This document shows positions 1 to 43,060 of a stretch of DNA of 43,060 bases, piece after piece. How positions within the stretch are numbered: the first letter of the stretch is position 1; each line of letters begins with the position of its first letter. A program made the position numbers and the translations under genes. Origin of the DNA: Bacteroidaceae bacterium (lineage in GTDB: Bacteria > Bacteroidota > Bacteroidia > Bacteroidales > Bacteroidaceae); assembly GCA_017429945.1 (NCBI GenBank), contig JAFRNY010000087.1, forward strand, positions 1-43,060. The letters are read 5' to 3'. A model generated the notes under the pieces. The model had not been told where the DNA came from. It searched no databases and saw nothing but the letters and a program-made list of their open reading frames with translations.

Positions 1-23
1 ACTAACAGGTACCTCGCCTCTAG

Positions 24-55
24 CCTCTCCCCTTTTGGGGGAGTCGGAGGGGGCC
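24..55. repeat. GC-rich palindromic repeat, copy upstream of the flavodoxin gene
   Basis: This is a C-rich block, then TTTT, then a G-rich block (CTCCCCttttGGGGGAG followed by GGAGGGGG). It has the same architecture as the copies at 18121-18228, 18596-18731, 32634-32675 and 35045-35195. It ends about 15 bases before the start codon of the first gene, so it lies in that gene's leader or in the spacer after a gene left of the window. Only one arm is visible because the window starts here. Confidence 0.6.
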
Positions 56-70
56 TATTAAGTGTGCATT

Positions 71-1138
71 ATGAATTATAGATTTTTCTTAAGCCTGCTG
101 CTGACCGCCACCATTACCGCGGTTCAGGCAAAAACGCTCGTGGCCTACTACAGCTACACCGGCAACTGCGAGGCCATAGCCACAGCGCTCACCCAACAGA
201 TACATGCCGATGTGCTGGAGATAGAGCCCGCAGAGAAAGGGCTGCGCTACGAGGCCAACGGCTATGCCCTCGGCACACCGCTGCTCAATGCCATCAAGGC
301 CAACCCCAACGACTCCGCCAGCTATCCCGCAATCGACCCCGTGAGCGTGGCGCCGGCCGACTACGACAACATCATCATCATAGCGCCACTCTGGTGGAGC
401 CAGATGGCAGCACCTATGCAGACCTTCCTCTTCAACTACGGCCGCCAGATGGCAGGCAAGCGCATCGGCCTGATCGTGTCGAGCGCCAGCAGCGGCATCA
501 GCGGAGTGGAGGCCGACTGCAAGCGCCTTGTGCCCGATGGCAACTACTACGGCAAGAGCCTCTGGATTCGCGCTTCACAAGTGAGAAACGCCAGTACGCT
601 CGTCAGCGACTGGCTGCAGCAAATCAACTTCACGGACAACAGCACAACTGACGGCATGAAGATACGCGTCTCGGATGGCACCAACGCCATCATCTACGAA
701 CTGAACCAAACCAGCGCCGCACGCTCGCTCTATCAGATGCTGCCGCTGGAAGCGGCAGTGCAGAACTACGGCAACAACGAGAAGATCTTCTATCCCCCCA
801 CGGCCGTCAGCTACGGCGCCGACTGCATCGAGGGCGACTGCCCCGCAGGCACACTTGCCCTCTTCTCGCCATGGGGCAACGTCGTGATGTACTACGGAGC
901 GGCCAGCCGCTACAATGGCCTCTACATCCTCGGCAAAGCCATCGAGGGCGAGGACCACATCAGCCGCCTCACAGGCACCATACGCGTAGAAACCTTCGAC
1001 AGCACCACTGCCGTAGAGGTCGTAAACACCGACCGTAAGGCCTATACCACAGAGGCTTATACACTGAGCGGCACGCCCGCCACCCATAGCCAAGCGGGCA
1101 TCGTCATAAAGGGTGGAAAGAAGGTAGTGGTGAAATAA
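71..1138 (+). CDS. Exported flavodoxin fused to a cyclophilin-like domain
   Basis: The protein has about 355 residues. Residues 1-20 are a signal peptide ending in VQA. Residues 21-190 are a flavodoxin-like domain: the strand LVAYYSYTGNCEAIA carries the FMN-phosphate loop, and LWWSQMAAP is the usual later flavodoxin segment. The second half (about 193-320, starting MKIRVSDG and containing YGADCIEGDCPAGTLALFSPWGN) looks like the cyclophilin-like fold found in single-domain Bacteroidota proteins. The last 35 residues, ending GIVIKGGKKVVVK, match the conserved tail of Prevotella-type secreted proteins. ATG at 71 is preferred over the in-frame GTG at 62 because it begins the signal peptide directly. 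A flavodoxin outside the cytoplasm is unusual; the substrate is unknown and the redox role is inferred from the fold. Confidence 0.8.
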   Translation: MNYRFFLSLLLTATITAVQAKTLVAYYSYTGNCEAIATALTQQIHADVLEIEPAEKGLRYEANGYALGTPLLNAIKANPNDSASYPAIDPVSVAPADYDNIIIIAPLWWSQMAAPMQTFLFNYGRQMAGKRIGLIVSSASSGISGVEADCKRLVPDGNYYGKSLWIRASQVRNASTLVSDWLQQINFTDNSTTDGMKIRVSDGTNAIIYELNQTSAARSLYQMLPLEAAVQNYGNNEKIFYPPTAVSYGADCIEGDCPAGTLALFSPWGNVVMYYGAASRYNGLYILGKAIEGEDHISRLTGTIRVETFDSTTAVEVVNTDRKAYTTEAYTLSGTPATHSQAGIVIKGGKKVVVK

Positions 1139-1173
1139 TTCCCGTTTATTCTTCCCTTTACCCAAATATTTTG

Positions 1174-1181
1174 TAATTTTG
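1174..1181 (+). promoter_or_regulatory. Possible -7 promoter element for the SMR operon
   Basis: TAATTTTG matches the Bacteroidota -7 element TAnnTTTG. No good TTTG lies 19-20 bases upstream, so the -33 part is weak. Transcription would start about 55 bases before the SMR start codon. The leader contains complementary AGGAG (near 1194) and CTCCT (near 1231) that could form a weak stem. Confidence 0.45.
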
Positions 1182-1241
1182 CAGCGCCTTAGAAGGAGTC
1201 GCCGAGATAGTCTTGCAGCCCTCAAAGAGGCTCCTGTACTT

Positions 1242-1565
1242 ATGAGTTGGATAATCTTGATCCTCGCCGGGCTCTGCGAAGTGGCTTTCACCTATTGCCT
1301 CGGGAATGCCAAAGGCAGCGCCGGCAGCGAGTGGCTGACGTGGATCTCGGGCTTCGCCGCCTTCTATGTGCTAAGCGCCGTGCTGCTGGCCAAGGCCACG
1401 CAAAACCTGCCGCTGGGCACAGCCTATCCCGTGTGGACGGGCATCGGTGCCGTAGGCGCCGTGGTCATAGGCATCTTCATCTTCAAGGAGCCCGCCACAT
1501 TCTGGCGGCTCTTCTTCCTCACCACGCTGATAGGCTCTATCATAGGCCTCAAAGCACTATCGTAG
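1242..1565 (+). CDS. Small multidrug resistance (SMR) family transporter
   Basis: This is a 107-residue protein with four hydrophobic helices, the standard SMR length. Glu13 in the first helix (AGLCEVAF) is the conserved ion/substrate-coupling acid of SMR dimers. The segment GTAYPVWTGIGAVGAV in helix 3 is the family signature, and helix 4 ends IGSIIGLKALS. The start at 1242 (MSWII) fits the family; the in-frame upstream codons read through the leader and would add a charged, non-homologous stretch. The signature is closest to the Gdx/SugE-like branch, but substrate (guanidinium, quaternary ammonium or other) cannot be assigned. The next gene starts 9 bases after the stop, so the three following genes probably share a transcript. 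Confidence 0.85.
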   Translation: MSWIILILAGLCEVAFTYCLGNAKGSAGSEWLTWISGFAAFYVLSAVLLAKATQNLPLGTAYPVWTGIGAVGAVVIGIFIFKEPATFWRLFFLTTLIGSIIGLKALS

Positions 1566-1574
1566 AAAAAAAGA

Positions 1575-2183
1575 ATGCTAACTGACATCATCAGCGAATA
1601 CATCGCGCAGCCCACCGCCTTCCCGCTCCGCAGCCAAGTGCCCTGGGACATCGTCAGCCACCTCGACGAGAGCATCCGGGCCCTGCTGCCAGAGCTCGGC
1701 GAAGAATACGCGGTGACAGACGGTGTGGCCATTCACCGGTCGGCCGTCATAGGGCACAACGTAACCATCAAGGCGCCGGCCATCATCGCCAGCGACTGCT
1801 TCGTGGGCAGCAACTCCTACCTGCGCGGAGGCGTATTCATGGCGCCGGGAGCCAAGGTGGGCATCAGCTGCGAGGTGAAGACCTCCGTGCTGCTCGAGCG
1901 CTGTGCCATAGCCCATTTCAACTTCGTGGGTGACAGCATCATAGGTCACGACGTGAACATCGAGGCCGGAGCCATTCTCTGCAACCACTACAACGAGCGA
2001 CAGGGCGACACCGTCTGCGTGCACATAGCCGACCAGCGCATCTCCACCGGACTGCACAAGTTCGGCGCACTCGTGGGCGACGGCTGCCGCATAGGAGCCA
2101 ACGCAGTGCTCTCGCCCGGAACGCTGCTGAAGCCCGGCACCATCGTGCGCAGGCTGCAGCTCGTGGAGCAAGATCCAACCTGA
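1575..2183 (+). CDS. LpxA-like left-handed beta-helix transferase
   Basis: This is a 202-residue protein. After about 50 residues of non-repetitive lead-in come hexapeptide repeats with the [LIV]-G-x-x-x pattern (AVIGHNVTIKAPAII, CFVGSNSYL, AKVGISCEV, CRIGANAVLSPG, LLKPGTIV), which form a left-handed parallel beta helix. This fold is shared by acyltransferases such as LpxA/LpxD and the C-terminal half of GlmU. HFNFVGDSIIGHDVNIEAGAI resembles the GlmU-type and nucleotidyltransferase-associated helix. No nucleotidyltransferase domain is attached. Acyl or acetyl transfer to a sugar nucleotide is likely; the exact substrate is unknown. It sits between the SMR gene and a VOC gene with gaps of 9 and 5 bases, consistent with one operon. 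Confidence 0.75.
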   Translation: MLTDIISEYIAQPTAFPLRSQVPWDIVSHLDESIRALLPELGEEYAVTDGVAIHRSAVIGHNVTIKAPAIIASDCFVGSNSYLRGGVFMAPGAKVGISCEVKTSVLLERCAIAHFNFVGDSIIGHDVNIEAGAILCNHYNERQGDTVCVHIADQRISTGLHKFGALVGDGCRIGANAVLSPGTLLKPGTIVRRLQLVEQDPT

Positions 2184-2188
2184 CAGCC

Positions 2189-2578
2189 ATGCTACACCTC
2201 AACCGAGTACACCACATCGCTATCATCTGCTCAGACTACCATCGCAGCCTCGAGTTCTACACCCGAGTGCTCGGACTCACTGTGCTTTCGGAGCACTACC
2301 GCGCGAGCCGCCAGTCCTATAAGACTGACCTCGCCCTAGGCAACAACTACGTGATCGAGCTCTTCTCATTCCCCTCACCGCCCCCGCGAGTGACGCACCC
2401 CGAGGCGGCAGGCCTGCGCCACCTGGCCTTCGAGGTCGACAGTATAGCTGCCACCGTGGCAGAGCTCGACGCTATGGGCGTGGCACACGAGGAGGTCCGC
2501 ACTGATGAGCTCACAACCAAGCAGTTCCTATTCTCCAGCGACCCCGACGGGCTGCCGATAGAGGTCTATGAAAAGTAA
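2189..2578 (+). CDS. VOC-family metalloenzyme (glyoxalase I-like, GloA2 type)
   Basis: This is a 129-residue single-domain vicinal oxygen chelate protein made of two beta-alpha-beta-beta-beta halves. The likely metal ligands are His in VHHIAII, Glu in YVIELFSF, His in LRHLAFEV and Glu in LPIEVYE, the usual H/E/H/E positions. The ending SSDPDGLPIEVYE is typical of lactoylglutathione lyase-like proteins of the SMU1112c/YaeR group. Substrate is not predictable; a glyoxalase or dioxygenase role is only a family inference. It is the last gene of the short plus-strand operon and is followed directly by a terminator. Confidence 0.85.
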   Translation: MLHLNRVHHIAIICSDYHRSLEFYTRVLGLTVLSEHYRASRQSYKTDLALGNNYVIELFSFPSPPPRVTHPEAAGLRHLAFEVDSIAATVAELDAMGVAHEEVRTDELTTKQFLFSSDPDGLPIEVYEK

Positions 2579-2583
2579 AAAAA

Positions 2584-2617
2584 GGCTGAGTCATCTTTCT
2601 AACTCAGCCTTTTTTTT
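2584..2617 (+). terminator. Rho-independent terminator after the VOC gene
   Basis: A perfect 8-bp stem (GGCTGAGT with ACTCAGCC, 2584-2591 and 2602-2609) is followed by eight T residues. A-rich sequence on the 5' side means it could also work for minus-strand transcripts. Confidence 0.9.
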
Positions 2618-2640
2618 GTTGCATCCCAATGGTGCGTAAA

Positions 2641-2680
2641 AAAACCTTAAGGGTTCGGGCCTGAACCCTTAAGGGTTTTT
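2641..2680. repeat. Perfect palindrome CCTTAAGGGTTC-6-GAACCCTTAAGG
   Basis: Two 12-base arms (2645-2656 and 2663-2674) are exact reverse complements around GGGCCT, flanked by A-runs on the left and T-runs on the right. Inside each arm CCTTAAGG is itself palindromic. It lies between two convergent transcription units and may be a second bidirectional terminator or a dispersed palindrome. The rest of the 2681-2824 spacer shows nothing recognisable. Confidence 0.7.
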
Positions 2681-2824
2681 CCCGAAGCCAATTGTACTGA
2701 CAGACTCTGACCCTTATACATTAGATGCCGAAAAAAGGCAAGAGCGAACAAAGATAATTCTTCGAAGTATCGAAGCGACCGAAGGTCAAGTGCTTATGGA
2801 ATTTATTAATTAATAGAACACAAC

Positions 2825-3802
2825 TTAAAGTATAATATCAACGAGCACGGGCAGGTGGTCGCTGACACCGCCATGGTAGATGGGGCCACGAAATGTGCGG
2901 CGAGGCATCTGGCCACCATAGGTCTCATTCTCCTCCAGCAGCCATGGCAGGCTGAAGGGCCTGGCTGGCTCGAGCGTCTCCAGTGAAGCGGAAAGCAGCA
3001 CGTGGTCGATCCACTGCCAGAAGCCACGAAAGCAATAGCTGCCTGGGCTCGCAGCATCGTCAGCAAAACGCAGCGGGCAACGGCGGAAGATAGGGTCGCT
3101 GGCAGTGGCGTTGAAATCACCAACGACAATTATGCGGGGCTCGCTGATGCCGCTGATGGCAGACCGCGCATGCGCTTTCAGACTATCGACGACACCCCAC
3201 AAGGTCTCGGCAGCCAGACGCCTCAGACGGTCGCCTGAGCGCCCGCCGGCCTTGCTAGGCAGGTGCACGACAAGGGCGTGCAGGGTGTCGATGCCCTGAC
3301 TCGTGAGCACAAGCCCTTTAGCGTGAAGAAGATCGCGCGTAGTTCTCATGCGCGGACCTCGCGCGCGTACATTAATCACATTATACTCAAGCAGACGGAA
3401 CTGCGATGGCTGATAGAGCAGCGCAACGTCGATGCCTCTTCTGTCAGAGGAGTGCGTGATGATGTAGTCGTAACCAAAATGCCGTATGAGGCTGCGCGAT
3501 GTCAAGGCCTCGACAACGCTGTCGTTCTCCACCTCGCAGAGCCCTATAAGAGCAGGCACACCGCAAGAGTCGCTCATGCCGGCCACCACTCGCGCTACAT
3601 CGGTGAGCTTGCGCCAATAGCGACCGCCGTTCCAACGGCGCTCACCCTGCGGCAGGAATTCCTCGTCGGTGAACCCCTCATCGTCGAGTGTATCGAAGAG
3701 ATTCTCCACGTTCCAGCTGACGACCCGCAACGGGCAACCCGGGAACGATAGGGCCGAGAAGGCTAGGAAGGCTATGAATAGCGCACAAGGCAGACTTCTC
3801 AT
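2825..3802 (-). CDS. Exported endonuclease/exonuclease/phosphatase family protein
   Basis: This is a 325-residue protein. Residues 1-20 form a hydrophobic signal sequence (ALFIAFLAFSALSFPGC), possibly a lipoprotein signal given the following Cys. The remainder is an EEP-fold domain: VVSWNVENLFD carries the metal/phosphate Asn, LCEVEN the catalytic Glu, VVGDFNAT the Asp-x-Asn pair, and GVSDHLPVLVDI the C-terminal Ser-Asp-His. All catalytic positions are present, so it is probably an active phosphodiesterase or nuclease. Substrate is unknown: extracellular DNA, sugar phosphates and phospholipids are all possible in this superfamily. It is 64 bases downstream of the His-rich protein gene and probably cotranscribed. 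Confidence 0.85.
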   Translation of the reverse strand: MRSLPCALFIAFLAFSALSFPGCPLRVVSWNVENLFDTLDDEGFTDEEFLPQGERRWNGGRYWRKLTDVARVVAGMSDSCGVPALIGLCEVENDSVVEALTSRSLIRHFGYDYIITHSSDRRGIDVALLYQPSQFRLLEYNVINVRARGPRMRTTRDLLHAKGLVLTSQGIDTLHALVVHLPSKAGGRSGDRLRRLAAETLWGVVDSLKAHARSAISGISEPRIIVVGDFNATASDPIFRRCPLRFADDAASPGSYCFRGFWQWIDHVLLSASLETLEPARPFSLPWLLEENETYGGQMPRRTFRGPIYHGGVSDHLPVLVDIIL

Positions 3803-3866
3803 ACAGCTTCATCTTCTGTTAAAAAGTAGCACAAACTGAGGATTAAAGGGCGTAGCAGCCGTAGAC

Positions 3867-4697
3867 TTATTTGTGAATCGGCGACTTTGGAATGCGTAGG
3901 CCATTGAAGGTCTTGCCATGGTTGTGGTTGTGCCTGGCGGGCAGCTTGCCAACTGACGTCGGCGTTTGCCAAGCTTGACGTTGAGCAGGGTGCGTATGCG
4001 AGTGCTGGGCCACCCGTGGAGTGTGGGAGTGGCGCTGCGCCTGACTGGCTTTCACCTTACGCTGGAGCATATTGTCAACAGAATAAAGGCGCGAAAGCTG
4101 TTGAGCGTCGAGCACGGCAGCAAACTGCTGTACGTATTTCTGGCGAATGGCAAGGGCTCGCTGCTGCAACTCGAGTTGCTTCTGTAGGTTGGCCGACGCT
4201 TCCTCTACTGTCGTCGGATGCAAAGGGCGCTGATAACCGCCCCAAGCAGCAACCATCTCGGAGGTATAACGACGATATATGGGAGCGAACTCTGTTTTCT
4301 GGGCATCGGTAAGATGCAGGCGCTCGGCCATCTCGCTGACTTTGGCCTCGAAGAAACATTCTGACAGGGAATCGGCGCTCTGCGTCTGTGCTGACGAAAT
4401 TTCATTTATCTCATAGTACTCCAACGAGTCCTTTTCCTGTTCCGACAAACCGTCGAGGAAACGGTCGAGGGGTGAGCTCGCCTCAAGAGATTCAGGCGTA
4501 GCAGCGTTTGGCAGCGGGGAGTCATCTGAAGCATTATCTCGCTGCACACAGAACCATACCAATGCAGCCACCGACAGCACGAGGACTGCGATTGCTGCGC
4601 TCCACCACCATGCACCCAGTCTGCGCTTGCGCTGTTCGGGCGCGGCGGCCGGCGTGGCGGCTTTGGGCTTAGAATGTTTCTTAACGTGATTGTTCAT
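3867..4697 (-). CDS. Spy/CpxP-like single-pass membrane protein with a His-rich tail
   Basis: This protein has about 276 residues. Start chosen at ATG 4697 (MNNHVKKH); the longer frame from 4727 runs into the nqr terminator. A basic N-terminus is followed by one transmembrane helix (about residues 28-52, WWWSAAIAVLVLSVAALVWF). The central part (about 105-190, LHLTDAQKTEFAPIYRRY ... LDAQQLSRLYSVD) matches the LTxxQ helical pattern of Spy/CpxP-type periplasmic proteins. The last 60 residues are rich in His-x-His (HSHTP, HSHTHP, RHNHNHG), suggesting metal binding. Homology is by pattern only. In other Bacteroidota similar proteins sit near sigma/anti-sigma pairs, but none is present here. Confidence 0.6.
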   Translation of the reverse strand: MNNHVKKHSKPKAATPAAAPEQRKRRLGAWWWSAAIAVLVLSVAALVWFCVQRDNASDDSPLPNAATPESLEASSPLDRFLDGLSEQEKDSLEYYEINEISSAQTQSADSLSECFFEAKVSEMAERLHLTDAQKTEFAPIYRRYTSEMVAAWGGYQRPLHPTTVEEASANLQKQLELQQRALAIRQKYVQQFAAVLDAQQLSRLYSVDNMLQRKVKASQAQRHSHTPRVAQHSHTHPAQRQAWQTPTSVGKLPARHNHNHGKTFNGLRIPKSPIHK

Positions 4698-4715
4698 AAC
4701 ATCTGTCGTTTGTAA

Positions 4716-4767
4716 GAAAAAAAGCACTCTACACGCGCCGCCAGAGGCTGGCTGATGTAGAGTGCTT
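4716..4767 (-). terminator. Terminator of the nqr operon
   Basis: On the minus strand, AAGCACTCTACA (4756-4767) pairs perfectly with TGTAGAGTGCTT (4722-4733), giving a 12-bp stem, followed by a run of T (A residues 4716-4723 on the plus strand). It lies 17 bases after the nqrF stop. Confidence 0.92.
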
Positions 4768-4783
4768 AAGGTAAGGCCGTGAC

Positions 4784-6073
4784 TTAACCGCCGAAGTTGT
4801 CGAAGCGGATCATCTCATCTTCTACGCCGAGAGAGTGCAGAAGGTCGAGGACGGTCTTGGCCATCATTGGAGGTCCGCAGAGGTAGTACTCGCAGTCCTC
4901 GGGAGCCTCGTGAGCCTTGAGGTAGGTGTCGCCCATGACGGGTGCCACGAAGCCCGGGGTGTACTTCACGCCAGCGGCATCGGCCTTGGGATCGGGACGG
5001 TCGAGGGCGAGGTGGAAGTGGAAGTTGGGGAAGTCCTTCTCGAGCTGCAGGAAGTCGTCGAGGAAAGGAATCTCCTCGAGGGCACGGGCGCCGTAGAAGT
5101 AGTGCATCGGGCGCTGACGGTCCTCATCCTTGACGCCGTGGCCTTTGAGCATGTGCATGATCTGGGCGCGCAGGGGAGCCATACCGGCACCACCGCCGAC
5201 CCATATCATCTCGCGACCTGTGCCGTACTGCGGGCGGAACTCGCCGTAAGGGCCTGACATCGTGACCTTGTCGCCGGGCTTGAGCGAGAAGATGTAGGAG
5301 GAGGCGATACCCGGGTTGACGTCCATGAAGCCGGGGCCTTGATCCTTCGGCTTGAAAGGAGGCGTGGCAATACGCACGTTGAGGGTGATGATGTCGCCCT
5401 CGTCGGGGTAGTTGGCCATGGAGTAAGCGCGGATGGTGGCTTCGGGGTTCTTACACTTGAGGCCGAAGAGTCCGAACTTCTCCCATGCGGGCAGGTAGGT
5501 GTCGCCGATGAGACTCTTGTCGAAGTCCTTGTCGTAGTCGATGCAGTCGAACTGCGGGATACGGATCTGAGCGTAGGAGCCGGGCTCGAAGTCCATGTGC
5601 TCGCCCGGGGGCAGAGCAACCTTGTACTCCTTGATGAAAGTGGCGACGTTGCGGTTGCCGATGACGGTGCACTCCCATTCCTTGACGCCGAGGACGCTGT
5701 CGGGCACCTTGATGCCCAGGTCGCCCTTGACCTTGCACTGGCAGCCGAGGCGCCAGCCTTCCTTGATTTCCTTACGGGTGAAATGGCCTTTCTCGGAGTC
5801 GAGAATCTCGCCGCCGCCCTCTACGACCTGGCATTTGCACTGGCCGCAAGAGCCCTTACCGCCGCAGGCCGAGGGGAGATAGACACCCTCTTGAGCGAGC
5901 GTGGAGAGAAGGCTGGCACCCTGAGGCACGGACAGCTTGTCCTTGCCGTTCATTGTGATGGTGACGTTACCGCTCGGAGAGAGGTAAGCCTTTGCAACAA
6001 GCAGCAGCACGACCAGCACCAGGATGATGGCGAGGAAGACCGCGATGCTTGTGAGAATTAAAGAGGTATTCAT
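4784..6073 (-). CDS. nqrF: Na+-translocating NADH:quinone reductase subunit F
   Basis: This 429-residue subunit is the NADH-oxidising electron entry point of Na+-NQR. One N-terminal transmembrane helix (about 5-27) is followed by a plant-type ferredoxin domain. Cys70, Cys76, Cys79 and Cys111 match the known 2Fe-2S ligands in both spacing and numbering, with further Cys at 81 and 113. The FAD domain has RAYSMAN and GPYGEFR, and the NAD domain has WVGGGAGMAPLRAQ and YLCGPPMM. It is the last gene of the operon, separated from nqrE by a 205-base repeat-filled spacer and followed by a strong terminator. Confidence 0.97.
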   Translation of the reverse strand: MNTSLILTSIAVFLAIILVLVVLLLVAKAYLSPSGNVTITMNGKDKLSVPQGASLLSTLAQEGVYLPSACGGKGSCGQCKCQVVEGGGEILDSEKGHFTRKEIKEGWRLGCQCKVKGDLGIKVPDSVLGVKEWECTVIGNRNVATFIKEYKVALPPGEHMDFEPGSYAQIRIPQFDCIDYDKDFDKSLIGDTYLPAWEKFGLFGLKCKNPEATIRAYSMANYPDEGDIITLNVRIATPPFKPKDQGPGFMDVNPGIASSYIFSLKPGDKVTMSGPYGEFRPQYGTGREMIWVGGGAGMAPLRAQIMHMLKGHGVKDEDRQRPMHYFYGARALEEIPFLDDFLQLEKDFPNFHFHLALDRPDPKADAAGVKYTPGFVAPVMGDTYLKAHEAPEDCEYYLCGPPMMAKTVLDLLHSLGVEDEMIRFDNFGG

Positions 6074-6278
6074 TTTCTTTTTTAGTTGACGAGTTATAAG
6101 TTGACGAGTTGACGAGTTATAAGCTGACGAGTTATTAGATGACGAGTTGACGAGTTATTAGTTGACGAGTTATTTGACTTGGTGTCGAGTCTGGGATAGT
6201 ACCAACTTGTTTATTGTCTACTTGTCTACTTGTTTACTTGTCTACTTGTTTACTTGTCTACTTGTCAACTTGTCTACT
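6074..6278. repeat. nqrE-nqrF spacer with two opposed tandem octamer arrays
   Basis: The left half (6084-6172) repeats GTTGACGA/GTTATTA units. The right half (about 6206-6278) repeats ACTTGTCT/ACTTGTTT/ACTTGTCA units with an 8-base period. The two arrays are largely complementary (one mismatch per unit), so the nqrE-nqrF mRNA could fold a long imperfect stem between the genes. No terminator-like T run follows on the minus strand. Related arrays lie in the nqrD-nqrE and nqrA-nqrB spacers. Confidence 0.85.
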
Positions 6279-6905
6279 TTAGAGATTAAGTCCGCTGAAG
6301 CACATGAAGGCCATGGCCATCAGGCCTACGGTGATGAACGTGATGCCGAGGCCCTGGAGAGGACGGGGCACGTCGGTGTAGGCCATCTTCTCGCGAATGG
6401 CAGCCAGGCAGGTGATGGCCAGCAGCCAGCCGATACCCGAACCGAGGGCGTAGGCCAGAGCGTCCCAGATGCTGGTGATAGCCTGCGAGTTGGTATCGGG
6501 CATGGTCACGCGCTGCTGCATGAAGAGCGAAGCACCCATGATGGCGCAGTTCACGGCGATCAGAGGCAGGAAGATACCGAGGGCGGCATACAGCGACGGG
6601 CTGAAGCGCTCGACGACCATCTCCACGAGCTGCACGATAGCGGCGATGACGGCGATGAAGAGGATGAACGAGAGGAAACTCAAGTCAACACCCTCAACAA
6701 GGCAGTCGGGGCCGAGCACATATTGCTGCAAACAGTAGTCCACGGGAACGGTGATGAGCAGCACGAAGGTGACTGCCACGCCGAGGCCGAGGGCTGTCTT
6801 CACGCTCTTCGACACGGCCAGATAAGAGCACATGCCAAGGAAGAAGGCGAAGATCATATTGTCCACGAAGATTGAGCGGACGAATAGGCTTATTAGATGT
6901 TCCAT
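6279..6905 (-). CDS. nqrE: Na+-translocating NADH:quinone reductase subunit E
   Basis: This is a 208-residue integral membrane subunit with about six helices, paired with NqrD around the intramembrane iron centre. It begins [16 protein letters not shown], the family's usual start, so ATG 6905 is chosen. The open frame continues upstream to 7004 only because the repeat spacer happens to be open. MCSYLAVSK contains the conserved Cys of the first helical repeat, and [17 protein letters not shown] lies in the second half. The ending [15 protein letters not shown] is typical. Confidence 0.96.
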
Positions 6906-7014
6906 AATATTTAAGTGAGTTGACGAGTTATTAGTTGACGAGTTGACGAGTTGTTTCTTATGCTGTCTTAATGGCATCAACTTGTTTACTTGTCTACTTG
7001 TCAACTTGTCTACT
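6906..7014. repeat. nqrD-nqrE spacer with opposed octamer repeats
   Basis: The left part has GTTGACGA and GTTATTA units (6916-6955) and the right part has ACTTGTTT, ACTTGTCT, ACTTGTCA units (about 6979-7014), the same pair of complementary motifs as in the nqrE-nqrF spacer but shorter. Confidence 0.8.
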
Positions 7015-7641
7015 TTAGCTTAATTCTTTATTATATGCCCGATGTGCCCAGATGACACAACCAACGATGATGAGAGACATGGCTGGCATGGTCATCATAC
7101 CATTGTTGACATAGCCGTGATCGTAGCACCACTGCGGAACGACCTGCAGGCCGAAGAGTGTGCCCGAACCGAGCAATTCGCGGAAGAAGGCGACGATGAC
7201 AAGGATGATGGCATAGCCAATACCGTTGCCAATACCGTCGAGGAACGAAGGCCAGGGCTTATTCATCATGGCAAAAGCCTCGAGGCGACCCATGAGAATA
7301 CAGTTGGTGATGATCAGACCTACGTAGACGGACAGCTGAACGCTAACGTCATAGGCGAAGGCCTTGAGCACCTGGCTGACAATAGTCACCAGCGCAGCCA
7401 CCACAACCAACTGAACGATGATACGGATGCGGTTGGGGATGGAGTTACGGATGAGAGAGATAATCAGGTTGGAGAAGGCGGTGATGATGGTCACGCTAAG
7501 ACCCATCACGATGGCAGGCTCAAGCTGAGCCGTGACAGCCAGTGCCGAGCAGATACCGAGCACCTGCACGACGACAGGGTTGTTCAGGTTGAGCGGACTG
7601 GTCAGCGCCTCCATATTTGCTTTAGAAAATAATTGGCTCAT
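7015..7641 (-). CDS. nqrD: Na+-translocating NADH:quinone reductase subunit D
   Basis: This 208-residue membrane subunit has about six helices. Characteristic segments are [21 protein letters not shown] (start of helix 1 with the conserved Cys), [34 protein letters not shown] (conserved Cys in the second inverted repeat) and [22 protein letters not shown]. NqrD and NqrE form the inverted-repeat pair that carries electrons across the membrane. The 42-base spacer to nqrC contains GATTTACGATTTACGATTTA-type short repeats. Confidence 0.96.
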
Positions 7642-7683
7642 AATGATATTTGCGATTTAATCATTTACGATTTACGATTTACC

Positions 7684-8790
7684 TTAGCGCTGTCCGCAGC
7701 AAGCCTTGTCGCCGTTGCAACCAGGCTTTCCGCATGAACCACTCTTGTCGCACTGACCGCTCTTGCAGCAGTCGTTGCCGCTCTTGCACTTGTGGGCGCC
7801 TTCGGCAGCCTGCTCGGGGCAACCGCCACAGCCTTCGGCCTTCTCGCAGCCTTCATGCTTGGCGCAGCCTTCAGCCTTGGCGCAGGGAGCAGCCTTCTCG
7901 CACTTGGCGCAGGGGCACTGAGCTTTCTCGGCGCAGGTGCAGTCGGGCTTGTCGCAGCACTTGGCAGCCTGCTTGCAGCAGTCGCCGGCAGGCTGAGCAC
8001 CACCCAGGACATCAGCATACTGCTGGAGGCCTGTGAGCACCATCTCGCCTACGCCCTTTGACGTAAGCGTGGCACCTGTGACACCGTCGACCTGAGTATC
8101 GCCTTCGCTGGCACCTTTCTTAACTACGGTGAGGGCAACCTTGCCATCGCCGCCCATAACTGGACGGCCGATGAACTGTTCCTGGAACTTTGCCTCCTTG
8201 ATGAGGGCACCCAGACCGGCGGTCTCGCTCTCATGGTCGAAGTAAGCGCCGAGCACTTTCTGAAGGTCGGGCGTCACGGCAACGTAACCCCAGAGGCCAC
8301 CCCAAAGACCGCGGCCTTTCAAGGGCAGCACGAGGGCGTCGGAGCCGTCAGCGGTCTTTGCCTTATACACGGGGAGCTTGTCGCCAATCTCCTTGGTCTC
8401 CACATCGAAAGCATCAGCGCCTTCGACGACCTGACCGTCGGGAGTCATCACGCAAGTCTCTTGGATCAATTCGTTGTACTTAGCCTCGACATCGCTCTTG
8501 GCCAGGCCGCGAACGTTGAGTGAAGCCAGTATCTGCTGTTTCTTGTCGATAGCCACATTGGCATCCTGAGCAGGCTTCAGGGCACTGCTGACGAAGGCCA
8601 GGAGGAAAGCTACGAGAATCACCATGACTGCAGCATAGCAGATAGTGTAAACATTGCCATTGGTGTTGATGCCCTTGGATTTCTCTTCCTTGATATGGGA
8701 AGTATCAGCGCCACAGATAGGGCACTTGTCGGGCATTGATGCGGCTTCGAAAGTCTGGCCGCATTGACTGCATATAAATTTCTTTGCCAT
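7684..8790 (-). CDS. nqrC: NqrC with an N-terminal rubredoxin-like domain and a C-terminal Cys-rich tail
   Basis: This 368-residue protein is about 110-120 residues longer than usual NqrC. Residues 1-35 form a rubredoxin-like/zinc-ribbon module with Cys7, Cys10, Cys23 and Cys26 (CSQCG ... KCPICG), resembling the C-terminal domain of rubrerythrins. Residues 48-70 are the transmembrane helix. Residues 75-262 are the periplasmic FMN-binding domain; DGVTGATLTS contains Thr241, the expected site of covalent FMN attachment by ApbE. Residues 267-368 are a low-complexity tail with 22 Cys in 102 residues, many as CC, CxC and EGC repeats, rich in Lys, Gly and Ala, like a metallothionein. The frame is continuous with the conserved NqrC core and ends 42 bases before nqrD. 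The core assignment is certain; the roles of the additions are unknown. Confidence 0.95.
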   Translation of the reverse strand: MAKKFICSQCGQTFEAASMPDKCPICGADTSHIKEEKSKGINTNGNVYTICYAAVMVILVAFLLAFVSSALKPAQDANVAIDKKQQILASLNVRGLAKSDVEAKYNELIQETCVMTPDGQVVEGADAFDVETKEIGDKLPVYKAKTADGSDALVLPLKGRGLWGGLWGYVAVTPDLQKVLGAYFDHESETAGLGALIKEAKFQEQFIGRPVMGGDGKVALTVVKKGASEGDTQVDGVTGATLTSKGVGEMVLTGLQQYADVLGGAQPAGDCCKQAAKCCDKPDCTCAEKAQCPCAKCEKAAPCAKAEGCAKHEGCEKAEGCGGCPEQAAEGAHKCKSGNDCCKSGQCDKSGSCGKPGCNGDKACCGQR

Positions 8791-8795
8791 ATCTG

Positions 8796-9965
8796 TTACT
8801 TGTTTATTGCGCGTTTTGCACGTTTTGAGATGTTACGGCTTACGAAGCAGTAGTCGATCAGCGGAGCGAAGAGGTTCATGAGCAGGATGGCGAGCATCAT
8901 ACCCTCGGGGTAACCAGGGTTGAGGACGCGAACCGTCACAGCCACGAAGCCAATCAGGAAGCCGTAGATCCACTTACCACCTTCGGTGCGGGCCGAGGTG
9001 ACAGGGTCGGTAGCCATGAAGACGGCACCGAAGCAGAAGCCACCGAGGACGATGTGCTGGCAAGCGGTGAGGGGCGACAGGCCGAGGGCATTGTAGCACC
9101 AACCAGTCAGGGCACCGCCTACGAACACGCTCAGCATGGTCTTCCACGAAGCAACACCGGTCCAGAGGAGCAAGCAAGCACCGAGAGCGATAGCGATGAC
9201 TGAGGTCTCACCGATAGAGCCGGGGATGAAACCGCACACCTGATCGCAGAAGCTCGTGGAGAGCGTCGTTGCTCCGGCAGCAATCTCACCCAGGGGCGTA
9301 GCGGCCGAGAACGTGTCAGGCACGTCGAAACCGAGACCGCAAATGGTGTTCTGAGCCACCCACACGGTGTCGTCACCAGTCATGCTGGAGGGGTAAGAGA
9401 AAAATAGGAACGCGCGCGTGATGAGCGCTACGTTGAAGATGTTCATGCCAGTGCCGCCGAAGATCTCCTTGGCGAAGATGACGGCGAAGGCAGTGGCGAT
9501 GGCGAGCATCCACAGCGGAGTGTTCACGGGCACAATCATCGGGATGATGATACCCGATACGAGGAAGCCCTCATGGATCTCCTCGTTCTTCCACTGCGCT
9601 ACGGTGAACTCGATGCCCAGACCTACGATATAGCTTACGATGATCTTAGGCAGCACAGCCAGGAAGCCAAACCAGAACATTCCCCAGAACGAGGCCTGCT
9701 CCAGCTGTCCGGCAGCGAGCGCGTTCTGATAGCCTACGTTGTACATTCCGAAGAGCAACGCAGGCACCAGAGCAATGACAACGAGCGACATGATGCGCTT
9801 GCTGTCGATGGCATCGTGCACATGGGTGCCAACGCGGCCCGACGTGGTGTTGGGCACGAAGGCAAATGTGTCGAAGCCATCATAAAGCGAACGGAAGGCA
9901 TGGAGCTTGCCACCCTCCTCGAAGTTCGGCTTTATCTTGTCGAAAAATTTTCTTAAACTATTCAT
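8796..9965 (-). CDS. nqrB: Na+-translocating NADH:quinone reductase subunit B
   Basis: This 389-residue membrane subunit is related to RnfD and has about ten helices. The N-terminal cytoplasmic segment LRKFFDKIKPNFEEGGKLHAF is typical. DTFSAATPLGEI contains the Thr expected to hold FMN through a phosphoester bond; the usual Gly of the S-G-A-T motif is Ala here. TGWCYNALGLSPLT and FMATDPVTSARTEGGKW are conserved. It lies 5 bases upstream of nqrC, implying coupled translation, and 185 bases downstream of nqrA. Confidence 0.96.
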   Translation of the reverse strand: MNSLRKFFDKIKPNFEEGGKLHAFRSLYDGFDTFAFVPNTTSGRVGTHVHDAIDSKRIMSLVVIALVPALLFGMYNVGYQNALAAGQLEQASFWGMFWFGFLAVLPKIIVSYIVGLGIEFTVAQWKNEEIHEGFLVSGIIIPMIVPVNTPLWMLAIATAFAVIFAKEIFGGTGMNIFNVALITRAFLFFSYPSSMTGDDTVWVAQNTICGLGFDVPDTFSAATPLGEIAAGATTLSTSFCDQVCGFIPGSIGETSVIAIALGACLLLWTGVASWKTMLSVFVGGALTGWCYNALGLSPLTACQHIVLGGFCFGAVFMATDPVTSARTEGGKWIYGFLIGFVAVTVRVLNPGYPEGMMLAILLMNLFAPLIDYCFVSRNISKRAKRAINK

Positions 9966-10150
9966 AATGTTTTTAGTTGACGAGTTTATGAGTTGACGAG
10001 TTGACGAGTTGTTTGCATTACTTGTTGCTCTCTGTTGATTTCAAGAAACATAGGAAGCGACGGGTTCGCTTGTCTGCTTCTTATTTTCTAGATTCAAGAA
10101 GCATAGGAAGTAACTTGTTCACTTGTCTACGGTGTCAGCTTGTCTACTAA
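9966..10150. repeat. nqrA-nqrB spacer with octamer repeats and a 53-base direct repeat
   Basis: GTTGACGA units occupy 9977-10011 and ACTTGT(T/C)C-type units lie near 10113-10146. Between them is a direct duplication: 10039-10080 and 10092-10130 share TTCAAGAA(A/G)CATAGGAAG, then a divergent stretch, then CTTGTCT(G/A)C. This is the third nqr spacer with the same motif pair. Confidence 0.75.
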
Positions 10151-11479
10151 TTAAGCGTTCTCCTTACGCAGGATATCCAGTCCCTCGCGCACGATGCGTT
10201 GAAGTTCAAGCTTTGAACTGTCGACAAACTCAGCGATGGCGAAGTCCTCGGGAGCAACCTCGTAGATGCCGAGAGCCTCCTGACGGTCGATATCACCTGT
10301 GATGATAGCCTTGACGAGATAGCCGGCATAGATGTCCATCGGGAACACGCGGTCGTACTCGCCCGACATGATCATGTGGCGCTCGCCACCCTTGACGCGG
10401 GCATCCATCGTGTACTCGGTCTTCTTCGGGCGCAGCCAGCTGAAATAGCTGCGGCTGGTGGAGAACTCCTTGAAGCGCGGGGCTATCCAACCGAGCATCT
10501 CATAGACATCGTCGCCTTCAGGAATGACGGTGACCTCCGTAGCGTGAGCTGCGAGCCAGCCGTCCTTCGAGGTTTTCACGCCCACCATCGGGTTACCATT
10601 GATGATACGCAGGCTCTTCTGCTCGTCGGTCTGACCTGCGAGAATCGCAGCGAGAGGTGCACCCACGAGGGCCTTGACATACTTAGGAGCCTTCACTTCG
10701 CTGCCGGCAACGGCGATGGTGCGGGTAAGGTCCACCTTACAGGTCAGTGCCAGACGACCTACGAAGATAACCTCCTCGGCGCCCAGCGTCCACACGACTT
10801 CGCCCTTGTTGATGGGATCGACGTGGTTGATCTGAACACCGACGTTGCCTGCAGGAGCGGGACCGTCGAAAACGGTGACGGTGCAGTCCTTGGCTGCCGT
10901 CAGGGCGGGAGCCGTCTGCTTGGCACTGACGCCGAGGTTGACCTTGGCAATCTTGGCGAGCAGCGAGAGACCAGCCTGGAACTCCTTCTCCTGGCCCTTG
11001 AGGACATACTCGAAATCGGCAGCCAGCGGCATACTGTTGAAAGCGCTCACGAAGATAGCCTTGGGCTTGTCCTCGGGATTTGCCACCACGTCGTAGGGAC
11101 GCATGCGGAAGAAACCGAAGAGGCCGCTCTCGAGCAGCAACTTCAGCGGATCCTTCTCGGTGAAGGTAGCTGAATCCTGCTTGCCGTCGGCATCTACGCG
11201 AACGCTCATCACCTTGCGGCGCTCACCGCGCTCCACGAGAGCCACGGTGCCACTGACAGGCGAAACGAACTTCACTTCGGGATGGTTCTTGTCAACGAAC
11301 AAGGCATCCCCGACCTTGACTGTATCACCTTCCTTGACAACGACCTTGGGTTTCACGCCATAAAAATCATCGGGAACCAGTGCATACTGGCCCGACACTT
11401 TCGTCAGCATGGTTTCCAAGCTCGCTTTGCCCGTCAGGTTTACGTCGAGGCCTTTGCGTAACTTGATTACATTTGCCAT
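10151..11479 (-). CDS. nqrA: Na+-translocating NADH:quinone reductase subunit A
   Basis: This 442-residue peripheral cytoplasmic subunit starts MANVIKLRKGLDVNLTGKA, the family's conserved N-terminus. The RnfC-like barrel segment KVKFV..VSGTVALVERGERRKV and a Rossmann-like middle region follow. NqrA contributes to the quinone site near NqrB and carries no iron-sulfur cluster. It is the first gene of the six-gene operon; the likely promoter is 43-50 bases upstream of the start codon. Confidence 0.96.
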   Translation of the reverse strand: MANVIKLRKGLDVNLTGKASLETMLTKVSGQYALVPDDFYGVKPKVVVKEGDTVKVGDALFVDKNHPEVKFVSPVSGTVALVERGERRKVMSVRVDADGKQDSATFTEKDPLKLLLESGLFGFFRMRPYDVVANPEDKPKAIFVSAFNSMPLAADFEYVLKGQEKEFQAGLSLLAKIAKVNLGVSAKQTAPALTAAKDCTVTVFDGPAPAGNVGVQINHVDPINKGEVVWTLGAEEVIFVGRLALTCKVDLTRTIAVAGSEVKAPKYVKALVGAPLAAILAGQTDEQKSLRIINGNPMVGVKTSKDGWLAAHATEVTVIPEGDDVYEMLGWIAPRFKEFSTSRSYFSWLRPKKTEYTMDARVKGGERHMIMSGEYDRVFPMDIYAGYLVKAIITGDIDRQEALGIYEVAPEDFAIAEFVDSSKLELQRIVREGLDILRKENA

Positions 11480-11521
11480 ATAAAATAAGTAATGAATAAA
11501 TGGTTTTAGCTAAAAACTGCG

Positions 11522-11529
11522 CAAAATTA
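11522..11529 (-). promoter_or_regulatory. Putative nqr operon promoter (-7 element)
   Basis: On the minus strand the sequence is TAATTTTG, matching TAnnTTTG, about 43 bases upstream of nqrA. The -33 element is not a clear TTTG. The region between it and the tamB promoter (11530-11569) is A/T rich and is shared by the two divergent units. Confidence 0.6.
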
Positions 11530-11569
11530 ACTAAAAAAGATAAATTAGGCCTCATAAAGCCCAAAGAAT

Positions 11570-11601
11570 TTTGCGGAAAAAGTTTAAAAAGAGTACTTTT
11601 G
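11570..11601 (+). promoter_or_regulatory. Promoter of tamB
   Basis: TTTG (11570-11573), 20 bases, then TACTTTTG (11594-11601): an excellent match to the Bacteroidota sigma-ABfr consensus. Initiation is expected near 11607, which leaves only about 18 bases before the proposed tamB start. Confidence 0.85.
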
Positions 11602-11624
11602 TTCTCGTAAAACTCAAATAGACC

Positions 11625-14600
11625 ATCAAAACACTAAAAAATATCATACGCTATGCGGTAAGTATTGCAATCATACTTTACCTCGGCATCGTAGTTTTCA
11701 CAGCCACACCAGCGTGTCAACGATGGACGGCTGAGAAAGCTGCCGATGTGCTCTCCGACCAGCTACAGACCGACGTCAGTATTGGGCGTGCACGCGTTGG
11801 ACTTTTCAACCGCCTCGTGCTCGACGATGTACTCCTGCACGACCAGGCTGGCGACACACTGCTGGCCGCCACTCGCGTAAGTGCGAAAATGGATTTGCTG
11901 GAGCTAATGCAAGGGCGTATACGAATTGACAACGTGCAGCTTTTCGGCTACGACATACAGCTTAGGCGCACTGCCCCCGAAGCCCCATACAACTTTCAAT
12001 TCATCATCGACAAATTCGCGTCGCAGGACACTACATCATCGCCTATCGACCTGGCTATCTCGAATATCGTAGTCAGGCGAGGCAGAATCTCGCACGACTT
12101 GACTTACGAGCCCGACGCCAAGGGCTTCTCCCCTGCACATCTACGCCTCGACGACCTCCACCTCAGGGCTTCAATAGACTCTTTAACCAACGATATTATC
12201 AAACTAAACATTAGCGAGTTAGGCTTTACGGAGTCGCAAAGCAAATTGACCCTGACGAACCTTGCAGGGCGCTTCGACGTCAAACCGGACTATATCACTC
12301 TGCACAACCTGCTCGTAGAGATGCCTGGCAGCAGCTTAAGCTTAAAAGGCAAAGCACAAAAGGGCGTAAACAGGCAATGGTCTGACCTCGATGACCTAAC
12401 GGCGTCAGCTGAAATCGGCGGCCACCTTACCCCAAGCGACCTGGCTGCTTTGTTGCCCGAGACCAAGACTCTCACTACGCCCTTTAAAATCACATCGCAT
12501 GCAGAACTGCACAAAGGCTCATTCGACCTCCGCAGATTCATCATCAATTCCAATGGACTGACACTCAATGCAGAGGCCGACGGCCTACTGAACACAAGGG
12601 ATACCACGCTGAGAATACCTGTCGAGCGGTTCAACCTGAATGTCAAGCAGCTAGCGGCCTTGCACAGTTTCTACAGTCCTATAATACACGGCCTAAGCCA
12701 TGCCGACGGCCGCCCGCTAATTAGCAAGGACCTTGCCGACAGGCTTTCGCACCTCGGCGACATAAAACTCCAGGGTCACTTCAATGGCAGCAGCAAGACC
12801 AAAGAGGCTATAGCCGACTTTGACCTTGCAACGGCGCTGGGCGCGGTCAAAGCAAAAGGCAATATCCGCGATGCCAACATTTTCCAGCTCCAGGCTACGA
12901 CCTCCGACCTTCAGATTGCTGATCTGCTGACAGGCGACAAGCCCTTCCCTGTCAATAATATCACTGCAGAGCTCGACGCCTCAGGCAACATCAGCCAAGG
13001 CACTGCAAAGGGGCACCTCACAGCCAATGACTTGAACGTCAAGGGCACTACGCTCGACAATATCGATACCGACTTCGACCTCGGTCCGCGTGCTATAAAA
13101 GCCTTGCTCCGCCTGAGCGACGACCAATATGCCTTCACCGCCAATGCCGATTTGTCGTCGCCACAAAACATAACCTTTGATGCTCGCAGCCTAAACCTGC
13201 TGCAAGGACGCATTGCGCTCGAGGACCTATTTATAAAGACCTCTGAGCACGACTTCAACCTCGACAATCTGTTGCTCGCACTTACCAACGACGACTTTGG
13301 TCACCACCTCCTTGTCCGCGGCGACTTCATCGACGCTAACGTCGACGGCAAATTCAACTACGACCACCTGCTGCCTACGGCCCACGCCCTGCTCTACAAC
13401 GTGCTGCCTTCACTCGTTCCAAAGCCATCGGTAGCCCTACAAGAGCACACAGACCAAATGTCGTTCTCAGTGAACCTGTGGGATGCCAAGCCGCTGCAGG
13501 AATTTGCCGGGGTCGACCTCTCACTGCCTAAGCCGGGATACGTTGAAGGCTCCATCGACTGTAGCAAGCTACAAATGACGCTGCACGCCGATCTGCCGCA
13601 CGTCAACTATGGCAGCCAGGACCTCCGGGCCGTGAGCCTACTCTTCCGCCAGAATCAGGACAGCATCACCTCGTTCCTCACGCTACAGCGTATGATGGAG
13701 GACGGCCCGATGGACCTCTCCGTCGCTGCTGCTGCAAAAGACGACGAGCTCCAATCCACGATAAAATGGGACGAACACAGCTTCCCGACGCTCAGCGGCA
13801 GTCTGGCCACGACGACACACTTCATACGCGACAACAGCAACAAGCTAGGATTCAACGTCGCCTTCAAGCCAACGCAGCTAATCGTTTCAGACACAGTGTG
13901 GAATGTAAGGCCATCGTATGTCAGTTTCAGCGGCGGAGCGCTCGACGTAGATAGTTTCGAAGTGACCCAGCAGGGGCGCCACCTGCGCGTCAACGGACGT
14001 GTGTCGAAGCAGGACGCCGACACGCTCTATGCCGACCTACAAGGTATAGACTTACAATATATTCTCGGCCTCATAGACTTCCACGATGTGGAGTTTGCCG
14101 GCCTGGCCACAGGCAAGCTGAAAGCTCACGGCCTGCTTGAGAATATAGCCGTAGATGCCGACCTCCGCGTCGATGATTTCAAGCTCAACGACGGCCTCCT
14201 CGGCCAAGTGTTCGTCAATGGCGGTTTCGGGCGCAAGGACGACCGTGCCATCGACCTCGACGCTCTCATCCACGAGCCTACTCACGGCGAGATAAGCCAC
14301 GTCACGGCGCTCATCAAGCCAGGCCACGAACCGGGACGAGGCATCGACCTCAACGTATATGCACAGCGCATAAACACCTATTTCCTCAACGCCTTCACCG
14401 AATCAATCTTCACCGACCTCCAGGGCCAAGCCTCTGGCTACGCCCACCTCTATGGTCCCTTCAAGCAGCTCAACCTTGAAGGCGAACTGGCCCTTGACAC
14501 TCTCTCGGTGACCATAGATGCACTCGGCACGCGCTACCACCTGCACCCCGGTGACAGCGTCCACTTGCATCAAGGGGGCATACGCTTCCGCGACATCAGC

Positions 14601-15974
14601 GTCTACGACAAGTTCCACGGCACCGACAATCGCAAACATAGCGGCACGCTCAATGGCGAAGTGCGCTACAACCACTTCAAAGACCTCCGCTACGATTTCA
14701 ACATCAAGGCCAACGAACTTCTGGGCTACGACTTCCACGACTTTGGCGATATGTCGTTCTACGGCACCGTGTTTGCCGACGGCGATGTTCGCCTCCAAGG
14801 CGAGCCCGGACAGGTGAACATCGACATTCGCTGCAAACCGCGCACGGGCACCGTGTTCACCTACAATGCATCCTCGCCTGATGCCACTACCGACAACAAC
14901 TTCATTCACTTCGTCAATGCGCACTCTGCCTCTGCTGCCGACTCCACAAGCCTCGCGCATAACCTGATGCCAGCTCTCGCCGAAGAAGAAGAGGAGGAAG
15001 CTAGCGATATGCACATCAATTTCGATCTCGACATCACACCAGAAGCTCAGATGCGTCTGCTCATGGACCCACGCTCAGAGGACTACATCACACTCTTCGG
15101 CGACGGACACATACGCGCGAACTTCTTTAATAAAGGGCGTTTCCAGATGTATGGGACATACAGGGTCGACCATGGCACCTACCGCCTCTCGCTACAAGAC
15201 GTCATCCGCAAGGAATTCCAGTTCCAGCAGGGCAGCACCATCACCTTCGGCGGCAATCCCATGAAAGGCGATCTCAACCTGCAGGCCGTCTACACCGTGC
15301 CTTCGGTGTCGCTCAACGACTTGACCGTCGGCAGCAACTTCTCAGCCTCCAACGTGCGCGTAAACTGCATTATGAACATTGGCGGCAGGGCTGAACAGCC
15401 TCAGGTTTCATTCGATTTCGACATTCCCAACGTCAACGAGGACGAAAAGCAAATGGTGCGCTCGCTCATCTCCACCGATGAAGAGCGCAACCTGCAAGTC
15501 ATCTATCTGCTTGGCATAGGTCGTTTCTACACTTATGGCCTTGCCGCTGACGAAGGTCAGGCCAATGCCGCAGTGCAGAGCCTCCTCTCCTCCACCCTCT
15601 CCGGCCAGCTCAACAATTTCCTCTCCAATGCCATTGGCAACGGCAACTGGAACTTTGGCACGAATCTATCTACAGGCACTTCGGGATGGAACGACATCGA
15701 CGTCGAAGGCTCGCTCAGCGGGCGCCTCCTCAACAACCGCCTGCTCATCAACGGCACCTTCGGCTACCGCGACACGCCCATCGCCAACACCAACTTCATT
15801 GGTGACTTCGACGTGCAATGGCTTCTCACGCCGTCGGGCAACCTCAGTTTGAAAGCCTACAGCGAGACCAACGACCGCTATTTCACTAAGACTGCACTCA
15901 CGACTCAAGGCATCGGCATCCAAGTGAAGAAAGACTGGAACAACCTCCGTGAACTCTTCCGCAGACGCAAGTAG
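11625..15974 (+). CDS. tamB: TamB-like translocation and assembly module protein, apparent ATC start
   Basis: This large exported protein (about 1449 residues from 11625) bridges inner and outer membranes in outer-membrane biogenesis or lipid transport. The first ATG/GTG-type start in the frame is GTG 11748, but that would remove the membrane anchor. Upstream in-frame codons after the stop at 11619 encode a basic start (IKTLKNIIRYAVS) and a hydrophobic helix (IAIILYLGIVVFTAT), exactly the expected N-terminus. The only initiation candidate there is ATC 11625. The long middle is repetitive beta-strand sequence of the AsmA/TamB beta-taco type. The C-terminal DUF490 domain includes GTYRLSLQDVIRKEFQFQQGS, FGGNPMKGDLNLQAVY and a final FRRRK. 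The promoter at 11570-11601 agrees with a start near 11625. Confidence 0.88.
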   Translation: MKTLKNIIRYAVSIAIILYLGIVVFTATPACQRWTAEKAADVLSDQLQTDVSIGRARVGLFNRLVLDDVLLHDQAGDTLLAATRVSAKMDLLELMQGRIRIDNVQLFGYDIQLRRTAPEAPYNFQFIIDKFASQDTTSSPIDLAISNIVVRRGRISHDLTYEPDAKGFSPAHLRLDDLHLRASIDSLTNDIIKLNISELGFTESQSKLTLTNLAGRFDVKPDYITLHNLLVEMPGSSLSLKGKAQKGVNRQWSDLDDLTASAEIGGHLTPSDLAALLPETKTLTTPFKITSHAELHKGSFDLRRFIINSNGLTLNAEADGLLNTRDTTLRIPVERFNLNVKQLAALHSFYSPIIHGLSHADGRPLISKDLADRLSHLGDIKLQGHFNGSSKTKEAIADFDLATALGAVKAKGNIRDANIFQLQATTSDLQIADLLTGDKPFPVNNITAELDASGNISQGTAKGHLTANDLNVKGTTLDNIDTDFDLGPRAIKALLRLSDDQYAFTANADLSSPQNITFDARSLNLLQGRIALEDLFIKTSEHDFNLDNLLLALTNDDFGHHLLVRGDFIDANVDGKFNYDHLLPTAHALLYNVLPSLVPKPSVALQEHTDQMSFSVNLWDAKPLQEFAGVDLSLPKPGYVEGSIDCSKLQMTLHADLPHVNYGSQDLRAVSLLFRQNQDSITSFLTLQRMMEDGPMDLSVAAAAKDDELQSTIKWDEHSFPTLSGSLATTTHFIRDNSNKLGFNVAFKPTQLIVSDTVWNVRPSYVSFSGGALDVDSFEVTQQGRHLRVNGRVSKQDADTLYADLQGIDLQYILGLIDFHDVEFAGLATGKLKAHGLLENIAVDADLRVDDFKLNDGLLGQVFVNGGFGRKDDRAIDLDALIHEPTHGEISHVTALIKPGHEPGRGIDLNVYAQRINTYFLNAFTESIFTDLQGQASGYAHLYGPFKQLNLEGELALDTLSVTIDALGTRYHLHPGDSVHLHQGGIRFRDISVYDKFHGTDNRKHSGTLNGEVRYNHFKDLRYDFNIKANELLGYDFHDFGDMSFYGTVFADGDVRLQGEPGQVNIDIRCKPRTGTVFTYNASSPDATTDNNFIHFVNAHSASAADSTSLAHNLMPALAEEEEEEASDMHINFDLDITPEAQMRLLMDPRSEDYITLFGDGHIRANFFNKGRFQMYGTYRVDHGTYRLSLQDVIRKEFQFQQGSTITFGGNPMKGDLNLQAVYTVPSVSLNDLTVGSNFSASNVRVNCIMNIGGRAEQPQVSFDFDIPNVNEDEKQMVRSLISTDEERNLQVIYLLGIGRFYTYGLAADEGQANAAVQSLLSSTLSGQLNNFLSNAIGNGNWNFGTNLSTGTSGWNDIDVEGSLSGRLLNNRLLINGTFGYRDTPIANTNFIGDFDVQWLLTPSGNLSLKAYSETNDRYFTKTALTTQGIGIQVKKDWNNLRELFRRRK

Positions 15975-16081
15975 AAGACTTAGGATGGACAGGATATTAT
16001 TGGTGTCCGTCCCAAAGCAGCCAAAAACAAAGGCAACGATATAAGCATTGTGTCAACGGCTATATCATTGCCAAAATAAAT

Positions 16082-16116
16082 CCCCCCTCAACCACAGCGG
16101 TTGGGGAGGGATTTTT
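16082..16116 (+). terminator. Terminator after tamB
   Basis: CCCCCTCAACC pairs with GGTTGGGGAGGG around ACAGC, with one bulge, followed by ATTTTT. It lies about 110 bases after the tamB stop and 65 bases beyond the end of the DUF4295 gene on the other strand, so it may serve both converging units. The 15975-16080 stretch shows nothing else. Confidence 0.8.
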
Positions 16117-16181
16117 CATTGTGGCTATGCAGTCCGACGAAGGGATGCATGGCATTTTGGAAGTTCTGTTGTTTGCGAAGA

Positions 16182-16337
16182 TTAGTTCTTGAAGAAGTCC
16201 TGAACGGCTTCGTTGGGAACCATACGCTCATCGAAAGAGTAAGAACCTTTTTCGTTCTTAACCATCTTGATGACCTTTGTGTAGCTACGGCCATCGGTCT
16301 TGCCCGTTTGCAGGGTAGCGACTGTTTTCTTTGCCAT
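16182..16337 (-). CDS. DUF4295 family small protein
   Basis: This 51-residue basic protein reads MAKKTVATLQTGKTDGRSYT at the start and ends FFKN. It is the Bacteroidota-specific DUF4295, almost always encoded directly after rpmG in this phylum. It starts 14 bases after the rpmG stop and is the third gene of the rpmB-rpmG-DUF4295 unit. A ribosome-associated role is inferred from context and composition only. Confidence 0.93.
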   Translation of the reverse strand: MAKKTVATLQTGKTDGRSYTKVIKMVKNEKGSYSFDERMVPNEAVQDFFKN

Positions 16338-16351
16338 TGTGCTTCAGTTTT

Positions 16352-16540
16352 TTATTTGATTTCCTTATGAACCGTCATGCGCTTGAGAATAGGATTGTAC
16401 TTCTTCAACTCGAGGCGCTCAGGAGTGTTCTTTCTGTTCTTCGTGGTGATGTAGCGAGAGGTGCCGGGGAGGCCGCTCTCCTTCATTTCTGTGCATTCGA
16501 GGATCACCTGGACTCTATTGCCTTTAGCTTTCTTTGCCAT
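16352..16540 (-). CDS. rpmG: 50S ribosomal protein L33
   Basis: This is a 62-residue protein beginning [18 protein letters not shown] and containing [23 protein letters not shown], the L33 signature. Only one Cys is present, so this is the zinc-independent form. It lies 44 bases downstream of rpmB. Confidence 0.97.
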
Positions 16541-16584
16541 GATTTTCTACAGTTTAATAGGTTAAAAGTGTTAGCACTCAAAAC

Positions 16585-16821
16585 TTACTGGAGATAACCC
16601 TTAGCAGCAGCCTGCTTGATGGCAGCGTCCAGACCAATCTTGTTGATCAGGCGCAGGCCGGCAGCAGAGATGTTGAGGCTAATCCAGCAGTCTTCCTCTA
16701 CCCAGTAGAACTTCTTGGTGAAGAGGTTTACGTCAAAGACGCGCTTTGTGCGGCGCTTGGAGTGAGACACGTTGTTACCGTGCATCGCTCTTTTTCCGGT
16801 GATTTGACAAATCTTAGACAT
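16585..16821 (-). CDS. rpmB: 50S ribosomal protein L28
   Basis: This is a 78-residue protein with the characteristic start [21 protein letters not shown] and the segment [19 protein letters not shown]. It lacks the paired CxxC motifs of zinc-binding L28. It is the first gene of a three-gene ribosomal unit with its own strong promoter. Confidence 0.97.
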
Positions 16822-16875
16822 CTTTCTAATCTTTCCTTTTTAACTTCCAAAAATTACTTTCTTCCAAACAGCGCG

Positions 16876-16906
16876 CAAAGGTACTGCTTTTTTCTGTATC
16901 CCCAAA
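16876..16906 (-). promoter_or_regulatory. Promoter of rpmB-rpmG-DUF4295
   Basis: On the minus strand: TTTG (16903-16906), 19 bases, TACCTTTG (16876-16883), a perfect Bacteroidota consensus. The leader to rpmB is about 48-50 bases and includes no Shine-Dalgarno core beyond AGGAAAG. The promoter lies in the 102-base gap after pncC, whose T-rich minus-strand 3' flank shows no hairpin. Confidence 0.9.
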
Positions 16907-16923
16907 GTTTTTTCCGTTTTTTT

Positions 16924-17427
16924 TCACTCCTCGGGCAGTGGAAAGTCTTTTTCGAGCTTCTCAAGTAGCATTTTGAGTGCCGTGAGCGTGGCGCGTGCCA
17001 CATTCTCGTCGCGACCATCATCACCGGTGAGCTCGCGAACTACGATGTCGTCAGAGCAGCCAACGGCAATGAAGATGGTGCCGACAGGCGCCTCAGGGCC
17101 TCCGCCCGGACCTGCATAGCCTGTCACGGCAACGGCATAGTCGGTCTTCAGCTGAGCCAAAGCGCCGCGCACCATGGCCTCTGCAACTTCCTGACTAACG
17201 GCACCTTTCTCTGCCAGCAGCTCCGCCGGCACGCCCAGCAGCTGCGTCTTTAGTTCATCGGTATAGACCACTACCCCGCCCTTGAAATAGTTGCTCGAGC
17301 CGGGCATCGAGGTTATGGAGGCTGACACGAGTCCCGCCGTGCAGCTCTCGGCCGTCGAGAGTGTTTTCTCGGCACGCCAAAAGTATTCGCTTATTTCTCT
17401 GGAAATAACTTTTGCTTGTACGTTCAT
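16924..17427 (-). CDS. pncC: CinA C-terminal family nicotinamide-nucleotide amidase
   Basis: This 167-residue protein corresponds to the stand-alone CinA C-terminal domain, which deamidates NMN to nicotinic acid mononucleotide in pyridine nucleotide recycling. Conserved segments are LSTAESCTAGLVSASITSMPGSS, FKGGVVVYTDELK, GAVSQEVAEAM and VTGYAGPGGG...PVGTIFIAV. The catalytic Ser and Lys region is intact. The molybdopterin-like N-terminal domain of full CinA is absent. The gene lies 54 bases after tsaD; the spacer contains short TTTACTATTTA/TTTACGATTTA repeats. Confidence 0.92.
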   Translation of the reverse strand: MNVQAKVISREISEYFWRAEKTLSTAESCTAGLVSASITSMPGSSNYFKGGVVVYTDELKTQLLGVPAELLAEKGAVSQEVAEAMVRGALAQLKTDYAVAVTGYAGPGGGPEAPVGTIFIAVGCSDDIVVRELTGDDGRDENVARATLTALKMLLEKLEKDFPLPEE

Positions 17428-17481
17428 CAGGACATTTACTATTTAAAGATTTACTATTTACGATTTACCATTTACTATCCA

Positions 17482-18666
17482 TTATAACTCCACGCGCGAG
17501 TAAGCCGATGCTTCCATGGGGCAGAAGTCTTTATCGGCATACTTGAACGCTCCGGTGATGGCTATCATGGCGGCGTTGTCGGTGGTATAGCTGAATTTAG
17601 GAATATAAATCGTCCAACCATAGCGACGGGCGTGGTCCTTGAAAGCCTCGCGCAGGCCTGTGTTGGCGCTTACGCCGCCAGCCACCGCCACGTGCTTTAT
17701 CTTCAAGTCCTTAGCCGCGCGACGAAGTTTATTCATGAGAATATCTACGACGGTCTTCTCGAGCGAGGCTGCAAGGTCCTCCTTATGGTGCTCGATGAAA
17801 TCGGGGTCGTCCTTCAGCCAGTCGCGGAGGTTGTAGAGGAACGATGTCTTCAGGCCGCTGAAGCTGTAGTCGTAGCCCGGAATGGCAGGTTTCGAGAAGT
17901 GGTAGGCCTCGGGGTTGCCCTGACGTGCCAGACGGTCGATGATAGGTCCGCCCGGATAACCTAAGCCCATCACCTTCGAACATTTGTCGATACATTCGCC
18001 AGCGGCATCATCGATGGTCTGCCCGATAATCTCCATATCGTTGTAGGCCTTCACCAGGACTATCTGCGAATTGCCGCCGCTAACCAGCAGGCAGAGGAAA
18101 GGGAACGGAGGGACAGAAGGCCCACTCACTACCCCTCCCGTCAGGGAGGGGGTTGCTGACACAGCTGTAGTGTTTTGTTTACAAGAGGATTGGGACTCCA
18201 TTCCCTGACTGGAGGGGTCTGTGGGTAGTTCTTTTATGAAATGCGCCAGCACGTGCCCCTGCAGATGGTTGACGTCAATCATCGGAATGCCTAATGAAGC
18301 AGCCAAACCCTTTGCAAAACTGACGCCCACGAGCAGCGAGCCCATCAGTCCCGGTCCGCGCGTGAAAGCTATGGCGCTAAGTTCTTCCTTCTTCACTCCA
18401 GCACGCTTGAGCGCCTGATCCACCACGGGCACAATATTCTGTTGGTGCGCGCGCGAGGCCAGTTCGGGCACCACGCCGCCGTAAGCTTCATGCACAGCCT
18501 GCGATGCTGTCACGTTCGAGAGCAGATAACCGTCGCGAATGACAGCTGCCGACGTGTCGTCGCATGAGGATTCGATGCCGAGGATGGTAATCTGGGACTC
18601 TCCCCCCGCCCTCCCTAAAAGGGAGGGAGCAGAATCCTTTGCTGATGGGTTATTTAATATATTCAT
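17482..18666 (-). CDS. tsaD: tRNA threonylcarbamoyladenosine biosynthesis protein TsaD with repeat-derived insertions
   Basis: TsaD transfers the threonylcarbamoyl group to A37 of ANN-decoding tRNAs. The core is complete: ILGIESSCDDTSAAVI, ELASRAHQQNIVPVV, FTRGPGLMGSLLVG, the metal-binding HLQGH (His134, His138), FLCLLVSGGNSQIV, MGLGYPGGPIID, VAGGVSANTGLR and TDNAAMIAITG. The 394-residue length exceeds the usual 335-340. The surplus is two blocks: about 25 residues before ILGIESS and a 36-residue insertion (about 147-182) between HFIKE and PPFPFLCL. Both are encoded by copies of a GC-rich palindromic repeat (18596-18731 and 18121-18228). Without them the protein would be about 333 residues. 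The reading frame is unbroken. The start codon itself lies inside the repeat pair that separates map from tsaD. Confidence 0.95.
   Translation of the reverse strand: MNILNNPSAKDSAPSLLGRAGGESQITILGIESSCDDTSAAVIRDGYLLSNVTASQAVHEAYGGVVPELASRAHQQNIVPVVDQALKRAGVKKEELSAIAFTRGPGLMGSLLVGVSFAKGLAASLGIPMIDVNHLQGHVLAHFIKELPTDPSSQGMESQSSCKQNTTAVSATPSLTGGVVSGPSVPPFPFLCLLVSGGNSQIVLVKAYNDMEIIGQTIDDAAGECIDKCSKVMGLGYPGGPIIDRLARQGNPEAYHFSKPAIPGYDYSFSGLKTSFLYNLRDWLKDDPDFIEHHKEDLAASLEKTVVDILMNKLRRAAKDLKIKHVAVAGGVSANTGLREAFKDHARRYGWTIYIPKFSYTTDNAAMIAITGAFKYADKDFCPMEASAYSRVEL
18121..18228. repeat. Inverted-repeat element inserted in frame within tsaD
   Basis: Arms 18121-18147 (CCCACTCACTACCCCTCCCG...) and 18202-18228 (TTCCCTGACTGGAGGGGTCT...) are imperfect reverse complements. 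The whole is 108 bases, exactly 36 codons, and corresponds to the only internal stretch of TsaD without family similarity. Each arm contains a smaller palindrome (CCCTCCCgtcaGGGAGGG on the left). Confidence 0.85.
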
Positions 18667-18731
18667 TATTCTGCAAATATCTTTTCCTTGTTAAGTAACC
18701 TCTCCCTCCCCAAAGAGGGCCGGGGTGAGTC
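18596..18731. repeat. Inverted-repeat element spanning the map-tsaD junction and tsaD start
   Basis: The left arm (18596-18636) is GACTC-CCCCCC-CCTCCCTaaaaGGGAGGG and encodes TsaD residues about 11-24. The right arm (18697-18731) is its imperfect reverse complement, ending GGGGTGAGTC directly before the map stop codon. The tsaD ATG (18664-18666) lies between the arms, so the element provides or displaces the native translation start. Confidence 0.85.
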
Positions 18732-19595
18732 TTAGTGCGTCAGCACCTCCACCCCATGTTCGGTCATCACGAACGTGTGTTCCCACTGTGCGCTGGGCAG
18801 CTCGTCTTCGGTGACGATAGTCCAACCGTCGTCCTCGTCGCAGAACACCTGCCAAGTGCCCATATTGATCATCGGCTCGATCGTGAACACCATTCCAGGC
18901 ACGAGAAGCATGCCGGTGCCTTTGTGTCCATAGTGGTCCACGTCGGGCTCTTCATGGAACTCCAGTCCTACGCCGTGGCCGGCCAGGTCGCGCACGACGG
19001 AGAAGCCGTTTTTGTGGGCGTGCTTCTGAATGGCGTTGCCAATATCGCCGACATAGACGTAAGGCTTTGAGCACACCTCCTCGCCTATCTTCAAGCACTC
19101 CCATGCCACGTCCACCAGTTTCTGGCGCCGTGCATCCGTCTTGCCGCCTACGACGTACATACGCGAGGCATCGGCGAAGTAACCGTCGAGAATCGTAGTG
19201 CAGTCCACGTTGATGATGTCGCCGTCCTCCAGCACCTCCCATTCGTTGGGGATGCCGTGGCATACGACCTCGTTGACGCTCGTGCAGCACGACTTAGGGA
19301 AACCCTCGTAGCCTAGGCACGCTGAGATGGCACCGTGGTCGGCTGTGTACTTAGCCACCATGTCGTCAATCTCTTGTGTGCACATGCCTGCGTGAATTTT
19401 ATCAGTGAGCATATCAAGAATGCCGGTATTGATGACGCCGGCACGACGTATGCCCTCAATCTGCTCTGGTGTCTTAATGAGATCACGCGAAGGCACCACC
19501 TTGCCGCGCTCCTGCGCAGCAAGTATTATGCGGTCCATTTCAGTCAGTTCCTGACCTTTGATTATTGACCACCTCAACTTCTTTTTTCCATTCAT
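18732..19595 (-). CDS. map: Type I methionine aminopeptidase
   Basis: This 287-residue cytoplasmic enzyme removes the initiator Met from nascent proteins. The pita-bread catalytic domain has the five metal ligands: Asp in NVDCTTILDGYFADAS (two), His in GHGVGLEFHEEP, Glu in FTIEPM and Glu in the QWEHTFVMTEHG region. About 40 residues precede the catalytic domain (MNGKKKLRWSIIKGQELTEMDRI...). Start 19595 is only 5 bases from a TACCTTTG promoter element, so either the mRNA is leaderless or Met20 (MDRIILAAQERG) is used. It is followed without spacing by a repeat element and then tsaD. Confidence 0.94.
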   Translation of the reverse strand: MNGKKKLRWSIIKGQELTEMDRIILAAQERGKVVPSRDLIKTPEQIEGIRRAGVINTGILDMLTDKIHAGMCTQEIDDMVAKYTADHGAISACLGYEGFPKSCCTSVNEVVCHGIPNEWEVLEDGDIINVDCTTILDGYFADASRMYVVGGKTDARRQKLVDVAWECLKIGEEVCSKPYVYVGDIGNAIQKHAHKNGFSVVRDLAGHGVGLEFHEEPDVDHYGHKGTGMLLVPGMVFTIEPMINMGTWQVFCDEDDGWTIVTEDELPSAQWEHTFVMTEHGVEVLTH

Positions 19596-19600
19596 GGCCG

Positions 19601-19608
19601 CAAAGGTA
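19601..19608 (-). promoter_or_regulatory. -7 promoter element upstream of map
   Basis: The minus strand reads TACCTTTG, a perfect TAnnTTTG. About 18-19 bases upstream lies TTTTC within AAAAGTG-type repeats, a weak -33 element. Initiation would fall at or just after the annotated ATG. Confidence 0.65.
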
Positions 19609-19876
19609 CGAATTTAAATGAAAAGTGAAAAGTGAAAAGTGAAAAATCAAAGGATGAAGGCCTTTTAAAGTGAAAAAGAAAAGTAAAAAGTGAAAAACTG
19701 CTGCGCAGCCACAGAGAGCACAGAGGAAACAGAGGGCACTGAGGAAAGAATGGATAATGGATAATGGAATTATATCACTGCCTGTTTTTATCACAATTAG
19801 TGAATTGTTGTTATCACAATTAGTGAGTTATATTTATCACAGTTAGTGAATTGTATTTATCACAATTAGTGAAAGG
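19609..19876. repeat. Repeat-filled spacer between map and the symporter gene
   Basis: Four kinds of repeats occur in sequence: AAAAGTGAAAAGTG units (19619-19700), a small palindrome GCTGCGCAGC followed by CACAGAG(A/G)(G/A)CACAGAGG (about 19699-19745), two copies of GGATAATG (19751-19768), and four copies of TTATCACAATTAGTGAATTG at a 23-26 base period (about 19787-19872). No gene or clear terminator is visible. Similar composite sequence occurs at 42330-43000. Confidence 0.8.
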
Positions 19877-21310
19877 CTATTTTCTTTGACTCCCCTTTGC
19901 GCACCACAGTCCGAGAGCAGTGATGGCACCGTTGAGAAGGAGGAGTTCGTAACCGAAATGATAGCCGAAGCGGGCGGCGGTGAAGGTGGAAAGGCCATAG
20001 CAGAGAAGGGGCGCTATGATGCAGATGAAAGGAATGGCACGGGGGGCTGGTCGGAAGCGGTCGGGCACGAAGAGGCCGAAGGCGAAGAGGCCGAGCAGTG
20101 GGCCATAGGTGTAGGATGCTATGACGTAGACGGCATCGATTACGCTGGTGCTGTTCAGTGCGCGGAAGGCAAGGATGACGAGAAGCACCAGGGCGGCCAT
20201 ACCGATGTGCACGATGCGGCGCAGTCGCTCGTCGGACGGGCGATTGAAGATATCGATGCAGGTGGAGGTGGTCAGGGCCGTGAGTGCGCTGTCGGCGCTC
20301 GAGAGGGCGGCGGCCACTATTCCAAGAGTGAAGAAGGCGAGGGCGGCCTTACCCAGATAGCCTCCGCCGCAGAGCATGGGCAGCACTTCGTCGCCCGAGG
20401 CGGGCAGGTCTATGGCGTGGTGTGCGGCGAAGATATACATCATGACGCCAAGACTGAGGAACAGGAGGTTTACGGGCACATACAGGAGTCCGTTCACAAG
20501 CATGTTTTTCTGCGACTCATGGAGGGTGCGGCAGGTGAGATTCTTCTGCATCATATCTTGATCGAGGCCTGTCATGACGACAACGATGAAGGCACCGCTG
20601 AGAAACTGCTTCCAGAAATATTGGCGCGACGACCAGTCGGTAAACTCAAAGATGCGGCTCATGGAACTCTGTCGCACCTGACGTACGGCCTCGCCTATCC
20701 CCCACCCTTCGGCCGTGAGCAAGGCGCTGATTATGAGGATGAGGGCTACGAGGAGGACAAGCGTCTGAAGGCAGTCGGTCCAGACGATGGTGGCTATACC
20801 TCCGCGATGGGTGTAGAGCCAGATGAGCAGGAGGCACAACGTGGCGGTGAGCCAGAAGGGGAAGCCCAGGGCATCGAAGACGATGCTCTGGAGAATAAGG
20901 CATACGAGATAGAGGCGCACGGATGCTCCGAGAAGCTTCGAGAGGAGGAAGAAGGCAGAGCCTGTGCGGTAAGCTGTGATGCCGAAGCGGCGGTCGAGGA
21001 AGGCATAGATTGAGGTGGTGCCGAGGCGGTAGTAGACAGGCAGGAGGATGAACGCCACGAGGGCATAGCCCGGAATGAAGCCGAGGCACATTTGCATATA
21101 CGTCATGTCGGCCGCGCGCACCATGCCTGGCACACTCACGAAGGTGACGCCGCTGAGCGAAGCCCCAAGCATGCCAAAGGCGACGGCCCACCAGGGTGAG
21201 CGTCGCCTTGCGCTATAGAAACTGTCGTTGTCGGCACGGCGGGCTGTGATGCGCGCCACGGCTGCCAACAGCAGGAAATATGCTACTATGAGGACTACTG
21301 TAAGCCACAT
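19877..21310 (-). CDS. Sodium:solute symporter family protein
   Basis: This 477-residue integral membrane protein has about 13 predicted helices. The N-terminal DNDSFYSARRRSPWWAVAFGMLGASLSGVTFVSVPG is the SSS-family pattern (NIS/SGLT relatives) around the first helix break. The sodium-site helix appears in FFTLGIVAAALSSADSALTALTTS, with the paired Ser/Thr residues of the Na2 site. Substrate cannot be told from sequence; sialic acid, iodide-like anions and vitamins are all handled by related carriers. It lies 13 bases after the preceding hypothetical gene, which suggests one transcript. The Na+ gradient made by Na+-NQR could drive it. Confidence 0.9.
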   Translation of the reverse strand: MWLTVVLIVAYFLLLAAVARITARRADNDSFYSARRRSPWWAVAFGMLGASLSGVTFVSVPGMVRAADMTYMQMCLGFIPGYALVAFILLPVYYRLGTTSIYAFLDRRFGITAYRTGSAFFLLSKLLGASVRLYLVCLILQSIVFDALGFPFWLTATLCLLLIWLYTHRGGIATIVWTDCLQTLVLLVALILIISALLTAEGWGIGEAVRQVRQSSMSRIFEFTDWSSRQYFWKQFLSGAFIVVVMTGLDQDMMQKNLTCRTLHESQKNMLVNGLLYVPVNLLFLSLGVMMYIFAAHHAIDLPASGDEVLPMLCGGGYLGKAALAFFTLGIVAAALSSADSALTALTTSTCIDIFNRPSDERLRRIVHIGMAALVLLVILAFRALNSTSVIDAVYVIASYTYGPLLGLFAFGLFVPDRFRPAPRAIPFICIIAPLLCYGLSTFTAARFGYHFGYELLLLNGAITALGLWCAKGSQRK

Positions 21311-21323
21311 GAGCGGGGCCCTG

Positions 21324-22130
21324 TTACTCTAAGACGGAGAGGCCCGCCGTGTCGTCGTCTTCATCTTCCTTGACGTCTGCCTCGGGAGCATAGGTTGAGT
21401 AAAACGTCTCATCGTCATCATTGGGCTGGGGCTCCTCATCGACGTCGTCGTCATCATCGTCGTCGCGGTCGTCGCGGTCGTCATCATCGTCGTCGTTGTG
21501 TATGCGGTTGCCGTCCTCGTCGTACTCGGGTTCGATGAGCATGCGCAGCTTGGTCATGGGCGCTTTCTTCTTGGCGAAGATAGCTTCAACCCACGTGCCC
21601 TTCTCCACTTCGAGCACCTCGAAGCCGTCGGCCAGCTTGCGCTCGAGTGAACCTCCGGGCATGTGCAGGCGCGAGGCGGGCAGCGTCGTAGTGGTGATCT
21701 CGAAGGCGCTCTCTATGATGTCGCGGATAGAGAGGGGTATGCTCTCCCAGCCTCCGCCGAAGTTGCGGCTGATGAGCTCGAGGAGTGTGGGCACAGTGAT
21801 GTGGCGTATGTTCTCGTAGCTGAGGTCGGTAAGCTTTGAGATATTGCGCTTGCGAATTGCCACCACGCCTTTCTTGATGTCGCTGCGGGGGAAGGTGGCC
21901 CACTCGCCGCCCTCGTATTTGGCAGCCTCGCGCTCGTCGCCGTTGTCGTAGTGCACGACCTCGAACGCCAGTCGTATGATGTTGAGCAGCTTATCCTCGT
22001 AGGGTGGGAAACTCTCCTCGGCGAGGCTCTCGTTCCAGAGCTCCACGATCTCGTCGGGCGAGATGTTCCATATATTAGTGGAATTGATGTCGAGAATCGA
22101 TTCTAAGATTTTCTCACGCTTTTCGCTCAT
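21324..22130 (-). CDS. Conserved hypothetical protein with an extreme acidic C-terminus
   Basis: This 268-residue soluble protein was not matched to a family. The first 200 residues look like a folded alpha/beta domain (ILESILDINSTNIWNISPDEIVELWNES, GGGWESIPLSIRDIIESAFEI). Residues about 215-268 are almost all Asp and Glu, including a run of DDDDDDRDDRDDDDDDDVDEE. The acidic stretch is in the same frame as the domain and has codon use like it (GAC/GAT mixture). Such tails occur in nucleic-acid-mimicking or calcium-binding proteins, but no function can be claimed. It follows the tRNA-Ala terminator and precedes the symporter by 13 bases. Confidence 0.7.
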   Translation of the reverse strand: MSEKREKILESILDINSTNIWNISPDEIVELWNESLAEESFPPYEDKLLNIIRLAFEVVHYDNGDEREAAKYEGGEWATFPRSDIKKGVVAIRKRNISKLTDLSYENIRHITVPTLLELISRNFGGGWESIPLSIRDIIESAFEITTTTLPASRLHMPGGSLERKLADGFEVLEVEKGTWVEAIFAKKKAPMTKLRMLIEPEYDEDGNRIHNDDDDDDRDDRDDDDDDDVDEEPQPNDDDETFYSTYAPEADVKEDEDDDTAGLSVLE

Positions 22131-22176
22131 AGGTAGTAAGTATTATGTTGATGAATCGAGGTAGTGGAAAGAGGTT

Positions 22177-22204
22177 AAAAAAAGCTCACTGGAAGACAGC
22201 GAGC
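22177..22204 (-). terminator. Terminator of tRNA-Ala
   Basis: The minus strand reads GCTCGCTG-tcttc-CAGTGAGC, a 7-8 bp stem with one mismatch, followed by seven T residues. It starts 35 bases after the tRNA. Confidence 0.87.
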
Positions 22205-22238
22205 CACGATTTACTTTCTTAACGACCTTTTCCTAAAG

Positions 22239-22312
22239 TGGAGCATGCGAGACTCGAACTCGCCACCTCTTGACTGCCAGTCAAACGCTCTAGCCAGATG
22301 AGCTAATGCCCC
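22239..22312 (-). tRNA. tRNA-Ala (anticodon GGC)
   Basis: The 74-base cloverleaf has acceptor stem GGGGCAT pairing with ATGCTCC (one G-T pair), D arm AGCTCATCTGGCTAGAGC, anticodon loop CTGGCAG (anticodon GGC), and T arm with GTTCGAGTC. The discriminator base is A and CCA is not encoded. A perfect promoter lies immediately upstream and a terminator downstream, so it is a single-gene unit. Confidence 0.95.
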
Positions 22313-22331
22313 GTTTTTTGTTTTTGCGCTG

Positions 22332-22362
22332 CAAAGGTAGAGTTTTTTTGCCGTTACACAAA
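22332..22362 (-). promoter_or_regulatory. Promoter of tRNA-Ala
   Basis: On the minus strand: TTTG (22359-22362), 19 bases, TACCTTTG (22332-22339). The predicted initiation site is about 10-15 bases before the mature tRNA 5' end. Confidence 0.9.
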
Positions 22363-22402
22363 ATTTTTCGGTGTTTTTTTTACGTATATCTGCAAAAACC
22401 AC

Positions 22403-22410
22403 TACCTTTG
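22403..22410 (+). promoter_or_regulatory. -7 promoter element of the zinc-ribbon gene
   Basis: TACCTTTG is a perfect TAnnTTTG. The -33 position is TTTT rather than TTTG. The leader to the ATG at 22466 is about 50 bases. Confidence 0.7.
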
Positions 22411-22465
22411 TGCTACCAAACGATAACAAACGACACTGTTAACCCTAAAAAACATCTATAGCAAT

Positions 22466-23329
22466 ATGAGTATGATCACCTGCCCGGAGTGCAAGCAACC
22501 CGTCTCCTCGAAAGCCCCAACGTGCCCCCACTGCGGTGTGCGCATAGAGAATAACGTGAAGCGCTGCCCCGTGTGCAACACCTACGTTTTGCTGGACTCC
22601 ACCGAGTGCCCGAACTGCAAAGCTCATTTCGTAGTCGACGAGGCCGCCACAGCTGCCCGCCCCGCAACCGAACCGATGCCTGTCGAGACAGAGCCCGCCA
22701 CCGCAAACATCGCCTCAGCCGACCAAATCCCCGAGGAGGAGCCGACGAAGAAAGACACGCCATGGTACCTGCTGCTGCTCGCTATTATTATTATAGGTAT
22801 AGGAGCTTACCTCTACTGGGACAACTATCAGGACAAGCTGGCCAGCGAGGAGAAAGCCTTCGCGCTGCTGCAGAACTGCAACGACCCGCTGAGCTTTGAG
22901 GACTTCATTGCCAGATTCCCCAACAGCAAGCATATCGACGAGGTGAAAGAGCGCCTGGCAGGCCTGCACCAGGAAGATGCCACCTGGACGGAGCTCTGCC
23001 GCAACCTCGACGTCAACGCCCTGCACAACTTCATCGACACACATCCCACCTCGCCCTACATCAAGGTGGCCCTGCATAAGATCGACTCGCTCGACTGGCG
23101 CAAGGCCGACCAGCTGGGAACCAAGGATGCCTACGACGAGTATATTCTTCAGCACGAGGACGGCCTCTACATCAGCGAAGCCTACAACGCTCGCGACAAT
23201 GCCCGCCGCCGCGAAGAGCAGGCCCGCCGCGACTCGCTCGCTGCCGTGGCCAAGCGCGACAGCATTGCCGCCGCTGCTGAAGCTGCCACTAGCACGCCGG
23301 CTGAGACGCCTGCGCCCGCAGCTGAATAA
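22466..23329 (+). CDS. Double zinc-ribbon single-pass membrane protein
   Basis: This 287-residue protein starts with two zinc ribbons made from four CxxC pairs (CPECKQ, CPHCGV, CPVCNT, CPNCKA; residues 6-51). An Ala/Pro/Glu-rich linker leads to one transmembrane helix (about 98-118, WYLLLLAIIIIGIGAYLYW). The outer part (about 120-245) is helical with TPR-like spacing (FEDFIARFPNSKHIDEVKERLAG, LHNFIDTHPTSPYIKVALHKI, YDEYILQHEDGLYISEAYNARD). A charged coil and Ala/Pro-rich tail end the protein. Such zinc-ribbon plus helical-repeat proteins are common in Bacteroidales but have no assigned role. It is a single-gene unit ending before the addB terminator. Confidence 0.75.
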   Translation: MSMITCPECKQPVSSKAPTCPHCGVRIENNVKRCPVCNTYVLLDSTECPNCKAHFVVDEAATAARPATEPMPVETEPATANIASADQIPEEEPTKKDTPWYLLLLAIIIIGIGAYLYWDNYQDKLASEEKAFALLQNCNDPLSFEDFIARFPNSKHIDEVKERLAGLHQEDATWTELCRNLDVNALHNFIDTHPTSPYIKVALHKIDSLDWRKADQLGTKDAYDEYILQHEDGLYISEAYNARDNARRREEQARRDSLAAVAKRDSIAAAAEAATSTPAETPAPAAE

Positions 23330-23344
23330 CGTCCATTGCAACAT

Positions 23345-23389
23345 AAAAAACACGTCCGGTCGCATCAGAGGATGCAACCGGACGTGTTT
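23345..23389 (-). terminator. Terminator of addAB
   Basis: Arms AAACACGTCCGGT (23348-23360) and ACCGGACGTGTTT (23377-23389) form a 13-bp stem, continued after one mismatch by GCATC/GATGC around an AGAG loop. On the minus strand it is followed by TTTTTT. It sits 192 bases after the addB stop, beyond the tandem repeat. It may also stop plus-strand transcripts of the zinc-ribbon gene. Confidence 0.88.
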
Positions 23390-23394
23390 GCGTT

Positions 23395-23548
23395 TTCAAC
23401 CGGATGTGTTGGCACATTCAACCGGATGTGTTGGCTCATTCAACCGGATGCATTGGCTCATTCAACCGGATGTGTTGGCACATTCAACCGGATGCGTTGG
23501 CACATTCAACCGGATGCGTTGGCACATTCAACCAGATGTGTTTATGTA
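23395..23548. repeat. Seven tandem copies of a 22-base repeat
   Basis: Copies start at 23395, 23417, 23439, 23461, 23483, 23505 and 23527; the unit is TTCAACCGGATGTGTTGGCA plus CA. Variation is limited to TG/CG/CA at positions 12-14 and CA/TC at the end; the last copy is degenerate. There are no spacers, so it is not a CRISPR. The unit's CAACCGGATGTGTT resembles the CAACCGGACGTGTT arm of the adjoining terminator hairpin. Confidence 0.95.
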
Positions 23549-23580
23549 TTTAAGCCACGCGAGCCCTGCTTGCTTTGGAG

Positions 23581-26460
23581 TCAGTTCTTTTTATCATTCA
23601 GACGCCCACAGAAAAGACGATAGTCGCAGAAGTGGCAAGAGGTGGCGTCGGCACATTGGCGGAAAGGCACGTCGGGGTCGAAGATCTCATCTACCAGCAT
23701 ATGGAGGCGCGCGTTGAAGGACTCTGCGAGAGAGTCTGTGTCGTCGCCCAACGGTTCGTCGACATCGTTAATGGCGGCGCGCCCGAACTTGAGCTTCGGC
23801 GAATAGTCGGGAGCGGCGGCGCGATGGACGAAGAAGAGGCAGGGCTGTGCGGGCTTGCCCATCTGCTCTGAGATGATGGTGGCGTAAAGAATTGTCTGGA
23901 AATAGTAGTGCTCGGTCTGCCCTGCATCGACAAAGAGTTTGTCGATGTCGGAGACAGTGGAGGCGGTGCCGCCGGTCTTGTAGTCGATGATACGGACCGC
24001 ACGCGAGCCTCTGACCTCTGGGTCGCTGACCTCGTCGAGGCGGTCGATGATGCCGCCCGTGAGCAGACGGATTGTGCGGTCGCCTACGATGAGCGAGAGC
24101 TCCTTGGTATAAGTCCCCTCCAAGTCGAGAATGTGCACAGGCGCCAATCGGCGGTCATGGCGCAAGAGGTTCTGCAAGTACGTCGTGACGACTTGCCGGG
24201 CTATGACGAGAATGCCGTTGTACTCCTCCGGCCGCCCCTGGAAATAGGCGTGGCGGAAAGCTTCCGAGACGATGTTGTCGATGATGAGGGCGCCATCGTT
24301 GAGGAGGGCGTCGTAGTCCTGCTGCCGCACGTAAGGTCCTTGTGCCGTGAGATGTCTGTAGACAAGTTCGGCTGCCTTGTGGAAGACGTTGCCGAAGATG
24401 ATGGCGTCGAAGCCGTCCTCTGGCTCAGAATCTACGCGCAGCCCCTTGACGTAGCGATAGTAGAACTGCAGCGGACAGGTGGTGTAACGGTTGAGGGCCG
24501 ATGGCGACAGGAATCGCTGGTGGCGTGGGTCACGGTTAGTGTTGTCGTAGCTGTCGATGAGTTTCTGCATAATCTCATCGGTTTTCTCAATGACAATTGG
24601 TTCTGTCACCGCGGGGCGATTGGCGGCATTCAGCCTAAGGTGGCGAATCTCGAGGTCGGTCTCGGCTTCAAGCTGACGAAGGAAGCGCGAGATCTCGTTC
24701 TGTCGCTGGCCCGTATTGCTCTCGTTATATACGAATGTCACGCGTTCGGCCCGCGCAATTAGGCGATAGAAGTAGTAGGCATAGACGGCAATCTTATGCC
24801 TGAGCGTAGTGAGGCCGAAGGCATCGCGCAGGTGGTAAGGGATGAAGCTGTTGTCGGCCACGCTCTTAGGCAAGTAGCCCTCGCCAACGCTGAGCATGAG
24901 CAAATGGCGGAAGTCTAAGGCACGCGTCTCGAGCACGCCCATGAGTTGCAGCCCCACGGCTGGTTCGCCGTGGAAGGCTACCGTCTGACTGCCGAGCGCC
25001 GAACGCAGGAGCCGGCGCAGAGTGTTGTCGTTGACGTCGAGCCAAGGGTCGGGGCCCGTCATGAGGTCGTACAGGCGGTTGATGCTGGTGAACGCCTTGA
25101 ACACGGCCTCGGCAGCCAGCACATCGTCTGCCACGCCCTTGGCCACGAGCGTCAGCAGGCGGCTGACGAAGGCAAGCAGCTCTGCCCCACCGCGCAACTC
25201 GCTCTGCCATTCTTTGCCTAAGAGGCGGGCGTAAGGATGGCGCTCTACAGCCCGCAGCGAGGCCTTGCGAAAACGATGGTGGAGCTGATCATAGCCTTCG
25301 GTGTGCAGGGCTACGATTGCCATGACGAAGCTGTAGACAGGCGTGTCGGTGAGCGGAAAGCCCATGGTGACGTTCACCTGTGTGATGCTCTGCGGCAGTG
25401 AGTGGAGTGCGGGCTGCAGCAGCTGTTCGTTGCACATCACTACGGCCGTCTGCCGCGTAACGTAGGTCTCTCCCTTGGGCGCACGCTCCGGCGTCGTGAG
25501 GTTCTCTTCCAGCCATTCTGCCATATAGCGAGCCTGAATATTCTCGCTGGCAGCCGAGGCTATGGTAATCTGCTTCGGGCGGCTCATATTGTCGAAACAC
25601 ATCTCGGAGAGCTCGTTGCCGTAGCGGCTGATGTTCTGCTCGATGAAGTAGCCGGCCTCGTGACCGGCGCCACGGCCCGCACGGGCGAAGGCTACGTCGT
25701 AGTCCCAATAGAAGATAGCTTTGCCGTGGCGCTGCAGTTCATCGAAGAGAGTCTGCTCGACGGCGTTGAGGACGTTAAAGCCTACAAAAACATAAGTGCG
25801 CGGTTGAGCCAGCAACGGCAGCGCTTGTTCTGCATCAGCCTCAGTAGAGAATCTCGCTGCACGCAAGCGCTCCACCACTTCGCGCTCGAGGGCGCCTTCA
25901 TAGAGCACGCCGTCGGCCTGCATGCGAAGGCGGAAATCAGTGTAGATGTCGAACATCACGTTCCACAGCTCCAGAAAGCGCTCACGCAGCAACGTGGTGT
26001 TTTCGATGGAGAAGCCACTGAAGAAATGCTTCAGCGCCTCTTCCTGCTCGGGCGTGAGATAGTCGAGAGTGTCGAGCTGGCGAATGTCCTTGATGTTGGT
26101 GAACAGCTGGCGGGCATCAACCAGCTGCTTGTCGATATCATCGAAGTCGGCCAGCAACACTTCGCCCCAGGCATAGAATTGGTCGAGCGTCTGAGGCTCG
26201 GCGACGTGTGCGGCATAAGCTCTGTGGAGCCGGCACACGCTCTCGATCTTGTCGCACAAGTCGTAGGGCGAGGCTTCGGCAAACAGTTCGGAGATGGTGC
26301 GATAATGCGGCGCCCACACTGGCTTGTCGGAGGCTTCGGCGAGGGCTTGGTTGAGAAAGAGGCTCGCACGTTTGCCTGGGAAAACCACCGTCAGCGCGCT
26401 CAGGTTGTTACCATATTTTTCGATGAGCGACGAAGCTACATGCTCAAGAAAGGTCTTCAT
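23581..26460 (-). CDS. addB: AddB-like nuclease/helicase subunit
   Basis: This 959-residue protein is the second subunit of an AddAB-type double-strand-break resection enzyme. The N-terminal Walker A position is degenerate (VVFPGKRASLFL), as expected for an inactivated helicase domain that scans for regulatory sequences. The C-terminal PD-(D/E)XK nuclease includes FGNVFHKAAELV (His), GGIIDRLDEV (Asp) and RIIDYKTGG (Asp-x-Lys). The Fe-S staple is complete: Cys in YTTCPLQFYYRY and three Cys in SCHFCDYRLFCGR. It starts 42 bases after addA, forming a two-gene operon. Confidence 0.88.
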   Translation of the reverse strand: MKTFLEHVASSLIEKYGNNLSALTVVFPGKRASLFLNQALAEASDKPVWAPHYRTISELFAEASPYDLCDKIESVCRLHRAYAAHVAEPQTLDQFYAWGEVLLADFDDIDKQLVDARQLFTNIKDIRQLDTLDYLTPEQEEALKHFFSGFSIENTTLLRERFLELWNVMFDIYTDFRLRMQADGVLYEGALEREVVERLRAARFSTEADAEQALPLLAQPRTYVFVGFNVLNAVEQTLFDELQRHGKAIFYWDYDVAFARAGRGAGHEAGYFIEQNISRYGNELSEMCFDNMSRPKQITIASAASENIQARYMAEWLEENLTTPERAPKGETYVTRQTAVVMCNEQLLQPALHSLPQSITQVNVTMGFPLTDTPVYSFVMAIVALHTEGYDQLHHRFRKASLRAVERHPYARLLGKEWQSELRGGAELLAFVSRLLTLVAKGVADDVLAAEAVFKAFTSINRLYDLMTGPDPWLDVNDNTLRRLLRSALGSQTVAFHGEPAVGLQLMGVLETRALDFRHLLMLSVGEGYLPKSVADNSFIPYHLRDAFGLTTLRHKIAVYAYYFYRLIARAERVTFVYNESNTGQRQNEISRFLRQLEAETDLEIRHLRLNAANRPAVTEPIVIEKTDEIMQKLIDSYDNTNRDPRHQRFLSPSALNRYTTCPLQFYYRYVKGLRVDSEPEDGFDAIIFGNVFHKAAELVYRHLTAQGPYVRQQDYDALLNDGALIIDNIVSEAFRHAYFQGRPEEYNGILVIARQVVTTYLQNLLRHDRRLAPVHILDLEGTYTKELSLIVGDRTIRLLTGGIIDRLDEVSDPEVRGSRAVRIIDYKTGGTASTVSDIDKLFVDAGQTEHYYFQTILYATIISEQMGKPAQPCLFFVHRAAAPDYSPKLKFGRAAINDVDEPLGDDTDSLAESFNARLHMLVDEIFDPDVPFRQCADATSCHFCDYRLFCGRLNDKKN

Positions 26461-26502
26461 AGAATCTATTGACTTAGATATTGCGGTGAAACGACTGATG
26501 CG

Positions 26503-29500
26503 TTAAAAGTCCAACTCTAGTTGACTTGTATCTACGGCTTTTGCGCCCTTGGCACTGACAGCCTCCACGAGTCCGCTATAGACGAACCATAGGTAACCTT
26601 CGACACTGGAATCGGGATACATCTCCTGCAGCAGTTCCATATACTTTTGGACCTGCTCGATATAGATCCCTCGCTTGCGGCCGAACTTGAAATCAACAAC
26701 TACTATCCTACTCTCGTCGGCACTCAGCATCACGCGGTCGGGACGCTTGTTGAGATAGCCTGCGGAGTCATCGTTGCGACTGACTATGGCACATTCGTTG
26801 AACACCTGCCAACGGCCGCTGAACCAATCACCGACCTTGGGATTGCTGAGCCCGCGGCGCAGCCATTGCTCCACATCGGCACGCTGCACGCTGACGTAGA
26901 TGCCGTCGGAGATGGCCTTGGTGATGACGCCTTCGTGCTCCATCTGCGAGAGCACGCGTTCCATGTCGGCAGCCGTGGTCATCTGCTGAAGCACGCCATG
27001 GAGCAGTGAGCCAAGCTCGATGTACTGCTTCTGTCGCGAATATTCCTCTTCTGCAGCATCATCATCGAGCTGCGCCTGAGCCACAAACTGCTGCGAGCGG
27101 TTGCTCTGGCGATATTCTGCACGCGAGTCGTAGCTCACGAAGGGCACATCCACTTGCTCGCGAACGGGCAACAGACGATTGTCCGCTTCCGTATCGTCCG
27201 ATTTGGCCTCAACGACGGGCGTCCCGCTCTCGAAGCCCGAAGGATATACGGCAGCCACGAGGTCGCCCACGCTGTTTTTCGCCTTCCCGAGCTTGCTCTC
27301 GTCGCCTACGGCCCACACATATAAATTATCGCGTGCGCGCGTGAAGGCCACATAAAGCACATTGAGCTCATCGAGGCGCGAATAGAGATGCTCGCGGGCA
27401 TAGTCTTTGGCAAAGGCCGATTGCGCGATGCCCTTCTGAGGGCTTACGGGCAAGAGCCCCATGCTGGCGTAAGGTTCCTCGTCGGGCGCACACCATAGCA
27501 GCGAGCCTGGGCGGTCGCTCTCGAGCGGCCACGTGCAGAAGGGAATGAACACGGTGTGAAACTCCATGCCCTTGGCTCCGTGAATGGTCATGATGCGGAT
27601 GCCATCGACAGCCGATGCGGGCACCGACTGCTTGCTGAGGCGCTCATCCCAGTAAACGAGGAAACTCTCAATGTCCGATGTCTCGGTGTGAATAAAGTCC
27701 TGAACGGCGTCGAAGAAAGCCGCGAGATAAGCTTGCTGACCCGAGATCTCGTTGAGGCAATAGCGGCGGCAGAGCGTTTCGAGTGCTTCATAAAGAGGCA
27801 TCTGCAGCAACTGTCGGCGCAGTTCTTCATCGATGGCATCAACGTCGGGATAATGCTCGCTGAGGAAGAAGGGCGAGACGACGTCGCTCTCGTCGGTGAC
27901 GACGCGCAGCGCCGCAATGAGCGCTTCTACGGCCTCGCTCGAGGCCAGCAGGAAAGCCTCGTCGCTGATGATAGCCGGCATATCTGCTTCGGCGGCAAAC
28001 GCGCCGATTATGGGTTCGGCCTCGTTGTTGTTGCGCACGAGGATCGTCATCTCGTTGTAGGGCAAACCTTGTGATGAGAGGTTTTTCACTTGGGCTATAA
28101 GGTCGTCGAGGACAACGCCGAGCCACGAGGTCTTGTTCTGGTAGGTGGCAGAAGGCAGTGTGGTCAGCCGAACATAGCCCGAGTCGTCGCGCTTGGCAGG
28201 AACTTCCTGATGGACGTCGGCATAGGCCTTGGCGAACGTGAAGTCCTCGGCCAGCAGTTCGATGTCGGAGGCCGAGAGCTGATCCATCTGCACCACAGCC
28301 TGCTCGAAGAATGAGTTGTTGAAGTCGATGACCTGGCGGGAACTGCGGAAGTTGGTGTCGAGAGTTCGCACCACAGGCGCCGGCTGCATCGCTGACTCAA
28401 TACTTCCCAGCATACGCCAGTCGCCGCCACGGAAACGATAGATGCTCTGCTTGACATCGCCCACGATGAGGTTGTGGCCGCCTTTAGCGATGGTCTCGAT
28501 GAGGAGCGTCTGGAAGTTGAGCCACTGCAGATGCGACGTGTCCTGAAACTCGTCGATGATGACGTGGCGCAACAGGGCGCCTATCTTCTCAAAGACGAAA
28601 GGAGCATCGCTCTCGCCTATCATCTCGTGAAGCAGCACAGGGGTCTTGGCGAGGTTAAAGCGGTTGTTCTCTGCATTGAGAGCCGTCACCTCTTTCTCAA
28701 TATCGCCCAGCAACCGCAGCTTCTTGATATGGGCCAGCACCAGGCGGGCACTGACGACGTCGTGAGCCAGACGGGCATAAGACTGAAGCACCTCTGCCAG
28801 CAGTCCGGACATCTCATCGGCGGCTTCGAGAAGGTCGGGGCGCGAAGCACGGTTGGCCTTCGTGAGCAGCGTCAGCGGATCGTAAGCCCAGTCCGTCAGG
28901 CGTTTGCCTGGCGCGAAAGTGGTATCGACGGCGCGCAGCTTTTCGGCAGCACTGCGGAGTGTTGAACCGTTTGAGAAGTCTTCGAACGTGATACCCCGCG
29001 ATTCAACGAGATTGTAGATGGCATCGCCCAGCGCGCTGATGGCTTTCTCGCCTTCGGCACACTTGGAGCGCAACTCCTCGATGAATGCTGTGAACGCCTT
29101 ATCATCGGCGAGCATAAGGCGAAGACGCTCGCCCCGCATGATGAAGTACTCCTTGAAGATGACGCGGCCAAACGCTTTCACGGCGCGCGTTACATCCCAC
29201 CGTTGGTTGTTCTCAATCTGGTCGCGCACAAGGCTCATCATCCAGTTCAGCAGCACTTTGTCGTCCTGCAGACGGTCAAAGAGGCGGTCGACAGCCTGCG
29301 AGAGCACTTCGCTGTCGCTGATTTCCACCTGCAGATTAGCCGCCAGTCCCAGTTCGTGGGCCAAGCCACGCAATATGATCTGGAAGAACGAGTCGATGGT
29401 CTGCACGCGGAAGCTGTTGTAGTCGTGCAGAATCTGATGCAGCGCCTCGCGACAACGGCGGCGGAGCTCTTCATCGTCGGGGACGTCGAGGCCATCGGCG

Positions 29501-29745
29501 GCAATGCTCTTGCGTAAGGCTGCAAGATAGTTGTCGCTCGAAGCCAGACCGGCACCGATGCCGAAAAGCTGACTGAGGATGCGATCTTTCATCTCGCCCG
29601 TAGCCTTCTTTGTGAAGGTCACGGCCAGGATGCGCGCATACTCGCGCGGCGATTCGGCCAGCACAAGCAGCTTGATGTAGTGAATGGCCAGCGTGAAGGT
29701 CTTACCCGAACCGGCCGATGCCTTGTAAACGAGAGTGGAGGACAT
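26503..29745 (-). CDS. addA: AddA-like UvrD-family helicase/nuclease
   Basis: This protein of about 1080 residues is the motor of the AddAB complex. Motif I is KASAGSGKTFTLA; Walker B is IDEFQDTSHLQW; motif III/IV region has VGDVKQSIYRFRGGD; motif V TIHGAKGMEFHTVFIPF; motif VI LYVAFTRARDNLYVW. The C-terminal nuclease has GSLLHGVLQQM, RPDRVMLS and VVVDFKFGR (Asp-x-Lys). ATG 29745 is chosen over the in-frame TTG 29751, which lies in the T run of the upstream terminator. The leader is therefore very short, and the promoter is not obvious. Confidence 0.93.
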   Translation of the reverse strand: MSSTLVYKASAGSGKTFTLAIHYIKLLVLAESPREYARILAVTFTKKATGEMKDRILSQLFGIGAGLASSDNYLAALRKSIAADGLDVPDDEELRRRCREALHQILHDYNSFRVQTIDSFFQIILRGLAHELGLAANLQVEISDSEVLSQAVDRLFDRLQDDKVLLNWMMSLVRDQIENNQRWDVTRAVKAFGRVIFKEYFIMRGERLRLMLADDKAFTAFIEELRSKCAEGEKAISALGDAIYNLVESRGITFEDFSNGSTLRSAAEKLRAVDTTFAPGKRLTDWAYDPLTLLTKANRASRPDLLEAADEMSGLLAEVLQSYARLAHDVVSARLVLAHIKKLRLLGDIEKEVTALNAENNRFNLAKTPVLLHEMIGESDAPFVFEKIGALLRHVIIDEFQDTSHLQWLNFQTLLIETIAKGGHNLIVGDVKQSIYRFRGGDWRMLGSIESAMQPAPVVRTLDTNFRSSRQVIDFNNSFFEQAVVQMDQLSASDIELLAEDFTFAKAYADVHQEVPAKRDDSGYVRLTTLPSATYQNKTSWLGVVLDDLIAQVKNLSSQGLPYNEMTILVRNNNEAEPIIGAFAAEADMPAIISDEAFLLASSEAVEALIAALRVVTDESDVVSPFFLSEHYPDVDAIDEELRRQLLQMPLYEALETLCRRYCLNEISGQQAYLAAFFDAVQDFIHTETSDIESFLVYWDERLSKQSVPASAVDGIRIMTIHGAKGMEFHTVFIPFCTWPLESDRPGSLLWCAPDEEPYASMGLLPVSPQKGIAQSAFAKDYAREHLYSRLDELNVLYVAFTRARDNLYVWAVGDESKLGKAKNSVGDLVAAVYPSGFESGTPVVEAKSDDTEADNRLLPVREQVDVPFVSYDSRAEYRQSNRSQQFVAQAQLDDDAAEEEYSRQKQYIELGSLLHGVLQQMTTAADMERVLSQMEHEGVITKAISDGIYVSVQRADVEQWLRRGLSNPKVGDWFSGRWQVFNECAIVSRNDDSAGYLNKRPDRVMLSADESRIVVVDFKFGRKRGIYIEQVQKYMELLQEMYPDSSVEGYLWFVYSGLVEAVSAKGAKAVDTSQLELDF

Positions 29746-29749
29746 AGGC

Positions 29750-29809
29750 AAAAAAAGGACTTACTACCCTACCGCGCACAGCCGTCGGCGAGCGGTCGGA
29801 TAGTAAGTC
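29750..29809 (-). terminator. Terminator after the methylmalonyl-CoA epimerase gene
   Basis: The minus strand has GACTTACTA (29801-29809) pairing with TAGTAAGTC (29758-29766), enclosing a GC-rich inner part with further pairing, followed by CTTTTTTT (29750-29757). It separates mce from addA, whose start codon follows at once. Confidence 0.85.
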
Positions 29810-29837
29810 AAGCATTGAAAAGAGATGCGTTCTTTAA

Positions 29838-30251
29838 TTACTTGTTGGGATCTTCGCAGAGCTCGGTGAGGATGCCGACCGTCGATTTCGGATGCAGGAA
29901 AGCAATCTGCAGGCCATCGGCGCCCTTGCGCGGAGCCTCGTCGATGAGGCGGATGCCCTTCTCGCTGACTTCAGCCAAAGCATTGGCAACACCGTCCTCG
30001 ATGCAGAATGCCATATGATGAATTCCCTTATTACCCTTGTCGAGCCACTTCTGGATGGTGCTCTCAGGGCATGTGGGCTCAAGCAGCTCAAGCTTCACTT
30101 CGCCAACCTTGAGGAAAGCTGTTTTCACTTTCTGGTCCTCAACAACCTCGGTCTTGTAGCACTTCAGGCCAAGAACGTTCTCGAAATAGGGCAGCACTTC
30201 GTCGATGCTCTGCACGGCGATGCCCAGATGTTCAATCTTAGAGATTTTCAT
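29838..30251 (-). CDS. mce: Methylmalonyl-CoA epimerase
   Basis: This 137-residue VOC-family enzyme interconverts (R)- and (S)-methylmalonyl-CoA in the succinate-propionate pathway. Conserved parts are KIEHLGIAVQSIDEVLPYFENVLGL (metal His), ELLEPTCPESTIQKWLDKGNKGIHHMAF (second ligand set) and a Glu in VGILTELCED. Start 30251 (MKISKIEH) is the family's; the longer frame to 30281 is leader. It is a single-gene unit with a clear promoter and terminator. Confidence 0.95.
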   Translation of the reverse strand: MKISKIEHLGIAVQSIDEVLPYFENVLGLKCYKTEVVEDQKVKTAFLKVGEVKLELLEPTCPESTIQKWLDKGNKGIHHMAFCIEDGVANALAEVSEKGIRLIDEAPRKGADGLQIAFLHPKSTVGILTELCEDPNK

Positions 30252-30300
30252 TGTTAGTGATTTTAGTTTAAAAAAGTACACAAATTTGTTTTTGCGATTG

Positions 30301-30332
30301 CAAAAATAGTTTTTTCTGCCGAACCGACCAAA
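30301..30332 (-). promoter_or_regulatory. Promoter of mce
   Basis: Minus strand: TTTG (30329-30332), 20 bases, TATTTTTG (30301-30308). The leader is about 45 bases. It is back-to-back with the fthC promoter at 30349-30378. Confidence 0.88.
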
Positions 30333-30348
30333 GAAAGGCGTAAAAACA

Positions 30349-30378
30349 TTTGAGTTTTACAAGAATTTATTATCTTTG
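30349..30378 (+). promoter_or_regulatory. Promoter of the 5-formyl-THF cyclo-ligase gene
   Basis: TTTG (30349-30352), 18 bases, TATCTTTG (30371-30378). The start codon is about 50 bases downstream. Confidence 0.85.
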
Positions 30379-30429
30379 CAACTGATATTTCAAATGAAAC
30401 TCCACGCGCACACGCGTACATCTTTTATT

Positions 30430-30966
30430 ATGTCCCCCACAAAACAGGAAATACGACGAAACATCAGACAACTTAAAGCAGATACACCAGCAGACGAGCG
30501 GGAGCGCCTCTCGGCCGAAGCCTGCGACCACCTGCGCCAGCTGCCCGAATGGCGAACGGCACAGACGGTGCTTCTCTTCGCCGCCTTGCCCGACGAGGTG
30601 GCCACACAGGCTCTCATTGCCGAAGCCGCAGCTGCCGGCAAGCGGGTGCTGCTACCAGTAGTGCAAGGTAAAGAGCTGGAGCTGCGAATCTACACCGGCG
30701 ATGAGAATCTCCGCGAAGGCGCATTCCACATCGCCGAGCCCGAGGGCAAAGCGTTTACAGCCTTTGAGGAGATAGAACTGGCCGTGGTGCCCGGCGTGGC
30801 TTTTACGCACAAAGGGCATCGTCTGGGCCGAGGCCGCGGCTACTACGACCGTCTGCTGCCTCAACTCACAGTGGCTCTGAAAGTGGGGCTCTGCTGGCCT
30901 TTTCAGCTGCTCGACAACCTCCCGCACGAGCCCCACGATATTATGATGGATTTGGTAATTTGTTAA
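30430..30966 (+). CDS. 5-formyltetrahydrofolate cyclo-ligase
   Basis: This 178-residue cytoplasmic enzyme converts 5-formyl-THF to 5,10-methenyl-THF using ATP. The N-terminal KQEIRRNIRQLKA is the typical lysine/arginine-rich start, and HRLGRGRGYYDRLLPQL is the family signature for ATP and substrate binding. EELAVVPGVAFT-like and HEPHDIMMDLVI segments complete the fold. ATG 30430 fits the family; 30376 lies inside the promoter. GH43 starts 22 bases after the stop. Confidence 0.94.
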   Translation: MSPTKQEIRRNIRQLKADTPADERERLSAEACDHLRQLPEWRTAQTVLLFAALPDEVATQALIAEAAAAGKRVLLPVVQGKELELRIYTGDENLREGAFHIAEPEGKAFTAFEEIELAVVPGVAFTHKGHRLGRGRGYYDRLLPQLTVALKVGLCWPFQLLDNLPHEPHDIMMDLVIC

Positions 30967-30988
30967 TCTTATAAACACTCACAAAATC

Positions 30989-32035
30989 ATGAAACACAGG
31001 ACATTATTTACGTTTTTGATTCTCTGCCTCTTGGCAACCTATAGCTCTGCACAGCGCCGCTGGCGCCGGCAGGCATTCACAACAGACACGCTCATGGTGC
31101 ACGATCCCGTCATGGCTTACGAGGATGGCAAGTTCTACATCTTCTCTACGGGAATGGGCATTCAGATGGCCACCAGCACTGACCTCCGCACTTGGAGCGT
31201 GCAGCCACGAGGGGCCCTCACAACAATTCCAGCTTGGGCCGCCGACAGCGTACCTGGCTTCCGAGGCCACATATGGGCTCCGGATATCATTCACTACAAC
31301 GGCCGCTGGTGGATGACATATTCCTGCTCGACCTTCGGGCGCAACACCTCGGCTATAGGCATTGCTTCGTCGCCGACGCTCGACTTCACCGACTCGCTCC
31401 GCTGCGTGTGGCAGGACCACGGAGCCATCGTATGCTCAAAAGGGCGCCGTGATGATTGGAACGCCATCGACTCGAACATCGCCATCGACGACTCCGACAC
31501 TCCGTGGCTGACGTGGGGCTCCTTCTGGGACGGCATTCAACTCGTGCGCCTCGACCCCTTCACGATGCACATAGCTGAAGGCTGCAAGCCCAAGACCATA
31601 GCACGCCGCGTGGCAATCGCCGACACGCTCAGCGCCGAGCCTAACCCCACTTCGCGCTTTGCCGGCCGCAATGCCATCGAAGCGCCGTTCATCTTCAGCC
31701 ACGCTGGCTACTACTACCTTTTCGTGAGCCACGACTACTGCTGCCGAGGTATGCAAAGCAACTACAAGGTTGCCGTAGGGCGCAGTCGCAATATCGAAGG
31801 GCCTTACCTTGATGCCAATGGCCGCGATATGTCTAACGGCGGCGGCACACTCGTTATCGAAGGCGACAAGAAGGAATTTGAGGCCACAGGACACTCTGCC
31901 GCATATCATTTAAACTCACAGCAGGACATCTTCATCTGCCACGGCTACAGCGTCAAGCATGGCGGTCAGGCAATCCTCGTAAAGAAGCTCATCGAATGGA
32001 CGCCCGACGGTTGGCCTACGCTGAAAGATTTCTGA
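30989..32035 (+). CDS. Glycoside hydrolase family 43, endo-arabinanase-like
   Basis: This 348-residue exported enzyme has a signal peptide at residues 1-21 (ending SSAQ). The five-blade propeller catalytic domain has Asp39 in MVHDPVM (general base), Asp in WNAIDSNIAID (pKa modulator) and Glu in NAIEAPFIF (general acid). The segment YYYLFVSHDYCCRGMQSNYKVAVGRS closely follows the endo-1,5-alpha-arabinanase pattern, so arabinan hydrolysis is the best guess. No SusC/SusD pair or other glycan-use genes accompany it here. It is probably cotranscribed with the cyclo-ligase gene and ends 5 bases before the convergent yigZ stop. Confidence 0.9.
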   Translation: MKHRTLFTFLILCLLATYSSAQRRWRRQAFTTDTLMVHDPVMAYEDGKFYIFSTGMGIQMATSTDLRTWSVQPRGALTTIPAWAADSVPGFRGHIWAPDIIHYNGRWWMTYSCSTFGRNTSAIGIASSPTLDFTDSLRCVWQDHGAIVCSKGRRDDWNAIDSNIAIDDSDTPWLTWGSFWDGIQLVRLDPFTMHIAEGCKPKTIARRVAIADTLSAEPNPTSRFAGRNAIEAPFIFSHAGYYYLFVSHDYCCRGMQSNYKVAVGRSRNIEGPYLDANGRDMSNGGGTLVIEGDKKEFEATGHSAAYHLNSQQDIFICHGYSVKHGGQAILVKKLIEWTPDGWPTLKDF

Positions 32036-32040
32036 GATAA

Positions 32041-32700
32041 TTATTCTGCCACGCCCACGCCGTCAATCTTCTCGAGACGTTCACGCAGGCGGGGCATGCG
32101 CGAGGCCCGAATAGAGAGAGTCATGCGGCAATCATTGTCGAAGGTCTGAGCCAGAATCGTCGGTTCCTCTTCCTTCACGATACGCATGACGGCGTTCATC
32201 AAAACATACTCGAAGCTGATGTCGATCTTCTCGTCGACAGTCTTCTCAACAACAGTTGCCGCTGAAATAGCTTCAGCGGCAGCTGCTTTATAGGCTTGGA
32301 TTAGTCCGCTCGTGCCCAGCTTCAAGCCACCGAAATAGCGGACAACAATGATGAGGATGTCGGTGAGTTCGTTGCTGTTGATCTGCCCGAGGATGGGCTT
32401 GCCGGCCGTGCCGCTGGGCTCGCCATTGTCGTTGGCCCTGAACACCAGACGCTCGTGCCCGAGCATATAAGCATAGCAAACGTGGCGGGCGTCGTAATAT
32501 TTTTTTGCGTAAGCATCTACCAGCTCCTTGACCTCTTCCACAGTAGAAACAGGAAAAGCGAAAGCAAGAAACTTGCTTCGCTTCTCCGTAATTTGGCCTT
32601 CAGAGGGGGAGGCTATGGTCAGAAAGGAATCAAGCCCCCAACCTCGCTCCTCCTCAGAGGAGAGTGGAATGTCTTGCCTTTGAGTGCTTGGCTGGGCCAT
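32041..32700 (-). CDS. yigZ: YigZ/IMPACT family protein with a repeat-derived N-terminal insertion
   Basis: This 219-residue protein belongs to the IMPACT/YigZ family (UPF0029 N-terminal domain plus a small C-terminal domain), linked to translation control. Core motifs are EKRSKFLAFAFPV, YYDARHVCYAYMLG, NGEPSGTAGKPILGQI and VVRYFGGLKLGTSGLI. The family usually starts close to DSFLTIASPSEG. Here residues about 9-22 (QDIPLSSEEERGWG) are encoded by a copy of the GC-rich palindromic repeat at 32634-32675, and removing it gives the usual length of about 204. It is the last gene of the serC-serA-DUF1015 unit, 21 bases after DUF1015. Confidence 0.92.
   Translation of the reverse strand: MAQPSTQRQDIPLSSEEERGWGLDSFLTIASPSEGQITEKRSKFLAFAFPVSTVEEVKELVDAYAKKYYDARHVCYAYMLGHERLVFRANDNGEPSGTAGKPILGQINSNELTDILIIVVRYFGGLKLGTSGLIQAYKAAAAEAISAATVVEKTVDEKIDISFEYVLMNAVMRIVKEEEPTILAQTFDNDCRMTLSIRASRMPRLRERLEKIDGVGVAE
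32634..32675. repeat. GC-rich palindromic repeat copy inside yigZ
   Basis: CCCCCAACCTCGCTCCTCCT continues into CAGAGGAGAGTGGAATGTCTT. It aligns base for base in architecture with the 35045-35086 arm (GCTCCCCC..GGGGGAGAGTAGAATGTCTTT). It encodes the non-conserved N-terminal residues of YigZ. Confidence 0.8.
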
Positions 32701-32721
32701 TTTCTGTGTGATTATACTCTT

Positions 32722-33969
32722 TTATTGCAGTTTATGCACCACCAGTCCACTGCGCAGTTTGGGCTCAAACCATGTAGCTTTGGGGGGCATTATCTTACCG
32801 CTGTCGGCGATGTCCATAATCTGCTTCATCGAGACGGGATAGAGGGCCAGTGCAGCCCGCATCTCGCCGCTGTCGACACGACGCTTCAGTTCGCCGAGGC
32901 CGCGCAGACCACCTACGAAGTCGATACGCTTGCTGCTGCGCAGGTCGCCCAGCTGCAGGATGTCTTCGAGGATGAGGCGCGATGAGATGTCCACGTCGAG
33001 CACACCGATGGGGTCGTTGTTGTCGAAGGTGCCATCCTTGGCCACGAGCGAGAACCAATGTCCGTCGAGATAGAGCGAGAACTCATGCAGATGGGCTGGC
33101 TTGTATATCTCGGTGCCACGGTCTTCGACGGTGAAGTTCTTGCGGATTGCTTCGAGAAACTGCTCGGAGGTGAGGCCGTTGAGGTCCTTGAGCACACGGT
33201 TATAGTCGAGAATGGTGAGCTGCGATGCCTGGAAGGCTACTGCCATAAAGTAGTTGTACTCCTCATCGCCGCGATGGTTGGGGTTCTGCTTAGCTTTCTC
33301 GGCGCCAACGAGGGCAGCAGCTGCTGAGCGATGGTGACCGTCGGCGATGTAGAGCGATGGCATCTTACGGAACTCCTCGGTGATGGTGGCGATGTCGGCG
33401 TCATCGCTGATGACCCAGAACTTATGGCCGAAACCGTCGATGGGCGCAATGAAGTCGTACTCGGGCTCGGTGGCGGCATAGCGCATGATGAGTTCGTTGA
33501 GCACGGCATTGTCGGGATAGGCGAAGAAGACGGGCTCGATGTTGGCATCGTTCACACGGACGTGCTTCATGCGGTCCTCTTCCTTGTCGCGGCGCGTCAG
33601 CTCGTGCTTCTTGATCACGCCGTTCAGGTAGTCATCGACGTAGGCGCCTATGACGAGACCATACTGGGTCTTGCCCGACATAGTCTGGGCATAGATGTAG
33701 TAGTGCTCATCCTTGTCCTGCACGAGCCATCCTTCGTCCTGGAACTTCTGGAATTGACGCGCAGCTTCCTCATAGACGCGCGGGTCATACTCGCTGGTGC
33801 CTTCGGGGAAGTTGATCTCGGGTTTAATAATATGGTATAGGCTCTTCTCGTTGTCGCCGGCCTCTGCCCGTGCCTCCTCGCTGTCGAGGACGTCATAGGG
33901 GCGCGATTCTACCTGTTCAACGAGGTCGCGTGGCGGACGTAAGCCACGGAAAGGTTTGATTGTTGCCAT
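32722..33969 (-). CDS. DUF1015 family protein
   Basis: This 415-residue soluble protein matches DUF1015. It begins MATIKPFRGLRPPRDLVEQVESRPYDVL, the family N-terminus, and contains YGLVIGAYVDDYLNGVIKKHELTRRDKEEDRMKH and MPSLYIADGHHRSAAAALVGAEKAK, the latter reminiscent of the ParB/sulfiredoxin-like DGHHR motif. It is commonly next to serA/serC in Bacteroidota, as here, which hints at a link with serine metabolism; the biochemical role is not established. Confidence 0.9.
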   Translation of the reverse strand: MATIKPFRGLRPPRDLVEQVESRPYDVLDSEEARAEAGDNEKSLYHIIKPEINFPEGTSEYDPRVYEEAARQFQKFQDEGWLVQDKDEHYYIYAQTMSGKTQYGLVIGAYVDDYLNGVIKKHELTRRDKEEDRMKHVRVNDANIEPVFFAYPDNAVLNELIMRYAATEPEYDFIAPIDGFGHKFWVISDDADIATITEEFRKMPSLYIADGHHRSAAAALVGAEKAKQNPNHRGDEEYNYFMAVAFQASQLTILDYNRVLKDLNGLTSEQFLEAIRKNFTVEDRGTEIYKPAHLHEFSLYLDGHWFSLVAKDGTFDNNDPIGVLDVDISSRLILEDILQLGDLRSSKRIDFVGGLRGLGELKRRVDSGEMRAALALYPVSMKQIMDIADSGKIMPPKATWFEPKLRSGLVVHKLQ

Positions 33970-33982
33970 CTCTTTAATTTTA

Positions 33983-34114
33983 GGATTTAAAGATTTTATA
34001 TTTAATGATTGGAATCCTTTGCATTCTAAGAATTCATGGATTTCTGAACGGTTAAGATTGAACTAATTATTATTTTCAGAAGTTCCCAATCCTTAAATAT
34101 AAAATCTTTAAATC
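33983..34114. repeat. Thirty-base inverted repeat between serA and DUF1015
   Basis: 33983-34012 (GGATTTAAAGATTTTATATT...) and 34086-34114 are reverse complements with one mismatch, around a 73-base loop. The outermost bases continue as AATCTTTAAATCTTTAAATC. It would form a long A-U stem in the serC-serA-DUF1015 mRNA. The spacer holds no other gene. Confidence 0.85.
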
Positions 34115-34124
34115 TTTAAATCAT

Positions 34125-35039
34125 TTAGTTTACCTTAAACTTGGTAATGCCTTCTTCGAGGAAGCCTACAATCTGGTGGGCTGCTGCGATACCGGCATTG
34201 ACGTTGGCCTCGGCGGTCTGTGCCCCCATCTTCTTGGGTGTGGTGAAGTAGCGGCCTTCGAAGCGGGCGAAGTCGGCGTCGGCATCGGGTTTGATGTCGG
34301 TGACGTACTTCAGGTCGTCGCGCTCTGCCATGAGTGCCAGAAGCTCAGGCTCATTGATGACTTCCTTGCGGGCAGTGTTTACAAGAATGCCGCCCTTGGG
34401 CAGCTTGTTGACCAAAGCACGGTTGATGCTCTGACGCGTCTCGGCCGTGGCGGGGATGTGGAGGCTGACGATGTCGCTCTGCTCAAAGAGTTCGTCCTGC
34501 GAGGCCACGGCTTTCACGCCGGCAGCCTCGATGACCTCTGCGGGGCAGTAAGCATCGTAGGCCAGCACTTCCATCTCGAAGCCCTTGGCTATGCGTGCGA
34601 CATTGCGGCCCACGTTGCCGAAGGCGAGGATGCCGAGGCGCTTGCCCTTGAGTTCTGTGCCACTAGTGCCGTTGAAGAAGTTGCGCTTGGCAAATACGAG
34701 GAGACCGAAGACGAGCTCAGCCACGCTGTTGGCGTTCTGTCCGGGCGTGTTCATTGCCACGACGTTGTGTGCCGTAGCAGCCTCGAGGTCGATGTTGTCA
34801 TAACCAGCACCTGCGCGAACGACAATCTTCAGCTGCTTGGCTGCGTCGAGTACTTCGGCATCGACTTTGTCGGAACGGATGATGAGGGCGTCAGCGTCCT
34901 TGACGGCGTCAAGCAACTGAGCCTTATCGGTATATTTCTCTAACAGAGCGGTCTCGTAGCCAGCGGCGTCGAAGACCTCCTTGATGCCCTTCACGGCTAC
35001 GCCGGAGAAAGGCTTTTCGGTTGCGATTAATACTTTCAT
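34125..35039 (-). CDS. serA: D-3-phosphoglycerate dehydrogenase, short form
   Basis: This 304-residue NAD-dependent enzyme carries out the first step of serine synthesis. The dinucleotide fold is LKGKRLGILAFGNVGRNVARIAKG, and the catalytic region has VNTARKEVINEPELL. The usual catalytic His of D-2-hydroxyacid dehydrogenases (PHxG) is Lys here (TPKKMGAQTAEAN), the pattern of the Lys-type short PGDH known from Entamoeba and seen in Bacteroidota. There is no ACT regulatory domain. It follows serC, separated by a 156-base spacer with two palindromic repeats. Confidence 0.93.
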   Translation of the reverse strand: MKVLIATEKPFSGVAVKGIKEVFDAAGYETALLEKYTDKAQLLDAVKDADALIIRSDKVDAEVLDAAKQLKIVVRAGAGYDNIDLEAATAHNVVAMNTPGQNANSVAELVFGLLVFAKRNFFNGTSGTELKGKRLGILAFGNVGRNVARIAKGFEMEVLAYDAYCPAEVIEAAGVKAVASQDELFEQSDIVSLHIPATAETRQSINRALVNKLPKGGILVNTARKEVINEPELLALMAERDDLKYVTDIKPDADADFARFEGRYFTTPKKMGAQTAEANVNAGIAAAHQIVGFLEEGITKFKVN

Positions 35040-35044
35040 ATAGA

Positions 35045-35195
35045 GGACCCCCTCCCCGCTCCCCCTTTAGGGGGAGAGTAGAATGTCTTTCTACATGCGG
35101 CTATTGGGGATTTACATTAAAGGGTTTGACTTGAATAATTATAGTTCTTGAAGGTGACCACCCTCCCCCTAAAGGGGGAGTGAGGAGGGGGTCTT
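35045..35195. repeat. Paired GC-rich palindromic repeats in the serC-serA spacer
   Basis: The left copy (35045-35086) is GACCCCCTCCCCGCTCCCCC, TTTA, then GGGGGAGAGTAGAATGTC. The right copy (35159-35195) is CCACCCTCCCCCTAAAGGGG, then GAGTGAGGAGGGGGTC, an inverted counterpart. Between them are 72 bases of unique A/T-rich DNA. The right end abuts the serC stop codon. The pair has the form of a small mobile element without a gene, but no target duplication was recognised. Confidence 0.85.
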
Positions 35196-36263
35196 TTAAT
35201 GCTTTGCTTCAAACTCCTTCATGCACTCTACGAGAGCGTTTACGCCCTCGAGGTCCATGGCGTTGTAGCAGCTGGCACGGAAACCGCCTACGTCGCGGTG
35301 ACCCTTCACGCCAACCATACCACGCTCGGTGGCAAAGGCCATGAATTCGTCCTGAAGGTCCTGATACTCAGGCTTGAGCACGAAGGTGATGTTCATGCGC
35401 GAACGGCTGTCGTCCTGAGCGGTGCCAACGAAGAGGCGGTTGCGGTCGATCTCGCCATAGACGATCTTGGCGCGCTCGATGGCGCGACGCTCCATCTCCT
35501 TCACGCCGCCTTGCTTCTTGATCCACTTGAGGTTCTGAAGAGCGCAGTAGATGGGCACCGTAGGAGGTGTGTTGAACATGCTGCCCTTGCTGATGTGGGT
35601 CTGGTAGTTGAGCATCGTGGGAATCGGACGGCTAACCTTGCCTACGAGGTCTTCCTTGATGATGACGAAGGTAACGCCCGCCATCGAGAGGTTCTTCTGA
35701 GCACCGCCGTAGATTACGCCATACTTGCTCACGTCGATGGGGCGCGAGAAGATGTCGGAGCTCATATCGGCAATCATGGGCACGGGGCTGTCGAAGTCCT
35801 GAAGGATCTCGGTGCCGTAGATGGTGTTGTTCGTAGTGATGTGGAAGTAGTCGGCATCCGTTGGGATCGTGAAGCCTTTGGGGATATAGGTGAAGTTCTT
35901 GTCCTTGCTCGAAGCCACCTCTACGACCTCGCCAAAGAGCTTAGCCTCCTTCTCGGCCTTGGTAGCCCAGACACCGGTGTTGAGATAGGCAGCCTTCTTC
36001 TCGAGGAAGTTGTAGGGCACCATACAGAACTGCAGGCTGGCACCGCCTCCGAGGAACAGCACGCTGTAGCCTTCGGGGATGTTGAGCAGCTCCTTGAACA
36101 GGGCCACAGCCTCGTCGACGACGGGCTGGAAGTTCTTAGCGCGATGGCTCATTTCCATCAGTGAGAGGCCGCTGCCTTCGAAGTCGAGGCACGCAGCAGC
36201 CGTAGCCTCCATCACCTCGCGGGGCAATTTTGAGGGGCCGGCGTTGAAATTGTACTTCTTCAT
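35196..36263 (-). CDS. serC: Phosphoserine aminotransferase
   Basis: This 355-residue class V aminotransferase makes phosphoserine from 3-phosphohydroxypyruvate and glutamate. It starts [39 protein letters not shown] carries the PLP-binding Lys, and [22 protein letters not shown] is the phosphate-binding C-terminus. ATG 36263 is the family start; the longer open frame runs through the promoter. It is the first gene of serC-serA-DUF1015-yigZ. Confidence 0.97.
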
Positions 36264-36303
36264 AGAATGTTGGATTAATGGGTTAAATTGGTGAATTATG
36301 GCG

Positions 36304-36335
36304 CGAAGATACGCTATTTTCGGCGTGCGGCCAAA
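36304..36335 (-). promoter_or_regulatory. Promoter of the serC operon
   Basis: Minus strand: TTTG (36332-36335), 20 bases, TATCTTCG (36304-36311), one mismatch from TAnnTTTG. Leader about 35-40 bases. Confidence 0.75.
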
Positions 36336-36374
36336 CTTTCTTCGTAAAAAAAACGATAGATTATAAATATTTAG

Positions 36375-36382
36375 TACCTTTG
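36375..36382 (+). promoter_or_regulatory. -7 promoter element of the secreted-protein gene
   Basis: TACCTTTG, followed by GCAGCGC; the ATG is 34 bases downstream. No TTTG at the -33 position; TTATAAAT precedes it. Confidence 0.7.
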
Positions 36383-36415
36383 CAGCGCAGTTATATAACA
36401 AACATTAAATTGCGT

Positions 36416-37645
36416 ATGAAACACCTCTTACTCACAACAGCTCTGCTGCTTGCAGCAGTAGCAACACAAGCACAGGTTCAGTTTGAATGGGGCACAGCCT
36501 CATGGAACATCGAGAACGGGCGCGTCTATGAGAATATCGACGACTACAACGCCGACCCCGCAACGCTCATTTTCCCTAACCCTACGGGCTACACGCTGAC
36601 CTTCTTCAATATCGTAGCCGTTAGTTACGACGTCTTCATTGACGGCTCCACGGAGGCAATCCACACGGCATCGTCCAAGCAGATGGGCTGCGATGTACCC
36701 CTGACCTACGACTTCATCGAGGGCCACGACTATCGTATAGTCGTCAACGAAGCCGTTCTCTGCCAGGCAAACATAGCCACGCGCACAACCGACACGCTTT
36801 CGACCTGCACCGACCAGTACACCATCAGCTTCCGCATCAACGGCCCTGAGATTGTCAACGAATATAACTACGAAGCTACAATGTCGCTGGCCATCCTCGA
36901 CCAAGAGGCCGAGCTGACGTTCTCGGAGGTTGACTTGGCATCGATCTGCAAAGACTTGGGCATCAACGACATCACCGAGGCGAAGCTTATCGGTCTGAAC
37001 GCCAACGGCTCATACAACAAAGCATTCACAAGCCCCGACTACGGCTACGACTTCTTCGACGGTTGGCGCGATGCCGATGGCGGCTACACCGTATGGGGCG
37101 GCGGCGCCGGTGGCGGTGCCTACGACCTCGTAGGCGGCCACAACCCCTACCCTGCCGTTTACTGCATCAAGTGGAACGAGACGTGCGACACCATCAAGTA
37201 CTATTTCTATGAATACTGGCGCGACTACGACCCCGATGAGTCGGGCGAGATTCCTGGTTCGGGCACCGAGATTGTGAGCGTCAAGCGCCAGGCAGCACCT
37301 TTTCGTGCGCCCGAGACGTCATACAACTCCGTAGTCATGACTTTCGTGAACGAGGACGGCACCACTACACAATTGGTTCGTAACTACCGCGTTAACCCAG
37401 GTCAAGACTACAGCGCAAACTTCATCATCAAGGCTGAGCAGAAAGCTGTGCTCGTGCACGCCACCATGCACTTCGTGGCCAGTGAATACGACCCCATCGT
37501 CGACGGTATAGCGTCTGCGAACAAAGCCTTCCGACAGGACAAGCGCATCTTCGGCCTCTCTGGCGCACGCCAGCAGTCGCTGAAGAAAGGTCTTAACATC
37601 GTCATCGACGAGACTGGCACAGCCCGCAAGATCTTAGTAAGATAA
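36416..37645 (+). CDS. Secreted protein with a Prevotella-type C-terminal tail
   Basis: This 409-residue protein has a signal peptide at residues 1-19 (LLLTTALLLAAVATQAQ). The mature part is beta-rich with many aromatic and acidic residues; a Gly-rich stretch (GGYTVWGGGAGGGAYDLVGG) lies near residue 225. WNIENGRVYENIDDY near the start and the body suggest a surface or periplasmic domain, but no family is assigned with confidence. The last 45 residues (DGIASANKAFRQDKRIFGLSG, then GLNIVIDETGTARKILVR) follow the tail pattern of many Bacteroidales secreted proteins. Its stop lies 25 bases before the preQ1 riboswitch. Confidence 0.75.
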   Translation: MKHLLLTTALLLAAVATQAQVQFEWGTASWNIENGRVYENIDDYNADPATLIFPNPTGYTLTFFNIVAVSYDVFIDGSTEAIHTASSKQMGCDVPLTYDFIEGHDYRIVVNEAVLCQANIATRTTDTLSTCTDQYTISFRINGPEIVNEYNYEATMSLAILDQEAELTFSEVDLASICKDLGINDITEAKLIGLNANGSYNKAFTSPDYGYDFFDGWRDADGGYTVWGGGAGGGAYDLVGGHNPYPAVYCIKWNETCDTIKYYFYEYWRDYDPDESGEIPGSGTEIVSVKRQAAPFRAPETSYNSVVMTFVNEDGTTTQLVRNYRVNPGQDYSANFIIKAEQKAVLVHATMHFVASEYDPIVDGIASANKAFRQDKRIFGLSGARQQSLKKGLNIVIDETGTARKILVR

Positions 37646-37667
37646 ACAAGGCAACATATTTTATTAA

Positions 37668-37709
37668 CCAAGGGGTTTTCTTGCCTAACCCCCTTTAACA
37701 AAACAAGAA
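37668..37709 (+). promoter_or_regulatory. PreQ1-I riboswitch upstream of yhhQ-queC
   Basis: P1 is AAGGGG (37670-37675) with CCCCTT (37690-37695). The loop contains CTTG (37680-37683), which can pair with CAAG (37704-37707) to make the H-type pseudoknot. The 3' part, CCTTTAACAAAACAAG, is nearly identical to the well-known Thermoanaerobacter preQ1-I aptamer tail (AGUUAACAAAACAAGG). It ends 3-5 bases before the start codon, so it probably controls translation. The genes downstream are for queuosine precursor transport and synthesis, as expected. Confidence 0.88.
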
Positions 37710-37712
37710 CTG

Positions 37713-38384
37713 ATGAAAAGAAACGAAACTGTAAGTGTGACGTTCATGCTCTTGGGCGTCACATTTTGCGTCTGCCTCATCCTGGCAAACCTCCTCGCTA
37801 CAAAGCAATTCCAACTCGGGAGCATCAACCTGACCACCGGCGTGCTCGTGTTCCCCATCTCGTATGTCGTCAACGACTGCATCACAGAGGTGTGGGGCTA
37901 CCAGCGCGCCAAGCTCATCATCTGGACGGGCTTCGTGATGAACTTCGCATTTGTGCTTCTTGGTTGGCTTGCCGACCTCATCCCCGGTGCTCCCTACTGG
38001 ACGAATCAAGAAGGCTTCCATGCGCTGTTCGGCCTGGCGCCCCGCGTAGCTCTGGCCTCTTTTGCTGCCTTCCTCGTTGGTTCGCTCCTCAACGCCTACG
38101 TGATGAGCAAGATGAAGATTCACGACAAAGGGCGCCGCTTCTCGCTCCGCGCCATCGCCTCCACGATTGCCGGCGAGCTCTCCGACTCGCTCATCTTCTT
38201 CCCCATTGCTTTGGGCGGGATTGTGCCTAAAGAGAATCTTTTACTAATGATTGCCTCGCAGGTGTTTTTCAAGACGTTATACGAAATCGTCATGCTCCCC
38301 ATCACCATGCGCGTAGTGGCCTGGCTCAAGAAGACCGAAGGCTCCGACGTCTATGACGAAGGCATCAAATACACCATCATTTAA
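37713..38384 (+). CDS. yhhQ: YhhQ/VUT family queuosine precursor transporter
   Basis: This 223-residue membrane protein has about six helices. Conserved segments include LANLLATKQF, FPISYVVNDCITEVWGYQRAK, and STIAGELSDSLIFFPIAL, the family's transport-site motifs. YhhQ imports preQ0/preQ1 or queuine. The preQ1 riboswitch directly upstream and queC 6 bases downstream support this role. Confidence 0.93.
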   Translation: MKRNETVSVTFMLLGVTFCVCLILANLLATKQFQLGSINLTTGVLVFPISYVVNDCITEVWGYQRAKLIIWTGFVMNFAFVLLGWLADLIPGAPYWTNQEGFHALFGLAPRVALASFAAFLVGSLLNAYVMSKMKIHDKGRRFSLRAIASTIAGELSDSLIFFPIALGGIVPKENLLLMIASQVFFKTLYEIVMLPITMRVVAWLKKTEGSDVYDEGIKYTII

Positions 38385-38390
38385 CATCTG

Positions 38391-39092
38391 ATGAAACCAA
38401 TAAACAAAGAAACAGCCCTCGTTGTCTTCAGCGGCGGACAGGATTCCACGACCTGCCTCTTCTGGGCAAAGAAACACTTCAAGGAAGTGGAAGCCCTCAC
38501 GTTCGTCTACGGGCAGAAGCACGTGCAAGAAGTTGCCGTGGCAGAGCAGATAGCGCGCGATGCCGGCGTAGTGTGGCACAAGATGGACGTCTCCTTCATA
38601 GGCCACCTCGCCAAGAACTCGCTCACCGACAGCAGCATCGCGATGGATCAGGACAAGCCGGCCGACGGCCCCCCAAACACGTTCGTGCCCGGGCGCAACC
38701 TCTTTTTCCTGTCCATAGCAGCCGTCTTCGCTCGCGAACGCGGCATCAGCCACCTGGTCACGGGCGTTTCCGAGACGGACTTCAGCGGCTACCCCGACTG
38801 CCGCGATGCGTTCATCAAATCGCTCAACGTGAGCCTGAACCTCGGCATGGACGAGCAGTTCGTCATCCACACGCCACTTATGTGGATCGACAAAGCCGAG
38901 ACGTGGGCGCTGGCCGACGAGCTGGGCGTGTTCGACCTCGTTCGCACACAGACGCTGACGTGCTACAACGGCATCAAGGGCGACGGCTGCGGCCAATGTC
39001 CGGCGTGCAAGCTCCGCCGAGCAGGTCTTGAGAAGTACCTTCGCGTGCGACAGACAAAGTCCGAAACCCGCATAGTGTATAATTATTGTTAA
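38391..39092 (+). CDS. queC: 7-cyano-7-deazaguanine synthase
   Basis: This 233-residue enzyme makes preQ0 from 7-carboxy-7-deazaguanine with ATP and ammonia. The PP-loop is [16 protein letters not shown]; the zinc site is formed by Cys in LTCYNG and [24 protein letters not shown] and [16 protein letters not shown] are family motifs. queD and queE are not in this window. It shares the preQ1-controlled transcript with yhhQ. Confidence 0.97.
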
Positions 39093-39096
39093 AGTC

Positions 39097-39128
39097 TTTG
39101 GCCATGCAAGCCTAATTGCATAAATTTG
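39097..39128 (+). promoter_or_regulatory. Promoter of the TlpA-like gene
   Basis: TTTG (39097-39100), 20 bases, TAAATTTG (39121-39128). The ATG follows 46 bases later. It separates the TlpA-like/rnz pair from queC. Confidence 0.88.
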
Positions 39129-39174
39129 CAGCGTGAAGACAACAAATACACATTTAATTATATAATAGATCGCA

Positions 39175-40020
39175 ATGAGAAAGATTATCCTGAGCTGCAC
39201 CCTTGCACTTGCCGCCACGGGCGCACACGCACAGAACAATAATGCCACCTTCGTCGATGAGGCCAACGCCCAGTTCGAGCAGAAGATGAATATAGTGAAA
39301 GAGAAGGAGACGGAGCTGCGCTCGCTCGTCATGGGCAAAGAGATGACGCCCGAGCTGCGCGCCAAGGGCGACAGCCTCTACGCCATCTACTCCAAAATCT
39401 ACGGCGAGGCCGTCGATGGTCTGAAAGCCCAGCTTGAGAACCATCGCGACGCTGCAGCCACGGCCCAGCTCCTCACGAGATATCAGCGACAGCTCGGCCT
39501 CGAGTACTTGGGCGAATACATGAAGACCTATGCCCACGCCTCTGCCCCCGAGCTGGCTGCTCTGCGCGAGACGCTGGCCATAGAGGAACAGAAGAAGCCG
39601 GGCGCCAAGCTGATAGACTTCACGCTGCCCGATGAGACCGGCACCGAGCACGCCCTGAGCGAGTACGTAGGCCAAGGGCGCTATGTGCTCGTCGACTTCT
39701 GGGCCAGCTGGTGCGGCCCCTGCCGCGCCGAGATGCCCAACGTGAAAGCCGCCTACGAGCGTTTCCACGACAAAGGCTTCGACATCCTCGGCATCAGTTT
39801 CGATAACACGCGCGAGGCGTGGCTCAAAGGCATCGCCGACCTCGGCATGACATGGGCACAGCTCAGCGACGTGCAGGGCTGGAAGAGCCTGGCAGCCAAG
39901 AAATATGGCGTCCACGCCATTCCGTTCACCATCCTCTTCGACAAGGAAGGGCGCATCATCGCCACTAACCTGCGCGGCAAAGCCTTGGGCGAGAAGCTCG
40001 AAGAACTGCTAGGCAAGTAA
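39175..40020 (+). CDS. Periplasmic TlpA/ResA-like thioredoxin-fold protein
   Basis: This 281-residue protein has a signal peptide (residues 1-19, TGAHAQ). Residues 20-140 are charged and helical. The C-terminal half (about 140-281) is a thioredoxin fold: KLIDFTLPDETGTEHALSEYVGQGRYVLVDFWASWCGPCRAEMP has the WCGPC redox site, and HAIPFTILFDKEGRI the cis-Pro. This matches the AhpC/TSA-TlpA group common in Bacteroidales, which reduces thiols or haem-maturation proteins in the periplasm. The exact partner is unknown. rnz follows after 7 bases. Confidence 0.9.
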   Translation: MRKIILSCTLALAATGAHAQNNNATFVDEANAQFEQKMNIVKEKETELRSLVMGKEMTPELRAKGDSLYAIYSKIYGEAVDGLKAQLENHRDAAATAQLLTRYQRQLGLEYLGEYMKTYAHASAPELAALRETLAIEEQKKPGAKLIDFTLPDETGTEHALSEYVGQGRYVLVDFWASWCGPCRAEMPNVKAAYERFHDKGFDILGISFDNTREAWLKGIADLGMTWAQLSDVQGWKSLAAKKYGVHAIPFTILFDKEGRIIATNLRGKALGEKLEELLGK

Positions 40021-40027
40021 GACTTCG

Positions 40028-40942
40028 ATGCAACCATTCGACGTTCACATACTGGGCTGCGGCTCGGCCCTGCCTACGCGGCGCCATATGCCCTCGTGCC
40101 AGGTCGTTAACCTGCGCGGCAAGCTCCTGATGCTCGACTGCGGCGAGGGCGCACAGCTCTCGTGGCGCCACACGGGGCTCAACTGGCAGAACATCACCCA
40201 CATACTCATCTCACACGCCCACGGCGACCACGTCTTCGGCCTCCCGGGCCTCGTCTCTACGATGGGTCTGCTCGGGCGCACGGCGCCGCTCTACGTCCAC
40301 GGGCCAGCATCGCTGCATGCGTTCATCGACTGTGTGCTCCACGACTTCTGTCGCGACCTCAGCTACGAGCTTCGCTTCCAGCCCGTCGACACCACCGCCC
40401 ACCAGCTGCTCTTCGAGGACCGTTCCATGGAAGTGTGGACGCTCCCCCTGCGCCACCGCGTGCCCTGCTGCGGCTATCTCATCAAGGAGAAGCCCGGACT
40501 GCCACACATCCGTCGCGAGATGATCGACTTCTACGAAGTGCCCGTCTGGGCCATCAACCGCATCAAGGCCGGCGACGACTGGACAGCGCCCGACGGCACC
40601 GTCGTGCCCCATCAGCGCCTCACCACCCCACCCGACCCCGTCCGCTCCTATGCCTACTGCTCCGACACCATGGCCTTCGCTGAGCTTGCCCCATGGATTC
40701 AGGGCGCCGACCTCCTCTACCACGAGGCCACCTATGCCAGTTCCGAGGGCGCCTTGGCCGAGAAGTATGGCCACTCCACCGCTTTGCAGGCAGCAACCAT
40801 AGCACACGCCGCCGGCGTCAAGCGTCTGCTGCTCGGACACTTCTCGTCGCGCTACGACGATGAGGACATACTCCTCAACGAGGCAAAAGCAGCTTTCCCC
40901 TACACCTCACTGGCTCGCGAAGGGCTCTGCATACACCTCTGA
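40028..40942 (+). CDS. rnz: Ribonuclease Z
   Basis: This 304-residue metallo-beta-lactamase enzyme cleaves tRNA 3' trailers. ILGCGSALPT is the N-terminal motif, SHAHGDHVFGLPGL the zinc-binding motif (Ser where many have Thr), LLYHEATY the Asp/Glu-His region and LLLGHFSSRY the C-terminal His. The long form includes the flexible-arm region (IDFYEVPVWAINRIKAG). tRNAs without an encoded CCA, like tRNA-Ala in this window, need this enzyme. It is encoded 7 bases after the TlpA-like gene. Confidence 0.95.
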   Translation: MQPFDVHILGCGSALPTRRHMPSCQVVNLRGKLLMLDCGEGAQLSWRHTGLNWQNITHILISHAHGDHVFGLPGLVSTMGLLGRTAPLYVHGPASLHAFIDCVLHDFCRDLSYELRFQPVDTTAHQLLFEDRSMEVWTLPLRHRVPCCGYLIKEKPGLPHIRREMIDFYEVPVWAINRIKAGDDWTAPDGTVVPHQRLTTPPDPVRSYAYCSDTMAFAELAPWIQGADLLYHEATYASSEGALAEKYGHSTALQAATIAHAAGVKRLLLGHFSSRYDDEDILLNEAKAAFPYTSLAREGLCIHL

Positions 40943-40995
40943 GCGGAGCCATTAACGCCTAAAAACAGAAAATATTGCATTTTTCCTTGAAAAAA

Positions 40996-41027
40996 TTTGG
41001 GCGGTATTGAAAAACATTATATATTTG
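40996..41027 (+). promoter_or_regulatory. Promoter of the small secreted protein
   Basis: TTTG (40996-40999), 20 bases, TATATTTG (41020-41027). Start codon 28 bases downstream. Confidence 0.88.
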
Positions 41028-41055
41028 CAGACGATAACGAGAAAAAACGTAGCTT

Positions 41056-41364
41056 ATGAATAAATACTACATCATAACTATATTAGCTATTTCGCTCACT
41101 TCCATGACGTTGCGTGCCGCCGACTTCGAAGAGTTCGACGACATCACTGAAGTGGAGACAACGGGCGTTGCCATAAACGTCAACGGCGCACAGGTGCACG
41201 TCACAGGCGCTGCAGGCCAGACGCTCGAAGTCTACAACGTTGCAGGCATGCGCGTAGCCACCTACAAGATTGACGGCGACGACAAGACCTTCAACCTCAA
41301 CCTCTCCAAAGGCTGCTACATCCTTAAGATTGGAAAGGTCGTACGCAAAGTCTCAATTCGATAA
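41056..41364 (+). CDS. Small secreted protein made mostly of a sorting-tail-like domain
   Basis: This 102-residue protein has a signal peptide (residues 1-21, TLRAADF). The remainder, VAINVNGAQVHVTGAAGQTLEVYNVAGMRVATYKIDGDDKTFNLNLSKGCYILKIGKVVRKVSIR, has the shape of the C-terminal beta-sandwich of type IX-secreted proteins (VYNVAGMRV ... GCYILKIG). It is unusual to find this domain alone with a signal peptide and no passenger. A cell-surface or structural role is possible; nothing more can be said. Confidence 0.75.
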   Translation: MNKYYIITILAISLTSMTLRAADFEEFDDITEVETTGVAINVNGAQVHVTGAAGQTLEVYNVAGMRVATYKIDGDDKTFNLNLSKGCYILKIGKVVRKVSIR

Positions 41365-41430
41365 CAACGCATAATTACCTAATAAACTAAATCTAAATCC
41401 TTTCCTCACATCTTGCATCTGAAGGAATCA

Positions 41431-41463
41431 AAAAGGGCCGGACTCCTGAGTTCCGACCCTTTT
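41431..41463 (+). terminator. Terminator after the small secreted protein
   Basis: AAAAGGGCCGGA (41431-41442) and TTCCGACCCTTTT (41451-41463) pair around CTCCTGAG with one mismatch, ending in a T run. Confidence 0.82.
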
Positions 41464-41511
41464 CTTCTAAAACAAGATCATTCGTAATTCATAATTCGTC
41501 ATTCGAAATTC

Positions 41512-41949
41512 ATGAAAGCTAACCCGCAGACCATACAACAAATCCAGCGCGCCCTGCGCAAAGTGGCCGACAAATTCCCCGCCACGGCCGACCCCGTCCT
41601 CACCGATATTCACCTGCAAGTGAAGCCCGAGAGTGGCGAGTTGTTGGCATTCAACGACGATATGGAGGAACTCACACGCATCGTCGTAGACCAGTGGCTT
41701 GAACCTACCGGCGAAGACCTCTATGAGGTGGCTGCCACAGCCATCAAGCAGAGTATCAGCGGCCTGCGCGACATCGTGGAGAAGATGAGTGTGCTTCACC
41801 CCTTCTCCTTCGTCATGATGGGCGAAGACAACGAGACGATGCAAGACATCTACCTCGTCGATGATGACAACATAATCCTCGACTCCGAGCTCCTCAAAGG
41901 CCTCGACGCTGAACTCGACGACTTCCTGGCCCACCTCATGGAGGAATAG
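41512..41949 (+). CDS. Conserved hypothetical acidic protein
   Basis: This 145-residue soluble acidic protein was not recognised. It has an N-terminal helix (NPQTIQQIQRALRKVADKFP), a strand segment TDIHLQVKPESGELLAFNDD, and a mainly helical, acidic second half (DIYLVDDDNIILDSELLKGLDAELDDFLAHLMEE). The start codon is preceded by short repeats GTAATTCATAATTCGTCATTCGAAATTC with no ribosome binding site. It is a single gene between two terminators. Confidence 0.7.
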   Translation: MKANPQTIQQIQRALRKVADKFPATADPVLTDIHLQVKPESGELLAFNDDMEELTRIVVDQWLEPTGEDLYEVAATAIKQSISGLRDIVEKMSVLHPFSFVMMGEDNETMQDIYLVDDDNIILDSELLKGLDAELDDFLAHLMEE

Positions 41950-42014
41950 CCCCCTGCCACCTCCCACTACAGCAGTACCTCCCCCTACAATACACCCTAC
42001 AAAAGCAATATAAT

Positions 42015-42047
42015 CAGGGCTGACACCCACAGAAGGGTTCAGCCCTG
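42015..42047 (+). terminator. Terminator after the hypothetical gene
   Basis: CAGGGCTGA (42015-42023) pairs with TTCAGCCCTG (42038-42047), with inner pairing ACCC/GGGT, followed by TATTTATT. Confidence 0.78.
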
Positions 42048-42106
42048 TATTTATTCAAACTATCGAAACTGAATTATCGAATCAGCGCCTCAACTTTCGG
42101 ATGTTT

Positions 42107-42393
42107 ATTAAAACAACGAATTACACGCATTTCACAAATTAACGAGCGAAACCGCTGTGCGATGTTCCGAATGACAATGCTTGGGATGGCACTCGACGCC
42201 AGCAAAGATTTTTTTAAAACCACGAATTAAACGAATTAAACGAATTTTCGGCTGCGCAGTATCAACAATTATATTCGAATTTAACGAATTCATCGCGAAA
42301 CCGCTGCGCGATGTTTCGAATGACAACGTTTATGAGATTAGTGAAATAATATTTATCTCAATTAGTGAAAAACATTCATCCAAATTAGCGTCA
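42107..42393. repeat. Gene-free spacer with two direct repeats and AT-rich motifs
   Basis: Direct repeats 42143-42179 and 42294-42328 share GCGAAACCGCTG(T/C)GCGATGTT and TCGAATGACAA. Each is preceded by ACGAATTA(C/A)AC-type units (42117-42141, 42220-42246, 42285-42290). 42330-42372 carries two ATTAGTGAAA units with TTTATCTCAATTAGTG, like the 19787-19872 repeats. The 42048-42106 stretch shows nothing. No gene is visible in 41950-42393. Confidence 0.75.
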
Positions 42394-42732
42394 ATGAACA
42401 TAGAAGACTATCGCGACTATTGCCTCTCGCTGGGCGACGATGTTGAAGAGAAACTGCCATTCACGGCATTCCACTATGCCGACGGCGTGCTGGCGTTCTA
42501 CGTCAACGGCCACATGTTCTCGTTCTTCGACTGCGACCACTTCAGCGTCATCACACTTAAATGCCAGCCCGAACGCATCGCAGAATTGAAAGAGCAGCAT
42601 CAGTGCATCGGAAAGCCCTTCAACCTCTCGCCAAAATATTGGATTGGTGTCGATGCCGGCACTGCCCCCGACGACCTCCTTCAGCAACTCACCAAGAACT
42701 CCTACGACATCGTGAAAGCCAAATATGCGTGA
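42394..42732 (+). CDS. MmcQ/YjbR family protein
   Basis: This 112-residue protein matches the YjbR (CyaY-like fold, DNA-binding) family: MNIEDYRDYCLSLGDDVEEKLPF, GVLAFYVNGHMFSFFDC and ITLKCQPERIAELKEQH are the typical segments, and PKYWIGVDAG precedes the C-terminal helix. ATG 42394 is the family start; the upstream open frame is repeat sequence. A DNA-binding or regulatory function is a family inference. Confidence 0.88.
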   Translation: MNIEDYRDYCLSLGDDVEEKLPFTAFHYADGVLAFYVNGHMFSFFDCDHFSVITLKCQPERIAELKEQHQCIGKPFNLSPKYWIGVDAGTAPDDLLQQLTKNSYDIVKAKYA

Positions 42733-42748
42733 GTTTTTAAAAAGTTTT

Positions 42749-43060
42749 TCAAAAAAGGGTTCATCTTACATTGTAAGTCGCTGATTTTCAATGATAGCTT
42801 CGCTATCACAGAGGACACAGAGGAGGCAGAGGACACAGAGAGCAAAGAGAGCATAGAGAGCATAGAGAGCATAGAAAGCAAAGAGAGCAAAGAGAGCAAA
42901 GAAAGCAAAGAAAGCTAGAAAGCCTGTGGCGCAGCTCATTTTTCAATTTTCTTTCTTCACTTTTCATTCTTCATTCTCCATGCGCCCTCAGTTCCTTCTG
43001 TGTTTTCAGAGCGTTTGCTGATAATCAGGCGTTTGTAATGTAAGATGAACCCTTTTTTGA
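42749..43060. mobile_element. Terminal-inverted-repeat element with no gene (MITE-like)
   Basis: TCAAAAAAGGGTTCATCTTA (from 42749, continuing CATTGTAA) and its reverse complement at the right edge (43033-43060) are an exact match for 25 bases and imperfect for about 37. Inside are a small palindrome GATAGCTTCGCTATC (42794-42808), a CACAGAGGACACAGAGG motif, a 9-base tandem array of GAGAGCATA/GAGAGCAAA (about 42836-42917), and a T/C-rich segment. About 312 bases with no open frame, so it would depend on a transposase in trans. It may continue past the window. Confidence 0.6.

What the first reader, a model, noticed from the sequence alone, without database searches (positions are those of the whole stretch)
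7684..8790. NqrC with a rubredoxin-like N-terminus and a metallothionein-like C-terminal tail
The NqrC core (transmembrane helix, FMN domain, Thr241 in DGVTGATLTS) is normal. Fused to it are a four-Cys rubredoxin-like domain (Cys7, 10, 23, 26) and a 102-residue tail with 22 Cys (CC, CxC, EGC repeats). By known NqrC topology the N-terminal domain should be cytoplasmic and the tail periplasmic. An additional iron centre on the cytoplasmic side could take or give electrons to the pump; a metal- or thiol-rich tail outside could buffer metals or oxidants. Neither addition is part of the described six-subunit complex. The function is inference; the sequence is direct.
Basis: partly seen in the sequence, partly recalled or inferred. 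Interest (0 to 1): 0.82.

Follow-up and report, generated by a model that had tools for sequence, protein, structure and literature searches.

The report
Sodium-pump subunit with optional cysteine additions
In rumen bacteria related to Prevotella, one subunit of a respiratory sodium pump carries an optional rubredoxin-like domain on its inner end and, in many species, a cysteine-rich tail on its outer end; what they do is untested, but nature offers many with-and-without pairs to find out.

Summary
Confirmed and extended. The 368-aa NqrC lies in a complete nqrABCDEF operon. Its N-terminus is a rubrerythrin-type rubredoxin-like domain (PF21349, 39 bits against a cut-off of 26.5 for the isolated domain); its last 103 residues hold 22 Cys. 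Neither is peculiar to this assembly. Of 118 genus genomes with a complete NqrC core, 73 have the domain, 56 a tail with at least 4 Cys, 38 with at least 10, 33 the domain plus at least 4 Cys, 22 neither. The domain also occurs in nine other genera of the family and in three genomes of two other families. The two additions come and go independently: on well-supported branches alone, at least 11 changes for the domain and 5 for tails with 10 or more Cys. Tails are built from different repeats in different lineages. In the window's clade tail Cys are strongly conserved against amino-acid change (22 against 177 synonymous departures). The domain-bearing 5' end shows exchange between species by recombination. 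Best reading: an optional cytoplasmic Fe(Cys)4 module beside the pump's electron relay, and a periplasmic metal-thiolate tail; metals, electron route and protective role are inference. New variant of a known complex.

The parts
7684..8790 (-). nqrC, 368 aa: rubredoxin-like domain, membrane helix, FMN domain, Cys-rich tail
8671..8790 (-). N-terminal rubrerythrin-type rubredoxin-like domain and linker (residues 1-40); Cys7, 10, 23, 26
   Evidence: PF21349 39 bits; AlphaFold model and Foldseek to rubrerythrin 1ryt
8581..8652 (-). predicted membrane helix (about residues 47-70, start of a modelled helix 47-90)
   Evidence: AlphaFold model; sequence; limits of the membrane part are my estimate
8026..8310 (-). 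FMN-binding domain (residues 161-255) with Thr241 at 8068-8070
   Evidence: PF04205; Thr241 invariant
7687..7995 (-). C-terminal tail, residues 266-368, 22 Cys
   Evidence: Cys conservation; matches in relatives
8796..9965 (-). nqrB
   Evidence: TIGR01937 over cut-off
10151..11479 (-). nqrA
   Evidence: TIGR01936 over cut-off
7015..7641 (-). nqrD, cluster Cys31 and Cys114
   Evidence: TIGR01939 over cut-off; Cys
6279..7004 (-). nqrE (listed from a TTG; the match to the family starts at residue 35), Cys59 and Cys153 in this numbering
   Evidence: TIGR01940 over cut-off; Cys
4784..6073 (-). nqrF, Cys70, 76, 79, 111
   Evidence: TIGR01941 over cut-off; Cys

Best explanation
A working NqrC of a Na+-translocating NADH:quinone oxidoreductase with two optional, independent additions. 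Inside the cell, a rubrerythrin-type rubredoxin-like domain is tethered by the NqrC membrane helix close to where the NqrF ferredoxin domain hands electrons to the NqrD/E cluster; it most likely binds one iron as Fe(Cys)4 and exchanges single electrons between that relay and soluble cytoplasmic partners such as rubrerythrin-type peroxidases. Outside, the Cys-rich tail hangs from the FMN domain in a periplasm in which no DsbA (and, in this genome, no VKOR) was detected, so its thiols can stay reduced and bind soft metal ions, shielding a pump whose kind is inhibited by micromolar Ag+. Shown: the parts, their spread, recurrence, conservation of the tail Cys, and exchange of the 5' module. Inferred: topology in this organism, bound metals, electron route, protective role.
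For: PF21349 match; isolated-domain model closest to rubrerythrin and rubredoxin; all four Cys invariant in 19 aligned domains; canonical form in other genera; 73 of 118 genus genomes have the domain and 56 of 118 a tail with at least 4 Cys; Cys columns 777 of 799 kept, 22 amino-acid against 177 synonymous departures, other columns 686 against 534; different repeats in the same place in several lineages, one in another genus; HEGC 47 times against 0.4 in shuffles in 37 tails; DsbA in 0 of 61 genus genomes, VKOR and DsbA not found in the own genome; Ag+ inhibition of NQR (PMC6560451, passages).
Against: Nothing here shows a bound metal or a redox reaction. Single-sequence search of the domain against PDB sequences ranks tandem zinc fingers above rubrerythrin, through summed weak repeats, and zinc ribbons of MCM proteins appear in the fold search, so Zn is possible. 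The Tyr after the second Cys pair start (CGY) of the canonical form is Gln in the window's clade. The domain is absent in 45 of 118 genus genomes and the tail in most outside the genus, so neither is needed for pumping. CxC and CxxC are depleted against shuffles. Domain and tail show no correlation. The 82%-complete assembly limits the absence of VKOR.
Confidence: 0.4

Rival explanations
1. The N-terminal domain is a structural zinc knuckle that docks or stabilises the pump or a supercomplex; no electron transfer.
For: Zinc-ribbon families score just below the rubrerythrin domain, under their own cut-offs (Zn_ribbon_8 24 bits, cut-off 34.4); MCM zinc ribbons among fold matches; CGY is CGQ in the window's clade.
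Against: Best Pfam and fold matches are rubrerythrin's iron domain; the profile of 19 domains ranks rubredoxins first in the PDB; canonical rubrerythrin form in other genera.
Confidence: 0.33
2. The tail is a neutral low-complexity expansion by slippage that does no harm outside the cell.
For: Length differs by 25 residues between genomes with 99% identical cores; short tandem repeats in the tail DNA (periods 18 and 27); tail absent in 62 of 118 genus genomes by the 4-Cys measure.
Against: Cys columns keep Cys with many synonymous and few amino-acid changes; all 32 rows of the window's clade keep at least 7 tail Cys; Cys-rich tails recur with unrelated repeats.
Confidence: 0.12
3. The tail is a thiol-disulfide or oxidant buffer rather than a metal binder.
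For: 22 Cys with few CxxC-type metal knuckles; periplasmic by inference, where oxidants arrive.
Against: No DsbA in 61 genus genomes, no VKOR in the own genome, so no known partner to form or recycle disulfides; HEGC and other His-containing repeats suit metals better.
Confidence: 0.2
4. Assembly or annotation artefact.
For: The genome is a 92-contig, 82% complete assembly; one relative's gene is split (L031/L158).
Against: Both additions together in 33 of 118 genus genomes and in many separately deposited MAGs; synonymous change at Cys codons.
Confidence: 0.01

Closest known systems
NqrC of Na+-NQR (V. cholerae 8a1u/8evu chain C; Parabacteroides 3lwx; P. bryantii NqrC of 210 aa)
   Same: membrane helix, periplasmic FMN domain, FMN threonine, operon
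   Different: the P. bryantii protein is 210 aa long (PMC6560451, passages), too short for either addition; 3lwx and the Vibrio chains match the core
Rubredoxin-like domain of rubrerythrin (PF21349; 1ryt, 1b71; own genome L002)
   Same: four Cys with CxxC-12-CxxC spacing, predicted fold
   Different: here fused to a membrane-pump subunit, without the di-iron ferritin-like domain
Metallothioneins
   Same: about 21% Cys, no aromatic or I, L, V, M residues
   Different: no match to any Pfam family at E<=10; CxC and CxxC not enriched; attached to a respiratory subunit
HMA4 zinc pump C-terminal extension of plants
   Same: di-Cys-rich metal-binding extension on an ion pump (PMC6255694, start of abstract in the listing)
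   Different: unrelated protein; analogy only

Membership tests
NqrC (Na+-NQR subunit C) | profile match over curated cut-off | tested here: met
   TIGR01938 171.1 bits, cut-off 144
NqrC (Na+-NQR subunit C) | FMN-attachment threonine in the GAT motif | tested here: met
   Thr241 invariant in 47 sequences
NqrC (Na+-NQR subunit C) | complete nqrA-F operon around it | tested here: met
   nqrA, B, D, E, F over cut-offs
NqrC (Na+-NQR subunit C) | covalent FMN and Na+-coupled activity | not testable with these tools
   no experiment
Rubrerythrin-type rubredoxin-like domain (PF21349) | profile match over gathering cut-off | tested here: met
   39 bits against 26.5 for residues 1-39; not listed for the whole protein
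Rubrerythrin-type rubredoxin-like domain (PF21349) | four conserved Cys | tested here: met
   Cys7, 10, 23, 26 invariant in 19 domains
Rubrerythrin-type rubredoxin-like domain (PF21349) | fold | tested here: met
   predicted model: 1ryt first, E 0.0076, rmsd 2.0 over 38 columns; no match under 0.001
Rubrerythrin-type rubredoxin-like domain (PF21349) | one redox-active iron | not testable with these tools
   Zn not excluded
Metallothionein | high Cys, no aromatic residues (recalled criterion) | tested here: met
   22 of 103 Cys, no F, W, Y
Metallothionein | match to a known family | tested here: not met
   0 Pfam families at E<=10; PDB best E 0.74, a theraphotoxin
Metallothionein | CxC and CxxC motifs prominent (recalled criterion) | tested here: not met
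   CxC 120 against 158 and CxxC 56 against 123 in shuffles
Metallothionein | stoichiometric metal-thiolate binding | not testable with these tools
   no experiment

The most novel reading that the evidence does not exclude
A Na+-pumping NADH:quinone oxidoreductase with an exchangeable electron side-branch: an Fe(Cys)4 module on the cytoplasmic end of the moving NqrC helix draws electrons from the NqrF to NqrD/E relay for rubrerythrin-type peroxidases (or injects them), so that lineages which acquire the module by recombination turn the pump into an oxidant-defence reductase, while a recurrently evolved periplasmic metal-thiolate tail guards the exposed FMN.
Probability: 0.17. Interest if true: 0.85.

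Novelty: new variant of a known kind. Interest (0 to 1): 0.65.

Why it matters
Na+-NQR is described as a six-subunit machine with a fixed cofactor set. Here a possible further one-electron metal site sits on its moving subunit in ten genera of one family, together with recurrently evolved Cys-rich tails. Close relatives that differ in one addition only (for example L200, L202 and L224) are natural experiments on whether the pump exchanges electrons elsewhere and whether it needs shielding from thiol-reactive metals. It also shows exchange of a module inside a core bioenergetic operon.

Tried and rejected
Viral contigs: 4 stretches matched a pattern, none encodes a relative. Tail against PDB sequences: 3 hits, best E 0.74. 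The gene beside nqrF (3867-4727, His-rich end) as a partner: no match in 8 stretches after nqrC from relatives, one of which ends inside nqrF. Correlation of domain and tail: none. Frameshifted continuation of short tails: in L053, L054, L057 and L058 no Cys-rich continuation in any frame; nqrD follows. Hidden domain upstream of domain-less genes: 0 of 45. A pattern-based Cys count was dropped because the pattern itself demanded Cys; one search replaces it, with the caveat that the aligner favours Cys against Cys. Trees are short 'quick' trees; the minima on well-supported branches are the safer numbers. Rows dropped: one partial gene (L031/L059/L158) from the 89-row tree; two partial cores (L031, L277) of 120; one search left out tails whose gene lacked the FMN-motif pattern, among them the CADCTKEC tails. 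Literature, open-access PMC only: NqrC with rubredoxin (one paper; its passages are unrelated); NqrC with periplasmic and cysteine-rich (none); rubredoxin with Na+-translocating NADH (three, listing only); a six-term search (10 of 1,051 listed, none of the ten with NqrC); further searches. 'Not described' means no more than these.

Full report
OBSERVATION. The ORF at 7684-8790 on the minus strand encodes 368 aa. NCBIfam nqrC scores 171 bits (cut-off 144) and Pfam FMN_bind covers 161-255. nqrA, B, D, E and F lie around it in operon order, each over its NCBIfam cut-off, with Cys for the NqrF and NqrD/E clusters in place (compared with positions given in PMC10739449, passages). Cys 7, 10, 23 and 26 form two CxxC pairs 12 residues apart; residues 266-368 hold 22 Cys and no I, L, V, M, F, W or Y.

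THE N-TERMINAL DOMAIN. The first 39 residues alone match PF21349, the rubrerythrin rubredoxin-like domain, at 39 bits (cut-off 26.5). A scan of the whole protein does not list it, but whole-protein scans of L061 and L074 do, over the cut-off. AlphaFold gives mean pLDDT 85, 87 and 91 for residues 1-10, 11-20 and 21-30. Foldseek of the isolated-domain model ranks rubrerythrin first (1ryt, E 0.0076, rmsd 2.0 over 38 columns), then rubrerythrins and rubredoxins, with MCM zinc ribbons further down; no match is under 0.001. A profile of 19 domains finds rubredoxins first among PDB sequences (E 1e-7); the single sequence ranks tandem zinc fingers first through summed weak repeats, with rubrerythrin at E 0.017-0.03. 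In the own genome the second hit is the N-terminal domain of a rubrerythrin (E 8e-6) and a third is weak (E 0.26). In other genera the NqrC domain has the canonical form CKVCGYxHEGxxAPxxCPxC, 60-66% identical over about 40 residues to ORFs of 187-189 aa in three family genomes, which I take from length and similarity to be rubrerythrins. Capture of the domain from such a gene is the simplest origin (inference).

DISTRIBUTION. Genus: 122 of 139 genomes match NqrC. I read 120 of these 122; the two left out (G053, G101) match at contig starts. 118 of 120 have a complete core. Of 118: domain 73, tail with at least 4 Cys 56, with at least 10 Cys 38, domain plus at least 4 Cys 33, neither 22. Family: 111 of 121 genomes match; in 39 of 111 the match begins at residue 1-4, in ten genera, own included (my count from the rows; those of the 39 that were fetched carry the domain). 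One search adds one more genus, g15 (L147 and L148, read), and a match from residue 2 in g6 that I did not read. Order: 3 of 246 genomes other than the own match at E<=1e-12, in two other families, and carry the domain. Phylum: of 395 genomes 5 match; besides the own genome only G607, seen already, has NqrC with the domain, the other three hits being the 187-189-aa ORFs. Thresholds favour close relatives, so these are lower bounds. One search gave 65 named loci, 55 of them NqrC (L032-L086), mostly MAGs of Prevotellaceae, Bacteroidaceae or Bacteroidales; nearest is Prevotellaceae bacterium UBA4372. Its search patterns favour domain and tail, so I take no frequency from it. Of the ten others (L087-L096) two were tested and are rubrerythrins.

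GAIN AND LOSS. On a tree of 118 cores the domain state needs at least 27 changes (11 on well-supported branches alone), tails with at least 4 Cys 16 (7), with at least 10 Cys 9 (5); domain and tail do not go together. Domain-less genes of the window's clade begin MAK(I/L)NTNSN, others MK or similar, and 0 of 45 have a leftover motif upstream. DNA comparison shows mosaic blocks: window and L037 are 93-100% identical in each 30-base bin from -300 to +240 around the start codon and 66-90% in the bins beyond; with L033 bins from -120 to +150 are 93-100%. Over pairs with 80-90% core identity (223 pairs) codons for unchanged residues agree in 0.78 of cases in the domain and 0.59 in the core. The domain thus seems to spread partly by homologous recombination; constraint on codons near the start could add to this.

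THE TAIL. In the window's clade, 32 of 32 rows carry at least 7 tail Cys, in 34 to 196 residues. The nearest relative has a 99% identical core and a tail 25 residues longer. In an alignment of those 32 tails, 30 columns with Cys majority keep Cys in 777 of 799 cells, with 22 amino-acid and 177 synonymous departures; 102 other columns have 686 and 534. The aligner favours Cys against Cys, so part of the contrast may be its doing. Other lineages have other repeats in the same place: CADCTKECKDGKK (L230, L236, L237), CGQGQ (L232), MAGCPKEDCP (L217), MHEGCPKAEGGCG (L262), and in another genus HEGCTGG (L278). HEGC occurs 47 times in 37 tails with at least 10 Cys, against 0.4 in shuffles; CxC and CxxC are below shuffled expectation. 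In 101 genus genomes each listed match to the window's tail lies in NqrC.

MECHANISM. [quoted passage not shown] The domain should therefore be cytoplasmic near the relay, and the tail periplasmic. VKOR and DsbA were not found in the 82%-complete assembly and DsbA in 0 of 61 genus genomes; the VKOR model found targets in 3 of 14 control genomes and the DsbA model in 9 and 8. Other thiol oxidases were not searched for. Inhibition by micromolar Ag+ is called a hallmark of NQR (PMC6560451, passages). I infer an Fe(Cys)4 electron module inside and a metal-thiolate tail outside; a structural Zn knuckle is the main rival for the domain.

NOVELTY. P. bryantii NqrC has 210 aa (PMC6560451, passages); the main text of the RNF/NQR review holds neither 'rubredoxin' nor 'rubrerythrin'. 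Searches of open-access papers found no description of either addition. I rate it a new variant of a known complex.

Noticed in passing
window 3867-4727 (-): Gene directly downstream of nqrF with a weak LTXXQ match (20.8 bits, under its cut-off of 24.3) and a His-rich C-terminal end; no match in 8 stretches from relatives.
   Followed up: partly
L002:1072-1620 (-): Own genome encodes a 182-aa rubrerythrin with the rubredoxin-like domain at its N-terminus, a candidate source or partner of the NqrC domain.
   Followed up: partly
L037 and L033 against window about 8550-9090: Blocks of near-identical DNA spanning the end of nqrB and the start of nqrC between otherwise more diverged species.
   Followed up: partly
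L031 / L158 (G111): nqrC is split over two ORFs in this relative (first ORF matches to residue 209 only); assembly error or real break not decided.
   Followed up: no
L213, L216, L218, L220, L222, L223 and neighbours: Tails of one subclade, Cys-rich or acidic, end in a shared motif (T/N)(D/N)VEQ or NVEQ even where no Cys remain.
   Followed up: no
L143, L144, L146 (genus g21): NqrC of this genus may carry acidic tails without Cys (VEDYQNIENI-type) where others have Cys-rich ones, while L278 of the same genus has a Cys-rich HEGC repeat tail.
   Followed up: no
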